Assembly: GCA_002717385.1 (NCBI GenBank)
Contig: PBDR01000025.1
Span: 1-64,000 of the forward strand
Direction of reading: 5' to 3'
Source: Chloroflexota bacterium
GTDB taxonomy: Bacteria > Chloroflexota > Dehalococcoidia > Lucifugimonadales > Lucifugimonadaceae
DNA length: 64,000 bases
Shown here: positions 1 through 64,000 of the stretch, one piece after another
Layout of the letters: each line of letters opens with the position of its first letter
How positions within the stretch are numbered: position 1 is the stretch's first letter
The notes under the pieces: generated by a model
What the model saw: only the letters and a program-made list of their open reading frames with translations
Database searches by the model: none
What the model was told of the DNA's origin: nothing
Program-made: the position numbers and the translations under genes

Positions 1-195
1 AATTTGATCTACAAGATCTTGACTATCAAGATAATATCCGTGGAACACAGATTGACTGGGTTTATTTAATGGAAAAACTATTTGAATAAAATCATGATTT
101 TCTTCTATTTCTTTATCTGTAAAAGACCAAATATCTTCAAGGGTTCTTCCTTTGAAATCTTTTCCTTTAAGAGTTAAGAAGTCTTCGTAATTCAC
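1..195 (-). CDS. OGFr-domain-like protein, N-terminal part (runs off the window)
   Basis: An open frame on the minus strand begins with GTG at 195-193, nine bases after the glmS stop, and stays open to the window edge, giving 65 residues. The visible stretch contains the pattern LEDIW-x8-EIEENHDFIQIVFPL, which resembles the conserved core of the opioid growth factor receptor (OGFr) N-terminal domain, a family also found in bacteria as small proteins of unknown function. Position and orientation suggest it is the last gene of the leftward lysA-holB-cmk-plsC-glmS series. No function can be assigned. The start is tentative because no clear ribosome binding site is present and only the N-terminal part is visible. 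Confidence 0.6.
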   Translation of the reverse strand, partial: MNYEDFLTLKGKDFKGRTLEDIWSFTDKEIEENHDFIQIVFPLNKPSQSVFHGYYLDSQDLVDQI

Positions 196-204
196 TGTTT
201 TGTT

Positions 205-2058
205 CTACTCCACCGTAACTGTTTTTGCTAAATTTCTAGGTTTGTCAGGATCAAGATTTAAACTAATCGCTGTATGATAGGCAATAATTTGCAATGCAAT
301 AATAAATAGTATTGGAGATAAAAGATTATTAATTTTTGGAACTACAATTAAATCATCTGATAATGTCCTTAAATCTTTAGAATTACTATCGGTAATTACA
401 AGAGTTTTACTACCCCTAGCTTTAACTTCATTAATAGTTCCTAAATTCTTTTCAAATAATTCATCATCAGGAATTATAAGTATTGTCGGCATTTTTGAAC
501 CTAATAGAGCATTTACTCCATGCTTCATCTCTCCTGCAGGATAACCTTCTGCATGTAAATATGCTATTTCTTTCATTTTTAAAGCACCTTCTAATGCAGT
601 AGAGATATTAATTCCTCTGCCAAGATATAAGATATTAGAATAACCTGACATACTATTGCCTAATTTTTTTATCTCAGTTTCACAATTTAATACTTCAGAA
701 ATAGAAGAAGGTAATATAGAAATATCTTTTATTAGAGAAGAAATTGTGTTCCCAACAGATTTATTTAAATCTAAATTAAAAAAAAGAGCTAATTGTATAA
801 GAGTTACCATAGTAGATGTTAGCGTTTTAGTGGCAGCAACCCCTATCTCTTGTCCCGCTTTAATACGTATGGTAGAGTCAGAAATCCTTGATGCTTCAGT
901 ACCAAAAGATTCAACAATTGAAATAACTTTACATGATTTATTTTTGAAATGTTCTATTGCCGATAATGTATCTGCTGTTTCTCCAGATTGAGTTATAGCT
1001 ATTAATAGTGTTTTATCGTCAATTACCGGATTTCTATATCTTAATTCAGAGGAATTTTCGGCTGAAGAAGCAATTCCTAATATATTTTCAAATATATATG
1101 CTCCATACATTGCAGCATGTAGTGAAGTTCCCATACCAGTAAAAATTATCCTATTAAATTCAGATATATTAATTTCTTTATTATCTATCTCGGGTAATAT
1201 AACAGTATTAGATGAAAAATTTATTCTTCCGGCAATAGATGATTGAATTGAATTTGGCTGTTCATTGATTTCTTTAATCATATAATGTGGATATTCTCCT
1301 TTATCAACATCATATTTATCTACTTCAATTTTTTGGGGAGATCTATCGATTTCTTCTAAATCTGAATTATATAATTTGTAATTTCGATTTGAAATTTTAA
1401 TAATTTCTTGATTCTCTAAATATAAAATTTTATTAGTTCTTGGTAATAAAGCAGATAAATCTGAAGATATATATGTAGCATTATCATCTAAACCAACAAC
1501 TATTCCTCCTGCATTTCCTAATCGTATCCCAATTATTTCTTCAGGATTTGATATTGATATTGCTAAAATAGAAGAATTACCTCTTATTACTTTTTTTAAT
1601 TTCGAAACCGCCTTAAGTAAATTTTCTCCTTTTTTTATTTCATACGAAAGATAATTGGCTATAATTTCACTATCGGTCTGAGATGAAAACCTAATACCTA
1701 AACATTCTAGTTTTTGTTTAATTTCTAAGTAATTTTCTATAATGCCATTATGAACTATTGCTACTGTATTGTCGGAATCTGAATGCGGATGAGAATTATT
1801 TTTTGAAATCTCACCATGTGTTGCCCATCTAGTATGACCAATTCCGATATTTCCATTAAATTTATCGTCTTTTATGCTTTTTGTTAATTTATCAATACTA
1901 GATTTATGTTCCCCAAATTTTGAAATGTTGATATTTCCGACATTATCAATAACTGCAATACCTGCAGAATCATAACCCCTATACTCTAAGGATCTTAACC
2001 CTTTAACAATTATCTGAGCGGCAGAATGTTCTCCAATATATCCATAAATTCCACACAT
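205..2058 (-). CDS. glmS: glutamine--fructose-6-phosphate aminotransferase (isomerizing)
   Basis: Makes glucosamine-6-phosphate from fructose-6-phosphate and glutamine in the cytosol, the first step toward UDP-GlcNAc and cell-envelope amino sugars. The 617-residue product begins MCGIYGYIGE, so Cys2 becomes the N-terminal nucleophile of the glutaminase domain after Met removal. GHTRWATHG and the EYRGYDSAG segment are typical of this Ntn domain. Two SIS sugar-isomerase domains follow (about residues 290-430 and 460-605), and the protein ends in NLAKTVTVE, matching the family's conserved C-terminus with the sugar-binding Lys. Length is normal. It follows plsC by about 20 bp in a leftward series and ends with TAG, which shows that UAG terminates in this genome. 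Confidence 0.97.
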   Translation of the reverse strand: MCGIYGYIGEHSAAQIIVKGLRSLEYRGYDSAGIAVIDNVGNINISKFGEHKSSIDKLTKSIKDDKFNGNIGIGHTRWATHGEISKNNSHPHSDSDNTVAIVHNGIIENYLEIKQKLECLGIRFSSQTDSEIIANYLSYEIKKGENLLKAVSKLKKVIRGNSSILAISISNPEEIIGIRLGNAGGIVVGLDDNATYISSDLSALLPRTNKILYLENQEIIKISNRNYKLYNSDLEEIDRSPQKIEVDKYDVDKGEYPHYMIKEINEQPNSIQSSIAGRINFSSNTVILPEIDNKEINISEFNRIIFTGMGTSLHAAMYGAYIFENILGIASSAENSSELRYRNPVIDDKTLLIAITQSGETADTLSAIEHFKNKSCKVISIVESFGTEASRISDSTIRIKAGQEIGVAATKTLTSTMVTLIQLALFFNLDLNKSVGNTISSLIKDISILPSSISEVLNCETEIKKLGNSMSGYSNILYLGRGINISTALEGALKMKEIAYLHAEGYPAGEMKHGVNALLGSKMPTILIIPDDELFEKNLGTINEVKARGSKTLVITDSNSKDLRTLSDDLIVVPKINNLLSPILFIIALQIIAYHTAISLNLDPDKPRNLAKTVTVE

Positions 2059-2077
2059 ATTTAAATACTTTTCATAA

Positions 2078-2743
2078 TTAATTTATATAAGAAAAATTAA
2101 TATTCTTACTTATCTCATAACTGCCATGATATTTATCTGGTAACTGCATTGCTATTTTTATCATTATTTCGTTTGTAGCTTCATCATAATCTTTTTTCTT
2201 AGAAAAATTTTCTTTTTTTAAAGTAAATGCTTTACCAATATTTATTCTTAATTTTGAAATTGGAGCAAGAACTTTTAATAAATTTTGCAAGTTTTCAGAC
2301 CCAGAAATACCTATTGGTACTATTGGAGTTTCTGTTAATGTAGCAAGTCTAGCAACACCTGATTTTCCTTTCATTAACTTTCCTGTTTTACTTCTTGTAC
2401 CTTCAGGAAATAATATTAAAGCATTACCTTTTTTCAATTGTTTTTCACCCCATCTAAGTGCTCCAATATCACCTTTACCCCTATCAACGGGATACGCTCC
2501 ATATGATCTCAGGAAATTGTTAAGAAAAAGATTATTAAATAATTCTTTTTTTGCTAAAAAATTAGGTCTCCTAGTTATACTTGCTGCAACAATTGCAGGA
2601 TCTATATTTGAAATGTGGTTTGAAACTATCATTACAGGTCCATCCAATGGAATATTTTCTTTTCCTGAAATCTTAATGTCTGAAAAAACAGACAACGTTT
2701 GTTTAAAGGAAAAATTACATATTGAAAATATCCATTGATTCAA
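2078..2743 (-). CDS. plsC: 1-acyl-sn-glycerol-3-phosphate acyltransferase
   Basis: Transfers an acyl group to lysophosphatidic acid to give phosphatidic acid at the inner face of the membrane. The 221-residue protein carries the acyltransferase HX4D motif as NHISNID (His43, Asp48) and the substrate-binding FPEGTRS motif at about residues 112-118. The start is a TTG (2743-2741) that overlaps the cmk stop by 4 bp, implying translational coupling. cmk-plsC adjacency is common in bacteria, which supports both calls. The sequence lacks a long N-terminal membrane anchor, so attachment is probably peripheral or through the hydrophobic segment near residues 35-42 (family knowledge, not tested). Confidence 0.93.
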   Translation of the reverse strand: MNQWIFSICNFSFKQTLSVFSDIKISGKENIPLDGPVMIVSNHISNIDPAIVAASITRRPNFLAKKELFNNLFLNNFLRSYGAYPVDRGKGDIGALRWGEKQLKKGNALILFPEGTRSKTGKLMKGKSGVARLATLTETPIVPIGISGSENLQNLLKVLAPISKLRINIGKAFTLKKENFSKKKDYDEATNEIMIKIAMQLPDKYHGSYEISKNINFSYIN

Positions 2744-3420
2744 ATTTGCTCTCCCTCAATAAATTCCATGATTTTCAAGATAGAATTTTCAAAATCTATC
2801 CGACTAGTATCAATGATAATTGCATCTATAGCTGGTATTAGAGGAGAATCATCTCTCATAGAATCAGTATTATCACGTTCTTTTATCTCTTGTAAAATGT
2901 CTTCAAAAGAAATTTGTGTTTTTAGTTCCGCTAAATCTTTATATCGTCTTTTAGCTCTAATTTCTGGATTTGCAGTAATATAGAACTTATAATCAGCATT
3001 AGGAAGCACCACCGTACCAATATCCCTACCTACCATAACTAAATTATTTCGTAATGCAATATCCCTTTGGTGATCAACCAAAATTTTACGTACATTAGAG
3101 TATTTTGCTATCTGTGAAACTCGACGATCTACTCGCCTTTCCTTTAATTTACTAGTAACATTTTTAGAATTTAAATGCACTTCCCCATCTAGTAAATCAA
3201 AAGAGGAAATTTCTAATTTTTTAGAAACATTAACAATTGATTCCTCATTTGAAGAATCAACATTCATGATTATAGATTGATAGGCTACAAACCTATACAT
3301 TAAACCAGTATCAAGAAATTTATAATTTATACGTTTCGACAATTCTTGTCCCAAAGATGTTTTACCGGATGCAGCAGGTCCATCTATAGAAATATTTTTT
3401 ATAATGTTTTCTTTTGACAA
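2740..3420 (-). CDS. cmk: (d)CMP kinase
   Basis: Phosphorylates CMP and dCMP to the diphosphates using ATP, in pyrimidine nucleotide salvage and RNA turnover. The 226-residue product has the P-loop GPAASGKTS at about residues 14-22, the CMP-binding DTGLMYR segment (YR of the NMP-binding fold) and VGRDIGT, all characteristic of bacterial Cmk. The only in-frame start upstream of the P-loop at a sensible distance is a TTG at 3420, so this gene appears to use UUG. It overlaps plsC by 4 bp and follows holB by about 35 bp. Confidence 0.95.
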   Translation of the reverse strand: MSKENIIKNISIDGPAASGKTSLGQELSKRINYKFLDTGLMYRFVAYQSIIMNVDSSNEESIVNVSKKLEISSFDLLDGEVHLNSKNVTSKLKERRVDRRVSQIAKYSNVRKILVDHQRDIALRNNLVMVGRDIGTVVLPNADYKFYITANPEIRAKRRYKDLAELKTQISFEDILQEIKERDNTDSMRDDSPLIPAIDAIIIDTSRIDFENSILKIMEFIEGEQI

Positions 3421-3455
3421 AATATCTTTTAATAAATTTGTTGTACCTATAATAA

Positions 3456-4535
3456 TTATTCTGTATTTATATTATGATCATTAACATATGGTAATTCTAA
3501 TATCAGAACATCCAAAGCAAGATTAGGAGAAACGTTTTTCTCTAGATTTTCTCGAGTGTAAATAATTTTATTAATTGAACTAACAATCTCTTCGATTCTC
3601 AATTGATCTAAATATTTTTTATATTCAAAAATATTTTCTCTAAATAAGATATATTCCCCCAATTGATTTTTTAACAATGCTAAATCTCTAAACCAATCTA
3701 CCCAACCATCTAATTCAGCATATACCTCATTTCTATTGTTTCTAAATTGAATTGAAAGCTTCCTAGAATAATTAAGCCGTTGTTCTATAGAGCTAGAAAT
3801 AACATCCATTATTCTACTGAATAATTGATTATATGAATCAAGAAGAATTTCGTCATTTACCGCTGAAATAGCCCATCCTGGACAACCTTTAGAAAATCTA
3901 GCTATAGTTTTAGATTTTTCATGATTTACATTAAATTTTTTTTCTACCATCTCTGAAATAGAATTACTATTGACTCTGACTAAGTTAATTAATTGACAAC
4001 GTGAAACGATTGTTTCGGGAATTTGATCAATTAAATCTGTGGTTAAAATAAAATAATTATTTTCAAAAGGTTCTTCAAGTATTTTTAAAAACGAATTTGC
4101 TGCTTCGTTAGTCATATTGTGACAATCCTGAATAATAAAAACTTTTGATTTACTCTCAAAGGGTTTAATTGAAGTTTCACGTTTTATATTTTTTATATGC
4201 TCTATGGAAATATTTATTTTAGATACAATTTTTTTTCCATTTAAAATGTATGGAGTATCTATATTGAACAATCTGATATCTGAATTTAAGCCTCTGATAA
4301 TCCTTTGAGCTTTATCATCTTTTTGAATATCAATAATTTGATCTTGTGATTTTTCTTCATCTGGATAAAGATTAATTAAACATGCTAAATCAAATGCAAG
4401 AGTAGTCTTTCCAACTCTTGATGGTCCAACTATTAAATTCGCGTGAGGTAGTTGGTTTTTTTGTGCCGATTTTAAAAAAAAATTGATAGCCTCATCATGG
4501 CCAAAAGTACTCCATCCAAAAAAAATTTGACTCAA
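3456..4535 (-). CDS. holB: DNA polymerase III delta-prime subunit-like AAA+ protein
   Basis: Probable clamp-loader subunit that helps load the sliding clamp during replication. The 359-residue protein has a Walker A motif GPSRVGKTT (about residues 37-45), a NEAANSFLKILEEP segment diagnostic of delta-prime/tau-gamma proteins, and the sensor-1/arginine-finger region with SRC (ETIVSRCQ). The four-cysteine zinc module found in many DnaX and HolB proteins is not evident in the expected region, so the protein looks like a zinc-less delta-prime. It sits 5 bp downstream of lysA and upstream of cmk in the leftward run. The distinction from a short DnaX paralogue rests on length and lack of a zinc module. 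Confidence 0.85.
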   Translation of the reverse strand: MSQIFFGWSTFGHDEAINFFLKSAQKNQLPHANLIVGPSRVGKTTLAFDLACLINLYPDEEKSQDQIIDIQKDDKAQRIIRGLNSDIRLFNIDTPYILNGKKIVSKINISIEHIKNIKRETSIKPFESKSKVFIIQDCHNMTNEAANSFLKILEEPFENNYFILTTDLIDQIPETIVSRCQLINLVRVNSNSISEMVEKKFNVNHEKSKTIARFSKGCPGWAISAVNDEILLDSYNQLFSRIMDVISSSIEQRLNYSRKLSIQFRNNRNEVYAELDGWVDWFRDLALLKNQLGEYILFRENIFEYKKYLDQLRIEEIVSSINKIIYTRENLEKNVSPNLALDVLILELPYVNDHNINTE

Positions 4536-4540
4536 AATAA

Positions 4541-5878
4541 TTAATCTATATTTAAACTAGTTTCCAATAAATCTTTATATGTTTCTCTACGCTTAATCAA
4601 TTTAGGTACTCCATTATTAACTAGTACTACTGCAGGTCGGACCTGCATATTATAATTACTAGACATACCTATACAGTAAGCTCCAGAAGATGGTAATGCC
4701 AATAAATCACCGCTACTAAGTTCAGGTAAAAAAACATCTCTTGCAAGTATGTCTCCAGATTCACAAAATTTTCCTGCAACAGTAACTTTATTATCCCATT
4801 TATGGTTAATCTTCCCTACTGGAATTACAGAATACTGAGAACCATAGATCGCAGGTCTAATATTATCACCCATACCTCCATCCACCGAAACATAGGTCCG
4901 TACATCAGGTATTTCTTTTATAGCCCCTACACTATAGATAGCTACCCCGGATCGTCCCACTATGGCTCTACCAGGTTCAACTATTAGTTCGGGATAATCA
5001 AATTTATATTTATCGCAACCTTTTTTTACTGATTCAGAAATAATTCTCGCATAATCAGAAATTTTAGGAGGCAATTCATTTGTGACATAACCTATCGCAA
5101 ATCCTCCGCCTGGGCTAAATCTACGTAAATTTAACCCATAAAGGTCTCTCATTCGTGAAGAAAAAGTGATTACATAATCTATAGCTTGTTGATAAGGATC
5201 AAGTTCAAAAATTGGAGACCCAAGATGAAAATGAACTCCCAATAAATCAAAAAAATCTAACTTCATTATTTGGCTTATTGCTTTCTCTGCATCACCTGTT
5301 TCAATAGAAAATCCAAATTTTGAATCCAATATACCAGTAGTAGTTAATAGATGGGTATGGGGATCTATACTAGGAGAAACTCTTATCATAACTTTTTGTT
5401 TTTTTGATTTACTTTTAAGAATTTTATCTAAAAGAAAAATCTCATGAAAAGAATCTATCGTTATTGTTTCAATACCATATTCGATTGCCTCAATTAATTC
5501 ATGCTCACTTTTATTGTTTCCATGAAAATTAATTCGATTAGCGGGGAAATTTGAAGCAATCGCAATCGCTAGTTCTCCTCCTGTAACTACATCAATATGC
5601 AATCCCTCTTCATCAATTATTCTATTGACCGATGGATTTGAAAATGCTTTAGTAGAATATTCAATTTTTACATCTTCATAACAATGACTAAATTCTCGAA
5701 TGAAATCTTTGCAAATTAATCTTATAGTTTCTTCATCATAGATATATAACGGTGTTCCAAATTCTTCAGCCAAATTATGTAAATCACATCCACCAATAGA
5801 TAATCGACCTTGAGTTACTCTAGAGGTTAATGGCAAAATTTCCATTTCAGGAAAATTTTTTGTAAATTTATGTTCCAA
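4541..5878 (-). CDS. lysA: diaminopimelate decarboxylase
   Basis: PLP enzyme that decarboxylates meso-diaminopimelate to L-lysine, the last lysine step. The 445-residue protein has the PLP lysine in YSTKAFSNP (Lys77), the HFHLGSPIFE segment, the phosphate-binding EPGRAIVG loop and the CESGDILARD motif with the second-subunit catalytic Cys. Together these separate it from arginine/ornithine decarboxylases of the same fold. It is the first gene of the leftward series and is divergent from selD. The intergenic region holds possible -10 elements but no clear attenuator. lysC is present about 8 kb away in the same window. Confidence 0.96.
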   Translation of the reverse strand: MEHKFTKNFPEMEILPLTSRVTQGRLSIGGCDLHNLAEEFGTPLYIYDEETIRLICKDFIREFSHCYEDVKIEYSTKAFSNPSVNRIIDEEGLHIDVVTGGELAIAIASNFPANRINFHGNNKSEHELIEAIEYGIETITIDSFHEIFLLDKILKSKSKKQKVMIRVSPSIDPHTHLLTTTGILDSKFGFSIETGDAEKAISQIMKLDFFDLLGVHFHLGSPIFELDPYQQAIDYVITFSSRMRDLYGLNLRRFSPGGGFAIGYVTNELPPKISDYARIISESVKKGCDKYKFDYPELIVEPGRAIVGRSGVAIYSVGAIKEIPDVRTYVSVDGGMGDNIRPAIYGSQYSVIPVGKINHKWDNKVTVAGKFCESGDILARDVFLPELSSGDLLALPSSGAYCIGMSSNYNMQVRPAVVLVNNGVPKLIKRRETYKDLLETSLNID

Positions 5879-5990
5879 TTAAAACTCTTTTATTTTTTTT
5901 ATTATTATTTCATTAATACAATTGTATAAAATGTAATAAATAATTATCGAACTTCAAAGGAAAATTTTATTCCTTAGGAAATTTAATTTT

Positions 5991-7049
5991 ATGAACAAGA
6001 AAAATATTAGATTGACCCAATTAGCATCATCTGCTGGTTGAGCTGGTAAGCTCAGTCAGAGCGAGCTTAAAGGTATTTTGAGCAAACTTTCATCTATAGA
6101 AAGCGATGACAATATATTATTGGACCATAAAACTGGAGATGATGCAGCTATCTATAAAATTAATAGCCAGATTTCTTTAGTTTTAACTTTAGATTTTTTT
6201 GCTCCAATCGTTGATGATGGATATACATATGGTGAAATTGCCGCAGCAAATTCGTTATCAGACGTTTATGCTGTAGGTGGAAAACCTGTTGTGGCTTTGA
6301 ATATTGCAGCATTTCCAAGAAACTTACCTAAAGAAATCATTTCATCAATTTTAGAAGGAGGATTCTCAAAAGCCAAAGAAGCAAATACTTCTATTGTAGG
6401 AGGTCATACAATAGATGATAATGAACCAAAGTATGGTTTAGCTGTTACTGGTTTTGTAAAAACAGGAAAACAAATTACAAATGCATTAGCAAAAACTGGT
6501 GATTTATTACTCTTAACTAAACCAATAGGTACTGGAATAATTACAACAGCTTTAAAAAATCATAAAAATTTCTTAAAACAAAATGATTTAAATATCGCCA
6601 TTGATTCCATGAAGAAACTTAATAATTTAGCATGTGATGTGATGAATCTATACAATATTAAATCTGCAACTGATATCACAGGATTTGGTTTATTAGGACA
6701 CTTAGACCAAATGATGAAATCAAGTAATAAATCTGCAATAATTTGGAATAATAAAATTCCTGTTTTTTCAGGTTCAAAAGATTTACTTAAAAAAGATATT
6801 TACCCTGCTGGGACTATAAGGAATCTTGAATATTTAGAAAAATATATTGATTTCCCTTCAAATTTATCTCCTCTTGAAAAAAAATTGTTGGCCGACCCAC
6901 AAACTTCTGGAGGTATGTTGATGGCTGTACCAGAAAAAACCTTAAATAAAGTGACCGATTTTCTAGAAAATAATGACTCAAAAAAAATTGAAGTAATTGG
7001 GGAAGTCACTGAACAAAAAAATTACTCGATTTCTATACATAAAAGTTAA
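5991..7049 (+). CDS. selD: selenide, water dikinase, selenocysteine-containing
   Basis: Makes selenophosphate from selenide and ATP, the selenium donor for Sec-tRNA and selenouridine. From ATG 5991 the frame reads RLTQLASSAG, an in-frame TGA at 6039-6041, AGKLSQSEL and then continues without break to TAA, giving 352 residues, the normal SelD length. The TGA falls at residue 17, the catalytic Cys/Sec position of the family, and the conserved Lys20 follows. Further SelD signatures are TGDDAAIY, SDVYAVGGKP, GGHTIDD and ADPQTSGG. Starting at the internal TTG 6078 would remove the active site, so the upstream start with UGA decoding is preferred. A hairpin just after the UGA supports recoding. The second active-site cysteine seen in E. 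coli (GCGCK) is Gly19 here. The gene is divergent from lysA and nearly abuts mazG at its 3' end. Confidence 0.93.
6039..6069 (+). promoter_or_regulatory. UGA selenocysteine codon and candidate bacterial SECIS hairpin in selD
   Basis: Five bases after the TGA, TAAGCTC (6047-6053) and GAGCTTA (6063-6069) form a perfect 7-bp stem around the 9-base loop AGTCAGAGC. Bacterial SECIS elements lie directly 3' of the recoded UGA and usually carry a guanine among the first loop bases; the second loop base here is G. The UGA-to-loop spacing of 12 bases is on the short side. An overlapping weaker hairpin, GAGC (6040-6043) with GCTC (6050-6053), could compete. Function is inferred from position and shape. 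Confidence 0.75.
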
Positions 7050-7052
7050 AAC

Positions 7053-7793
7053 TTATTTTCCAACATCCCATAATTCTTCCAGTTTTTCCTTTGGAAGTTC
7101 ATCTATAGGAATCTCTGTCTTTTTTTCAATAGATATAATTTTATCTCTTAATTTGAGTGTTTCATTCTTAAGTAATATCTCAGGATCGAAACCTAATTCA
7201 AAAATTTCCCTAGTTAACATCAAAAGTTTTTTGCCAGCATTAATTTCTTTATTAATATCCTCATCAAATTCATATAATTTCCTTGATGGTATACCTGAAT
7301 TTAATGCTCTTTTCTGAATCTCAGTAGCAAAAGCTAATGCAGGCATGGATTTTGGAATGCTAGAAACAATTGACCTAAACCCGATAGATTCTTTTCTTTT
7401 AAAATATTCCCATTTTTTTTCCACATCAATATCAGTTTTTATATCATGATCTATATCTTTTTCAAAAACATGAGGGTGTCTCCCTATCATTTTTTTTGAA
7501 ATTCTATTACAAACATCAGAAATATCAAATGGGCTTGATCTCATCAATATCTCTGAATGAAATACAATTTGCAATAAAATATCGCCTAATTCCTCCAAAA
7601 CACCCTCAACATTTTCATCATCTATCGCTTCAAAAAGTTCATATGTCTCTTCCAATAATTGTGGAGCTAAAGATTTATGATTTTGTTTAATATCCCATGG
7701 ACAACCTTCAGGTCCCGTTAATTTTTTTATAATCATTACTAATTCATAAAATTTTTCTTTTATTTTTGTGTCATTGGAACAGTTATTTGTCAT
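7053..7793 (-). CDS. mazG: nucleoside triphosphate pyrophosphohydrolase MazG
   Basis: Hydrolyses (d)NTPs to monophosphate and pyrophosphate, a house-cleaning role. The 246-residue product shows GPEGCPWDIKQNHKSL followed by EETYELFEAI and EELGDILLQIVFHSEI, the duplicated EEXXE/EXXD metal-binding helices of the MazG fold, and a second MazG repeat in the C-terminal half (WEYFKRKE onward). Length is typical of the two-domain type. It converges on selD with a 3-bp gap, leaving no room for a separate terminator. Confidence 0.95.
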   Translation of the reverse strand: MTNNCSNDTKIKEKFYELVMIIKKLTGPEGCPWDIKQNHKSLAPQLLEETYELFEAIDDENVEGVLEELGDILLQIVFHSEILMRSSPFDISDVCNRISKKMIGRHPHVFEKDIDHDIKTDIDVEKKWEYFKRKESIGFRSIVSSIPKSMPALAFATEIQKRALNSGIPSRKLYEFDEDINKEINAGKKLLMLTREIFELGFDPEILLKNETLKLRDKIISIEKKTEIPIDELPKEKLEELWDVGK

Positions 7794-7839
7794 AGTTTAA
7801 AAACAACCTTTTTTGATAGACTTTTTTATTATTAAAATT

Positions 7840-8538
7840 ATGCTAATAAGTATGATAAAGATCAAAAATATTATTGTCACAATAATTTACTTATCGTTGC
7901 CAGTATCATTGATAACTGCGAATGCAACATATTTAATTAATTCAAATTGGTTATATAGTTATAATTGGAACAGAAATAATATTCCAGAGTCGACAAATTT
8001 ATCAATAGATGATTTAAATTTCATTTCAAACAAAATTAAAACTTATTTTTCTGACAACAGTGAAAGATTAGATATCAAAATCAAGGTTAATGGGTATGAG
8101 AATTCTATATATAATGAAAAAGAAATAATACATATGATTGATGTAAAAAATTTAATAAAATTTGTTTACATGATCTCTATTTTCACTACAGTAATTTTAA
8201 TACTATCTATAATTTCACTAATATATTTTTTAAAAGAAAATTCATATAAATTATTATCATCAACCATAAAAATTTCTTTCTTGATATTTGGTTCCATTGT
8301 ATCAATTTTTATATTAGCTTCAATAACAAATTTCACATGGGTATTCACTAAATTTCATATGTTATCTTTTAGTAATGACCTTTGGATTTTAGATCCAAAA
8401 AAGGACATGTTAATTATGATGTTTCCAGAAAGATTTTTTTTAGAAACAACTCTGTTAATCGGTCTCTTCACTATATGCGAATATATAGCAATTTGGTTTG
8501 GGTTTCATATTAACAGTATTTATAAGAAATTAGATTAA
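7840..8538 (+). CDS. DUF1461 / TIGR01906-like integral membrane protein
   Basis: Predicted membrane protein of unknown function. Several hydrophobic segments are visible: one near the N-terminus (residues about 5-25), two in the middle (near residues 105-130 and 140-170) and one near the C-terminus. An extracytoplasmic loop between the first and second carries NEKEIIHMIDV, and later FHMLSFSNDLWILDP and MMFPERFF recur in DUF1461 proteins. The start is uncertain: ATG 7840 (MLISMIKIKN) or ATG 7852 (MIKIKNIIV) both precede the first membrane segment, and an upstream TTG at 7813 is less likely. The 3' end overlaps the convergent HAD gene by 9 bp. Confidence 0.75.
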   Translation: MLISMIKIKNIIVTIIYLSLPVSLITANATYLINSNWLYSYNWNRNNIPESTNLSIDDLNFISNKIKTYFSDNSERLDIKIKVNGYENSIYNEKEIIHMIDVKNLIKFVYMISIFTTVILILSIISLIYFLKENSYKLLSSTIKISFLIFGSIVSIFILASITNFTWVFTKFHMLSFSNDLWILDPKKDMLIMMFPERFFLETTLLIGLFTICEYIAIWFGFHINSIYKKLD

Positions 8539-9288
8539 TGATTTTTCTTTCCATTTTCTAACAATATCTGGAAATTCTGATAATTGAGAAATTGAATAAT
8601 CTGGTGAAACAATAGGGTCACGATCATCTAACCCAGAAATCCAAGTCGTAACCATTCCAGTTTGATTTGCTCCTAAAATATCGGTAAGTAAATTATCTCC
8701 TATGTGCATACAATTATTTGTCTTTACATTCATAACTTGTAGTGTTTCTAAAAAAATTCTCTTCGCAGGTTTAGCTAAACATTTCTCATTAGAAAACGTT
8801 ATTGCAGAAAAATAATCTAAAATATTTTCGGAAATAAACCATTGCTTATAAGTTTCTGGGGATGTTAATCCTGTATTAGAAATGAGACCAATTTTAAAAC
8901 CTAAATTTTTAATTTCTTTAAGTACTGGTATTGAATCATCATAAACATATGGAGGGATTTCTAAAAATGCAGAATCGATTAAAATTCCAATATCCTTAAC
9001 AGCATCCATTCCTATACGATTTATAATCCCTGGTGACATTAAACTTAAGGCCTGTCCAACCCTATCAAAATAATTCATATCTATACCCAAATTATGTTGA
9101 GAATTAATTTTGGTAGCAGTAGCTTTAAAGCATTTTTTGATAGTACCCAATGATATATCTTCATTATATTGTAATAGTTTTTTTTGGGTTAATTCCGATC
9201 TCAATAAATTACGATCCAATGATTGACTTCCACCATCTAATTCACCAATTAAAGTCAACCATAAATCAAATGTAACCCCATAAATCAT
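8530..9288 (-). CDS. HAD-superfamily hydrolase
   Basis: Likely a small-molecule phosphatase of the haloacid-dehalogenase superfamily. The 252-residue protein starts MIYGVTFDLWLTLI, motif I with the nucleophile Asp8 in the form DxWxT. LISNTG provides motif II, KPAKRIF the motif III lysine and HIGDNLLTDILGA the motif IV acidic residues. The helical cap between motifs I and II is of the C1 type. The DxWxT form is common in phosphatases of pyrimidine or sugar phosphates, but the substrate cannot be told. It starts 2 bp after the apt stop, so the two are probably co-transcribed, which hints at a nucleotide-related role. Confidence 0.85.
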   Translation of the reverse strand: MIYGVTFDLWLTLIGELDGGSQSLDRNLLRSELTQKKLLQYNEDISLGTIKKCFKATATKINSQHNLGIDMNYFDRVGQALSLMSPGIINRIGMDAVKDIGILIDSAFLEIPPYVYDDSIPVLKEIKNLGFKIGLISNTGLTSPETYKQWFISENILDYFSAITFSNEKCLAKPAKRIFLETLQVMNVKTNNCMHIGDNLLTDILGANQTGMVTTWISGLDDRDPIVSPDYSISQLSEFPDIVRKWKEKSLI

Positions 9289-9290
9289 CT

Positions 9291-9806
9291 TTAATCAGAG
9301 ACTAAACTATATATATCCGTTTTAAGAGGTAGTTTTTCTCGTCCCTTTAACTCCAATAATTCAATAACAAATAAAAAAATTTTTATCACCCCACCTGATT
9401 TTGATATTAATTCATTTGCTGCCAATGCAGAGCCACCTGTTGCTAATAAATCATCCACTAACGCGATATTATCACCTTTTTTGATTACATTACATGATAA
9501 TTCAAGAGTTGATTTTCTATACTCCAATTGATACTCAAAACTAAACTTTCTAGGGGGAAGTTTTCCTTTTTTTCTCAGTAGAACCAATGGAATACCCATT
9601 TTGTGGGCAACGGGTGCACCAAAAATAAAACCTCGAGAGTCTATAGCACAAATCACATCGATTTTTGAATTGTCAATATTTTTACATAAATTTTCTAATA
9701 TATATGAAAATATTTCAGGTGAATAAATTAAGGGGGTAATATCCCTAAATAAAATTCCCTGGGAAGGATAATTCTTCACATGTCTAATAAATGGTTTAAT
9801 ATTCAT
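9291..9806 (-). CDS. apt: adenine phosphoribosyltransferase
   Basis: Salvages adenine with PRPP to AMP. The 171-residue protein has FRDITPLI near the N-terminus, the GFIFGAPVAHKMGIPLVLLRKKGKLP core and the PRPP-binding VDDLLATGGSA motif, all in the usual order and length for bacterial Apt. It is divergent from recF across about 100 bp and directly upstream of the HAD gene. Confidence 0.95.
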   Translation of the reverse strand: MNIKPFIRHVKNYPSQGILFRDITPLIYSPEIFSYILENLCKNIDNSKIDVICAIDSRGFIFGAPVAHKMGIPLVLLRKKGKLPPRKFSFEYQLEYRKSTLELSCNVIKKGDNIALVDDLLATGGSALAANELISKSGGVIKIFLFVIELLELKGREKLPLKTDIYSLVSD

Positions 9807-9903
9807 GATAACTTATAACTAGTTACTGTATTTCACTATATCTAAATTTTATAATTCCAATTATTTATACTAAAGTTAAAAAATACTAAATGGAGAGAAT
9901 TAA

Positions 9904-11082
9904 ATTTACATCTCAAAACTCACAATAAATGGTTTTAGAAATCATATCAATACCAATTTAGAGTTAGATACTGGAACATCTGTTTTTATTGGAAAAAATG
10001 GTCATGGTAAGAGTAATCTTATTGAGGCAATCTATATGTTAGCAATAGCAAAATCTACAAGAATATCCTCTGAAACAGACCTGATTAATAATGAAATAGC
10101 TAGCAATAGTGGACATGTTAAAATTTCTGGAGTTGGAAAGTCAAAGACAAAAACAATACAAGCACAAATTGATTTTGATGTTTCAAGTGGAAAAAATTCT
10201 CAAAAAAAAATTCCCCTTATTAGAAAATCCTTAAGAATTAATGGTTTAGTAAGAAAATCTTCTGATTTTGTGGGAAATATTAATGTTGTATGTTTTGAGG
10301 TCAGTAATTTGGAAATATTAAGTGGTCCTCCTTCAAATAGAAGAAAATATATTGATATCCTTATCTCGCAAACAGATCAGGATTATATTAGAACTTTACA
10401 AAGGTATAGAAATGTAATAAAACAAAGAAATCACTTACTAAAATCTATCAAAGAGAAAAAGTCTTTAGAAAAAGAACTAGTTTTTTGGGACGATCGCCTT
10501 ATATATGAAGCAGCAAATATTTTCATCACTCGAAATAAATTTATAGGGAAATTATTTAATTCCATTGTTCCCATTCATTCGAAATTATCTGGAGGAGATG
10601 AAATAGAAATTTCATATAAACCTAAAATTTCACTTTCACAATCAAATATCAATAATTTAAATCGTGAACAACTAGAAAATTTAATAAAAGAAAATTTAAT
10701 GAAATTCAAAACATTAGAAATTTCCCAAGGAACATCTTTAATTGGACCACACAGGGACGACATTGAAATAAAATTTAACGGTCAAATAGCAAATGGATAT
10801 GCTTCAAGAGGTCAATCTAGAATAATAACTTTATCTATGAAATTATCAGAAGCAGAATTACTAAAGGAATTGACTGGATATTCACCAATTTTAGCTTTGG
10901 ATGATATTCTTTCTGAATTGGATGAAGATAAAAGAAAAATCGTCTTGGGTACACTAGGAAATTATGAACAAGTATTAATCACTTCAACTGATGCATTCTT
11001 TTTACAAAAAATTAATCTCCCAAAAATAAGTGTATATAATATCTCTAATGGGGAAATAACCAAAACAGAGTTACCAAAATGA
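9904..11082 (+). CDS. recF: DNA replication and repair protein RecF (apparent AUU start)
   Basis: SMC-like ATPase that helps load RecA at gaps. In frame, translation from 9904 reads (M)YISKLTINGFRNH, which matches the conserved RecF N-terminus, followed by Walker A GKNGHGKSN; both would be lost if the first ATG in frame (10036) were used. An in-frame TAA sits at 9901 and there is no ATG, GTG or TTG between, so ATT 9904 is the best start. A GGAGAG ribosome binding site at 9892-9897 lies 6 bases upstream. The protein is 392 residues and later shows LIGPHRDD, the SRGQSR signature motif and LALDDILSELD Walker B. The stop overlaps the next gene by 4 bp (ATGA). Confidence 0.88.
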   Translation: MYISKLTINGFRNHINTNLELDTGTSVFIGKNGHGKSNLIEAIYMLAIAKSTRISSETDLINNEIASNSGHVKISGVGKSKTKTIQAQIDFDVSSGKNSQKKIPLIRKSLRINGLVRKSSDFVGNINVVCFEVSNLEILSGPPSNRRKYIDILISQTDQDYIRTLQRYRNVIKQRNHLLKSIKEKKSLEKELVFWDDRLIYEAANIFITRNKFIGKLFNSIVPIHSKLSGGDEIEISYKPKISLSQSNINNLNREQLENLIKENLMKFKTLEISQGTSLIGPHRDDIEIKFNGQIANGYASRGQSRIITLSMKLSEAELLKELTGYSPILALDDILSELDEDKRKIVLGTLGNYEQVLITSTDAFFLQKINLPKISVYNISNGEITKTELPK

Positions 11083-12410
11083 ATATAAATGAAGAAATAG
11101 AAATTTATACCAAAAGCAACCCTAAGTCATTTAATCTCCATAAAACTGGAAAAAAAGTTATGCCTGGAGGTGATACTAGAAATTCGATTTATTGGGATCC
11201 TTTCCCCTTATATCTATCAAAGGGTAATGGTTCAATTATTACAGATCTAGATGGCAATGAAAGAGTTGATCTAATTAATAATATGACAACATTAATTTTA
11301 GGTCATAACAATAAAAAAATTAAAAATGTAATTATAGAACAAACAAAAAAGGGGGTTTCATTTCCTTCACCTACAACACCAGTGGTTAAATTAGCAGAAC
11401 TAATTTGCGATCGAGTTAAATCTGTAGAAAAAATTAGATTTGTTAATTCTGGAACTGAGGCTACTTTAAATGCTATCAGAGCAGCAAGGGCATTTACAGG
11501 AAAGCAAAAAATTGTTAAATGTGAAGGTGCTTATCATGGTAATCACGATTCTGTTCAAATAAGTGTGACACCTTCCTTAGATGTAGCAGGTGATGAACAC
11601 TTCCCTAACCCAGTAAAAGCTTTTGAAGGTATATCTGATTCTGCAGAAAATGATATTTATATAATACCTTATAACAATGAAAAGGCAGCAAAAATAATTA
11701 TTGAAAAGTATGCTTCTGAAATTGCTGCTGTAATTGTTGAACCTGTAAACGGTCAATGTGGAATGATCCCCGCAAAAAAATTGTTCTTAGAAACAATTAG
11801 AGAAGTTACTAAAAAAAATAACATCGTTCTTATATTTGATGAGGTCATTTCATTTAGAATTTCTAGAGGGGGTGCACAAGAATATTATGACATTTATCCT
11901 GATATTACTTGTTTTGGAAAGATAATAGGAGGTGGAATGCCAGTTGGTGCTTTTGGTGGGAACAATAAAATAATGTCCTTATGGAACCCTTCAAATGATA
12001 AAAATTACGTGCAACATGCTGGGACTTTTAATGGTAACCCTATTACAGCGGTTGCAGGTATTGCTACATTAGAATCATTAACAGAAAAAGTTTATATCGA
12101 TATCAACAAAAAAGGTGATTATTTAAGAAGTAAATTATCTAATTTATTTTTGGAAATGGAGGCACCAATGACTGTAACAGGTATTGGATCCCTTTTCGCC
12201 TTACAATTTACTACAGATAAAGTTTACGATTATCGATCTTATATGAAAAATAATCAAATTTTAAATAACCAAATGTTCATTGGATTAATTAACTCAGGTT
12301 TTTTATTGTCCAATAGATGTGCAGGTAACATTTCAGCATGTAACACATATGATGAATTAGATAAATTCATTGAATCTATAAAAATAATAATAAGTAAATT
12401 AGGATATTAA
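11079..12410 (+). CDS. class III aminotransferase, glutamate-1-semialdehyde aminomutase-like
   Basis: PLP enzyme of the class III aminotransferase family, 443 residues. It shows the substrate-entry GGDTRNS segment, NSGTEATLNAIRAAR (cofactor phosphate binding), GAYHGNHD, IFDEVISF, and the PLP lysine in CFGKIIGGGMPVGAFGG. The closest textbook relative is HemL (glutamate-1-semialdehyde 2,1-aminomutase), but similar proteins act as beta- or omega-amino acid transaminases, and no other haem genes are nearby. It is translationally coupled to recF through an ATGA overlap. Substrate is left open. Confidence 0.82.
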   Translation: MNINEEIEIYTKSNPKSFNLHKTGKKVMPGGDTRNSIYWDPFPLYLSKGNGSIITDLDGNERVDLINNMTTLILGHNNKKIKNVIIEQTKKGVSFPSPTTPVVKLAELICDRVKSVEKIRFVNSGTEATLNAIRAARAFTGKQKIVKCEGAYHGNHDSVQISVTPSLDVAGDEHFPNPVKAFEGISDSAENDIYIIPYNNEKAAKIIIEKYASEIAAVIVEPVNGQCGMIPAKKLFLETIREVTKKNNIVLIFDEVISFRISRGGAQEYYDIYPDITCFGKIIGGGMPVGAFGGNNKIMSLWNPSNDKNYVQHAGTFNGNPITAVAGIATLESLTEKVYIDINKKGDYLRSKLSNLFLEMEAPMTVTGIGSLFALQFTTDKVYDYRSYMKNNQILNNQMFIGLINSGFLLSNRCAGNISACNTYDELDKFIESIKIIISKLGY

Positions 12411-13118
12411 TTATTTTTTCAATCTAATCAAGATTAATTTAATGAGTGCTTCAAAAATTACTCCAAATGATAATTTAGATTTTCCAAAATTACGACTCTC
12501 GAAGAAATACGGAATTTCTTTTATTTTAAAATTTTCCCTATAACATTCAAAAATTATTTCAGACTGAAAAATAAACCCTGAAGATAAAAAATTATCCAGT
12601 TGAATCTTTTCTAGTACTTCTCTTCTATATGCCTTAAATCCAGACGTGACATCAATAATTTTAACCCCAAGTATTTTTCTAATGAGAAAATTTGAAAACT
12701 TGCTCAATAAAATTCGTAAGATTCCGCATTTAGGATCTATTCCTCCTCCTGAAATATATCTGGAACCGATAACAACATCATAATTCTTCAAAATATTAAT
12801 AAAATCATCTATTTTATGAGGAGGATGAGATAAATCTGCATCCATTTGAATTACAATTTGTGCATTAGATTTTAAAGCTTCAGTAAACCCTCTAATATAT
12901 GCTGTTCCAAGCCCCATTTTTCTATTTCTTTGAACAACTTTAATAAATTTTTTATCTGATTTTTTTGCTATTTCTTTTGCTTTTAATCCTGTACCGTCAG
13001 GAGAAGAATCATCAACTATTATTAATCGTAATTTTTTATCCATAGATTTTAATTTATTGATGACTAAATCTATATTTTCAATCTCATTATAAGTAGGAAT
13101 AATTACTACAATATTCAT
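12411..13118 (-). CDS. polyprenyl-phosphate mannosyltransferase-like GT2
   Basis: Family 2 glycosyltransferase, 235 residues, resembling dolichol/polyprenol-phosphate mannose synthase. It has IPTYNEIENID at the N-terminus, IVDDSSPDGTG, MGLGTAYIRGF and QMDADLSHPP, the metal- and sugar-nucleotide-binding elements of DPM1-type enzymes, and lacks the C-terminal membrane helices of longer relatives. Predicted to move mannose (or a related sugar) from GDP- or UDP-sugar to a lipid carrier on the cytoplasmic face. It is separated by 4 bp from a second GT2 gene, suggesting a joint role in lipid-linked sugar donors. Confidence 0.83.
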   Translation of the reverse strand: MNIVVIIPTYNEIENIDLVINKLKSMDKKLRLIIVDDSSPDGTGLKAKEIAKKSDKKFIKVVQRNRKMGLGTAYIRGFTEALKSNAQIVIQMDADLSHPPHKIDDFINILKNYDVVIGSRYISGGGIDPKCGILRILLSKFSNFLIRKILGVKIIDVTSGFKAYRREVLEKIQLDNFLSSGFIFQSEIIFECYRENFKIKEIPYFFESRNFGKSKLSFGVIFEALIKLILIRLKK

Positions 13119-13122
13119 ATAC

Positions 13123-13869
13123 TTATTTTACAATTAATTTATATTTACCCTTGAGGTAATTGATTCTAATATTTAAAACATCCATAAAAGCTTTAAGTCC
13201 ATTAAATAAATGAACTTTACTACCAGATGAATGATGCCATTCAATACCAATTTCATGTATTGAAAAATCTAGTTTTTTAGCTAAAAATAACACCTCTACA
13301 TCAAATGCAAATCCTTTGATAAGTAAATTTGGGAAAATCATTTGAACAGATTTCTTATTGAATAATTTAAACCCACATTGAGTGTCATTTATCCCTGAAA
13401 ATATAAAAATTTTTACAAAAAAATTAAATATTTTCCCATAAATATGCCTATAAAAAGGCTCATTGTATCTTATAGATCCTGTAGCTTCTCTGGAACCTAT
13501 CACAATATCATACTTAGGAATATTAAAATCATTAGGTATAAATTTTTCAAAGTTATTTATAGGCATAGATAAATCTGCATCACATAAAAAACACCACTTG
13601 CCTATTGCTTCCATCATACCTACTTTAACTGCATTGCCTTTTCCAAAATTTTCGTTTGTTTCAATTAACTTAACTCTCTGGTTTAAAGTAGTAAATTCTA
13701 ATATTTTTTTTACTGTATAGTCTTTTGAGCCATCATCAACAATAATAATTTCCCAATTAAAATTTTTATCCGTCAAAAAATCAACTAAAGTATCTAATGT
13801 CTTTATAATTCTTTTTGATTCATTATATGCGGGAATGATTATACTTAAAAACATAGAGGAGTTTTCCAC
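13123..13869 (-). CDS. ALG5-like polyprenyl-phosphate glucosyltransferase (GT2)
   Basis: Family 2 glycosyltransferase, 248 residues, resembling dolichyl-phosphate beta-glucosyltransferase. SIIIPAYNESKRI, IIVDDGSKDYT, ENFGKGNAVKVGM, CDADLSMP and GFKLFNKK follow in the family order. It starts 17 bp after the lysC stop and precedes the DPM1-like gene. The pair would supply lipid-linked glucose and mannose for exported glycans or protein glycosylation; the acceptor pathway is not in the window, so this is inference. Confidence 0.82.
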   Translation of the reverse strand: MENSSMFLSIIIPAYNESKRIIKTLDTLVDFLTDKNFNWEIIIVDDGSKDYTVKKILEFTTLNQRVKLIETNENFGKGNAVKVGMMEAIGKWCFLCDADLSMPINNFEKFIPNDFNIPKYDIVIGSREATGSIRYNEPFYRHIYGKIFNFFVKIFIFSGINDTQCGFKLFNKKSVQMIFPNLLIKGFAFDVEVLFLAKKLDFSIHEIGIEWHHSSGSKVHLFNGLKAFMDVLNIRINYLKGKYKLIVK

Positions 13870-13886
13870 TAGAAAATTTAAAATTC

Positions 13887-15128
13887 CTAATTTAGTTTAT
13901 CTAAATCGAAAGCCTTATGTAAATTTTTCACAGCTACTTCAACGAAACTAGATTTAATTATTACTGTTATACGAATTTCTGATGTTGTAATCATGTCTAT
14001 ATTTACATTTTCATTTGACAAAATTTTAAACATTTTTGCAGCATAACCAGGAGAATTTTGCATACCTGTACCTACTAAACTTACTTTTGATAAACCTACA
14101 CCTGTAACAATTTTGTTGAAAATTACTGTTTTTTGAGTCTTAATCAATTCGGTAGCTTTATTTAAATCAGATTCTGAAATAGTAAAAGTAAAATCCGTAT
14201 TACCATTAACGCTAGAATTTTGTACTATCACATCCACACTTATACCTTGGTCGGACAATGGTTTCAGTAACCCAGCTGCAACTCCAGGTTTATCTTCTAT
14301 TCCAATAACTGAAACCTTACTAACATTATGCTCAACGGCTATACCCGTTATAGGGTTAATATCTTCCATGTTTTTTCCTCCATGAATCAATGTCCCATCA
14401 GATTCTGAAAAAGTAGATGAAACATATATTGGCATATTATTTAAAGAAGCTAGTTCAATAGATCTAGGATTCATTTTTGCACCTAAAGATGCCATTTCTA
14501 ACATTTCATTAAAATTAATCTCTTTAATTTTTCTTGCAGAATTTTCTAACCTAGGATCAGTAGTATAAATTCCCTCAACATCAGTATAAATTTCACATCT
14601 TTTAGCTCTTAATGCTATAGCTAATGCAACGGCTGAAGTATCAGATCCACCTCGACCTAAAGTGGTAATATCTCCACCCTCTGAAAAACCTTGGAAACCT
14701 GCAATTATTACTACTTTATCTTTTTTGATCTCACTAATTATTCTATCAGTTTTAATATTAGATATCCTTGCAGATCCATGGGTAAGATCAGTATGAATAC
14801 CGGCTTGAATACCATTTAAGCTAACTGCGGCACAATTATTAGAATTTAATACCATCGACATTAATGCCGAACTAACCAATTCACCTGTTGAAAGCAGTAC
14901 ATCCATCTCTCGTGGAGATGATGATTTATTCCCTGTAACAACATTAGCCAATTTTACTAGCTCGTCTGTACTATTCCCCATAGCTGAAACAACTATTACT
15001 AGTAAATCTCCTGTATTTTTCTTTTTTATAATGGATTGAGCTATCTTTTGAATCTTATCTGAATTGGATAATGAACTCCCTCCATATTTTTGAACAATAA
15101 TACGTTCAGATATATCTTTTCTACCCAT
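13887..15128 (-). CDS. lysC: aspartate kinase
   Basis: Phosphorylates aspartate, the entry step to lysine, threonine and methionine. The 413-residue monofunctional enzyme has VQKYGGSSLSN at the N-terminus, GFQGFSEGGDITTLGRGGSDTSA in the kinase domain and EIYTDVEGIYTTDPR, then two C-terminal ACT domains (about residues 270-410), which in this family bind lysine or threonine for feedback control. The start overlaps the thrB stop by 8 bp, so the two are translationally coupled in a thrB-lysC unit. Confidence 0.96.
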   Translation of the reverse strand: MGRKDISERIIVQKYGGSSLSNSDKIQKIAQSIIKKKNTGDLLVIVVSAMGNSTDELVKLANVVTGNKSSSPREMDVLLSTGELVSSALMSMVLNSNNCAAVSLNGIQAGIHTDLTHGSARISNIKTDRIISEIKKDKVVIIAGFQGFSEGGDITTLGRGGSDTSAVALAIALRAKRCEIYTDVEGIYTTDPRLENSARKIKEINFNEMLEMASLGAKMNPRSIELASLNNMPIYVSSTFSESDGTLIHGGKNMEDINPITGIAVEHNVSKVSVIGIEDKPGVAAGLLKPLSDQGISVDVIVQNSSVNGNTDFTFTISESDLNKATELIKTQKTVIFNKIVTGVGLSKVSLVGTGMQNSPGYAAKMFKILSNENVNIDMITTSEIRITVIIKSSFVEVAVKNLHKAFDLDKLN

Positions 15129-16023
15129 GATTTATTATAGATGCTCCATTCTGGGATATAGGAATAATTACCGATTCTCCATCAATCTGAGACAATCGTG
15201 CAGCTTCAGCAATTTCATATCTTACAGTTACTTCATTTCCTATAGTTAGAGCAACAATTGTAGGTCCTGAACCAGAAATATAAACACCAAAAGCTCCACC
15301 ATTAATTGCCGCTCTAGTAATGACTTTAAAACCTGGAATAGAACCAGAACGGAAAGGCTGATGAATTTTATCTTTTGTTGCAATATTCAAAAGACCTAAA
15401 TCATTTTTAGAAAACGCATTAATTAATAAAGCCACTCTTCCAATATTATAAATCACATCACTACGTGAATAAGTGCTAGGTAAATTTGATCGAGATTTAT
15501 GTGTTTCGATACAAAAATCCGGAATAAATAATACTGCATTTAATTCATTAGGAACTTTTACTTCGTCAATTATCCATTTAGTCTGATCTTTAACTCCTAC
15601 AGTAAAACCACCATAAATTGCAGGAGCAACATTATCTGGATGTCCTTCGATTTCCGCTGCTAAATTTACAAGGGTTTCTTTACTAAAATCTTCCCCACTT
15701 AAGGCTGCACCAGCTAGAATACCTGAAACTATTGCTGCAGAACTACTTCCTAAACCTCGTGAAAAAGGAATACTATTTTTGCATTTATAAGAAAATTTTT
15801 TTGGTTTTTTACCAATATACGTAAAAATAGATTCTAGACCAGTAACAATTAAATTCCTAGAATCGTTTGGAATTTGATTCTTACCTTCCCCTTGAATTTC
15901 TATATTAAAATCACCTTCTTCCACAATCAATTCATTCCATAAATCCAATGCCATTCCAAGACAGTCAAAACCTGGACCCAAATTAGCCGTGGTAGCAGGA
16001 GTTTTTACAGTCACTGATTTCAA
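15121..16023 (-). CDS. thrB: homoserine kinase
   Basis: GHMP-family kinase that phosphorylates homoserine for threonine synthesis. The 300-residue protein starts MKSVTVKTPATTANLGPGFD, contains the ATP-binding PFSRGLGSSSAA motif and EGHPDNVAPAIYGG, and ends with ISGSGPTIVA, all typical of ThrB. It is the first gene of a leftward pair with lysC. The region 16024-16146 separates it from the divergent dehydrogenase relic. Confidence 0.95.
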   Translation of the reverse strand: MKSVTVKTPATTANLGPGFDCLGMALDLWNELIVEEGDFNIEIQGEGKNQIPNDSRNLIVTGLESIFTYIGKKPKKFSYKCKNSIPFSRGLGSSSAAIVSGILAGAALSGEDFSKETLVNLAAEIEGHPDNVAPAIYGGFTVGVKDQTKWIIDEVKVPNELNAVLFIPDFCIETHKSRSNLPSTYSRSDVIYNIGRVALLINAFSKNDLGLLNIATKDKIHQPFRSGSIPGFKVITRAAINGGAFGVYISGSGPTIVALTIGNEVTVRYEIAEAARLSQIDGESVIIPISQNGASIINHG

Positions 16024-16146
16024 AATATATATAACCTACTTTATAAAAAAATTGAGGTTTAAATTTTTTTATATTTAAGTATAATCATAGTTGATTATTT
16101 ATAATATAGTGAATATGCACTTGAATATAAAAAGGAACAAACTGGA

Positions 16147-17155
16147 ATGTCTAATAAAGTAGTAGTTTTAGGACCTACTAAAGGAAATATTAAATCCAAA
16201 ATTGACGATAAAACAATAAAAGAATTAAATTCCTATGCAAAAAATTATAAGGAATTAGAACTATTTTATGTAGATACTTCTCAACCTATTGAGAAAGTAA
16301 TTGAACAATGTAAAAACGCTGTAGTCATTTTACCAACAACAACTTTCCCTGAAATTACATAGATAGCAGAAAAAACCTCTTCATTAAAACTCATTCAAAC
16401 TTTTAACGCAGGAACAGATTGATTAGATAAAATTAAACTGTCAGAACTAGGAGTAGATGTAGCAAATAATAATGGGGCAAATGCTGTAGCCTTAGCAGAA
16501 CATGCAATAAATCTAATGTTCTCTGTTAACAGAAAATTGGATCAACAAATCACTTCAGTTAAAAATGGGAAATGGATGGATGACGTGAAGGGAGATATAG
16601 AAGAATTCCATACACTTGTTGATAAACGAATTGGAATAATTGGATTAGGTCGAATAGGTTCTCATGTGGCAAAAAGATTACGTGGGTGGGAATGTGAATT
16701 AGTTTATTATGATAATTTGGATTTCGAAACAAAATATATAAAAGATTCAGGAGCAAAATATCTAGAATTAAACGAACTTCTAGAAACGTCAGACATTGTA
16801 ACTATACATGTACCTTTAGATCGAACAACAAAACATATGATTTCAAAAGAGGAATTCAGATTAATGAAAAAAACAGCTATATTCATTAATACATGTCGTG
16901 GACCAGTGGTTAATGAAAAAGCGATGATTGAAGCATTATTAAATAATGAAATTTTTGCAGCCGGTTTAGATGTAACTGAAATAGAACCTATAGAAAATGA
17001 TAACCCATTACTACAAATGGAAAATGTGATCATAATTCCTCACTTAGCTACAAAGACAATAGAATCTCAAAAAAATGCCTATGAAAATAGTCTAAAAAAA
17101 TGCTTCAAAAGTCATAAATGGAAATATAGCTGATTCTATTGTTAAACCCGTGTAG
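16147..17155 (+). pseudogene. D-2-hydroxyacid dehydrogenase, broken by two stops and a frameshift
   Basis: One reading frame from ATG 16147 encodes a D-isomer 2-hydroxyacid dehydrogenase (phosphoglycerate-dehydrogenase-like) but meets TAG at 16360-16362 and TGA at 16420-16422. Translation across them gives FPEIT-stop-IAEKTSSLKLIQTFNAGTD-stop-LDK, a continuous family alignment. The NAD-binding GLGRIGSHVAKRL and the catalytic Arg (NTCRGPVV), Glu (TEIEP) and His (PHLA) are intact. At an A7 run (17094-17100) the frame shifts: removing one A gives NASKVINGNIADSIVKPV and a TAG at 17153, a normal C-terminus. Without that the frame ends at 17133. A -10-like TATAAT lies at 16080-16085. Three independent lesions argue for a recent pseudogene rather than recoding; no hairpin follows the TGA. 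Confidence 0.85.
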
Positions 17156-17162
17156 AAATATT

Positions 17163-18116
17163 TTATGCTCTAGATTTATGGCTTAGCACATTTTGATATG
17201 CAGATAATGCAGCAATTGCTCCTTGAGAAGCAGCAGTGATTGTTTGTTTTAAATCTGTTCCATCGGTAAGATCACCTGCAGCATATATACCAGGTTGAGA
17301 AGTATTTTGATGCTTATCAACTTGAACTTCTCCAGTTTCTTTGTTAATTTGTAGTTGAAGTTGATTGGGAATTTCTAATCTTGGATCAGCACCTATTTCA
17401 ACAAAAATTCCATCTAAAAAAATTTCATGGTCTCCATCAAAAGATTTATTGATTTGTATACCATTTAATCCATTAATATCCCCTAATAAAGAACTTATTT
17501 CTGTTTCCAAAAGAATAACTATATTTTCTGTTTTATTTAAAATATTTAAAAGAATAGGTTCTGGTCTAAAAAAAGATTTTCCTCTATATATTAAATATAC
17601 CTTCTTGGCATACTTCGATAATAAAATTGCTCCTTCTACAGCAGCATTTCCTCCTCCAACTACTGCAACTGCTTCCTTGTTTTTATATAAAGGAGCATCA
17701 CATGTTGAACAATAAGACACTCCCATACCTGTCCATTCTTCTTCATTCTCCAAATCTAATTTTCTTCTTTCTCTTCCCATTGCTAAAATCACTGAAATAA
17801 CTTCATACTTTGTACCATCATCTAATATACAGTTAAATTTCCCGTTAATATTTTTCTTTACAGACTTAAGGTTTGAATTAATAGTTTCAGTCTGTAATTT
17901 ATCAACTTGTTGTTTAAATTTCATCATAAGATCGAAACCATCAATATCAGGTTGACCTGGATAGTTTTCAATTAAACCACCAATAGCTGTTTCTCCACCA
18001 AATTCTTCACCAACTAAAGTAGTTTTTATTTGATATCTTTTTGAATACAGTGCAGCTGAATATGCTGCTGCACCTAAACCTGCAATTAATACATCTGATT
18101 TACTATTGTCATTCAT
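17163..18116 (-). CDS. thioredoxin reductase-like FAD oxidoreductase
   Basis: Two-domain flavoprotein of the thioredoxin reductase family, 317 residues. The FAD-binding GLGAAAYSAALYS is at the N-terminus, the redox pair CSTC is at Cys136/Cys139, the second dinucleotide site is VVGGGNAAVEGA, and GIYAAGDLTDG completes the FAD site. The NADPH-specific HRRxxxR motif of classical TrxB is replaced by YRGKSFFR, so NADPH preference is doubtful and an alternative reductant is possible. The gene is divergent from argJ. Its physiological partner is probably thioredoxin or a related protein, but no thioredoxin gene is adjacent. Confidence 0.85.
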   Translation of the reverse strand: MNDNSKSDVLIAGLGAAAYSAALYSKRYQIKTTLVGEEFGGETAIGGLIENYPGQPDIDGFDLMMKFKQQVDKLQTETINSNLKSVKKNINGKFNCILDDGTKYEVISVILAMGRERRKLDLENEEEWTGMGVSYCSTCDAPLYKNKEAVAVVGGGNAAVEGAILLSKYAKKVYLIYRGKSFFRPEPILLNILNKTENIVILLETEISSLLGDINGLNGIQINKSFDGDHEIFLDGIFVEIGADPRLEIPNQLQLQINKETGEVQVDKHQNTSQPGIYAAGDLTDGTDLKQTITAASQGAIAALSAYQNVLSHKSRA

Positions 18117-18210
18117 TTTATTCTCTACTAATAATTAATGGTACAAAACACATTCGTATTAAAACTCGACATTAACACTGTACAGTAAAATTACTTAAGC
18201 TTGTTATACT

Positions 18211-18247
18211 CTCAAATACATACTCTAATAAATATTTGAGTTTTTTT
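18211..18247 (+). terminator. terminator-like hairpin upstream of argJ
   Basis: CTCAAATA (18211-18218) and TATTTGAG (18233-18240) form an 8-bp AT-rich stem with a 14-base loop, followed directly by seven T residues. An extended -10-like TGTTATACT sits immediately upstream (18202-18210), so transcription from it would start inside the first arm. The element could instead terminate transcripts coming from further upstream, or attenuate an arg leader started earlier. Function is uncertain. Confidence 0.45.
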
Positions 18248-18276
18248 ATTACTAAATAATCACAGAGAAAAAAACT

Positions 18277-19491
18277 ATGAAAAAAATAATAAATATCATA
18301 GAAAATGGAACAATAACAACTCCACAAGGTTTTAAGTCTGGAGCTATTTTTGCTGGAATCAAAACCCCGGGAGAAGATAAAAAAGATATCGGTGTTTTAT
18401 TTTCAGAATCTGACTGTACCGTTTCAGGAACATATTCTCAAAACAGTGTTGTTTCACCTTCTGTCACTTTGACAAAAGAACGTGTGGATTTAGGTGGAAA
18501 ATTTCGTGGACTGGTAGTTAATTCAGGATGTGCAAATTGCGCTGTTGGCGAACAAGGCTACATTGATGCAAAAGAAACAACTAAAATTACTGGAAATTAT
18601 CTAAATATCCCAGAGAATGAAATTTTAATCGCCTCTACCGGAATTATTGGTGTAGAACTACCTATGGCACTAATGAGAGAGTACATCCCAAAAATATCCC
18701 TATCTAATCAAAATGGAAAAGAATTTGCAAAATCAATCCTCACAACTGATAAAAAAACAAAAGAAATTGCATTATCAATAAAATTAGACGGTGAAGAGAT
18801 CCTTTTAGCTGGAGTTGCAAAAGGTTCGGGTATGATTCATCCAAATATGGCAACTATGTTAGCATTTTTGACAACAGACGCAAAAATAGAAAAAAATTTA
18901 CTCCAAAAAATTTTATCTGGCGCAATTAAAAAATCATTTAATCAGACAGATGTTGATGGTGATCAGAGTACAAATGATACCGTGCTAATTTTTGCAAATG
19001 GAAAATCTGGAGTTGTTGTTGACACTAAAAATTTACTAGAAATTTTTAGTGAAGCAGTATTAATAATTTGTAAATTTCTTGCAAAAGAAATAGCTAAGGA
19101 CGGTGAAGGAACATCAAAATTAATAGATGTAACTGTTGAAGGGGCAAAAACAGAAGATGATGCATTAGTAGCTTCCAGATCTGTTGCAAGTTCTTTGTTG
19201 GTTAGAACGGCAGTATATGGTAGAGACCCGAATTGGGGAAGAATACTAATGGCTGTAGGTAAAACTGGGATCACATTAGATGAATCTCGAATTGATTTAT
19301 ACATCAACGATATACAAATTGCTGCTGAAGGTAAAGCAATATCCTACAATACACAAAGTGTCGTTACAGCTCTAGGGAAAAATGAAGTGTATATTAAAAT
19401 CGACTTAAATATTGGTGATGGGTTTGGTCAGGCATGGGGTGGAGATTTAACTGAAGAATATGTAATTTTTAATTCTGCATACACTACCTAA
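18277..19491 (+). CDS. argJ: bifunctional glutamate N-acetyltransferase / amino-acid acetyltransferase
   Basis: Recycles the acetyl group from N-acetylornithine to glutamate and can also use acetyl-CoA, serving steps one and five of arginine synthesis. The 404-residue proenzyme contains GSGMIHPNMATMLAF; cleavage before the Thr of the ATML motif yields alpha and beta subunits with Thr as nucleophile. NSGCANC and GRDPNWGRILMA are further ArgJ signatures. It heads a rightward argJ-argB-argD-argG-argH block, which lacks argC and argF here. Whether it is mono- or bifunctional cannot be read from sequence alone. Confidence 0.95.
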   Translation: MKKIINIIENGTITTPQGFKSGAIFAGIKTPGEDKKDIGVLFSESDCTVSGTYSQNSVVSPSVTLTKERVDLGGKFRGLVVNSGCANCAVGEQGYIDAKETTKITGNYLNIPENEILIASTGIIGVELPMALMREYIPKISLSNQNGKEFAKSILTTDKKTKEIALSIKLDGEEILLAGVAKGSGMIHPNMATMLAFLTTDAKIEKNLLQKILSGAIKKSFNQTDVDGDQSTNDTVLIFANGKSGVVVDTKNLLEIFSEAVLIICKFLAKEIAKDGEGTSKLIDVTVEGAKTEDDALVASRSVASSLLVRTAVYGRDPNWGRILMAVGKTGITLDESRIDLYINDIQIAAEGKAISYNTQSVVTALGKNEVYIKIDLNIGDGFGQAWGGDLTEEYVIFNSAYTT

Positions 19492-19525
19492 ATTCAATAT
19501 TTAAAATAAATCTATAAAAATCAAT

Positions 19526-20326
19526 ATGAATGATCAATTAAAAGATAATAAAAATAAATTTATAGTAATTAAAATTGGTGGAAGCACTTTAGGAGAAACA
19601 GATAGTACTATTACAGATATAGTTTCCATTAAAAATTCTGGACTATATCCTGTTGTGATTCATGGAGGGGGAAAATTAATTAATGAATGGGTCGCAAAGC
19701 AAGGAATAATGCCAGAATTTGTTAATGGTTTACGCCGAACAAATAAACAAACACTCGATGTAGCAATAGCAGTACTGACGGGATTAATTAATTCAGAATT
19801 GGTAGTAGAATTTCAAAAATTAAATCAAAACGCAATTGGATTATCTGGATTAGATGGAGGAATATTAAAAGCATCAAAAAAATCTTCTGATTTAGGATAT
19901 GTTGGAGAAATTTTAGAAACAGATATTTCATCAATAAAAAAAATAGTCAAACTAGATTTAATACCAATAATTGCGCCTGCTGCTATTAATATTTACCCAA
20001 ACAATAAAAATGATCTTATTCTTAATATAAATGCTGATACTGCTGCAGGACATATTGCGAAAGCACTTAATGCAAAAAAGTTGATCTTCCAAACAGATGT
20101 TCCTGGAATTATGGATATGAGAAAACGAACAATCCCACATATGACATCTAATCAAGCGTCAGATCTTATTGCTAGTGGGGTTGCAATAGGTGGAATGATA
20201 CCCAAAATACAAGCATGTGTATTTGCAATAAAAAATATTGGTTCAGGACATATAATTGACGGCAGAATTAATGGCTCATTAAACGACTGTATTCTTGGAA
20301 AAAAAATTGGGACGAAAATTTCGTAA
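19526..20326 (+). CDS. argB: acetylglutamate kinase
   Basis: Phosphorylates N-acetylglutamate, step two of arginine synthesis. The 266-residue protein carries VIKIGGSTL at the N-terminus, VIHGGGKLINEW (substrate and phosphate loop), GLSGLDGG, and NINADTAAGHIAKAL with FQTDVPGI, all ArgB features. It lacks the N-terminal extension of arginine-sensitive hexameric forms, although sensitivity cannot be judged. It lies 34 bp after argJ. Confidence 0.94.
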   Translation: MNDQLKDNKNKFIVIKIGGSTLGETDSTITDIVSIKNSGLYPVVIHGGGKLINEWVAKQGIMPEFVNGLRRTNKQTLDVAIAVLTGLINSELVVEFQKLNQNAIGLSGLDGGILKASKKSSDLGYVGEILETDISSIKKIVKLDLIPIIAPAAINIYPNNKNDLILNINADTAAGHIAKALNAKKLIFQTDVPGIMDMRKRTIPHMTSNQASDLIASGVAIGGMIPKIQACVFAIKNIGSGHIIDGRINGSLNDCILGKKIGTKIS

Positions 20327-20431
20327 AATACAGTGTTCTATAAAGTTTTTTGAAGATAGATGAAAACAGATGGTATATAGTTCACATTAAACATAAAAAA
20401 TTTATTTTTATAACTTACAAAGGATTTTTAA

Positions 20432-21628
20432 ATGCTTAGTACCTCGGAATATAAAAAATTGGAATCAAAATATTACATGCAGGTTGTAAAAAGAATGCCG
20501 CCTGTATTGATAAAAGGTTCGGGAACTTATGTTTATGATAATGAAAATAAATCATATTTAGATTTTACTGCCGGTTGGGCTGTACTCAATTTAGGACATT
20601 CTCATTCTCATGTTACAAATGCTATCAAAGAACAAGCATCAAAAATATTACAAATGTCAAATCTTTTTTACACAGTTCCTCAATTATCTCTTGCGAAAAT
20701 AATTGTTGAAAATTCCGATATTGACCGAGTGTTTTTTTGTAATTCTGGTGCAGAAGCTAATGAAGGAGGATGTAAATTAGCTAGAAAATGGGGTAAAAAA
20801 AATTTAAATGGAGCATATGAGATAATAACAGCTCTTGATTCTTTTCACCGAAGAACTCAAGCAATGATGGCAGCAACAGGTCAACCTCATTATCAGGATA
20901 ACTGGAGACCTTTAATGCCTGGATTTATAAACGTTAAATATAATGACCTTGAAGCAATAAAAAAAGTATATAAAAAAAACACTACATGTGCAGTTTTATT
21001 AGAGCCTGTACAAGGTGAAGGTGGTGTTAATGTCCCAAATAATGATTTCCTGAAATCAGTAATGAATTTTTGTAGAGAAAAAAATATTCTATTTATGATC
21101 GATGAAGTCCAAACTGGTATGGGAAGATTAGGTACATTTTTTGGCTATCAAAGATTCAAAGATGTTGAACCAGATGTAATAACTATGGGAAAAGCTTTGG
21201 GAGCAGGAACTCCACTTGGTGCATTTGCTTCAAAAGAATTTTGTTCTGTGTTAGAACCGGGCGACCACGGATCTACATTTGGTGGTAATGCTTTAACAAC
21301 TGCAGCAGGAGGTGCCGCAGCTGAATTTATAGTTAAAAATGATATTCCGTCAATCGCATTAAATAATGGAAATTATTTAAAAAATAAACTAGAGACACTT
21401 AAAGAAAAATATCCTTTTATATCTGAAATTAGAGGAATGGGATTATTAATTGGCCTTGAAATGACTAAAGATAAATCAACGGAAATAATACAAAAATGTT
21501 TAAGTAAAGGTTTACTATTAAATGCCGTAAGACCAAACATGATAAGATTTATGCCACCTCTAAATGTTTTGAAAACTGAAATTGATGATGCTATAGATAT
21601 ATTAGATTCTTCACTGGAAACATTATGA
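20432..21628 (+). CDS. argD: acetylornithine aminotransferase
   Basis: Class III PLP transaminase converting N-acetylglutamate semialdehyde to N-acetylornithine, 398 residues. FTAGWAVLNLGHSH, FCNSGAEANEGGCKLAR, DSFHRRTQAMMAATG, MIDEVQTGMGR and the PLP lysine in MGKALGAGTPLGAF define the ArgD/acetylornithine group. The AAAGGA ribosome binding site nine bases before ATG 20432 supports the start. Position between argB and argG makes this assignment more likely than succinylornithine or GABA transaminase. Confidence 0.93.
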   Translation: MLSTSEYKKLESKYYMQVVKRMPPVLIKGSGTYVYDNENKSYLDFTAGWAVLNLGHSHSHVTNAIKEQASKILQMSNLFYTVPQLSLAKIIVENSDIDRVFFCNSGAEANEGGCKLARKWGKKNLNGAYEIITALDSFHRRTQAMMAATGQPHYQDNWRPLMPGFINVKYNDLEAIKKVYKKNTTCAVLLEPVQGEGGVNVPNNDFLKSVMNFCREKNILFMIDEVQTGMGRLGTFFGYQRFKDVEPDVITMGKALGAGTPLGAFASKEFCSVLEPGDHGSTFGGNALTTAAGGAAAEFIVKNDIPSIALNNGNYLKNKLETLKEKYPFISEIRGMGLLIGLEMTKDKSTEIIQKCLSKGLLLNAVRPNMIRFMPPLNVLKTEIDDAIDILDSSLETL

Positions 21629-21664
21629 AGGATAATATACAAAAAAAAATCTCGAAACATATTT

Positions 21665-22888
21665 ATGAATAATAAAAAATGTATCCTTGCTTATAGTGGT
21701 GGAATGGATTCAACAATTTCTATTGCATGGATAATAAAAGAATATAATCTAGATGTTATAACTTTGACATTGGATTTAGGAGGAGGACCTGAATTAGATG
21801 GTATAAAAGAAAAAGCCAAAGATGCCGGAGCAATTGATAGTTTGATATGGGATGTTAGAGATGAATTTGTTAATGAATATGTTTTTAAAGGTTTGAAAGC
21901 TCGTGCTTTATATGAAGGTAAATATCCTTTATCTACTGCTTTAGGTCGTCCATTGATGGCAAAAAAATTAGTTGAAGCAGCAAGGTTAGTTGGAGCTTCA
22001 TCAATAGCACATGGATGTACAGGAAAAGGGAATGATCAAGTAAGATTTGATTCTAGTATCATGACACTTTCTGCTCATTCTGATCCCATAAACATAATTG
22101 CTCCTGCTAGAGAATGGGGAATGACACGTGATGAAGAAAAAAAATATGCTCAAAAATCTGGAATTGAATTAAGGGAAGTCGGAAATAATCAAAAAGTATA
22201 TTCAATCGATAGAAACTTATGGGGACAAGCTATAGAAGGAGAAGATTTAGAAGATACATGGGTCATTCCTCCTGAAGATGCATATTCTTGGACTTCTCCA
22301 ATGGATAAGACACCTGATAATCATCAAGATTTGATAATCAATTTTGATCAAGGTACCCCTACAGCAATGAATGAAGAAAAAATAGGTGGAGTTAAGATAA
22401 TCGAAAATCTTAATAACATTGCTGGAAATCATGGCGTAGGTAGAATTGACCATGTTGAAAACCGTCTTGTCGGAATTAAATCTAGAGAAATCTACGAAAC
22501 ACCTGGTGCAATAGTTTTACATACAGCATTAAACGCTTTAGAAACGATGTGTTTATCAAAAGAACAACAAAGAGTAAAACAAAATCTTTCTCAAATCTAT
22601 GCTGATCTAGTATATGACGGAAAATGGTTTACTGAATTACGTGCAAATATAGATTCTTTTATGAATGATGTTTTGAAATACACTTCAGGAAAAGTAAAAA
22701 TTCGGTTATTTAAAGGGTCTGTTACAGTTATTGGAATTCAGTCTAATTATTCTCTATATGATTTTGGATTAGCTACATATTCTAGTGATGATAATTTCGA
22801 TCACTCTGCTGCCACAGGTTTTATAGATATTTACTCTCTTTCATCTCGTACACAAGCAAAAAAACAAACTTATAAAGATGCTCGATAA
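21665..22888 (+). CDS. argG: argininosuccinate synthase
   Basis: Joins citrulline and aspartate with ATP to argininosuccinate. The 407-residue protein starts with LAYSGGMDSTISIAW, the PP-loop ATP pyrophosphatase motif, and continues with YPLSTALGRPLMAK, HGCTGKGNDQVRF (citrulline/aspartate binding) and GRIDHVENRLVGIKSRE. Length and motif order are normal. It follows argD by 36 bp. Confidence 0.96.
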   Translation: MNNKKCILAYSGGMDSTISIAWIIKEYNLDVITLTLDLGGGPELDGIKEKAKDAGAIDSLIWDVRDEFVNEYVFKGLKARALYEGKYPLSTALGRPLMAKKLVEAARLVGASSIAHGCTGKGNDQVRFDSSIMTLSAHSDPINIIAPAREWGMTRDEEKKYAQKSGIELREVGNNQKVYSIDRNLWGQAIEGEDLEDTWVIPPEDAYSWTSPMDKTPDNHQDLIINFDQGTPTAMNEEKIGGVKIIENLNNIAGNHGVGRIDHVENRLVGIKSREIYETPGAIVLHTALNALETMCLSKEQQRVKQNLSQIYADLVYDGKWFTELRANIDSFMNDVLKYTSGKVKIRLFKGSVTVIGIQSNYSLYDFGLATYSSDDNFDHSAATGFIDIYSLSSRTQAKKQTYKDAR

Positions 22889-22916
22889 TATACTTTAACG
22901 AAGAATTTAACAAAAA

Positions 22917-24308
22917 GTGACTCCTAATAAAAAAATAAACCCTGCATCTTCAGCCCGAGGTTCAGAATTAGCAAGTAAATTTACTGTTTCCTTGAAATTT
23001 GACAAACGTCTATATAAACAAGATATAGAAGTTTCTATTGCTCACGCAAAAATGTTAGGAAATGAAAAAATTATTCCGTTAAATGATTCAAAAAAAATTA
23101 TTTCCGGTCTGAAAATAATCAAAAAAGAAATCGAAGCCAGAAATTTTAAATGGGATAACAAACTAGAAGATATTCATATGAATTTAGAATCTAGACTTTA
23201 TGAATTAATAGGTGATAACGCTGGAAAATTACATACCGCTAAATCAAGAAATGATCAAATTGCTACTGATATAAGATTATGGCTTAAAGATGCATGTAAT
23301 AATCTAATTGATCATTGCAAAAATCTACAATCTACTTTAGTGAAACTAGCAGAAGAAAATATTAACACTATTATGCCTGGATATACACATCTACAAAGAG
23401 CTCAACCTGTGTCATTAGCTCACCATTTTTTAGCATATTTTGAAATGTTTAATCGTGACATAGAAAGACTAAAAAATGTATTTGATTCTTGTGATGTAAT
23501 GCCTTTAGGTTCTGGAGCTCTATCGGGAGTTCCTTACAAAATTAATCGAGAATATCTAGCTAAAGAATTAGGCTTTAAGAAAATTTCAAGTAATTCTATA
23601 GATGCAGTATCTGATAGAGATTTTATAGTGGAATTTATCCTGTGTAATGCAATTTGTATGACTCATTTATCAAGACTTTCTGAGGAAATAATTATCTGGT
23701 CCACAGATGAATTTAATTTTATTGAACTTTCGGATGAATATACATCTGGATCAAGTATTATGCCTCAAAAACGGAACCCAGACTTCTCAGAATTAATTCG
23801 TGGAAAAACTGGACGAGTTTATGGTGCTTTAATCGGTATACTATCAGTTCTAAAAGGACTACCTTTGTCATATAACAGAGACTTGCAAGAAGACAAAGAA
23901 GGGGTTTTTGATTCATACGATACAACTATATCTTGTCTCCAATCTGCAAACGGAATTCTCTTAAATATGAAAATAAATGCAAAACAAATGGAAATATCTA
24001 CTGAAAAAGGCTTTATTCTTGCTACTGATATAGCTGATTATCTAACCAAAAAAGGGTTACCTTTTAGGGATTCCCATATTATTATGACAAATTTATCAAA
24101 TCATTGTAAAAAGAATAGAAAAAATTTATCGGATATAAGTATTGAAGAGTACAAATCAATTTCTACTTTTTTTGATGATGACATAAAAAATATTAATGCA
24201 AGTTATTCTATTAAATCAAAAGACATCATAGGTGGGACGGCCCCAAATCAAATTAAGTACGCAATTAAAAATTCCAAAAATCTTATAAATAAAAAATCGA
24301 GAAAATAA
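22917..24308 (+). CDS. argH: argininosuccinate lyase
   Basis: Splits argininosuccinate into arginine and fumarate, the final step. The 463-residue protein shows AKSRNDQIATDIRLW, PGYTHLQRAQPVSLAHH and the superfamily signature GSSIMPQKRNPDFSE with the catalytic serine loop. The start is GTG 22917, which leaves 28 bp after argG; no ATG lies close by. It ends six bases before the rpe start. Confidence 0.95.
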   Translation: MTPNKKINPASSARGSELASKFTVSLKFDKRLYKQDIEVSIAHAKMLGNEKIIPLNDSKKIISGLKIIKKEIEARNFKWDNKLEDIHMNLESRLYELIGDNAGKLHTAKSRNDQIATDIRLWLKDACNNLIDHCKNLQSTLVKLAEENINTIMPGYTHLQRAQPVSLAHHFLAYFEMFNRDIERLKNVFDSCDVMPLGSGALSGVPYKINREYLAKELGFKKISSNSIDAVSDRDFIVEFILCNAICMTHLSRLSEEIIIWSTDEFNFIELSDEYTSGSSIMPQKRNPDFSELIRGKTGRVYGALIGILSVLKGLPLSYNRDLQEDKEGVFDSYDTTISCLQSANGILLNMKINAKQMEISTEKGFILATDIADYLTKKGLPFRDSHIIMTNLSNHCKKNRKNLSDISIEEYKSISTFFDDDIKNINASYSIKSKDIIGGTAPNQIKYAIKNSKNLINKKSRK

Positions 24309-24314
24309 AAATCT

Positions 24315-24995
24315 TTGGAAAGTAATAAAAAATTTAAATCTTGTAAAATTTCTGCATCATTACTTGCTGCTGATTTTAGTAATTTACATAAAGAAATTAT
24401 AGAAATAGAAATTTCAAAAGCAAATGAATTACACTTTGATGTTATGGATGGTCATTTTGTCCCTAATATTTCAATGGGATTACCGATATTAGAATCTGTT
24501 AGACCTCTCATTAATAAACCGATCGATATTCATATGATGGTATCTAATCCTGACAACCATATCAAAGTATTTAATGAAGCAGGTGGCGATATCTTTACTT
24601 TTCATATTGAAGCTTCAAAAGATCCAATAAAAACGATAGAAAGAATTAAAGAAACAAAAATGTTGGCAGGTGTATCGATCAAACCTGATACTTCTTATAA
24701 AGAAATATCAGGTTTGATAAATATAGTTGACAGGATATTAGTTATGACAGTTGAACCCGGTCTAGGGGGTCAAAAATTTATTCCTGAAATGCTGGGGAAA
24801 ATTAAAAAAATCTCTGAAATGATTAATTCCAATGGAAAATCTATCGATTTGGCTGTAGACGGTGGAATTAAATCTGACACAGCAAAGTCTGTAGTCAAAT
24901 ATGGAGTTTCAACGTTAATTGCAGGTACCGGAATTTTCCAAAACAAAAAAGGTATCGTGGGTGGCGTTGAAGAATTAATAAGTAGTCTATATTAA
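24315..24995 (+). CDS. rpe: ribulose-phosphate 3-epimerase
   Basis: Interconverts ribulose-5-phosphate and xylulose-5-phosphate in the pentose phosphate pathway. The 226-residue TIM barrel has KISASLLAADFSNL, HFDVMDGHFVPNISMG (metal His/Asp), DIHMMVSNP, TVEPGLGGQKF and DGGIKSDTA in family order. The start is TTG 24315, six bases after the argH stop, so it is probably co-transcribed with the arginine genes. The convergent rpmB begins 7 bp beyond its stop. Confidence 0.95.
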   Translation: MESNKKFKSCKISASLLAADFSNLHKEIIEIEISKANELHFDVMDGHFVPNISMGLPILESVRPLINKPIDIHMMVSNPDNHIKVFNEAGGDIFTFHIEASKDPIKTIERIKETKMLAGVSIKPDTSYKEISGLINIVDRILVMTVEPGLGGQKFIPEMLGKIKKISEMINSNGKSIDLAVDGGIKSDTAKSVVKYGVSTLIAGTGIFQNKKGIVGGVEELISSLY

Positions 24996-25002
24996 GTAAA
25001 AG

Positions 25003-25221
25003 TTACCTTAATATAATACCTTTTTTATCGAGAGTACGAATCTCTCTGGCAGTTAGCTTAACTTTCACTCTTTCACCATCTACATTTATCCATCTAGCCT
25101 GTATATTAGGTTTAGAAATTTTTTGTGTAGCATTCAAGGCATGAGACCTATTGTGTCCAAATAAAGGCTTTTTTAAAGGACCAAGACCTAATTTTTCTCT
25201 AATTTTATTCGATTTTGACAT
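25003..25221 (-). CDS. rpmB: 50S ribosomal protein L28
   Basis: Small basic protein of 72 residues from ATG 25221 (a GTG six bases upstream is an alternative). The core KKPLFGHNRSHALNATQK and VNVDGERVKVKLTAREIRTLDKKG-like C-terminal region (W-I-N-V-D-G onward) match bL28. The N-terminal Cys pair of zinc-binding L28 forms is absent; instead there is a basic segment KSNKIREKLGLGPLKK. rpmB divergent from a fakA-degV-recG block is a common bacterial arrangement, which supports the call for a protein this short. Confidence 0.9.
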   Translation of the reverse strand: MSKSNKIREKLGLGPLKKPLFGHNRSHALNATQKISKPNIQARWINVDGERVKVKLTAREIRTLDKKGIILR

Positions 25222-25284
25222 AGTCACTGCTTAATAATGCTAATAAATTTATCTATGGTAGTTTTTCACAATAAGTTGCGATAT

Positions 25285-25302
25285 ATGTATAAAATTATAC
25301 AT
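25285..25302. promoter_or_regulatory. 18-bp palindrome between rpmB and fakA
   Basis: ATGTATAA (25285-25292) and TTATACAT (25295-25302) are perfect inverted copies separated by two bases. The element is in the intergenic space between two divergent genes and contains TATAAA on the plus strand and TATAAT on the minus strand, so it could hold both -10 boxes or bind a dimeric regulator. No regulator is identified. Confidence 0.4.
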
Positions 25303-25362
25303 CATATTATATTTCAAAATTATAGAAAATTATAAAATTGATAGGAATTATAATTAATATTA

Positions 25363-26967
25363 ATGAAAAAAAATGAATCAAATAAAAAACTTGAATTGAA
25401 TGGGAATTTACTATTTAAAATTATCCAAGGTGGAACAAAAGCTGTAGAAAACAATAAAGATAAAATTAATAAGATTAATGTTTTCCCTGTCCCAGATGGA
25501 GATACTGGAACAAACATGACATTAACTCTTAAATCAATCATAGATAGTTTTCAAAATAATAATGAAATACATGCAGGAGAATCCTCAAAAAAAATGTATG
25601 AGTCAGCATTGATAGGAGCAAGAGGGAATTCAGGATTAATTCTTTCACAATTTTTTAAAGGTTTGTCTCAAGCAATTAATAACAAGAATTTTTCTGTTCA
25701 AAATTTTATCGAAGCATTTGAAATAGCTAAAAATAATTCGATTGAAGCTATCCCAAACCCTACATCAGGAACAATGATTACGATTTATTCTGACTGCGCA
25801 AACAAAGGAAAAGAATTATTAAATAAAAATATAATTGACACCCTTGAAATACTCGCATTCCAAGCAATAGAAACAGTAAAAAAAACCCCAAGTATGTTAG
25901 ATATTTTACAAGAAGCTAATGTCGTCGATTCTGGTGCATTTGGATTAGCAGTAATGCTACTTGGTGGAGTAGATGTGATCAAAAATAATGGTGATGGAAA
26001 CATTAATGTAGATATTCCTAATTTTAACCCTAATAAAACAGATATAAATGAAAAGTTTTTCTCAGATATAAGTGAAGAAATTTGGGGATATTGTACCGTT
26101 TTTGCATTAACAGGAGAAAATTTAGATCCTGAAAATTTAAAAATATATATATCAAATATTGGTAAATCGACTATAGTCACCGGTAATGAAAATATAGTAA
26201 AGGTTCATACACATACTACCGACCCAGGTAAAATTATTTCTTATTGTTCATCATTCGGAGTATTATCAAACTTTGATATCAAGAGTATGGATGAACAAAC
26301 AAAAGAATGGATAGCAAAACAGAAAAAAAATATAAAATTAAATAATTCAGGTACATCAATCATTTCTGATGCCCACGGAGAAGGAATAATAAAATTAATG
26401 GGAGAAATTATCACGAAGAATCTATACGTAAATAAAGTTGATAATTCAATGACAATTATTCAAAATAATTTACTCGAAATAATTGAAGCAACCGAGACAA
26501 ATGACATAATATATCTTCCAAATAATAAAAAAAATTATTCTCTATTCAAAGAAATTACTGATTTGACCTCAAAAAATTTATTTGTAATTCCTTCTCTATC
26601 TTTACAATCAGGAATTAGTTGCCTTTTTGTTTTTGATGAAAAATCGAGTACTAAAGAAAATGTAGCAAGAATGAATGAAGTTTTAGATGACATTAAAACA
26701 GGATCAGTTGAAAACAGTTTAACAAAAAATAATTTTATAGCGAAATTCGAAAATAAGGAAATTATAACTGGTAATACTCCCGAGGAAGCTCTAATAAATT
26801 TAATTGGAAATGTATCCCTTGAAAACTCTTTGGTAACAGTTTATACAGGTATAGAATCTAATAAAGAAAAATTAGAAAAAGCTTTGAAAGATAATTTCAG
26901 TACCATGGAGATTGAAATTATTGAAGGTGGACAACCTTCCTATAATTACCTAATAGGTATTGAGTGA
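25363..26967 (+). CDS. fakA: FakA-like fatty acid kinase / DAK2 domain protein
   Basis: The 534-residue protein has an N-terminal DhaL/DAK2 domain with VFPVPDGDTGTNMTLTL and GARGNSGLILSQFFKG, the nucleotide and metal site, and GTMITIYSD. A middle domain and a C-terminal domain of the FakA type follow (EGGQPSYNYLIGIE end). FakA phosphorylates fatty acids held by a DegV-type FakB partner, and a DegV gene begins 32 bp downstream, which supports the role in exogenous or recycled fatty-acid use. Function in this organism is inferred from family and context. Confidence 0.87.
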   Translation: MKKNESNKKLELNGNLLFKIIQGGTKAVENNKDKINKINVFPVPDGDTGTNMTLTLKSIIDSFQNNNEIHAGESSKKMYESALIGARGNSGLILSQFFKGLSQAINNKNFSVQNFIEAFEIAKNNSIEAIPNPTSGTMITIYSDCANKGKELLNKNIIDTLEILAFQAIETVKKTPSMLDILQEANVVDSGAFGLAVMLLGGVDVIKNNGDGNINVDIPNFNPNKTDINEKFFSDISEEIWGYCTVFALTGENLDPENLKIYISNIGKSTIVTGNENIVKVHTHTTDPGKIISYCSSFGVLSNFDIKSMDEQTKEWIAKQKKNIKLNNSGTSIISDAHGEGIIKLMGEIITKNLYVNKVDNSMTIIQNNLLEIIEATETNDIIYLPNNKKNYSLFKEITDLTSKNLFVIPSLSLQSGISCLFVFDEKSSTKENVARMNEVLDDIKTGSVENSLTKNNFIAKFENKEIITGNTPEEALINLIGNVSLENSLVTVYTGIESNKEKLEKALKDNFSTMEIEIIEGGQPSYNYLIGIE

Positions 26968-26999
26968 TTTATTTATAGATTAAGTAACTGGAGTATTAA

Positions 27000-27845
27000 A
27001 TGAAAGTAGCTGTAGTAACTGATAGTACATCAGACATCCCAAAAGAAATAGCTAAAAAATATGGTATAACTATTGTCCCATTAAATGTACACTTTGATTT
27101 GGATACATATCAAGATGGAATTAATATTACCTCAGAAGAATTTTATAAGAAACTTGTTTCAGGCAAAATATTTCCAACTACTTCCGCTCCATCTTCAGGA
27201 ATATTTTTAGAAACTTATAAAAAACTTTCTGAAAATTATGATGCAATTATTTCAATACATGTCTCCTCAAAAACAAGTGCTACATATAATTCTGCGCTTC
27301 AAGCTTCAAAAGAAATTAAAATTCCGATAGAAGTAATAGACTCAAAGGTTGTCTCAGCTGCTTTAGCGTTAATTGTCATTAAAATTGCTACGTATGTTAA
27401 ATCAAGTAACAATATTAAAAGTATAAAAAGTCATGCTGAATCATTAATTCAACGAACTACGATATTTTTTTCATTAGAAACATTAAATTTTCTTATTAAG
27501 GGGGGAAGAATGGGGAAAGCAAAAGGCTTAATAGGTTCTATTTTAAAAATTAAACCGATTCTTACTTTTGATGACGGAGAAGTTAATGTTTATGAAAGAA
27601 TAAGAAGTAAAAGAAAAGCAATAGAAAAAATACATGAGCTTGCCAGTTCATTTGCTCCATATGAAGATACTGCTGTAATTTACTCTACTGATGATACTGA
27701 ACCAAAAAAATTGGGAAATCTTTTACAAAACTTTACAAAATCAAAATCAGTTCTATCTCTACAACTTGGCCCGGTCGTTGGTACATATGGAGGTCCAAAT
27801 GTGATTGGATTCAGCGGTATAAAACCTGATGAGAGAGATGAATAA
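27000..27845 (+). CDS. DegV family protein (FakB-like fatty acid-binding)
   Basis: The 281-residue protein starts VAVVTDSTSDIP and has FPTTSAPSSG, ISIHVSSKTSATYNSA, NFLIKGGRMGKAKG and GPVVGTYGGPN, typical of DegV/FakB proteins that present bound fatty acid to FakA. A TGGAG ribosome binding site precedes ATG 27000 by seven bases. The 3' end overlaps recG by 17 bp. The pair with the upstream DAK2 protein argues for the FakB role. Confidence 0.9.
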   Translation: MKVAVVTDSTSDIPKEIAKKYGITIVPLNVHFDLDTYQDGINITSEEFYKKLVSGKIFPTTSAPSSGIFLETYKKLSENYDAIISIHVSSKTSATYNSALQASKEIKIPIEVIDSKVVSAALALIVIKIATYVKSSNNIKSIKSHAESLIQRTTIFFSLETLNFLIKGGRMGKAKGLIGSILKIKPILTFDDGEVNVYERIRSKRKAIEKIHELASSFAPYEDTAVIYSTDDTEPKKLGNLLQNFTKSKSVLSLQLGPVVGTYGGPNVIGFSGIKPDERDE

Positions 27846-30252
27846 TCAATCTGATATAGATAAGATTAAAGCATTAGTTAAAATACTCGAAATAGAATTT
27901 TCTAATGGTTCTAAAGACACTACAGTCATTGGTGGTATGGATAAATTTCTATCCAGAACACCCAAGTCTCTGATCTGGATTCTTGATGCAGATCCACTAC
28001 ATGGAACGGTATATACCGCTCTAACTCTCTCTGACAGATCAAAATGGAACCGCTTTGTTCAGTCAAAACTAACAAGGATTTTAAACTCCAGATCTAAATT
28101 AATCATTCATAAAAAAAATATTTCTCTTGACTCAAACTTATCTGAATTAGGTTTTATTCATCGCTCATTCATAGGAAAATTTAGAAAATTAAATAAAAAT
28201 ACAGTTAAAGATTTACTTTGGAATTTACCTGAAAGATATATTGATTATACAAATATAATCAATATAAAAGATTCACTTGAAAATCCAAATCTAATAAATT
28301 CATTAGTTACAATCATTGGAAAAATCATTTTCTCGAGTAGAACTTTTATAGGAAAACATCCAGGAACTAAGATTACCATTAAAGACTCTTCAGGAATGTT
28401 AGATGCGATTTTTTTTAGACAACCATATTTATCAAAAAAATTTACGGTAAATTCTTCAATTGCGTTAAGTGGTAAAATTGATGGATTTATTGGGAAAAAA
28501 CCACAAATGATTAATCCTGAATATCAGGAAATAACTAAAGAAAAAACGAATTTCTCAAGCATTGGAAAATTGATGCCAGTATATTCTTCCACTGATGGTT
28601 TAGCTCAAAGATCAATAAGAACATCAATTGCTAAGACTATGGAAAAATCTTTTCAATTGATTGATGATTTTATTAGCCCTTCAATAATAAAAAAGAATAA
28701 TCTAATATCATTATCTGAATCCATAAAAAACACCCATTACCCTAAAACATTTCTCGAAGCAGAAAATGCCAGAAAAAGATTAGCTTTCAATGAACTGTTT
28801 CTTTACCAATTAGCTGCAATTCAAAAAAAACTACTTAGAGATAAAAATTTAGGTGTAAAAATTAATGAGGCTCCATTTCTGATAAAAAAATTTTGTGCCG
28901 GTTTAGATTTTAATCTAACTAATGGACAACAAAATGTCTTAAATGATTTAGCTAAAGAAATGTCATCTAACTCTCCAATAGCAAGATTAATACAGGGTGA
29001 AGTTGGATCCGGAAAAACAATCGTAGCTCTATCGACTCTAATTGCTTCGGCTCAATCAAAACATCAAGGAGTTCTTTTAGCTCCAACCGAGGTGCTTGCT
29101 GAGCAACATTATATTAACATTTGTAAACAACTTGAAACTGAACCATATATTTTCAGTTCAAATAAATTCGTAGAAGTTTCAACTTCAAAAGATTTAAAAA
29201 CTCCTATTGTTGTTGGTCTTTTAACTGGAAGTTTTTCAGAAAAGATCAAAAAAGAAATTCGTTCACTAATTAAAAGAGGAGTTATTAATTTAATTATTGG
29301 AACTCATACTTTATTACAAGAAACAGTAGAATTTAATAGCTTAGGAATGGTTGTAGTTGATGAACAACATAGGTTTGGAGTTGAACAAAGAAACCTTTTA
29401 TCTAAAAGACAGCCAATCCCACATTTATTGGCAATGTCTGCCACACCTATTCCAAGAACTCTAGCATTAACCATCTACGGTGATTTAGATTTATCAACAA
29501 TCAAAGAATTACCAAAAGGAAGAAAATCTATTACTACTAAGTTATTTGAAAATAACGAAATGGAAAAAGTTTTAAGCTTTGTTAAAAATGAAGTTACAAA
29601 AGGCAATCAGGCTTTTATAGTTTGTCCATTTATAGAACCTTCTGATAAAGCTGAGATTATGTCCGCAATAGATCAATATGAAGTTTTATCTAAAGGTGTA
29701 CTGTCAGATTTAAAATTGGGATTATTACATGGCGGAATGCAAATAAAAGAAAAACAAAAAGTAATGAACGAACTTAGAGAAAAAAAAATAGATGTACTGG
29801 TATCTACACCGGTTATAGAAGTAGGTGTTGATATCCCAAGTGCAACAGTTATAGTAATTTTAAGCGCTGAAAGATTTGGCATGGCTCAATTACATCAACT
29901 CAGGGGTCGTGTAGGAAGAGGAAAAAATGAATCATTTTGCTTCTTAGTTCCATCTATTCATAACCCTATTTCTGAAAAAAGATTCAAAGCTGTAATAAAT
30001 AATTCTGATGGTTTTAAATTAGCTGAAGAAGATTTAATTCAAAGAGGTCCAGGTGATTACCTGGGTACAAGACAAAGTGGTTGGGATGAATTAAAAATTG
30101 CTACTGTTAATGATAGAAACTTATTACAATTAGCAAGAAAAGAAGCAATTGCATTAATTGAAAATGATCCTAAATTAATGAACAAAAATAATTTAAAATT
30201 ACAACAAATTCTAAATAAAATTACAACAAACAATTTCACAGAATTCTTTTAG
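27829..30252 (+). CDS. recG: ATP-dependent DNA helicase RecG
   Basis: Branch-migrating helicase for stalled forks and recombination intermediates, 807 residues. An N-terminal extension of about 120 residues precedes the wedge/OB domain (about 150-260). The helicase core shows Walker A GEVGSGKTIVAL, the DEQHRFGVEQR motif II (DExH form), SATPIPRTLALT motif III, and motifs IV-VI ending in QLRGRVGRG. The C-terminal TRG region is present (GDYLGTRQSG). Start is ATG 27829 overlapping degV, or ATG 27838. It ends with TAG 30250-30252, showing that UAG terminates. Confidence 0.95.
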   Translation: MREMNNQSDIDKIKALVKILEIEFSNGSKDTTVIGGMDKFLSRTPKSLIWILDADPLHGTVYTALTLSDRSKWNRFVQSKLTRILNSRSKLIIHKKNISLDSNLSELGFIHRSFIGKFRKLNKNTVKDLLWNLPERYIDYTNIINIKDSLENPNLINSLVTIIGKIIFSSRTFIGKHPGTKITIKDSSGMLDAIFFRQPYLSKKFTVNSSIALSGKIDGFIGKKPQMINPEYQEITKEKTNFSSIGKLMPVYSSTDGLAQRSIRTSIAKTMEKSFQLIDDFISPSIIKKNNLISLSESIKNTHYPKTFLEAENARKRLAFNELFLYQLAAIQKKLLRDKNLGVKINEAPFLIKKFCAGLDFNLTNGQQNVLNDLAKEMSSNSPIARLIQGEVGSGKTIVALSTLIASAQSKHQGVLLAPTEVLAEQHYINICKQLETEPYIFSSNKFVEVSTSKDLKTPIVVGLLTGSFSEKIKKEIRSLIKRGVINLIIGTHTLLQETVEFNSLGMVVVDEQHRFGVEQRNLLSKRQPIPHLLAMSATPIPRTLALTIYGDLDLSTIKELPKGRKSITTKLFENNEMEKVLSFVKNEVTKGNQAFIVCPFIEPSDKAEIMSAIDQYEVLSKGVLSDLKLGLLHGGMQIKEKQKVMNELREKKIDVLVSTPVIEVGVDIPSATVIVILSAERFGMAQLHQLRGRVGRGKNESFCFLVPSIHNPISEKRFKAVINNSDGFKLAEEDLIQRGPGDYLGTRQSGWDELKIATVNDRNLLQLARKEAIALIENDPKLMNKNNLKLQQILNKITTNNFTEFF

Positions 30253-30275
30253 TTAGTAAAAAAGTTTTTTTGATA

Positions 30276-31082
30276 TTAAACCATAACTTGGCCACCATCA
30301 CACTGAATGGTCTGACCAGTTATATTCGATGCATCTTCAGAAGCTAAAAAAGCTGCCAATGCACCTATATCAGAAGGAGTTTGTGGTCTTCCCATAGGAA
30401 TCACTTCTCTAAGTGATTCTAAAAACACTTCATATCTGTCTCGACCTTTAACTACATCATCCCCTAACTTATCCCTTTCTTCCATCCAATCCTGATGAAA
30501 CGCAGTCCATATCCTACCTGGAGCTATCGCATTAACATTGATATTTTGTGAAGCAAATTCTCTTGCTAAAGCTTGAGTATATGCTATTACAGACATTTTT
30601 GTAGTCGCATAATAAGCAGTCGTATACTTAGCAGCCCTAGCCGCAACTGAAGAAATGTTGATTATTTTTCCATATTTACGTTTCAACATATAGGGCAATA
30701 CCGCTTCAGTAACATCTGCGACACCTTTCACATTAACCTTCCATGTAAATTCCCAATCAATATCTCGAAAAAAAGTACCTGTAGAACCAGCCGCTCCAGC
30801 TACTCCGGCATTATTAACTAAAATATCAATTCTTTTCGTATTAGAAATTATTTCTTCAATAGAATTTTTTATAGATAATTTATCCGTAACATCCATATAA
30901 CTTGTCCAAGCTGAATTACCAAGTTTTTCTACAATTTCTTTTGCGTCTAAAGTATTATTATTATTTATATCTGCAATCACAATATCTGCACCTTGTTCAG
31001 CCATTCTTTTTACAATTCCTAGACCTAAACCTTGTCCACCTCCTGTAATAAGTGCAATCTTATTATTTAGATTTCCTAGCAT
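30276..31082 (-). CDS. SDR family oxidoreductase
   Basis: Classical short-chain dehydrogenase, 268 residues from ATG 31082. The chosen start has a GGAGG ribosome binding site seven bases upstream and begins MLGNLNNKIALITGGGQGLG with the cofactor TGxxxGxG motif; longer upstream frames lack such a site. NNAGVAG, the catalytic Ser (NISSVAAR) and YATTKMS (YxxxK) are present, and ITGQTIQCDGGQ closes the fold. Asp after the second strand (VIADINN) suggests NAD preference. The substrate is unknown; neighbours suggest sugar or sugar-acid oxidation. Confidence 0.9.
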   Translation of the reverse strand: MLGNLNNKIALITGGGQGLGLGIVKRMAEQGADIVIADINNNNTLDAKEIVEKLGNSAWTSYMDVTDKLSIKNSIEEIISNTKRIDILVNNAGVAGAAGSTGTFFRDIDWEFTWKVNVKGVADVTEAVLPYMLKRKYGKIINISSVAARAAKYTTAYYATTKMSVIAYTQALAREFASQNINVNAIAPGRIWTAFHQDWMEERDKLGDDVVKGRDRYEVFLESLREVIPMGRPQTPSDIGALAAFLASEDASNITGQTIQCDGGQVMV

Positions 31083-31204
31083 ATAATCCTCCAATTTATA
31101 AAAAAAATTAACACCTTCATAATAACTCTCAAAAAATGAATACATATTAAACAAAAGGTTGAATATAATTAAATATTAAAAATTCATAAGTTAAGGGGGG
31201 GGTT

Positions 31205-32248
31205 ATAAATAAGCAAACACATATTGAACCTGTCAATGGATGGGCTAAAGTCCCACATGGTTTGTGGCTTAGAGAAGCAACCTCAGTCGCTGTAGATAGT
31301 AATGATAAGGTTTATGTTTTTAATCGTGGTAATATTCCTGTAATAATTTTTGATCAAAATGGAAATGTAATTGATCATTGGGGCAATAATAATTCTAGTA
31401 ATGATATTGTGATACGAACAGATGCTTACGGCAATAAACTACAATTTTGGAATAATTGGTTTACTCGAGCACACGCGATAACTATAGACCATGAAGACAA
31501 CTTATGGTTAGTAGATGACACTGGAAACCAAATACATAAAATGTCTCCAACCGGTGAGTTTTTAATGACTCTTGGAACTCATGGAGTAATACACGGCACT
31601 CCCCCAATTACCGGAGAAGCATCGCCTAGACAAAGTGGGAAAATGTTTAATAGGCCAACAGATGTAGCTATATCAAAAATTTCAGGCGATATTTTTATAA
31701 GCGATGGATATGGTAATTCTAGAATTCACCGATTTGATCATAAAGGGAAACATAAACATTCATTTGGAAAATCGGGGACTGAATCAGGACAATTTAATCT
31801 ACCTCATAATATAGCCTTAATTGAGGATGAAGAAATTATTGTATGTGATAGGGAAAATAACAGAGTTCAAATTTTTTCATTGGATGGAAAATATCAAAGA
31901 GAATGGATGGCACACAAAGCGGTAGCAGTTGAAGTTATTGGTACCGGAGAGAATTTAAGAATTTATGTTGCAGAGCAAGGTCCGGCTCCTGTTCAAAGAG
32001 GAGTAGCAAGAATTGGTAATTGTGTCAGAATATATGATCGTAATGGTAATCAATTATTAAGATTTGGAAATGATTATTTCGGAGAAAATTTTGACCAATT
32101 TTTATGGCCACATAGCTTAGCTATAGATTCTAATGGAAGTATTTATATTGCCGAAGTTTCCTTCACAGAGTGGGGAAGACATCCCTTACCAGGTGGCGGA
32201 GGTTTTAAGGAAATGCCAAGTCTTAAAAAATGGATATTCAAAGATTAA
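31205..32248 (+). CDS. NHL-repeat/six-bladed beta-propeller protein (start uncertain)
   Basis: The protein carries recurrent NHL/SMP-30-like blades, for example VAVDSNDKVYVFNRG, ITIDHEDNLWLVDD, VAISKISGDIFISDGYGNSRIHRF, IIVCDRENNRVQIF and LAIDSNGSIYIAEVS. The conserved N-terminal stretch (GWAKVPHGLWLREA) continues upstream of the only TTG (31262), yet no ATG, GTG or TTG exists between the in-frame TAA at 31187 and there; ATA 31205 or a nearby ATT would be non-standard. An eight-G run (31195-31202) lies just upstream and may be a ribosome binding site or a length-variable tract. No signal peptide is visible. Function is unknown; related proteins occur beside sugar-acid genes. Confidence 0.75.
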   Translation: MNKQTHIEPVNGWAKVPHGLWLREATSVAVDSNDKVYVFNRGNIPVIIFDQNGNVIDHWGNNNSSNDIVIRTDAYGNKLQFWNNWFTRAHAITIDHEDNLWLVDDTGNQIHKMSPTGEFLMTLGTHGVIHGTPPITGEASPRQSGKMFNRPTDVAISKISGDIFISDGYGNSRIHRFDHKGKHKHSFGKSGTESGQFNLPHNIALIEDEEIIVCDRENNRVQIFSLDGKYQREWMAHKAVAVEVIGTGENLRIYVAEQGPAPVQRGVARIGNCVRIYDRNGNQLLRFGNDYFGENFDQFLWPHSLAIDSNGSIYIAEVSFTEWGRHPLPGGGGFKEMPSLKKWIFKD

Positions 32249-32249
32249 T

Positions 32250-34700
32250 TTAATTCGCCACGATATTTACAAGTTTACCTTCAACATATATTTTTTTCCT
32301 AATAGTTTTGCCAACTAAAAATTTTCGGACTTTTTCACTCTCACCAGCAATTCTTAAGGCTTCATCTTCTTGTATTGCATTAGAAACCTTTATTTGATCT
32401 CTGACTTTTCCATTAACTTGAATAACTAGAGTAATATCTTCGGAAATTATATACAAATCATCATACTTTGGAACATTTTGTAAATGTACTGAATCATTGT
32501 TCCCTATTCTGCGCCAAATTTCTTCGGATATATAAGGTGCAATAGGAGCTATATGTAAAACTAATCTTGAAATTGATTCACTCCAAAGTTTCTTAGAAAT
32601 TTTAGATTCTTCATAAATTTTATATAAATAATTCGTGTATTCCATCATTGTTGCAATTGCAGTATTAAATTTAAACACTTCCATATCTTCCAAAATTTTC
32701 TTAGTAATTTTATGTGAAAATATGACTAAGTTTTCATCCTTTTTTTCATCACCATCAATCTGAAATTTATTACCACTAATACAAATTGTCCATACTCTAT
32801 TAAGCCATCTATAAATTCCATTAATCCCTGAATCAGACCAATCTCCTCCTTGATCCCAAGGACCTAAAAACATCAAATAAGACCTTAAAGTATCTGAACC
32901 ATATTTCTTAATTACTGGATCAGGATTTAGAGGGTTCGATCTTTTAGATATTTTTTTATGATCCTTAATCAACATTCCTTGGTTAAAAAGTTTTGTGTAA
33001 GGTTCACTTATACTTACATATTGCAAATCTCTTAATGCTTTGGTAAAAAACCTAGAATACAATAAATGCATAACTGCGTGTTCTGCACCACCCATATATT
33101 GGTTTATTGGGGCCCAATTTTTTAAATCTTTACTCTTGAAAGGTACGTCTTTTGAATCTGGACTCATAAATTTAAAATGGTACCAAGAAGAATCAACAAA
33201 TGTATCCATAGTATCTGTTTCTCTTATAGCCTCAATCCCACATTTAGGACAAGTTGTATATAAAAATTCTTCATTGAGAGTTAAGGGAGATTTACCTGTA
33301 GGATTAAACTCCACATTATCTGGTAATAACACAGGTAACTGATCAAAAGGTACAGGAACAGTTCCACATTGATCGCAATAAACTATAGGTATAGGTGTTC
33401 CCCAATATCTTTGCCTCGAAATCAACCAATCTCTTAGGTGATAAGTAGTTGTCCTTGTTCCAAATTTATTTTTCTCTATAAAATCAGCAATTGAATTTTT
33501 AGCAATATTATTTTCTAAACCATTAAAATTACCAGAGTTAATTAAATTTCCTGCACCGATCCAAGCTTTACCAATATTATTTAATTTATCTTGGGGTTTT
33601 ACTACAGTTCTTATTTCTAAACCATATTTTTCAGCGAAACTATAATCTCTTTCATCATGGGCAGGAACACCCATAACTGCACCAGTACCATAGCTGGCTA
33701 ATACATAGTCACCAACATATATCGGAACTCGTTCATCATTCATAGGATTTATACAATAAGCGCCAGTAAAAACACCTGTCTTATCTCTTTCAGTGGAAGT
33801 TCTTTCTATCTCAGAAATCCTACCGGCATTGGCAATATAAGAATATACAGAATCTCTTTGATTATCTTGAACAATAGATTTCAACAGTTTATGTTCTGGT
33901 GATAATACAAGGAAAGTTACACCAAAAATCGTATCTATTCGTGTGGTAAAAGTATCAATATATCCATCTATTAAAAATTCATTCAAATTAAATTTAATAG
34001 TTACTCCTGTAGATTTCCCTATCCAATTCCTTTGCATCATTTTTATTTTTTCTGGCCAATTTATTTTGTCCATCTCTAATAGTTCTTCAGCATAATCAGT
34101 AATACGAAAAAACCATTGAGGTAATTCTTTTTTTAATACATCAGTACCACATCTTTCGCAATTTCCATCCTTAACTTGTTCGTTAGCAAGGGTAGTTTGA
34201 TCTTTAGGACACCAATTCGCTAATCCAGATGACCTGTACGCTAAATTTTTATTATAAAATTCAAGAAAAAAATGCTGGTTCCATTTATAGTATTCAGGGT
34301 CCGAAGTTACTATTTCTCTCGACCAATCATATGATGTGCCCATAGATCTGAATTCTTTGCGGAAATTATTAATATTTTCTAATGTCCATTTTGAAGGATT
34401 AATTCCATTTTCTATTGCAGCATTTTCTGCGGGTAAACCAAAAGAATCAAACCCTTGTGGGTGCATTACATTATAGCCTTGCATTCTACGAAAACGCGCG
34501 TGAGCATCTGCTGGAGCAAAAGCATACCAATGACCTATATGTAAATTCCCAGAAGGATATGGAAACATACTTAAAGCAAAATAATTTTCTTTACCCTTAA
34601 TATTGTTTTTTGCTTCATAAATTCCATCTTCCTCCCATTTAAAAGTCCATTTATCCTCAATTACAGACGGATTATATTTCTCAAATTTATTAGACTCCAA
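32250..34700 (-). CDS. leuS: leucyl-tRNA synthetase
   Basis: Class I synthetase of 816 residues that charges tRNA-Leu. The HIGH motif appears as HIGHWYAF near residue 60, with the editing domain in the middle (TTRIDTIFGVTF, GTGAVMGVPAHDERD) and zinc-type cysteine pairs around residues 165-190. The signature WYHFKFMSPDS and the catalytic loop follow. The KMSKS loop reads KKISKRSNPLNPD, with Ile for Met and Arg for the last Ser, one residue shorter than the usual KMSKSRGN. The gene nearly abuts the propeller gene at its 3' end. Confidence 0.95.
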   Translation of the reverse strand: MESNKFEKYNPSVIEDKWTFKWEEDGIYEAKNNIKGKENYFALSMFPYPSGNLHIGHWYAFAPADAHARFRRMQGYNVMHPQGFDSFGLPAENAAIENGINPSKWTLENINNFRKEFRSMGTSYDWSREIVTSDPEYYKWNQHFFLEFYNKNLAYRSSGLANWCPKDQTTLANEQVKDGNCERCGTDVLKKELPQWFFRITDYAEELLEMDKINWPEKIKMMQRNWIGKSTGVTIKFNLNEFLIDGYIDTFTTRIDTIFGVTFLVLSPEHKLLKSIVQDNQRDSVYSYIANAGRISEIERTSTERDKTGVFTGAYCINPMNDERVPIYVGDYVLASYGTGAVMGVPAHDERDYSFAEKYGLEIRTVVKPQDKLNNIGKAWIGAGNLINSGNFNGLENNIAKNSIADFIEKNKFGTRTTTYHLRDWLISRQRYWGTPIPIVYCDQCGTVPVPFDQLPVLLPDNVEFNPTGKSPLTLNEEFLYTTCPKCGIEAIRETDTMDTFVDSSWYHFKFMSPDSKDVPFKSKDLKNWAPINQYMGGAEHAVMHLLYSRFFTKALRDLQYVSISEPYTKLFNQGMLIKDHKKISKRSNPLNPDPVIKKYGSDTLRSYLMFLGPWDQGGDWSDSGINGIYRWLNRVWTICISGNKFQIDGDEKKDENLVIFSHKITKKILEDMEVFKFNTAIATMMEYTNYLYKIYEESKISKKLWSESISRLVLHIAPIAPYISEEIWRRIGNNDSVHLQNVPKYDDLYIISEDITLVIQVNGKVRDQIKVSNAIQEDEALRIAGESEKVRKFLVGKTIRKKIYVEGKLVNIVAN

Positions 34701-34724
34701 ATTATTTCATCCAAAAAATTATTA

Positions 34725-35651
34725 CTAAGATCCCACTCTGTCATCAAAATGTGTTCTAAGATTAGGATTATCGACTATAAAATCCTTAACATACATAATT
34801 GCTTCTTCTGGAAGTTGTATGCTTAGTCCTCCATCAACAGGTAAAACTACTCCTGTTATAAAAGAAGCTTCATCTGAACACAAAAAAGAAATAGCATTAG
34901 CAATATCAGCTGGGACACCGGTCCTTCTAACAGGATATTGCAATTCAAATAGTTTAAATCCAGCTTCATTGCCCTGTTCTCTCCACATTGCTTCTCCACT
35001 CTCTGTGACTACATGACCTGGAGCAATAGCATTTACAGTTATACCTAAAGGACCAAAATCTATAGCCATTTGACGAGTAATTCCAATGACTGCAGATTTA
35101 CCCGCTTCATAAATTAATGCCCTTGGTGCTTGTAAAAGACCATGGACAGAAGAAATATTAATTATTCTCCCAACATTTTGTTTAGGAGGATCTCCATGCC
35201 TCAAACCAGCACCAGACCATTCAATATGTTCTTTAGATATACTTCCTGATTCTTCCATAACCGGAACAGCATATTTAGCACCTAAATATAATGATTTAGC
35301 CAATAAACTTAATCCTCTATCCCATGCTTCAGAAGTTATTTCAACAGCACTTCCAACGGAATGAGCTCCTCCTCCATACGCATTTTGAACTAGTATGTCT
35401 AATCTACCGGTTTTTTGTAAGGTAAATTCAATCATTTCCTTAATAGTGTTTTCTTCAGAAACATCTCCAATTATATAATCTGCAGTTCCACCCGAAGATT
35501 TAATATTACTTACATTTTTTACAGCGGAAGATTCGTCGATGTCAATAATTATTACATGTGCTCCTCCCTCCGCTAATTTTCTTGCTGTACCTCCTCCAAT
35601 ACCTCTAGCTCCACCGGTTACAATAGCTGTTCTTTTATCAAATTTACCCAT
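34725..35651 (-). CDS. SDR family oxidoreductase
   Basis: Short-chain dehydrogenase of 308 residues, with cofactor motif TGGARGIGGG, IIDIDES (acidic residue after strand two, NAD-type), NAYGGGA instead of NNAG, catalytic ISSVHG and YEAGKSA (YxxxK), and VVLPVDGGLSIQ near the end. A longer insertion between the NAG-like motif and the catalytic Ser (around residues 120-170) and a C-terminal tail of about 30 residues exceed the classical 250. It lies in the leftward direction between leuS and the ManD-like dehydratase. Substrate unknown. Confidence 0.88.
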   Translation of the reverse strand: MGKFDKRTAIVTGGARGIGGGTARKLAEGGAHVIIIDIDESSAVKNVSNIKSSGGTADYIIGDVSEENTIKEMIEFTLQKTGRLDILVQNAYGGGAHSVGSAVEITSEAWDRGLSLLAKSLYLGAKYAVPVMEESGSISKEHIEWSGAGLRHGDPPKQNVGRIINISSVHGLLQAPRALIYEAGKSAVIGITRQMAIDFGPLGITVNAIAPGHVVTESGEAMWREQGNEAGFKLFELQYPVRRTGVPADIANAISFLCSDEASFITGVVLPVDGGLSIQLPEEAIMYVKDFIVDNPNLRTHFDDRVGS

Positions 35652-35776
35652 TTTATATCTCTACTTTAATAATTATTATTTCAAACTTACAAATACTACT
35701 ATAATATGATCATCTCAGTTAAATAATCCAATTACTACTTACAAAAAATTTATTGGAAATCTTTTAACTAAAATAA

Positions 35777-37072
35777 TTATGGCTTAACCATACTACCATC
35801 ACCCCTACGTGCAGGACCCCAAGCCCCTCCATAGGCACGAACCTTGAAAGGAAATTTTTTAGCGATTTTCTCATTTAAATCTATTCCAAGTCCAGGTTTA
35901 CCATTTGACCACATATAACCATCTCTCACTTCAGGAAAACCTGGAAACATTTCTCTTGTCCTATCAGAGGGAATAGCATATTCTTGTATCCCAAAATTAT
36001 AATTATTTAAGTCTAAATTTAAATTAGCTGCGTGACCTACAGGAGAAGTGTCACCCGGTCCATGCCAAGCAGTACGTACATTAAATAGTTCTCCCATAGC
36101 TGATATTTTCTTAGCTGGAGTTATTCCACCAATTTGAGATATATGAATCCTAATAAAATCAATTAATCGATCCTTAATCATTGGAATTACTTCGTGTGGA
36201 TTATTCCATAACTCTCCCATTGCAATAGGAGTAGAACATTGGTTTCTAACCATTCTAAAATATTCATTATCTTCAGGACTAAATAGATCTTCTAAAAAGA
36301 AAAGCTGATATTTTTCAACTTCTTTTGCAAACCAAACTCCTAAAATTGGCGGTATTCTTTCGTGAACATCATGTAACATTTCAAAATCCCAACCTACCGT
36401 ATTTCTTAAATGTTCAAAAAGTTTTATAGCAGATCTTATATATGGTTTTGGTTCAAAAATACCTGAAGGATGTGCAACGATTAAATCAGAATCACTTTCA
36501 TCAGGTATCCATGAAGTTATCCATTTCGGACCTGTAAAAGCTTTAGTGTCTGTGATGTTTTGTATTTTTTTTTGACTTCCATAATTAGAGGTTAATCCTT
36601 CAGTTGCCATTTGTACACGAATATAGTGAAAACCTTTTTCTATAAATGCATGTACTTGGTCTTCCACTTCATTTACATTAGATCCTGATGCATGAACATA
36701 TACTGCTGCTGCTTCCCTAGCCCTACCACCAAGCAAATCATAAACAGGCATATTTGCCATTTTACCTTTAATATCCCAAAGAGCTTGATCAATACCAGAT
36801 AAAGCATTGTTCAGAACAGGACCATTTCTCCAATATGAAGAAACATAACTTGTTTGCCATATATCTTCAATATCATTCACAATTTTCCCAATTAAAAAAG
36901 GTTTCAAATAGTCTTCAATAGCTGTAGCAACAGCCGTAGGTCTTTGTGTAAAAGTTGCATCACCTATACCATATAATCCTGGCTCTGAAGTCTCAATCTT
37001 AACTGTGACAAGTCGAATATTATCTGGTTCTGTAAGGAAAATTTTTATATCTCTAATTTTTATTTGTGTCAT
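35777..37072 (-). CDS. enolase-superfamily sugar-acid dehydratase, ManD/RspA-like
   Basis: Mandelate-racemase/muconate-lactonizing-like protein of 431 residues. The N-terminal capping domain (IRDIKIFLTEPDN) is followed by the barrel with ALWDIKGKMANMPVYDLLGG, metal-ligand carboxylates in the FLEDLF and GELW regions, and AWHGPGDTSPVGHAANLNLDL, which marks the D-mannonate dehydratase (ManD) subgroup rather than muconate cycloisomerase. It would dehydrate mannonate or a related aldonate to a 2-keto-3-deoxy acid. Many ManD-like proteins have low or unknown activity, so the substrate is open. It is divergent from a zinc alcohol dehydrogenase. Confidence 0.85.
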   Translation of the reverse strand: MTQIKIRDIKIFLTEPDNIRLVTVKIETSEPGLYGIGDATFTQRPTAVATAIEDYLKPFLIGKIVNDIEDIWQTSYVSSYWRNGPVLNNALSGIDQALWDIKGKMANMPVYDLLGGRAREAAAVYVHASGSNVNEVEDQVHAFIEKGFHYIRVQMATEGLTSNYGSQKKIQNITDTKAFTGPKWITSWIPDESDSDLIVAHPSGIFEPKPYIRSAIKLFEHLRNTVGWDFEMLHDVHERIPPILGVWFAKEVEKYQLFFLEDLFSPEDNEYFRMVRNQCSTPIAMGELWNNPHEVIPMIKDRLIDFIRIHISQIGGITPAKKISAMGELFNVRTAWHGPGDTSPVGHAANLNLDLNNYNFGIQEYAIPSDRTREMFPGFPEVRDGYMWSNGKPGLGIDLNEKIAKKFPFKVRAYGGAWGPARRGDGSMVKP

Positions 37073-37198
37073 GATTTTTCTTTCTGTAATAAATTAATAG
37101 AACATGTAAAGATGGATTTTATACCCTTTTATTTTTTTTAACAAATAAAATATACCAACACTGTAGTTATAAAATAACAAACTAAGAAAGAAAATAAT

Positions 37199-38194
37199 TT
37201 GAAACAAGTAACATGGCAAGGTGGACAAAATTTTACTATTGATAATGTAGATGATCCAATACCTCCAAAAGGATGGGTAAAAGTAAAAATTGACACTGTT
37301 GGAATATGCGGAACTGATGTTCATATAACTCAAGGATTATTCCCTGCAACTCCACCATTAGTTTTAGGGCATGAAGCGTCAGGAATAATTACTGATACAG
37401 GCAAAAACGTAAATACTAAAAGGATAGGACAGAGGGTGGTACTCAATACTACGTCAAGTTGTGGAAAATGTGATCATTGTATTAACTGGACAATTTCAAG
37501 ATGTTTAGACGCTCAAAAATCAACTCCTTTTTTTGCTGAGTATTCAATTACACCTTCAGAAAATGCTGTACAAATACCTAATAATTTAGACATTGAGATT
37601 GCATGTATGACTGAACCAGCTTCCTGCTGTCTTTCTGGGATACGAATGTTATCAATTAAAGAAAATAATGTTGCAGTAGTAATTGGAGGAGGAATTATGG
37701 GTCAGTTATGTGCAGGATTTCTTAGAACACACGGGGTAAAAAAAATTATTTTATCTGAACCAGTATCATCAAGACGTAAAATTTCTAAAGATGTTGGTGT
37801 AGATATACTACATAATCCTACCGAATCACCACTTGAAGAATTTATCGCAAAAATTACCAATAGCAAAGGAGTTGATATTGCTATAGAAGCAGTAGGGAAA
37901 CCTGAACTAGTCAGTAAATGTATCAAAATAGTAAAACCTGCAGGACAAGTTTTAATGATCGGAGTAAATCCAGAAAAAAGCTCACTCCGATGTGATCTAT
38001 ATGAAATGCACTATAAAGAAATTATTCTCAGAGGGGCTTTTGGTAGAGGTAATGTTTTCTCAAGTGCTCCAAAAGAACTATTAAAGCTAAAGTTATCAAA
38101 TATGATTTCTAAGAGATATTCATTGGATCAAGTCAAAGATGCAATAAATGATTCTGCTCAAGGCAAAGGCATTAAATTGGTAATAAAACCTTAA
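37199..38194 (+). CDS. zinc-dependent medium-chain alcohol/polyol dehydrogenase
   Basis: MDR-family oxidoreductase of 331 residues. CGTDVHI and GHEASG give the catalytic zinc ligands, and CGKCDHC followed by a later Cys is the structural zinc lobe. VVIGGGIMGQLCAG is the Rossmann motif, and the acidic SEP after strand two fits NAD. The pattern resembles L-threonine, L-idonate or sorbitol dehydrogenases, used for sugar or polyol oxidation. The start is TTG 37199 after a purine-rich stretch; no upstream ATG preserves the fold. Its context beside a ManD-like dehydratase and SDRs supports a role in sugar-acid catabolism. Confidence 0.87.
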   Translation: MKQVTWQGGQNFTIDNVDDPIPPKGWVKVKIDTVGICGTDVHITQGLFPATPPLVLGHEASGIITDTGKNVNTKRIGQRVVLNTTSSCGKCDHCINWTISRCLDAQKSTPFFAEYSITPSENAVQIPNNLDIEIACMTEPASCCLSGIRMLSIKENNVAVVIGGGIMGQLCAGFLRTHGVKKIILSEPVSSRRKISKDVGVDILHNPTESPLEEFIAKITNSKGVDIAIEAVGKPELVSKCIKIVKPAGQVLMIGVNPEKSSLRCDLYEMHYKEIILRGAFGRGNVFSSAPKELLKLKLSNMISKRYSLDQVKDAINDSAQGKGIKLVIKP

Positions 38195-38198
38195 TACC

Positions 38199-38789
38199 TC
38201 ACTCTTTAGCAACTACAGTAGCTGTAGCACTTGCTTGTTCAGGAGTTAGTACATCAATTAATTTAATATCAAATGTTAATGTAGCATTTCCTGGAATTAC
38301 TGGAGGTTTACCGTAAATTCCATAAGCCAATTCAGGGGGGATTTCTACTCTTCTTCTTCCACCAACTTTCATAGATTGAAGGGTCTCTCTCCAACCATTA
38401 ATCACTTGAACTAACAGGAATTTACTCGGAGTTCCTCTCAAATAAGAAGCATCAAATAAACAGCCATCTTCAAGCCATCCAGCATAATGAACTGTCACTA
38501 AATCATTAATTGTTGGTGAAGTTCCATTGCCCTCTACTATATCAAAAAGATTCATTGATAAAGCATTACCATCATCATCTAGAATACTTGTTTCGTTTTT
38601 AGAATATTGATCTATATCTACTGAATCTTTTTTTGGGGCATCCAGAGGGTATTGATCATTATTACAATAACTACTTGAAGTTGTAGGTTGAATTACGGGA
38701 ATCTCTAAATCTTCAGGGTTTTTGCCAGCTACTTGACAGCCTGAAAAGATTATAAGAATTAAAACTAGAATGAAAAATTTTTTTATCAT
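38199..38789 (-). CDS. FKBP-type peptidyl-prolyl isomerase, lipoprotein
   Basis: The 196-residue precursor has a lipoprotein signal: a basic start MIKK, a hydrophobic run and a lipobox FSGC with Cys18. A Ser/Asp-rich linker follows, then a C-terminal FKBP domain (about 90-190) with VHYAGWLEDGCLFDASY, FLLVQVINGWRETLQSMKVGG, ELAYG and FDIKLIDV. It would act on proline isomerisation in exported proteins at the outer face of the membrane. Domain completeness is good. It precedes nothing obviously related and is convergent with the alcohol dehydrogenase (4-bp gap). Confidence 0.9.
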   Translation of the reverse strand: MIKKFFILVLILIIFSGCQVAGKNPEDLEIPVIQPTTSSSYCNNDQYPLDAPKKDSVDIDQYSKNETSILDDDGNALSMNLFDIVEGNGTSPTINDLVTVHYAGWLEDGCLFDASYLRGTPSKFLLVQVINGWRETLQSMKVGGRRRVEIPPELAYGIYGKPPVIPGNATLTFDIKLIDVLTPEQASATATVVAKE

Positions 38790-38801
38790 AAAATATCTAA
38801 T

Positions 38802-39554
38802 TTATAATACTGAATTAACTCTATCTTGAAATTTTTTAGCACCTTCTTCAAGCCAGTCCCCAACACCAACTGACACTAATCTGACACCCATTTCAATAAA
38901 TTGTTCAACATTCTCATTATTCGCCAAAGTTCCAGCAATTTTCCCCGATGAAATTATACGATTAAGAGAATCATTGATTTTTGATTTAACATCTGGATGA
39001 TTTATATTATTTATATGACCCATGGACGCAGCAAAATCAGACGGTGCAACGTAAAAACAATCAATACCATCAACACTTAATATTTCGTTCAAATTTTCCC
39101 AAGCCAATATATCTTCTATCAAAACAATTAATGACGTCTCATCATTTGCTTTAAGTAAATAATCTTTAACACCATAACCTTGACGACTAGTAAACAAACC
39201 TCTCCTACCAATAGGCGCAAATTTGCCCCCCTGAACAACGTTTTTGGCTTCTTCTTTAGTATTTACATGTGGTACAACTATTGCCTGTGCTCCACGATCT
39301 AATGTTCTATAAATTAACCCTTGATCATTAGCATTAATTCTAGCTACAGATGTCATTCCCCATATATCACATACTCTAGTTAAATTTCCTAATTCTGAAG
39401 CATCAACCCAACCATGTTCACCTTCAAGCCAAATTCCATCAAAATTATTTGGACCAAAAGCATCTATATCATCAGGATGTGTTAATCCCATAGCAATAAC
39501 AGCTACTTCTCCTTTAGAAATTTTTTGTTTTACACGATTAGGTCGTATATCCAA
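38802..39554 (-). CDS. HpcH/HpaI aldolase family protein
   Basis: Class II pyruvate-dependent aldolase fold, 250 residues. GIWLEGEHGWVDASEL, VARINANDQG (substrate carboxylate Arg), GAQAIVVPHV, RRGLF, and VLIEDILAWENL with FYVAPSDFAASMG give the metal-binding Glu and Asp. The family cleaves 2-keto-3-deoxy sugar acids or 4-hydroxy-2-oxo acids to pyruvate plus an aldehyde, which complements the two dehydratases in this region. The exact substrate cannot be read from sequence; a malyl-CoA-type lyase is less likely because of the short length. Confidence 0.87.
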   Translation of the reverse strand: MDIRPNRVKQKISKGEVAVIAMGLTHPDDIDAFGPNNFDGIWLEGEHGWVDASELGNLTRVCDIWGMTSVARINANDQGLIYRTLDRGAQAIVVPHVNTKEEAKNVVQGGKFAPIGRRGLFTSRQGYGVKDYLLKANDETSLIVLIEDILAWENLNEILSVDGIDCFYVAPSDFAASMGHINNINHPDVKSKINDSLNRIISSGKIAGTLANNENVEQFIEMGVRLVSVGVGDWLEEGAKKFQDRVNSVL

Positions 39555-39607
39555 TTTATAACTCCTATTTTTAAAATTTTTTATAACACAATATAAATTT
39601 CAATACA

Positions 39608-40939
39608 CTAAGCACCATGGCAAAATTTATATTTTTTCTCGCTCCCACAAGGGCAAGGTTTATTTCGTTTTGCACCAGAATACATATCATTACTTGTAGA
39701 TATATTTCTCGCTTTAATCATTATATTAGATGGTGGTCTTGCATTCTTTAATTCATTAGCCATAAATTTCATATATGGTGCTGTATGACCAAAAAAAACT
39801 TTATATCCTTTGCATAAATAATTTAATCCTGGTTCTCCATCTGGAGTAGTAATAAAGCGTTGTTTTGGACATCCTCCATTACATGCAAATTTAAATTCAC
39901 ACTCTCTACAATATTTTGGTAATGTATTTTTTTTATCCATTCCAAATTTACGCTGTTCTGGAGAATCAGTCATGTCTCTAATAGATTTATTCTTAACATT
40001 ACCTAATTTATAATCAGGATAAACAAAATGATCGCAAGAATAGACATCACCATTATGTTCTATTATCATTGCATCTCCACAAGTTTCAGCAAAAATACAT
40101 AACCCAGGATGATTCCCAACCCACGAAGCTAAAGTAGTATCAAAAATTTGTACAAATCGTTTTCCCACATCTTTTTTAACCCATATATCAAAAATTTTAG
40201 CTAAAAATCTTCCATATTGCTCAGATCCTACGGACCAATCAGTTAAATCTGCTTCTTCGTGATCAGGGTCAACTAATGCTAATTTATCATCTCTTTCAAT
40301 TCTAGAAACACGCTCAACAATCGGAATAAATTGCATAAAATTACTATCTAAATCTTCGGTTAAAAATTTATAAATCTCTTCTGGATAATCAGCATTATGC
40401 CTGTGCAAAACAGTTAATGTGTTAAATTCAACATTAAATTTTTTAATTGAATCCAGCCCCTTAATAACTTTTTCAAATGTAGGATTGTTTCCTCTATCCA
40501 CTCTATATCTATCGTGTAATTTTTGAGGCCCATCAATAGAAACACCAACTAAAAAATTTTCTTGTTTTAAAAATTCCGCCCATTTATCATCTATAAGGAT
40601 GGCATTGGTTTGAAAAGCATTAGTAATAGTTTTTCCTTTAGCATAAAATTTTTGTAATTTAACTGCTTTCTTATAAAAGTCTATTCCTAATAATGTAGGT
40701 TCTCCTCCTTGCCAAGCAAAATTAACAACTGGAACTTTTTGAGCTTCTATATATTGTTTAACATAATTTTCAAGAACCTCATCACTCATTTTCCACTTAG
40801 ATTTAGAAACTGAAGGATAAAGTTTCTCTTTTTCTAAATAAAAACAATACTCACATGAAATATTACATATCGCACCCGACGGCTTAGCCATTACATGAAC
40901 TGATAATGGATTATTAATTTTTTGAGTTTTTGATGTCAT
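39608..40939 (-). CDS. radical SAM/SPASM protein, anaerobic sulfatase-maturase-like, with SEC-C tail
   Basis: The 443-residue protein has the radical SAM cluster motif CNISCEYC (Cys25, Cys29, Cys32), followed by FAWQGGEPTLLG and SIDGPQKLHDRYR, typical of anSME formylglycine-forming enzymes. Cysteine-rich SPASM clusters follow near residues 275-365 (CDHFVYPD, CRECEFKFACNGGC). The last 20 residues form a SEC-C zinc motif, CPCGSEKKYKFCHG. anSME enzymes oxidise Cys or Ser in sulfatases to formylglycine; no sulfatase gene is in the window, so the target is unknown. It overlaps nudC by 4 bp. Confidence 0.88.
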   Translation of the reverse strand: MTSKTQKINNPLSVHVMAKPSGAICNISCEYCFYLEKEKLYPSVSKSKWKMSDEVLENYVKQYIEAQKVPVVNFAWQGGEPTLLGIDFYKKAVKLQKFYAKGKTITNAFQTNAILIDDKWAEFLKQENFLVGVSIDGPQKLHDRYRVDRGNNPTFEKVIKGLDSIKKFNVEFNTLTVLHRHNADYPEEIYKFLTEDLDSNFMQFIPIVERVSRIERDDKLALVDPDHEEADLTDWSVGSEQYGRFLAKIFDIWVKKDVGKRFVQIFDTTLASWVGNHPGLCIFAETCGDAMIIEHNGDVYSCDHFVYPDYKLGNVKNKSIRDMTDSPEQRKFGMDKKNTLPKYCRECEFKFACNGGCPKQRFITTPDGEPGLNYLCKGYKVFFGHTAPYMKFMANELKNARPPSNIMIKARNISTSNDMYSGAKRNKPCPCGSEKKYKFCHGA

Positions 40940-41865
40940 AAATTTATTTTCTTAGGACTTTCTCCATTTACCCAAGATTTTATCAAGTGATGAGCTATAG
41001 CTACTGGTCCAGGTACTTTAATAAGACTGGATTCAGAATTGATAGCCAGATTAACTTCTTTTTTTGTAAACCATCTTACATCAGACATCTCTTCTTCATC
41101 ATAATTTATTTCTTCTGTTAACGCTTGAGCGTGACAACCTATCATTAACGAAGAAGGAAAAGGCCACGGTTGAGAAGAATGATACACTATATTTCCAACG
41201 ATTAGACCAGATTCTTCTTTTACTTCTCTTTTGACTGCCTCTTCAATTGACTCTCCCTGATCAATAAAACCAGCTAAACAAGAATAAAACCCGCTCCTTT
41301 GCCTAGCTCTTGTTTGCCCGAGTATACATTTTTCTCCTTTATATACCAGCATAATAGCTACAGGATCTGTTCTCGGAAAATGTTCCATTTTACATATGAG
41401 ACATCTCCTAACTTGCCCTCCACGATGTGAAGTTGTTTCAGCACCACATGAAGAACAAAATTTTGTTCTTTTATGCCATTCTAATTGAGCTCTAGCTTGA
41501 GAGAGAATTCCTGATTCACCTTGAGAGAGTTCTGTGGCTATTTCTCTAGAATCACAAAAACTTTCATCCTTTTCTAGAATTAATTTTTCCTCCATCGAAA
41601 CATCTAATACAAAAAACTCTTCTCCATTAATAGATCCTAAAAATATAAAGTTTTCTAAAATATTCTTGGAAAAAATTTTAGAAATATAATCAAATTTTTT
41701 CCAAGAAATTAATGAATTATTCTTTCTAAATAAAACCAACGGATTAAGATCTTTCATTAACAAATATTTTGCATTTTCTGATTTAGAATTTATACTTAGT
41801 AGATTTTCATCTCTCCTAATTACATCTCCACGATCAAGAGGATTTCCAGCAAAAATATGTTCCAT
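40936..41865 (-). CDS. nudC: NAD(+) diphosphatase / RNA NAD-decapping hydrolase NudC
   Basis: Hydrolyses NADH to NMNH and AMP, and in some bacteria removes NAD caps from RNA. The 309-residue protein has a four-cysteine zinc ribbon (CSSC near residue 135 and CLIC about 20 residues later), a FPRTDPVAIMLV strand, and the Nudix box GFIDQGESIEEAVKREVKEE-type pattern (GX5EX7REX2EE). The SQPWPFPSSLM motif downstream of the Nudix box is the NudC-specific signature. Translationally coupled with the radical SAM gene. Confidence 0.95.
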   Translation of the reverse strand: MEHIFAGNPLDRGDVIRRDENLLSINSKSENAKYLLMKDLNPLVLFRKNNSLISWKKFDYISKIFSKNILENFIFLGSINGEEFFVLDVSMEEKLILEKDESFCDSREIATELSQGESGILSQARAQLEWHKRTKFCSSCGAETTSHRGGQVRRCLICKMEHFPRTDPVAIMLVYKGEKCILGQTRARQRSGFYSCLAGFIDQGESIEEAVKREVKEESGLIVGNIVYHSSQPWPFPSSLMIGCHAQALTEEINYDEEEMSDVRWFTKKEVNLAINSESSLIKVPGPVAIAHHLIKSWVNGESPKKINL

Positions 41866-42009
41866 AATTAAATATTCCGATATTTATAGATTAATAGTTC
41901 TCAATTAAACAAATTATTTCATACTATAGTGATCAATAAGACTTTTTTTATCCAAAAAAACATTAGTAAGTCCTATAATACGGATGAATACACTATAGAT
42001 ATAAATTAT

Positions 42010-44013
42010 ATGAAATCAAATTCTCAAAATAAAAATAATACTTTAACCATAAGTACAAAAGATATATTAGGGGAAAATTCTTCTTCGAAAGATGTAAAGA
42101 TTCAGACCCATGCTGAAGGTCCAAAAGGAAAACTCCCTTTTACTGCAAAATTCTTAATCGAAAATCCTAGTGGTGATCATTTTGGAATGACTCAAAATGC
42201 TGGAATGGGATGGAAATCTAGTGAATTACTACGGAAACAATTCATAATTCTTTCAACAGCAGGAGGAATTAGAGATGATGATGGAAAAACAGTCGCATTA
42301 GGGTTACATACAGGTCACTTTGAGTTACGTGATCAAGTAAAAGCTGCTGCATTAGAATTTAAAAAATTGAAAGGAATTCCTTTTGCAGTTTTTTGTTCTG
42401 ATCCTTGTGACGGAAGATCTAATGGAACCACAGGAATGCTTGATTCACTCCCATATAGAAATGATGCAGCAAAAGTTTTTCGAAGACTCGCTAGATCTTT
42501 ACCTACATCAAAAGGTGTTATGGGTGTTGCATCATGTGATAAGGGTTTACCTGCAATGATGATGGCATTAGCCGGATTAAAAGACAAACCAGTAGTAATT
42601 GTACCGGGAGGAGTTACGTTAGCACCAAAAAGTGGGGAAGACACAGGAAAAATCCAATCAATAGGTGCACGATTTGCACAAGGAGAAGTTAATCTAAAAT
42701 ATGCTCAAGATGTTGGATGTAGAGCTTGTGCTTCTCCGGGTGGAGGATGCCAATTTTTGGGTACTGCAGGAACATCTCAAGTTGTTTCCGAAGCACTTGG
42801 TTTATCTATCACTCATTCTGCTCTTTCTCCATCTGGAACACCTATATGGTTTGATATATCCAGAAGATCTGCTAAAGCCCTCGTTTATATGGAAAAAAAC
42901 AACATAACATCTAAAGATATTGTTACTAATGAATCATTAGATAATGCTATGGTTGTCCATGCAGCTTTTGGTGGTTCTACCAATTTGCTACTACATATTC
43001 CAGCTATCGCACATGCAGCTGGGAGAAAAAGAATGTCTGTTGAAGACTGGATAAAAATTAATTTACAAGTACCTCGATTAGTAGACGTATTACCTAATGG
43101 TCCTGTTGGACATCCAACATCTCAACTATATGCTGCAGGAGCAGTTCCTGAAACAATGCTTCATTTAAGAAAACTTGGCTTGCTTAATTTAAAAGTTAAA
43201 ACTGCAACAGGTCAATCTCTTGATGAAAATTTAAATTGGTGGGAACAATCACCAAAAAGATACGATATGAAAAAGTTTCTAAAAAATAATGATAATGTCA
43301 ATCCGGACGATATAATCATGTCTCCCAAAAAAGCAAAAACTAGAGGATTAACAAGTACAGTAACGTTTCCTAAAGGAAATATAGCTCCTGAAGGATCAGT
43401 TATAAAAAGTACAGCTATAGATCCTACGGTAATTGATAAAGATGGTATCTATAGAAATAAAGGAAAAGCAAGAGTTTTTAAATCAGAAAAAAGTGCAATT
43501 AAATCAATAAAATCTACTGGAAATGACAAAATTATTCCTGGTGAAATTATGATAGTAATTTGTGGAGGACCTATGGGTACTGGAATGGAGGAAGTTTATC
43601 AATTGACAGCCGCATTGAAACACCTTTCATATGGAAAAAATATTGCCCTAATTACAGATGCTCGTTTTTCTGGAGTTTCAACCGGAGCATGTATTGGTCA
43701 CGTTGGTCCTGAAGCTTTAGCGGGTGGACCGATAGGTAAAATTAAAGATGGAGATTTAATTTCTATTGAAATTGATACAGTAAACTTAGATGGAAAAATA
43801 AATTTAATTGGAAAAGATGGAAAAGAAATGGGTATTGAATGGGGTACAAAAGAATTAGAAAACAGAAAAATACCTGACGACCTTAAACCTCATCCTCAAT
43901 TACCTGACGATTCTAAATTATGGGCTGCTCTTCAGTCTGTTAGTGGAGGTACTTGGGGTGGTTGCGTATATGATGTAGATTCAATAGTTGATGCTTTAGC
44001 TAAAAAAAATTAA
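42010..44013 (+). CDS. YagF/YjhG-type dehydratase (D-xylonate dehydratase family)
   Basis: IlvD/Edd-superfamily dehydratase of 667 residues from ATG 42010; GTG 41929 would add 27 residues that relatives lack. The sequence follows YjhG/YagF closely: THAEGPKGKLPFTAKFL, PSGDHFGMTQNAGMGW, SDPCDGR, SCDKGLPAMMMAL, CRACASPGGGCQFLG, MVVHAAFGGSTNLLLHIPA, SVIKSTAIDPTVID, ARFSGVSTGACIGHVGPEA and SGGTWGGCVYDV. The conserved cysteines hold the iron-sulfur cluster. These enzymes dehydrate D-xylonate and similar aldonates to 2-keto-3-deoxy acids, fitting the HpcH/HpaI aldolase nearby. It overlaps the 3' end of the convergent amidohydrolase by 4 bp. Confidence 0.92.
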   Translation: MKSNSQNKNNTLTISTKDILGENSSSKDVKIQTHAEGPKGKLPFTAKFLIENPSGDHFGMTQNAGMGWKSSELLRKQFIILSTAGGIRDDDGKTVALGLHTGHFELRDQVKAAALEFKKLKGIPFAVFCSDPCDGRSNGTTGMLDSLPYRNDAAKVFRRLARSLPTSKGVMGVASCDKGLPAMMMALAGLKDKPVVIVPGGVTLAPKSGEDTGKIQSIGARFAQGEVNLKYAQDVGCRACASPGGGCQFLGTAGTSQVVSEALGLSITHSALSPSGTPIWFDISRRSAKALVYMEKNNITSKDIVTNESLDNAMVVHAAFGGSTNLLLHIPAIAHAAGRKRMSVEDWIKINLQVPRLVDVLPNGPVGHPTSQLYAAGAVPETMLHLRKLGLLNLKVKTATGQSLDENLNWWEQSPKRYDMKKFLKNNDNVNPDDIIMSPKKAKTRGLTSTVTFPKGNIAPEGSVIKSTAIDPTVIDKDGIYRNKGKARVFKSEKSAIKSIKSTGNDKIIPGEIMIVICGGPMGTGMEEVYQLTAALKHLSYGKNIALITDARFSGVSTGACIGHVGPEALAGGPIGKIKDGDLISIEIDTVNLDGKINLIGKDGKEMGIEWGTKELENRKIPDDLKPHPQLPDDSKLWAALQSVSGGTWGGCVYDVDSIVDALAKKN

Positions 44014-45299
44014 ACCAAAATATTATTATTAATTTTTAAAACTTTACCGCTTTTAACAACTGTTGATGCATTAGTTAGATTCCTGATTTCTTTTGCTGGA
44101 TCTTTAGAAAATGCTGCAAAATCTGCAGTAAAATTCTTTTTAATTCTTCCTATTTTATTCCCCAAACCTAAAGCCTCTGCTGTATCAGATGTCGAAGCTT
44201 TAATTGCTTTCCAATTATTCCAACCTAAAAACTCCACTAAAGACCAAGCATTGGCGGTAGATTTATCATGATCCCCAAATGCCATACCCATATCCAAACC
44301 TGTAGTAAAACGAACTCCCTCTGAATCCATAATAGACAGTTTCTCGATATGTTCTTCCATTGGAACATCTTTTCCAATTGCCCAATGAGATTTCATAATT
44401 ACATCTTTACCATCTGATGCACTTGAATTTATCGGATCTACATTTGCATCTTTTCTTAATAATTGATGCCCTAATGTAGGATCTACCCATTGATCTTGAT
44501 CAACCATTTTTTTTACTATATCTTTTCTAAAATCAAGACCCTTATTAGGATTTTTATCATACCATCTAGCATGTATTAAATGATCAACTTTAGCTTTAAC
44601 ACAATTCTCTACCCCTTCAGCGGATAAAGTATGAGCTGCAACTGGAATATCAAATCTTTTGGCTTCACTTACTACTGATTCCAAGATTTCAATACTATAT
44701 TGAGTTTTACGAGGGTTAGATGTCGGCGTAAACATTCCTCCAGTAACCATAATTTTAATAACATTAGCACCAATTTTTATTTGGTTTCTTACAGCCTTAA
44801 TAACTTCATCATTAGAATCCGCTTCAGTTCCAAAAATCCAACAATGCCCTGCTGTTATAGTAATTGGTGTACCCGATAAAATTAGATTAGGACCTGGAAT
44901 ATTATTTCCATCAATCATTTGCTTTATCACGAAAGCGATATTATTTTTGGATCCTAAGTCTCTAACGGTTGTTGTTCCAGATAAAAGACATTTACGCATA
45001 TTATTCACTGCACGAATAATTAATTCTGAATCTGATTCATTATATGCTAATTCCTGAGCATTAGAAGTTGCACTACAATGCATATGACAATGAGCATCTA
45101 TAATTCCTGGTAATAAAAATATATCCCCTAATTGATAACTTTGAATGTTATTTGATAAATCACTGGGGAGTTTCGATATAGGTAAAATATCTTCTATTAT
45201 TGAACCTGAGACTATAACAGCATGATTTTTTAACCATCCAGAATTTTCAGAATTAGATATTCTATCGGCTTTATATAGAATCTTCCTGCTATTCTTCAT
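44010..45299 (-). CDS. amidohydrolase family protein
   Basis: Metal-dependent hydrolase of 429 residues in the amidohydrolase superfamily. GIIDAHCHMHC gives the HxH metal motif, VIKIMVTGG the likely carboxylated lysine, AAHTLSAEG and HLIHAR later histidines and GLDMGMAFGDHD the terminal Asp region. This pattern resembles imidazolonepropionase/prolidase-like enzymes that act on cyclic amides or dipeptides. The substrate is unknown. It precedes an MBL hydrolase gene in the opposite order of transcription (downstream of it by 8 bp), so the two are probably co-transcribed. Confidence 0.87.
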   Translation of the reverse strand: MKNSRKILYKADRISNSENSGWLKNHAVIVSGSIIEDILPISKLPSDLSNNIQSYQLGDIFLLPGIIDAHCHMHCSATSNAQELAYNESDSELIIRAVNNMRKCLLSGTTTVRDLGSKNNIAFVIKQMIDGNNIPGPNLILSGTPITITAGHCWIFGTEADSNDEVIKAVRNQIKIGANVIKIMVTGGMFTPTSNPRKTQYSIEILESVVSEAKRFDIPVAAHTLSAEGVENCVKAKVDHLIHARWYDKNPNKGLDFRKDIVKKMVDQDQWVDPTLGHQLLRKDANVDPINSSASDGKDVIMKSHWAIGKDVPMEEHIEKLSIMDSEGVRFTTGLDMGMAFGDHDKSTANAWSLVEFLGWNNWKAIKASTSDTAEALGLGNKIGRIKKNFTADFAAFSKDPAKEIRNLTNASTVVKSGKVLKINNNILV

Positions 45300-45307
45300 A
45301 AAAAAAT

Positions 45308-46168
45308 TTATTGGTTTTTCTGCAATCCTTGAAAGTATTTCTTACCTTTCCAGGTAATAATAGTTCCCCAACCTGGATAACTAAGATGAGATCCTAAAAC
45401 TATCATTTTTTCGTCATGAGCTTTATTTATTAATCTATGCCGAGTTTTTCTGCCAAGTTCTGGATCACTATCTGGCATATATGGATAATCTGATTTAGTA
45501 ATCTGCATTGGAGAACCTACTATATCACCAAGTAACATTCCTCTTTCGTTTTTAGATGATATTAATAAACTCATATGACCAGGTGTATGACCAGGTGTAT
45601 GAATAGCATCAACACCTTTCATTAAAGTAGTATCACCATCCATTAAATCTAATAGCCCGTCATTAAGTAACGGTAAAACACTTCTTTTAAGAGGGTCATC
45701 AGGATCAGTAGACAGCATTTGATCAGAAGACCAATGATCCCAATCTAAACGATTAACCATATATTTTGCGTTAGGAAATGTAGGTGGTCTGTCAACTAAA
45801 TCCTCACGGTAATTCCATCCATAGTGATCACCATGCAAATGTGTTAGAAAAACTTTATCAATAGACTCAAAAGGAATTTTATTCCTAATAAAATCTTGAA
45901 TCAACTGAGCAGGTGGTTTGGATCCAAACATTTTTCCATGAGGACCAAATCCTGTATCAGCTACAATAGATTGATCACTATTTGAAATAACAAATGTACC
46001 TAAATTAACTTTAAAATATTTGCCTTCAAAATATTCTGGAAAAATATCATAAAATGGCTTCCAAGCTTCTATAGGAGTTTCTGGAAACAAAATGGTAGGA
46101 TCAATTATATTAGGACCATCCGTAAGGCCTGTTATATTAATATCTCCTATTTTTAATAAATTATTCAA
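45308..46168 (-). CDS. MBL-fold metallo-hydrolase
   Basis: The 286-residue protein has THLHGDHYGWN (HxHxDH metal motif), VADTGFGPHG before it and IHTPGHTPGHMSLLI with the third-site His, all in metallo-beta-lactamase order. It resembles lactonase or quorum-quenching-type hydrolases, but substrate specificity is not evident. The start is TTG 46168; the ATG at 46178 is out of frame and opens only a four-codon frame. It begins 15 bp after the 3' end of tRNA-Asp, on the same strand, so a joint transcript is possible. Confidence 0.86.
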   Translation of the reverse strand: MNNLLKIGDINITGLTDGPNIIDPTILFPETPIEAWKPFYDIFPEYFEGKYFKVNLGTFVISNSDQSIVADTGFGPHGKMFGSKPPAQLIQDFIRNKIPFESIDKVFLTHLHGDHYGWNYREDLVDRPPTFPNAKYMVNRLDWDHWSSDQMLSTDPDDPLKRSVLPLLNDGLLDLMDGDTTLMKGVDAIHTPGHTPGHMSLLISSKNERGMLLGDIVGSPMQITKSDYPYMPDSDPELGRKTRHRLINKAHDEKMIVLGSHLSYPGWGTIITWKGKKYFQGLQKNQ

Positions 46169-46183
46169 AATTATTCATATTAT

Positions 46184-46260
46184 TGGCGATCCCGAGCAGA
46201 TTCGAACTGCCGATCTCCTCCTTGACAGGGAGGCGTGTTAGGCCGCTACACCACGGGACC
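46184..46260 (-). tRNA. tRNA-Asp (GTC), CCA encoded
   Basis: On the minus strand the 77-base sequence folds as a cloverleaf. The acceptor GGTCCCG pairs with CGGGATC (one G-U), the D arm contains the conserved GGCC turn region, and the anticodon arm CCTCC-CTGTCAA-GGAGG carries anticodon GTC. The T arm GGCAG-TTCGAAT-CTGCT is complete (first pair G-U), the discriminator is G and CCA is encoded. No break from consensus was noted. Confidence 0.97.
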
Positions 46261-46335
46261 AAGATTGTTAAACTATTTTATTATACAAAAACAGACAAGA
46301 TTATGTGATTATAGGTAAACAGTAATAATTAAGTA

Positions 46336-46596
46336 TTAATAATTATAATTACAGCCAATCCCTTTATATCCAATTTCAACACTTCCATCAGCTTTAATCA
46401 TAACGGGTGTAATTCTATCTCCACCAGATAATTTTTCCACTTCTGTCCATTCTTCTGGATTTATTGAAACATCTATCTCAATGAAATCAATTTTTTTTTC
46501 TATTAGATCTTCTTTCAATAAATCACAATATCCACAAGTAGGGTGTGTATAAACTATAGTATCATTATTAATAGTAGTTTCTTTTTCAATATTCAT
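46336..46596 (-). CDS. glutaredoxin-like protein
   Basis: Small thioredoxin-fold protein of 86 residues. An N-terminal beta strand leads to THPTCGYCDLL, a CxxC redox site, followed by a helix and ITPVMIKADGS, where the cis-proline (TP) belongs to the glutaredoxin/mycoredoxin fold. Probably reduces mixed disulfides or acts as a mycoredoxin-like reductant; the partner thiol is unknown. Transcribed leftward and divergent from rpoB across a large dyad at 46650-46696. Confidence 0.88.
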   Translation of the reverse strand: MNIEKETTINNDTIVYTHPTCGYCDLLKEDLIEKKIDFIEIDVSINPEEWTEVEKLSGGDRITPVMIKADGSVEIGYKGIGCNYNY

Positions 46597-46649
46597 TTAC
46601 AAATGCCGTTTATCTTAGAACTGACTAATTTTATATTATTCAAATATTA

Positions 46650-46696
46650 ATTATTTAAACACTAAAATTGTTTGACAAAATTAGTGTTTAAATAAT
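46650..46696. repeat. 16-bp perfect inverted repeat around the rpoB/glutaredoxin divergent promoters
   Basis: ATTATTTAAACACTAA (46650-46665) is repeated as TTAGTGTTTAAATAAT (46681-46696), an exact inverted copy, with 15 bases between. The spacer contains TTGACA for rightward and TTGTCA for leftward transcription. It lies in the otherwise gene-free 354-bp region 46597-46950 between glutaredoxin and rpoB. It could be an operator or a symmetric bidirectional promoter. Confidence 0.75.
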
Positions 46697-46701
46697 ACAA
46701 T
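46672..46701 (+). promoter_or_regulatory. candidate sigma-70 promoter for rpoB
   Basis: TTGACA at 46672-46677 is a perfect -35 box and TACAAT at 46696-46701 matches five of six -10 bases, with an 18-base spacer. Transcription would begin near 46708, giving a leader of about 240 bases before the rpoB ATG. On the minus strand TTGTCA, a 17-base spacer and AATAAT could serve the glutaredoxin gene. Confidence 0.7.
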
Positions 46702-46808
46702 ATTAGTTTGTCTAAGAATACTTTTCTTGAACTAGTTAGTCCTAATTTCCGTAAAATTTATAGGCTCAGTTATATAATTTGAATAAGTACAAAATCTCTC
46801 TGTACAAT

Positions 46809-46858
46809 GGGAAGGTGTCCGTTTCCCGTGTTTTTTTGCGCGGAACTTCCATTTTTTT
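46809..46858 (+). terminator. attenuator-like hairpin in the rpoB leader
   Basis: GGAAG (46810-46814) pairs with CTTCC (46846-46850) and TCCG (46818-46821) with CGGA (46841-46844), followed by a T7 run (46852-46858), the layout of an intrinsic terminator. GGGAA (46809-46813) can instead pair with TTCCC (46823-46827), which would exclude the terminator stem. The two mutually exclusive folds suggest transcription attenuation ahead of rpoB. The regulating factor is unknown. Confidence 0.55.
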
Positions 46859-46900
46859 AAATTGGATAAGTATTCACTACAAAATCCAATTTTTATTTTT
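46859..46900 (+). terminator. second hairpin with T-rich tail before rpoB
   Basis: AAATTGGAT (46859-46867) and ATCCAATTT (46884-46892) make a perfect 9-bp stem with a 16-base loop, followed by a T-rich stretch. It is AT-rich and so a weaker terminator candidate. It lies about 50 bases upstream of the rpoB ATG, after the first hairpin. Confidence 0.5.
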
Positions 46901-46950
46901 ATGATAATGACAAAAAAAATATCACTAATAATTGTAAGGAATTTTAATTA

Positions 46951-49900
46951 ATGGTAATCAGCAAAGATCTAAAAGAATTTAAATCCCTTGGATCATCAAA
47001 TCAAGAAACTGAAGTCCCAAATCTTGTTCAAGTTTTACATGATTCATTTGATTGGTTTACAAAACAAGGTATTGAAGAACTACTCAAGGAAGTATCTCCT
47101 GTAGAAGATTTTTCAGGTGGAAGGTTTGAACTAAAGTTTCTAAATCATGAAATCAAAAAACCTTTAGAATATTGGTGTCCTTTAGATGAAACAATTTTAG
47201 AGAAAACACAAATAAAAAATGGCCTTTGTGAAAACTGTAAAACAAAAATAATAGAACGGGTTGATTTTGATGCCATGATGGAACATGAAAGAGAATGCCG
47301 TAAACAAGAAGTCACATTTTCTTACCCTGTTTATATTACTGTACAACTAATAGTTAGAGAAACTGGTGAAGTTAAAGAGCAAACCTTATTCTTTGGAGAT
47401 TTGCCAATGATGACCTCCACTGGAACTTTCATAATTAATGGCGCTGAAAGGGTGGTTATTTCTCAATTAGTTAGATCTCCAGGAGGCTATTTTACTACTG
47501 AAACTGATCCAAATACAGGAAGAAATCTTTGCTTAGGTAAAGTTATTCCTAATCGAGGTGCTTGGATTGAATTAGAAACCAGCCCCCGAAATGTTCTTTA
47601 TGTAAAAATTGATAGAAAACGTAAAGCTCCAGTTACAATGTTACTAAGATCTCTTGACTGGACAAATGATTCAAGAATTAAATCATCGGAAATCACAGAT
47701 GATGAAATTATGAAATTATTTTCAGATGTTGATGAGAATAGTGATTTTAATTTTATTAAATCCACACTTGCAAAAGACAGTACATCCGAAACATACCGCA
47801 ATGAACGTAATGAAAAAGGTCCATTAGAAAGAAAAAATGATGCCCAAATAGAAATTTATAGACGACAAAGACCTGGGGAACCTCCAAGTATTGAAAATGC
47901 ATCAAAGCTACTTAATGATTTGTTTTTTGATGAAAAAAGATATGATTTAGGCAAGGTTGGACGACATAGGCTGAATAAAGTTTTAAGAGTTTCAAATGAG
48001 ACACAATTATTGTCAAACAACGATTTTGTAGAGTTAGTAAGACGAATGATAATGATCAACAATGCTCAAGCAAAAGTTGATGATATTGACCATCTTGGCA
48101 ACAGGAGAGTCAGAGCTGTGGGAGAATTGATCCAAAATCAAATTCGTTCGGGTTTTATACGAATGGAAAGAGTGATCAAGGAGAGAATGTCTACTCAGTT
48201 GGATCCAATGGTCACAACCCCGGCAGCATTAATTAATATTAGACCTATTGTAGCTGCTATTAGAGAATTTTTTGGAGGATCACAATTATCACAATTTATG
48301 GATCAAACAAACCCACTATCAGAGCTTACCCATAAGAGAAGGTTATCTGCTCTCGGACCTGGTGGGCTATCAAGAGAAAGAGCAGGATTTGACGTTAGAG
48401 ATGTTCACCATTCACACTATGGAAGAATTTGTCCAATAGAAACCCCTGAAGGTCCAAATATTGGCCTTTTAGGATCTTTATCAACCTATGCAAGTATTAA
48501 TGAATTCGGTTTCATTGAAACTCCATATAGAAAAGTTAAAAATGAAATATTAAATACTGATCCTGATATTCTGGGTAGAACCCCTTTAGAAGATTTAGAG
48601 GATTCAAATGGTAAAGTCATTGCTATAAAAAATAAACCTATCAATAACAATAATATTTCTGAAGTATTAAAATTACCATCGAAAAAAATTACAGTTTTAC
48701 CATACGTCACCGCAAATTCCGAAGATATAGTTCATCTTTCTGCAGATGAAGAAGAAAAATATCATATTGGCCAAGCTACAACAAATTTAGATAGCAAAGG
48801 ACAAATCTCTAATGATTCCGTAGAGGTAAGATTCGGAGGAGAATCATATTTTCATGTTCCTCCTGATCAGGTAGATTTAATGGATATATCTCCTATGCAA
48901 ATAGTTTCTGTTTCTACAGCATTGATCCCTTTTCTAGAACACGATGATGCGAATAGAGCGTTAATGGGGTCGAATATGCAAAGACAAGCAGTACCATTAA
49001 TTAAACCTCAAGCTCCTCTTGTTGGTACCGGAATGGAACGTAGAGTGGCAGAAGATTCAGGACAAATATTATTAGCTAAAGCTAACGGCATTATCTCAGA
49101 AATGAAAGGTAATGAAATTATAATTACAGATAAAGATGGAGTTAAACATATCCACCCTTTAAGTAAATTTGTTAGATCAAATCAAACTACATGTATTAGC
49201 CAAAGGCCTTTGATAAAAAAAGGTGTATTTGTAAAAAAAGGTCAACCAATAGCAGATAGTTCTTCAACAGATCAAGGTGAATTGGCACTAGGCCAAAATC
49301 TGAGAGTAGGCTTTATGAGCTTTGATGGATTCAATTACGAGGATGCTATTATTTTGAACGAAGATCTAGTAAAAAATGACAGGTATACTTCCATACATAT
49401 AGAAAAACATGATCTAGAAGCTAGAGACACAAAACTTGGTCCTGAAGAAATTACAAGAGATATCCCTAATGTTGGAGAAGAAAGTTTATCTGATTTAGAT
49501 GAATTTGGAATTGTGCGAGTAGGTGCATGGGTAACTGCGGGAGATATTTTAGTAGGAAAAGTCACACCAAAAGGTGAAACTGAGCTAAGTGCTGAAGAAA
49601 AATTACTTAGGGCTATTTTTGGTGAAAAAGCCAGAGATGTAAAAGATTCAAGCTTACGTGTACCCCATGGAGACCAAGGAAAAGTAATAGAAACGAGAAT
49701 CCTTACTAAAGAAAATGATGACGATTTACCACCTGGTGTAATAAAAATGGTTAGAGTATGGATAGCTCATACAAGAAAAATTTCTCAGGGAGATAAAATG
49801 GCAGGAAGGCATGGGAATAAAGGTGTAGTCGCAAAGATATTACCTAGAGAAGATATGCCTTTTACAAATGATGGAACACCTTTAGATGTTATTTTAAATC

Positions 49901-51063
49901 CTATCGGTGTCCCCAGTAGAATGAATTTAGGTCAATTACTAGAGACTCATTTGGGAGGAGCTGCAGAAACTCTTGGGTTTCATGCTAGAACATCAGTATT
50001 TAACAACCCTAAAGATGGTTCGATAGAGGACCAAATGGCAAGAGCTTGGATTGTGGAACAATCAGAAGCACTTGATAAAAAAAATCTTGACTCTTCTGAA
50101 ATTAATTGGGATAAAGTTGAGGACTGGTTATCAGAAAAAGGTTTTAATCAAAACAAAATTTGGAGTGATGCACAAACTAATAGAGGAGTAGCAAGGGATG
50201 CTTGTTTACAGATTTGGCTAAAAGATAAAACCGATATTGAAACAAATAAACTAAAACCATCAGAACTAATGCAATTAGCATTAAAAACCGCTAGAGAAAA
50301 ACATATTTCAGCTCCTATTTTTGGAAAACAAACAGTATATGATGGAAGAACTGGAGATCCTTATGACCAACCTGTAACTGTTGGAAATGTATATATGCTA
50401 AAACTTATTCATCTAGTTGAAGATAAAATTCATGCAAGATCTACAGGTCCTTATTCCTTAATCACTCAGCAACCATTAGGAGGAAAAGCGCAATTTGGCG
50501 GACAAAGATTTGGGGAAATGGAAGTATGGGCTCTAGAAGCTTACTCAGCAGCTCACACTCTTCAGGAAATTTTAACAATTAAATCTGATGACACATTGGG
50601 ACGTGTCAAAACATATGAATCTATTGTTAAAGGAGAACCAATTATTCAACCAGGTATACCTGAGTCTTTTCACGTTTTAATGAAAGAAATTCAAGGATTA
50701 GGATTATCCATGGAATTAATGAGTGAAGAAAATCCTGAAATTATAGTTGAAGAAAAAGATGATACTCTCCTGAATGTTGGTATTAATTGGGATGAAGTAT
50801 CAAGCGAAGATGAATTAAATGTTCTTGATCTGGAAGAACTAGATAGTGAATTAATTGATGATGAAGAGGATGATGACGAAGATATTGATGATGAAGATAT
50901 TGATGACGAAGATATTGATGATGAAGATATTGATGATGAAGAGGAAGAGGATGAAGAGGAGGATGATGAAAATAAACAATTAGAACAAGAATTAGAAGTT
51001 TCATTTGAAAATTTATCAGAACAAGAACTGAATTCTAATTCTGAAGAATTGGAAGAAAATTAA
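46951..51063 (+). CDS. rpoB: DNA-directed RNA polymerase subunit beta
   Basis: Catalytic beta subunit of RNA polymerase, 1370 residues. The rifampicin-pocket region is intact ([31 protein letters not shown]) with the [18 protein letters not shown] block, as are [11 protein letters not shown], the [11 protein letters not shown] region and the C-terminal [20 protein letters not shown]. Two features are unusual. Residues about 69-112 form an insertion before the ECRKQEVTF strand, with Cys76, Cys93, Cys96 and His112. The end carries an acidic tail from about residue 1285 with DIDDE repeats. An AAGGA site precedes ATG 46951. Confidence 0.98.
50881..50940 (+). repeat. four tandem 15-bp repeats inside rpoB
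   Basis: GATATTGATGAYGAA is repeated four times without gaps, coding for DIDDE repeats at residues 1311-1330 in the acidic C-terminal tail. The copies differ only at one third codon position, pointing to recent slippage-type expansion. The antisense strand shows a matching His-rich open frame, which is not a gene. Confidence 0.9.
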
Positions 51064-51133
51064 TGAAATTCTTTGATTAGATGAAATTAATATTATGACT
51101 ATTACTAATTTAAAAAATAAGGAGAATTCCTAA

Positions 51134-52012
51134 ATGGTACAATCAGGTTTTAATGCTATTAAAATTTCACTTGCTTCACCCGATCAAATCAGAGCATGGT
51201 CTAATGGGGAAGTAACTAAACCTGAAACAATAAATTACAGAACATTAAGACCAGAGAAAGATGGTCTCTTCTGTGAAAAAATTTTTGGTCCAACTAAGGA
51301 CTGGGAATGTTATTGTGGAAAATATAAAAAAATTAGATACAGAGGGGTTATATGTGATAGATGTGGAGTTGAAGTAACAAGATCAAAGGTTCGAAGAGAA
51401 AGAATGGGGCATATTAAATTAGCTGCTCCTGTTTCACATATTTGGTTTGCAAAAGGAACACCTTCTCGAATAGGATTATTACTAGATATATCACCAAAAA
51501 ACCTTGAAAGGGTAATTTATTTTTCACAATATATAATCACCTCCGTAAATGAAGATATAAAAAATGAAGCAATAAATAACTTAGAAGAATATCGCTCATC
51601 GGAACTATTGAGACTTGAAGAAGAAAAGCTAAATGCATTGAATTCACTAAAAAAATCAAAAGAAAAACAATCTCCTAAAATTACACAAAATTTAGAAGAA
51701 AATTTTGAAAACTTAAAAGCTGAACTTGATCAAGAAACCGAACAAAAAATAAACGACATAAATTCCATAGAAAAAATGGATTTGCTAACTGAATCAATGT
51801 TTAGAGAATTAAACGATAAAGCAAACGGTGTTTTTACGGCAAGAATGGGAGCGGAAGCAATTAAGGAACTTTTAGAAAAAATCAACCTTGATGAATTGCG
51901 TACAGTTTTAAGACAGGAAATTCTTTCTGCTTCTGGGCAGAAAAGATTGCGTTCAATAAAAAGATTACGCGTTGTAGAAGCCTTTCGAAAAGGTAGCAAT
52001 AAACCTGAATAG
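51134..52012 (+). CDS. rpoC: DNA-directed RNA polymerase subunit beta-prime, N-terminal part (interrupted by TAG)
   Basis: First 292 residues of beta-prime. The first zinc module (CYCGKY and CDRCGVEV around residues 56-80), the [15 protein letters not shown] segment and a coiled-coil-like acidic/basic insertion (about 135-215) are present. The frame stops at TAG 52010-52012, where relatives have Trp in NRPEWMI, and resumes in the same frame at 52013 with [18 protein letters not shown] ribosome binding site precedes ATG 51134. Either rpoC is truly split here, the TAG is read through, or the base is an error; see the findings. Confidence 0.9.
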
Positions 52013-55000
52013 ATGATTATGACTGTTTTGCCAGTTTTACCTCCAGACTTACACCCAATGGTTCAATTAGATGGCGGAAGATTTGCTACTAGTGATTTAA
52101 ATGATTTGTACCGTAGAGTAATTAACAGAAATAATAGATTAAGACATTTATTAGAACTACAAGCCCCAGATATTATTATCAGAAATGAAAAAAGGATGCT
52201 TCAAGAAGCTGTCGATGCACTTATTGACAACGGAAGACGCGGAAGGCCAATATCAGGTAGTCATAACCATAAATTAAAATCCCTGAGCGATCTACTACGA
52301 GGAAAACAAGGTCGCTTTAGGCAAAATCTTTTAGGAAAAAGAGTTGATTATTCAGGAAGATCGGTAATAATATCCGGTCCAACTTTGAAATTAAATGAAT
52401 GTGGATTACCTAGAAAGATGGCTCTTGAACTTTTTAAACCGTTCATAATGAATTCACTTATATCACGGGGATATGCGCTAAACATAAAAAGTGCAAAAAA
52501 AATGTCAGAAAGTACGATGCCTGAAGTTCAAGATATTTTAGAAGAAGTGATAGTTAACCATCCTGTTTTATTAAATAGAGCTCCTACTCTTCATAGGCTG
52601 GGAATTCAAGCTTTTAATCCGGTTTTAGTTGATGGGTTCGCGATTCAATTACACCCTCTTGTATGTACAGCATTCAATGCAGACTTTGATGGAGATCAAA
52701 TGGCAGTACACGTCCCGTTATCAAAGGAGGCAATTATTGAAGCCAAAAAATTGATGATGTCAACAAATAATATGCTAGCCCCTAGCTCTGGTTTCCCTAT
52801 TGTTTCACCTACATTGGATATGGTTTTAGGAATATATTATTTAACTTCTCTTGAAACTTTTATAGATAAAGATAACGATAATGTTAGAAGTTTTTCTAAT
52901 CCAAACGACGCAAAATTAGCACTTGAAACAAAAAATGTCAAGATAAAAGAAAAAATTAGAATTAAATTAAATAGTGAATGGATTGAAACATCTGTAGGAA
53001 GAATAATTTTCAATGAATGTCTTCCAATTGATGATTACAGAAATATTACATTCAACCGTGGTGAAATAGAAAACATAGTTGCCGAAGTATTTAATGTTTC
53101 AGGTACTAACGCTACATCAAAAATGTTGGATGAAATGAAAGATATTGGATTTAAATATGCTACTCAATCTGGGACAACTATAGCTATTAGAGATATAGTC
53201 ACACCTTCAAGTAAGCAATCACTATTATCAAATGCTGATCAAAAAATTCGTAACCTTGATCAACAATATTTATCTGGATTAATTACTGATTCTGAAAGAT
53301 ATTCTGCATCAATAGATATATGGACAGATGTTTCAGAGAAAATGACAAACGCAGTTAATGATAATTTACCTGATTATCAAGGAATTCACACTATGGCTGA
53401 CTCAGGTGCTAAAGGAAATTTGGCACAAATTAAGCAAATGGCTGGAATGAGAGGTCTAATGTCAGATCCTAAAGGTAGGATTATAGAAATGCCTATAAGG
53501 TCCAGTTTCGCTGAAGGGCTTTCTGTATTAGAATATTTCATTTCTACCCATGGTGCAAGAAAAGGATTGGCTGATACCGCACTTAGAACAGCAGACTCTG
53601 GATATTTAACTAGACGTCTAGCAGACGTTGCTCAAGATGTAATAATTAATGATGAAAACGATTTAAATGCTCAAGGATTTTTAATACAAGACTCCGAAGA
53701 AAATAGCATGCAAGCTCGTATTTCTGAGAGGATAGCTAGTAGATATCCTGCGGAAGATATTATTCACCCTCATACAGGTGAAATTTTGGCAGATCAAGAT
53801 ACACTAATCACTATGGAAATAGCAAAAAAAATTCAAGATGCTGGTATTAAAGAATGCTATGTATTATCTCCGTTAAGTAGCTCACGCCAAAAAGGAATTT
53901 CTCGAAAATGTTATGGTGCCTCATTGGCTACAGGAGAAAACGTAATGATTGGTGAGGCTGTTGGAATTATGGCAGCTCAATCAATTGGAGAACCTGGAAC
54001 ACAGCTAACAATGAGAACTTTTCATACTGGAGGAATTGCAGGTCAAGATATTACTTCAGGATTACCCAGAGTTGTAGAAATATTTGAAGCTAGAATCCCG
54101 AAGGGATGTGCGGTAATTGCTGATATTTCTGGAAAAGCTGAACTTCAACAGTCTTCTGATGGACGAATTGTAAAAATTATTTCTTCCCAAAGTCACGAAG
54201 AAGCTGTCGAAATCCCCATTCAGACACATAAACAATTAGTAAAAACAGGAGAATGGGTAGATGCCGGGCAACCAATTATTGGAATAAAGAAAACTTTAAG
54301 TAAAACAATGATAAAAACTATTACTGAAAATAATTCACAAGAAATTTTAGCTCCATTTCCGGGAAATGTTTCAATTTCAAAAGGAATTGTATACATTAAA
54401 TGGGATGAATTGACAGAAAGAGAATATATTATCCCTGCCGCCGCAGAATTACTTGTGTCGGATGGTGATGAAATTAATGCGGGGGATGCTTTATGTAGCG
54501 GTCCATTAAATCCTCATGATATTTTAAGAATCAAGGGTGCAGCTTCACTACAAAGATATATAGTGGATGAAGTACAAGCTGTTTATAGGTCTCAAGGAGT
54601 TAAATTACACGATAAGCATATAGAGCTTATTGTAAGACAAATGCTCAAAAAAGTTCGTATTGACGATCCAGGATCATCAGACTTAATATTAGGTGAATTA
54701 GTTGATGCAAATGTTTTCGAAATAGAAAATCAAAGAATAATTAAAAATGGAGGAACACCAGCTACCGGTAGCCCAATACTTCTAGGGGTTACTAGGGCTT
54801 CACTAAATACAGATTCATTTTTATCCGCTGCATCGTTCCAAGAAACCGCCAGAGTCTTAACAGAGGCCGCAGTAACTAGCTCTACTGATGCATTAAACGG
54901 TTTGAAGGAAAATGTAATTATTGGACGACTAATTCCAGCAAGGCTTGATAAATCAGATGAAGGAAGAGACCGATTAGGTATAGAAGAAGTTTCCACTGGT

Positions 55001-55237
55001 AACTTAACCGGAATTACTAAAGGTCCTCAAACTTTTGAGGAAGCAGTTGCCATGATGGCAGGTGAAAGCAATACATCAACAGAAACTGAACAATCATCAG
55101 AAACAACAGAAATAAATGTGTCTTCTGAAGAAGCTCAAAAAGCAGCTTTAGCTATGCAAGATGAAATCAAAGAAAAAGATACAGATATAGAAAAATTAGC
55201 TGATGCTTTCTTTGATTCAGAAGAAAAAACAGAATAA
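52013..55237 (+). CDS. rpoC: DNA-directed RNA polymerase subunit beta-prime, C-terminal part
   Basis: Remaining 1074 residues of beta-prime, in frame with the N-terminal part. It contains [16 protein letters not shown], the catalytic NADFDGD (residues 222-228, three Asp bind Mg), the bridge-helix and trigger-loop regions ([19 protein letters not shown]), and [21 protein letters not shown]. The second zinc site is degraded: Ser623 and Ser630 replace two cysteines, only Cys633 remains, and the upstream ligand is also missing. ATG 52013 directly follows the TAG. No ribosome binding site is at the right distance, so independent translation would rely on re-initiation. Confidence 0.93.
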
Positions 55238-55262
55238 TAATAAATTAATTATCATTTTTCTA

Positions 55263-55339
55263 GGGCGGTTAGCTCAGCTGGCTAGAGCGCGTCGTTGACA
55301 TCGACGAGGTCACAGGTTCAAGTCCTGTATCGCCCACCA
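55263..55339 (+). tRNA. tRNA-Val (GAC), CCA encoded
   Basis: The 77-base sequence folds with acceptor GGGCGGT pairing with ATCGCCC, a D arm with AGCTCAGCTGGC, an anticodon arm GTCGT-TGACATC-type with anticodon GAC, a T arm ACAGG-TTCAAGT-CCTGT, discriminator A and encoded CCA. It sits 25 bp after the rpoC stop and before thrS. Confidence 0.96.
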
Positions 55340-55511
55340 TATTAGAACTTTTTATAAACTCGGAAGAAAATTCATTATTCAAATAAAAAATTCTCTGTTA
55401 TTTCAATCTTATGTGAGAATAATTTAAAGAATATTCTTGTGTAATTTTTTTATTTTATTAATTAGGATAAAATTAATATTAATCTCAATAATTTCTATAT
55501 TGGATCATATA

Positions 55512-57269
55512 ATGTCTAAAGATTTCAACCAGCTAAGCCCTAGAGCAAAACAAACATATTTAGATAACTTAAGACATTCCACCGCTCACGTTCTAGCAGA
55601 AGCAGTGTTAAAACTTTTTCCTCAAGCTAAATTGACTATAGGACCTCCTATAGAAGATGGTTTTTATTACGATTTTGATGTAAAAAAATCTTTCACTCCA
55701 AAAGATTTAAAAATTATCGAAAAGGAAATGAGAAAAATTATCAATAAAAACACTGAATTTATTGAACATGAAGTAACAAGAACTGAAGCTAAATTATCAG
55801 TTAAAAACAATTCATATAAACTCGAAATATTAGATTCAATCTCTGATAATGAAAAAATTACCCTCTGTAGTCATTCTGATGGTAATTTTGAAGATTTATG
55901 TAGAGGTGGGCATATCAAAAAGACTGGAGAGATTAAAGCTTTTAAGCTTATGTCTTCAGCAGGAGCTTACTGGAGAGGAAATGAAAAAAGACCTATGTTG
56001 CAACGTATTTACGGTACAGCTTGGGAATCAAAAGAATCACTTGAGAAATATATTAACAAAAGGGAAGAAGCTATCAAGAGAGACCATAGAAAACTTGGAA
56101 AAGATCTTGAATTGTTTTTTTTCGATGAGCTTGCTCCAGCTAGCCCTTACTTCTTACCTAATGGAACAATTATCCTGAATCAACTTTATAAATATCTACG
56201 CGAGTTGTATAAAAAATATGAATATAAAGAAGTAGTTACACCACAAATTTTTGATACAGAGTTATGGAAAATCTCAGGTCATTACTCAAATTACTCAGAA
56301 AACATGTACTTTATACAACAGGATGAGAAGGAACATGGGGTTAAACCGATGAATTGTCCTGGGGCAGCCTTGCTTTATAAATCAAAATCACATTCTTACA
56401 GAGATTTACCTTTGAGATTGGCGGATTTCGGTAGATTACATAGATATGAAAGATCAGGAGTTACTCATGGCTTAACAAGAGTAAGAACATTCACGCAAGA
56501 TGATGCTCATATTTTTTGCACTACTGATCAAATAGCGCCAGAAATTAAATCTTTTCTTGAAATGCTTTCAGAATCATATAAAACTTTTCAATTTAATAAA
56601 TTAAGATTTACATTATCCACCAGACCTGAAAAAAAAGTAGGTAACGAAAAAATTTGGGATAATGCAGAAACTATTCTAAAAAATGTTCTTGACGAATTTT
56701 CATCAGAGTATTCTATAGAAGATGGTGAAGGTGCTTTTTACGGACCCAAAATAGATGTTTTTGTTCCTGATGCGATTGGAAGAGAATGGCAGCTCGGAAC
56801 TGTTCAATTAGATTTTTCATTACCTGAAAGATTCAATTTAGAATATACTGCTCAAGACGGGTCAAGAGTTAACTGTGTAGTAATACACAGGGCAATGTTG
56901 GGTTCAATGGAGAGATTTTTAGGTGTACTAATTGAACACCTTGCAGGAGCTTTTCCTCTATGGCTTACTCCATTACAAACAATTATCATTCCGATAGCTG
57001 ATAGACATATTAATTATTGTAAGAGTATTAATCTTAAACTAAAGGATTCTGGTATAAGATCAGAAGTAGATGAATCAAACGATCGAATGAATGCAAAAAT
57101 TCGCAATGCTCAAATAAAAAAAATTCCATACATGATCATAATAGGTGACAATGAAATAAAAAAAGAATCTATTTCGGTAAGAACAAGATCAAAAAACGAT
57201 TCAAATATAAATTCTATTACTAATCTAATTGAAAAATTAAATGAAGAAATAAACTTAAGATCAATATAA
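55512..57269 (+). CDS. thrS: threonyl-tRNA synthetase lacking the TGS domain
   Basis: Class II synthetase of 585 residues from ATG 55512 (a GTG at 55437 would add a membrane-like leader not found in the family). It opens directly with the editing domain: RHSTAHVLAEAV and LTIGPPIEDGFYYDFD, later CRGGHIKKTGEIKAF. The catalytic core follows with MNCPGA, DLPLRLADFGRLHRYE, TFTQDDAHIF, WQLGTVQLDF and NCVVIHRAMLGSMERF, which hold the zinc Cys and His ligands and the class II motifs, and ends in an anticodon-binding domain. The N-terminal TGS (N1) domain of about 60 residues is absent. Confidence 0.94.
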   Translation: MSKDFNQLSPRAKQTYLDNLRHSTAHVLAEAVLKLFPQAKLTIGPPIEDGFYYDFDVKKSFTPKDLKIIEKEMRKIINKNTEFIEHEVTRTEAKLSVKNNSYKLEILDSISDNEKITLCSHSDGNFEDLCRGGHIKKTGEIKAFKLMSSAGAYWRGNEKRPMLQRIYGTAWESKESLEKYINKREEAIKRDHRKLGKDLELFFFDELAPASPYFLPNGTIILNQLYKYLRELYKKYEYKEVVTPQIFDTELWKISGHYSNYSENMYFIQQDEKEHGVKPMNCPGAALLYKSKSHSYRDLPLRLADFGRLHRYERSGVTHGLTRVRTFTQDDAHIFCTTDQIAPEIKSFLEMLSESYKTFQFNKLRFTLSTRPEKKVGNEKIWDNAETILKNVLDEFSSEYSIEDGEGAFYGPKIDVFVPDAIGREWQLGTVQLDFSLPERFNLEYTAQDGSRVNCVVIHRAMLGSMERFLGVLIEHLAGAFPLWLTPLQTIIIPIADRHINYCKSINLKLKDSGIRSEVDESNDRMNAKIRNAQIKKIPYMIIIGDNEIKKESISVRTRSKNDSNINSITNLIEKLNEEINLRSI

Positions 57270-57343
57270 ATTTTCTAATATTTATTTCTTATTGATACTT
57301 TTAAAACATCTATATAGAAATAGAAATATTATAATCTTGAAAT

Positions 57344-58480
57344 ATGGAAAAGAAAAACGTTAAATTATATAGAGGTCTTCAAGGGGTATATTTTGATAGA
57401 ACTCAAACCACATATATTGATGGGTCAAATGGTGTCCTAGAATACAGAGGATACAATATACACGACTTAGCTGAAAAGTCTACATTTGAGGAAGTCGCAT
57501 ATCTGTTGATATATGGCGATTTACCTAATCAAAAACAATTTGAAGATTTTGATACGATATTAAAAAGTTCACGTTCACTTCCAAAAAAAACATTTAATGT
57601 GATTAAAAACATTAAAAACTCTCACCCTATGGATGTTTTAAGAACTATAGTATCTATGCTGGCTTCTTTCGATGAAGACAGAGATGACAATTCAGTTGAA
57701 GGAACAATAAGAAAAGGTATTAGGTTAACTGCGCAAATACCCACTATAGTCATGGCTCATCATAATATTCGGAATAATCGCACTCCAATAGAACCTGACA
57801 ATAATTTGAATCATGCAGGTAATTTTCTATATATGTTAGAAGGAAAAAAACCAAGTCAAAACGCCATCAATCTAATGGATAAAGACTTCGTTCTACATGC
57901 TGATCACGGCTCAAATGCTTCTGCTTTTACTGCAAGAGTAGTTTCAGGAACTAGTGCAGATATACATGGAGCTATAACTGCCGGAATTGCTGCTCTTTCT
58001 GGTCCATCACATGGGGGTGCAGCGGAAGATGTTATGCAAATGGCCAGAGAAATAAAAACTCCTGAAAACGCTGAGGCATATGTAAAAAACCTTCTTTCAA
58101 ATAAAAAAAGGGTAATGGGATTTGGGCATAGAGTTTATAGAGCAGAAGACCCTAGGGCAATTCATTTGAAAGAAGATGTAAAAAAACTTAGTAATGAATT
58201 AGGCCAATCAGAATGGTATGAAATACTTGTCTCTGTCCAAAAAGCAATGGCTCCTTACAGTAGAAGAGGTATTCATGTTAATGTTGATTTTTTTGCAGGG
58301 GTAATCTATCACCTAAATGGAATTCCACAGGATTTATTTGTCCCAATCTTCACAGTGGGAAGGATTCCTGGTTGGACAGTACAAATCGTTGAACAATTTC
58401 AACATAATATTCTAATAAGACCTTTATTACACTATACTGGTGAACGAGATAGAAAATATATCCCAATAGAAAATAGGTAA
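57344..58480 (+). CDS. citrate synthase / methylcitrate synthase family
   Basis: Condenses acetyl-CoA (or propionyl-CoA) with oxaloacetate. The 378-residue type II-like short form has GVLEYRGYNIHDLAE, the catalytic His in HADHGSNAS, GPSHGGAAE, GFGHRVYRAEDPR and the catalytic Asp in NVDFFAGV. Length and the RGYNIHDLA segment fit the citrate/2-methylcitrate group, and separation of the two activities from sequence is not reliable. A TATAAT-like box lies shortly before the ATG. Confidence 0.92.
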   Translation: MEKKNVKLYRGLQGVYFDRTQTTYIDGSNGVLEYRGYNIHDLAEKSTFEEVAYLLIYGDLPNQKQFEDFDTILKSSRSLPKKTFNVIKNIKNSHPMDVLRTIVSMLASFDEDRDDNSVEGTIRKGIRLTAQIPTIVMAHHNIRNNRTPIEPDNNLNHAGNFLYMLEGKKPSQNAINLMDKDFVLHADHGSNASAFTARVVSGTSADIHGAITAGIAALSGPSHGGAAEDVMQMAREIKTPENAEAYVKNLLSNKKRVMGFGHRVYRAEDPRAIHLKEDVKKLSNELGQSEWYEILVSVQKAMAPYSRRGIHVNVDFFAGVIYHLNGIPQDLFVPIFTVGRIPGWTVQIVEQFQHNILIRPLLHYTGERDRKYIPIENR

Positions 58481-58511
58481 TAGGATTTTCTTTATCCTAA
58501 ATAACTAATAA

Positions 58512-59735
58512 TTGTTGAATATTAGTAATCAAATATATAAATATGTTGAGGATAATGGCCCCTTAACATTTCGTGATTTTATGGACAAAGCGTTATATGA
58601 TAAACAATTTGGTTATTATACTGTTAATAAACAAAATAAATCTAATTCTATTTCTGATTATTTTACTAGTCCTCAAACCCATCCTTCTTTTGCATTAATT
58701 ATTACAATATTTTTAAAAAATGTTTATGATTTATTAAACAGAAAGAAAATTCACGTCCTAGAAGAAGGGGCAGGAGAAGGAATTTTAGCAAGAGATATTT
58801 CAAGATTTTCGAACATTATAGATAACAAATTTGGTGATAATCTTTCCTATATTGCCACAGACAAATTTTCCAGATATTCATATTGGACAGTAAATGATCC
58901 GAAAATTAATATAACTCGTAATGTTGATTTCTATATCTCTAATGAATTAATTGATTCTTTTCCAGTTCATAGATTTAGAATTAAATCCAAAAAAATTAAA
59001 GAAATTCTAGTTGGTGTTAAAGCCAAAAAATTATCTAATATAGAATTAACTACATCAAATATAGATATTATTGAAAGAATTTCTCCATATACAACTATCT
59101 TGCCAGAAGGATATATTGGCGAAATTTGTACTGAATATCAAAAATGGTCTGATAGAGTAAGTAAGTTTGTAAAATCAGGTATAGTAATTTCAATCGATTA
59201 TGGTCATGAAATAGAAAATTTTTATGACCCTAAAAGAAAAGATGGATTACTTAGATGCTACGATAATCATACAATTAACAATAACCCATACCGTAACCCC
59301 GGAAATCAAGATATCACTTCACATGTAGATTTCACATCTTTAAATAAAGCTTTGGGAAATTCAGGATTCATAAAACTATTTGATCTATCCCAAAAAGATT
59401 TCCTTGAAATTATAGGAATTAAAAATTTAATTGATGATTTGAAAAAAAAATACAATAACAAACAAATTAATCACAAAACATATACGGAAAATTTAGCTGG
59501 AATGTTATTGTTAACAGATTCCAAGGGATTAGGTAAATTCAGGGTTTTAATACATTGTACTAAGGATTTATTGTCAATTTTAAAAAAAAATAAGGAATTT
59601 TTAATTCATAATAAATTTAAATTAGAATGCCCGCTAAAATCTTCAATTAAAGGATATATTAATTTTTCATCAACACACCTTTCTGATTCAAATACATTAC
59701 CCGTAAAAACTTGGAAGGAAATTTTCGATATATAA
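58512..59735 (+). CDS. SAM-dependent methyltransferase, MidA/NDUFAF7 (DUF185) family
   Basis: The 407-residue protein has FRDFMDKALYDKQFGYYT, FTSPQTHPSF, the SAM-binding LEEGAGEGILARDI, SNELIDSFPVHRF, SIDYGHE, and the family-typical GLLRCYDNHTINNNPY with DITSHVDFTSL. NDUFAF7 and MidA methylate an arginine during complex I assembly; the bacterial role is not established. The start is TTG 58512. It ends 2 bp before the likely gcvT start, so it may be co-transcribed with the glycine cleavage genes. Confidence 0.86.
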   Translation: MLNISNQIYKYVEDNGPLTFRDFMDKALYDKQFGYYTVNKQNKSNSISDYFTSPQTHPSFALIITIFLKNVYDLLNRKKIHVLEEGAGEGILARDISRFSNIIDNKFGDNLSYIATDKFSRYSYWTVNDPKINITRNVDFYISNELIDSFPVHRFRIKSKKIKEILVGVKAKKLSNIELTTSNIDIIERISPYTTILPEGYIGEICTEYQKWSDRVSKFVKSGIVISIDYGHEIENFYDPKRKDGLLRCYDNHTINNNPYRNPGNQDITSHVDFTSLNKALGNSGFIKLFDLSQKDFLEIIGIKNLIDDLKKKYNNKQINHKTYTENLAGMLLLTDSKGLGKFRVLIHCTKDLLSILKKNKEFLIHNKFKLECPLKSSIKGYINFSSTHLSDSNTLPVKTWKEIFDI

Positions 59736-59737
59736 AA

Positions 59738-60811
59738 TTGAAAAAAACATCACTCTATAATTCTCATCTAAATCAAGGGGCAAAAATGATCGATTTTGCA
59801 GGTTGGATTATGCCTTTACAATATAAAAATGGAATAATTTCTGAAGTCAAATCAGTTAGAAATTCTGTTGGAATGTTTGATGTTTCACACATGGGAAGAA
59901 TTAAATTTACTAAAGCAAAATCTCTGAACATTTTGGAGAAATTAATAAGTATAAATATTCACAAACTTAAAAATGGCAGAGCAAAATATAATTTAATCTG
60001 TAATGAAGCAGGAAAAATAATTGATGACGCTATAATTTCCAACGTAAATGATGAAAATTTTTATTTAGTAGTCAATGCAATTAATACTCAAAAGATAATA
60101 GACTGGTTTAATAAATTTGGCGCTAAAAGTAATATGTCAGATATTACATATGATACGTCTATGATTGCCTTACAAGGACCTAATTCATTAAAGATAATTA
60201 ACCAATTTTCAAAAAATTCACTAATATTAAAAAAATTTGGAATTATTGAAACTGATTTGTTTAATATTAAATGTATTTTAAGCAGAACTGGTTATACAGG
60301 AGAGGATGGAGTAGAAATTATATGTAAGAGTAATAGTGCTACTGATTTATGGAATAATTTGATAGATAATAACGTGACACCTTGTGGACTTGCTTCTAGA
60401 GACGTTTTGCGTATTGAAGCTGGTCTACCTCTATATGGTAATGAATTGACTGAACAAATTTCCCCTAATGAATCTGGCTTAGAAAAATTTGTGAATACAG
60501 ATTCAAAAATTTATTTAGTTAAAAAAAGAATAAGAGAGTTAAAACCAAAAAAAAGATTACTAGGAATTAAATTAATAGAAAAAGGTATCCCAAGAAAAGG
60601 CCAAAAAATTTTAAACCCTGTAAATAATAAAATCATAGGCGAAATTAGTTCAGGAACATTTTCACCAACTATTAATTCAGGTATAGCCCTTGGATATTTA
60701 AATTCCGGATATCTAATAAATTATAAAAATATAATTGTTGATATTCGTGGTAAAAATACTAAAGGAAAGATTATAGATATTCCTTTTATAAAATCAAAAC
60801 CATTAAAATAA
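59738..60811 (+). CDS. gcvT: glycine cleavage system T protein (aminomethyltransferase)
   Basis: Transfers the methylene group from lipoyl-bound aminomethyl to tetrahydrofolate, releasing ammonia. From TTG 59738 the 357-residue protein reads KKTSLYNSHLNQGAKMIDFAGW, with MFDVSHMGRI (folate site), SRTGYTGEDGVEI, GLASRDVLRIEAGLPLYGNE and the C-terminal beta-barrel GEISSGTFSPT. A TTG nine codons upstream overlaps the previous gene and adds unaligned residues. It heads gcvT-gcvH-gcvPA-gcvPB. Confidence 0.94.
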   Translation: MKKTSLYNSHLNQGAKMIDFAGWIMPLQYKNGIISEVKSVRNSVGMFDVSHMGRIKFTKAKSLNILEKLISINIHKLKNGRAKYNLICNEAGKIIDDAIISNVNDENFYLVVNAINTQKIIDWFNKFGAKSNMSDITYDTSMIALQGPNSLKIINQFSKNSLILKKFGIIETDLFNIKCILSRTGYTGEDGVEIICKSNSATDLWNNLIDNNVTPCGLASRDVLRIEAGLPLYGNELTEQISPNESGLEKFVNTDSKIYLVKKRIRELKPKKRLLGIKLIEKGIPRKGQKILNPVNNKIIGEISSGTFSPTINSGIALGYLNSGYLINYKNIIVDIRGKNTKGKIIDIPFIKSKPLK

Positions 60812-60838
60812 AAACTTTACTACTTTTACGGGGTAATT

Positions 60839-61210
60839 ATGTATTCTTCAGAAATGAGATATTCCAAAGAACATGAATGGATAAAAATTGATGATAATAT
60901 TATCACTATTGGAATAACAAATTTTGCTCAAGAATCATTAGGAGATGTAGTATATTTAGAATTACCAGAACTAGGATCTTCAATATCACAATTCAAAAAA
61001 TTTGGTGAAATTGAATCTGTAAAAGCAGTTAGTGAACTATTTGCCCCAATCTCTGGAAAAATAACAGAAATTAATTCAAAGATAGAAACTTCTCCAGAGC
61101 TTATCAATTCCTCCCCACATAAAGACGGATGGATTTTAAAAGTAGAATCGTCTAATTTAAATGAAGTTGATCTTCTTTTGACTAAAGAAGAATATATGAA
61201 AATTATCTAA
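60839..61210 (+). CDS. gcvH: glycine cleavage system H protein
   Basis: Lipoyl carrier of 123 residues. It begins MRYSKEHEWI-like and contains the lipoylation loop GEIESVKAVSEL with Lys62 as the lipoyl attachment site, followed by APISGKITEIN and GWILKVE. A GGGG-rich ribosome binding site lies before ATG 60839. It is 27 bp after gcvT. Confidence 0.96.
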   Translation: MYSSEMRYSKEHEWIKIDDNIITIGITNFAQESLGDVVYLELPELGSSISQFKKFGEIESVKAVSELFAPISGKITEINSKIETSPELINSSPHKDGWILKVESSNLNEVDLLLTKEEYMKII

Positions 61211-61229
61211 TAAAAAAGAACCTATCCTA

Positions 61230-62546
61230 TTGAATTACCATCCATATATACCGAATACAAATGAAGATACAAATGAAATACTTTCCAATATAGGAGTAAA
61301 ATCATTTGAAAAATTAATCCCAGATTTACCTAAAGATCTTTTGTTCCCTGATTTAAAGATTGGTAATGCACTAACAGAACCTGAACTTTACAACCACTTA
61401 AATAAAATTTCTAAAGACAACTTTGACTTGGAAAAATATTCTTTGTTTTTAGGTGCCGGATCTTACAAACATTACATTCCTGCCACAGTTAAATCAATTT
61501 TGAGACGAGGAGATTTTTCAACTGCTTACACTCCTTATCAACCAGAAGCTGCACAAGGAACATTGCAATCAGGATTTGAATTTCAAAGTTTAGTTTCTCA
61601 TCTTACAGGAATGGAAGTTACAAATTCAGGAATGTATGATGGGGCTACTTCTTTTGCTGAAGCATGTCTGATGGCATGCAGAGTCACACAAAAAAATAAA
61701 ATTGGTGTAATAAATCATTTTAATCCTACTATCATCGAAGTTTTAAAATCGTATATTGCTTATAAAGAAATAGAAATCGTAATGATAGACGAGATTACTG
61801 AAAACATCTCAAAAGATTTAGCGTGTTTATGTATTCAGTATCCAAATTTTTATGGTTCCATACCTAAACTAGAAGAATATGTGAATAATACTAAGTCATC
61901 AGATTGTCTAACAATTGTTCATACTAATCCTATTAGTTTGGGCTTTCTTAAGCCTCCAGGAGATTATGGAGTCGATATAGTAACTGCGGAAGGGCAACCT
62001 CTGGGGGTACCAATTTCCTATGGAGGTCCATATATTGGATTGTTTAGTTGTAATAAAAAACATTTAAGACAAATGCCTGGAAGAATAATAGGTCAAACAA
62101 CTGATCTCGATGGAAACATAGCTTACACACTAACTTTACAAACTCGCGAACAACATATTCGTAGAGAAAGAGCTACATCAAATATTTGCACTAGTACACA
62201 ACTAATTGGCTTAATGGTGACCATTTATTTGGCAACTTTAGGTCCTGAAGGAATTAAAGAAGTTGGTAATCTTTGTTATCAAAAATCTCATTACCTAGCA
62301 AATTCCTTAAAAAAAATAAAAAAAGTAAATATAGAAAATAAAGTTGAATTTTTTAACGAATTTGTATTTAGTACTCCTATTAAATCATCAACTCTTAATC
62401 AAAAGTTACTAGAAAGAAATATTATCGGTGGATTAGATGTAAGTAATTTGATCGATAACGGTATCTTGATTTGTTGTACAGAAATAAACACTAAAGATGA
62501 AATTGATTATCTAGTTTCATCAATTGAAGAAATAATAAATGATTAA
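61230..62546 (+). CDS. gcvPA: glycine dehydrogenase (decarboxylating) subunit 1
   Basis: Alpha subunit of a split P protein, 438 residues. YHPYIPNT, FLGAGSYKHYIPA, TAYTPYQPEAAQGTLQS, GMEVTNSGMYDGATS, and REQHIRRERATSNICTSTQ fit GcvPA. The start is TTG 61230. With gcvPB it forms the PLP-dependent glycine decarboxylase; it overlaps gcvPB by 8 bp. Confidence 0.95.
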   Translation: MNYHPYIPNTNEDTNEILSNIGVKSFEKLIPDLPKDLLFPDLKIGNALTEPELYNHLNKISKDNFDLEKYSLFLGAGSYKHYIPATVKSILRRGDFSTAYTPYQPEAAQGTLQSGFEFQSLVSHLTGMEVTNSGMYDGATSFAEACLMACRVTQKNKIGVINHFNPTIIEVLKSYIAYKEIEIVMIDEITENISKDLACLCIQYPNFYGSIPKLEEYVNNTKSSDCLTIVHTNPISLGFLKPPGDYGVDIVTAEGQPLGVPISYGGPYIGLFSCNKKHLRQMPGRIIGQTTDLDGNIAYTLTLQTREQHIRRERATSNICTSTQLIGLMVTIYLATLGPEGIKEVGNLCYQKSHYLANSLKKIKKVNIENKVEFFNEFVFSTPIKSSTLNQKLLERNIIGGLDVSNLIDNGILICCTEINTKDEIDYLVSSIEEIIND

Positions 62547-63981
62547 GAATAATAGAGATAGAATTTTACTAATGGATAGATCTAAGGCTGGTCGTAAAGC
62601 TTTTGCATTTCCATCATCAGATGTTCCAAAACAGAAATTGCCTGATAAACAAATTATAAGAACTAAAATTTCTTTACCAGAAGTTTCTCAATTAGAAATT
62701 ATAAGATATTTTACAAATTTGAGTAGATTGAATTTTTCTATAGACACTAATTTTTACCCACTAGGTTCCTGTACTATGAAATATAACCCAAAAATCAATG
62801 ATGAGATTGCATCATTTTCAGGATTTCAAAATATCCATCCATTACAAACAACAGAAACTGCTCAAGGTGCAATTAAATTAATGCGATTACTCCAAGAATT
62901 TTTGGGTGAAATCACCGGATTAAAGGGTGTTTCTTTAGCTCCTCTTGCTGGAGCACAAGGAGAGTATTCTGGTTTATTAATTGCAAGACGTTTTCATTCT
63001 TCGAAGAATAATAACCATAAAAATATTGCGATAATTCCAGATTCAGCACACGGAACTAATCCGGCATCAGCAGCAATGGCAGGATTAGAAGTTAGAACAG
63101 TCAAATCTGATAACAATGGAAACGTGGATCTAACAGATTTAGAAAAAATAATTGATGAAAAAATAGCTGTTTTTATGATAACAATTCCTAGTACATTAGG
63201 TTTATTTGAACCAAATATCTTAAAAATTACGGAAATCGTTCATAAATATGGAGGGTTAGTTTATGCTGACGGAGCAAATTTAAATGCTTTGTTAGGTTTA
63301 ATAAAATTATATGATCTTGGTGTGGATATTTGCCACTCAAATTTACATAAAACATTTTCAACCCCACATGGTGGAGGAGGCCCTGGGTCCGGACCAGTGA
63401 TGGTTATAAAAGAATTATCAGAATTTTTACCTTCACCTGTCGCTAGAATTCATAAAAATTTTTATGAATTATTTACACCAGAAAATTCTATAGGAAAAAT
63501 TAGCAGTTTTCATGGCTCTTTCGGAATACTTGTAAGAGCTTATTCTTATATAAAATCTCTTGGATCTCAAGGTCTAAAAAATGTATCTAAAAATGCTATC
63601 ATCAATGCAAATTATCTCCAATCTCAATTAAAAAAAAATTATTCTTTATACTCCGATAGATATTGTATGCATGAAACAGTTTTAAGTGCTACAAAACAAA
63701 AAAATAAAGGGGTCTCCGGATTAGATATTGCTAAAAGATTGTTAGATTATGGAATACATGCACCTACAATGTATTTTCCGCAAATTGTTGATGAAGCTCT
63801 GATGATTGAACCAACTGAATCTGAATCTAAAGAAACTATGGATAATTTTATTGATGTAATGAAAAAAATTGACCTAGAAATAAACAATAACCCTGAAATT
63901 GTAACAACAAGCCCACATTCTTTACCTGTAAAACGTTTAGATGAGGCTAAAGCTGCTAGAAATCCCATACTTACAAGGTAA
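62539..63981 (+). CDS. gcvPB: glycine dehydrogenase (decarboxylating) subunit 2
   Basis: Beta subunit of the split P protein, 480 residues, with NFYPLGSCTMKYNPK, SLAPLAGAQGEYSG, DSAHGTNPASAAMAG, the PLP lysine in NLHKTFSTPHGGGGPG, SFHGSFGILVRAYSY and APTMYFPQIVDEALMIEPTE. It catalyses glycine decarboxylation onto the lipoyl arm of GcvH. It ends the four-gene set with TAA, 19 bases before the window edge. Confidence 0.96.
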   Translation: MIKNNRDRILLMDRSKAGRKAFAFPSSDVPKQKLPDKQIIRTKISLPEVSQLEIIRYFTNLSRLNFSIDTNFYPLGSCTMKYNPKINDEIASFSGFQNIHPLQTTETAQGAIKLMRLLQEFLGEITGLKGVSLAPLAGAQGEYSGLLIARRFHSSKNNNHKNIAIIPDSAHGTNPASAAMAGLEVRTVKSDNNGNVDLTDLEKIIDEKIAVFMITIPSTLGLFEPNILKITEIVHKYGGLVYADGANLNALLGLIKLYDLGVDICHSNLHKTFSTPHGGGGPGSGPVMVIKELSEFLPSPVARIHKNFYELFTPENSIGKISSFHGSFGILVRAYSYIKSLGSQGLKNVSKNAIINANYLQSQLKKNYSLYSDRYCMHETVLSATKQKNKGVSGLDIAKRLLDYGIHAPTMYFPQIVDEALMIEPTESESKETMDNFIDVMKKIDLEINNNPEIVTTSPHSLPVKRLDEAKAARNPILTR

Positions 63982-64000
63982 TAATTTAAGAAAAATTATA

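Follow-up and report, generated by a model that had tools for sequence, protein, structure and literature searches.

A predicted selenocysteine-containing SelD encoded across an in-frame UGA in a marine Chloroflexota lineage

Among bacterial selenoproteins, the selenocysteine (Sec)-containing form of the selenium-activating enzyme selenophosphate synthetase (SelD) is one of the two with the widest distribution: 38 of 285 are Sec-SelDs, and FdhA is the most widespread of all (PMC1794560). SelD also ranks among the commonest marine selenoproteins (PMC2398784; PMC9402790), and a CxxU motif occurs in ~5.6% of marine single-domain Sec-SelDs (PMC2398784). The selD gene described here resembles those of bacterial Sec-SelDs (TIGR00476) with respect to the presence of UGA at the catalytic position, a hairpin just downstream, and Sec machinery in the family, and its product is single-domain, without an NADH dehydrogenase fusion, as in the bacterial Sec-SelDs compared. 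It differs from them only in lineage and in details, with an Ala-Gly pair following the Sec. Sec-containing SelD is well known, existing knowledge of the enzyme is unchanged by the present gene, and what is new is the annotation of this clade only. Literature titles and abstracts, at partial coverage that is no proof of novelty, gave nothing relevant on SAR202 as selenocysteine carriers.

The window, i.e. the whole stretch of 64,000 nucleotides analyzed, starts at base 1 of contig 26 of the host genome, a draft metagenome-assembled genome (MAG) of marine Dehalococcoidia/SAR202 type (1.38 Mb, 33 contigs, 86% complete, 31% G+C). The features of the selD locus are as follows.

5972–5979, + strand: possible, weak ribosome-binding site (around TTAGGAAA) upstream of ATG 5991, from sequence reading only
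5991–7049, + strand: selD, 352 codons plus stop TAA, with UGA codon 17 as predicted selenocysteine; matches TIGR00476, AIRS, and AIRS_C
6039–6041, + strand: in-frame UGA, predicted Sec17 in G-U-A-G-K; TGA at the same codon in 53/53 family members
6042–6074, + strand: predicted bacterial SECIS; stem 6047–6053/6063–6069, A6054 bulge, apical GU(CAGA)GC, weak lower stem 6042–6044/6072–6074
6078–7049, + strand: truncated table-11 ORF of 323 aa with a TTG start, as expected from a standard gene caller

Direct reading of the + strand places the start codon of selD at ATG 5991–5993, TGA 6039–6041 at codon 17, and the stop at 7047–7049, in agreement with the first-pass annotation, which had extended the frame from ATG 5991 through the TGA to give a 352-residue SelD. 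The read-through product matches TIGR00476 over residues 7–316 (349.4 bits, cut-off 125) and PRK00943 (323.8 bits, cut-off 299), and contains the AIRS and AIRS_C domains. Its active-site loop reads G-U17-A-G-K20 and is invariant in the alignment, with the catalytic Cys/Sec position followed three residues later by the lysine; the TGA had thus been correctly assigned to the catalytic position, with Lys20 after it.

The best solved relatives of the product are the selenide, water dikinases 2yye (256 bits) and 3u0o (235 bits), which we take to be the SelDs of Aquifex aeolicus (also 2zod) and Escherichia coli, respectively. The A. aeolicus enzyme, the best solved match, likewise has a loop without a second cysteine (G-C-A-A-K), but Cys occupies the catalytic position in its deposited sequence. 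E. coli SelD has the same fold and length as the selD product, but carries Cys17 and Cys19 (G-C-G-C-K) where the latter has Sec17 and Gly19. The second-Cys position is occupied by Ala, Ser, or Gly in nearly all relatives, and Cys is absent from the Chloroflexota SelDs compared; the lack of the second cysteine of E. coli SelD, to which the first-pass annotation drew attention, is therefore correct but ordinary, being shared with 2yye and the Chloroflexota enzymes. Most SelDs of the family have a CxxU motif (SCAGU), whereas those of the host genus (L025, L026, and L027) have SxxU (SSAGU).

We assign a probability of about 0.96 to the reading that the gene encodes a SelD with selenocysteine at catalytic residue 17, inserted by SelB at UGA 6039–6041 under guidance of the downstream hairpin, which makes selenophosphate. 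The host genome contains selB (G000:C28:7691–9544; 293 bits, cut-off 242), with its SelB winged-helix domains matched, and selB was found in 55/76 family genomes. selA exceeds its cut-off in 53/76 family genomes, including the congener G002 (471 bits); no match over the cut-off was found in the host assembly (86% complete) or in the congener G001. The SelA-like matches of the host (44–52 bits, against a SelA cut-off of 267.9 bits) were rejected as SelA-like PLP enzymes. A tRNA-Sec at ≥65 bits is present in 46 genomes, corresponding to 46/60 of the trait-bearing family genomes, and all 30 of the tRNA-Sec sequences retrieved have the anticodon TCA.

The first-pass expectation that the genome would contain selA, selB, and selC is thus borne out in the host for selB; selA and selC, not found in its 86% complete assembly, were detected only in relatives (selA in G002, selC in the 46 genomes). 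We infer that both genes lie in host sequence missing from the assembly. Neither Rfam nor a family-specific model derived from tRNA-Sec genes of the family detected selC in the three genus genomes (86, 74, and 71% complete), and apparent tRNA-Sec matches in the genus proved by anticodon to be Ser, Leu, and other tRNAs. Short tRNA loci are frequently lost from MAGs. The chance of selC being missing from all three genomes is ~1% (0.14 × 0.26 × 0.29) if completeness is independent, and its absence across the genus is a small unexplained point. Given that none of the three yielded selC, it is conceivable, although improbable, that the tRNA-Sec of the genus is too divergent for both models, with UGA still decoded as Sec.

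At least one of SelA, SelB, and SelD is found in 60/76 family genomes. The other 16, comprising genera g4 and g5 plus G061 and G067 of genus g10, show none of the four sel genes (SelA, SelB, SelD, and tRNA-Sec at ≥65 bits). SelD, SelA, SelB, and tRNA-Sec(TCA) are kept or lost together in the family. The joint absences (G011–G024, G061, and G067) concern two genera with small genomes and two members of a third genus, and one of the genomes concerned is 97% complete; such a clear-cut loss of the whole Sec trait at once in some small-genome lineages provides a useful natural comparison. The selB match of another g10 genome (G066:C57:3808–5550) has an internal TAA, possibly reflecting a decaying gene or an assembly error.

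The presence of SelB also bears on a general code change, with TGA specifying another amino acid (e.g. Trp) genome-wide. This would account for an in-frame TGA, but is already disfavored and very improbable: TGA terminates 6/47 long ORFs in the window, interrupts no other window gene, and in selD falls at the catalytic Cys/Sec position. No conserved proteins with TGA at Trp positions were seen in the window. Among the TGA read-through frames of the window, only selD unites two parts of one gene; the second long case represents two adjacent genes, as judged by their termini.

The longest table-11 ORF begins at TTG 6078, so a standard caller would shorten selD to 323 residues, the truncation that the first-pass annotation had anticipated. 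Were TTG 6078 the true start and the upstream frame untranslated, the product would resemble SelD but lack the catalytic loop. Such a start matches the table-11 ORF, but the SelD model match begins ahead of the TGA, and residues 7–20, including the loop and Lys20, fit the model and all relatives. The upstream codons, moreover, change mostly synonymously. Within the ten codons 5′ of the TGA, three differ from those of the nearest congener (G001), all synonymously. Across all family members, the codons upstream of the TGA show 270 synonymous versus 143 non-synonymous differences, compared with 95 versus 391 for ten codons deeper in selD, where the synonymous share is far lower (the counts come from related sequences, and the events are not independent). 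The mostly synonymous change argues that the frame ahead of the UGA is translated, leaving a start at TTG 6078 with hardly any likelihood.

Conservation of the TGA itself supports the selenoprotein reading. A profile search identified SelD in 56/76 family genomes; the 53 extracted SelD sequences that span the site have TGA as catalytic codon without exception, and Cys is encoded in none. Of 80 wider relatives, the codon is readable in 70, where it is TGA in 66 (partly overlapping with the 53 family sequences) and TGC in four, the latter being records from Omnitrophota, Gemmatimonadaceae, Eremiobacterota, and Gammaproteobacteria, none of them named Chloroflexota. Close SelDs beyond the two congeners are Dehalococcoidia and SAR202 records. 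An error in sequencing or assembly, or a Cys codon mutated in a pseudogene, might be suspected from a single draft MAG assembly in which selA and selC were not found, but is already refuted by the identical TGA in the 53 family sequences and the 66 wider relatives and by the mostly synonymous upstream substitutions.

The selD hairpin begins five bases 3′ of the TGA, exactly as had been described, with a perfect 7-bp stem formed by TAAGCTC (6047–6053) and GAGCTTA (6063–6069) enclosing a 9-nt loop, AGTCAGAGC. The MFE fold keeps this stem and adds two further pairs within the loop (6055–6056 with 6061–6062), so that A6054 bulges out and CAGA forms a tetraloop. Of the window's 2610 TGA triplets, 2.1% precede a perfect 7-bp hairpin starting 2–12 nt downstream, and 6 (0.23%) have an equally stable fold in the next 37 nt. 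Synonymous recoding of the 13 codons concerned, with the peptide unchanged, gave 200 variants with a mean of −2.2 kcal/mol; the selD hairpin (−11.8 kcal/mol; z = −6.95) is more stable, and none of the 200 matches it. In the family, the post-UGA mean of genus means is z = −1.06 (ten genera), versus −0.44 to +0.38 at control positions (19 stretches in the same selD genes). Hairpin strength differs among genera, with no excess in genera g9 and g11; post-UGA structure is therefore kept as a tendency, not as one fixed sequence. These folding comparisons point to a predicted SECIS hairpin directly downstream of the UGA, with a stability beyond that imposed by coding. An alternative UGAGCU/AGCUCA fold that contains the UGA itself was not accepted as a SECIS.

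The proposal that SelD is itself a selenoprotein, made in the first-pass annotation, is supported by the conserved TGA (53/53), the mostly synonymous change upstream, post-UGA structure beyond the needs of the peptide, the presence of selB, and the co-occurrence of selA, selB, selC, and selD. As a selenoprotein gene, selD is real and well supported, and the residue encoded is very probably selenocysteine; its actual insertion we infer from the sequence evidence. In the proposed mechanism, SelB bearing Sec-tRNA-Sec would insert selenocysteine at UGA 6039–6041 (residue 17), with the hairpin directly 3′ of the UGA acting as a bacterial SECIS that guides insertion. SelD would convert selenide and ATP to selenophosphate, and would thus provide the selenium donor from which its own selenocysteine is made, so that the system feeds itself.

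No match to SelU/MnmH (TIGR03167) was found at E ≤ 1e-20 in the 76 genomes, and there is therefore no evidence of SelD serving tRNA selenouridine. G002 carries a SelW-like (Rdx) gene whose CVPU motif is encoded with UGA (L281, G002:C68; UGA at reverse-strand position 590), and UGA-containing SelW-like genes recur across many members of the family, with a Cys paralogue (CVPC) frequently close by; the host genome has only the Cys form (L282 2101–2385, G000:C18). The lack of SelU/MnmH matches, together with the UGA SelW-like genes, suggests that this group most likely uses its selenophosphate for selenoproteins, SelD and the SelW-like protein at the least. Correction of the selD annotation across the marine Chloroflexota clade, where the default drops residues 1–29 and with them the catalytic residue, places the clade among ocean Sec users.

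At the beginning of the window, positions 1–2250, a 2.2-kb stretch covering glmS and part of plsC, show ~98–100% DNA identity to G001; beyond ~2.2 kb, identity drops sharply to ~67–80%, the level of the remainder. This step may reflect either a recent exchange of alleles between species or chimerism at the end of the contig. The gene order lysA-selD-mazG is kept in both congeners.
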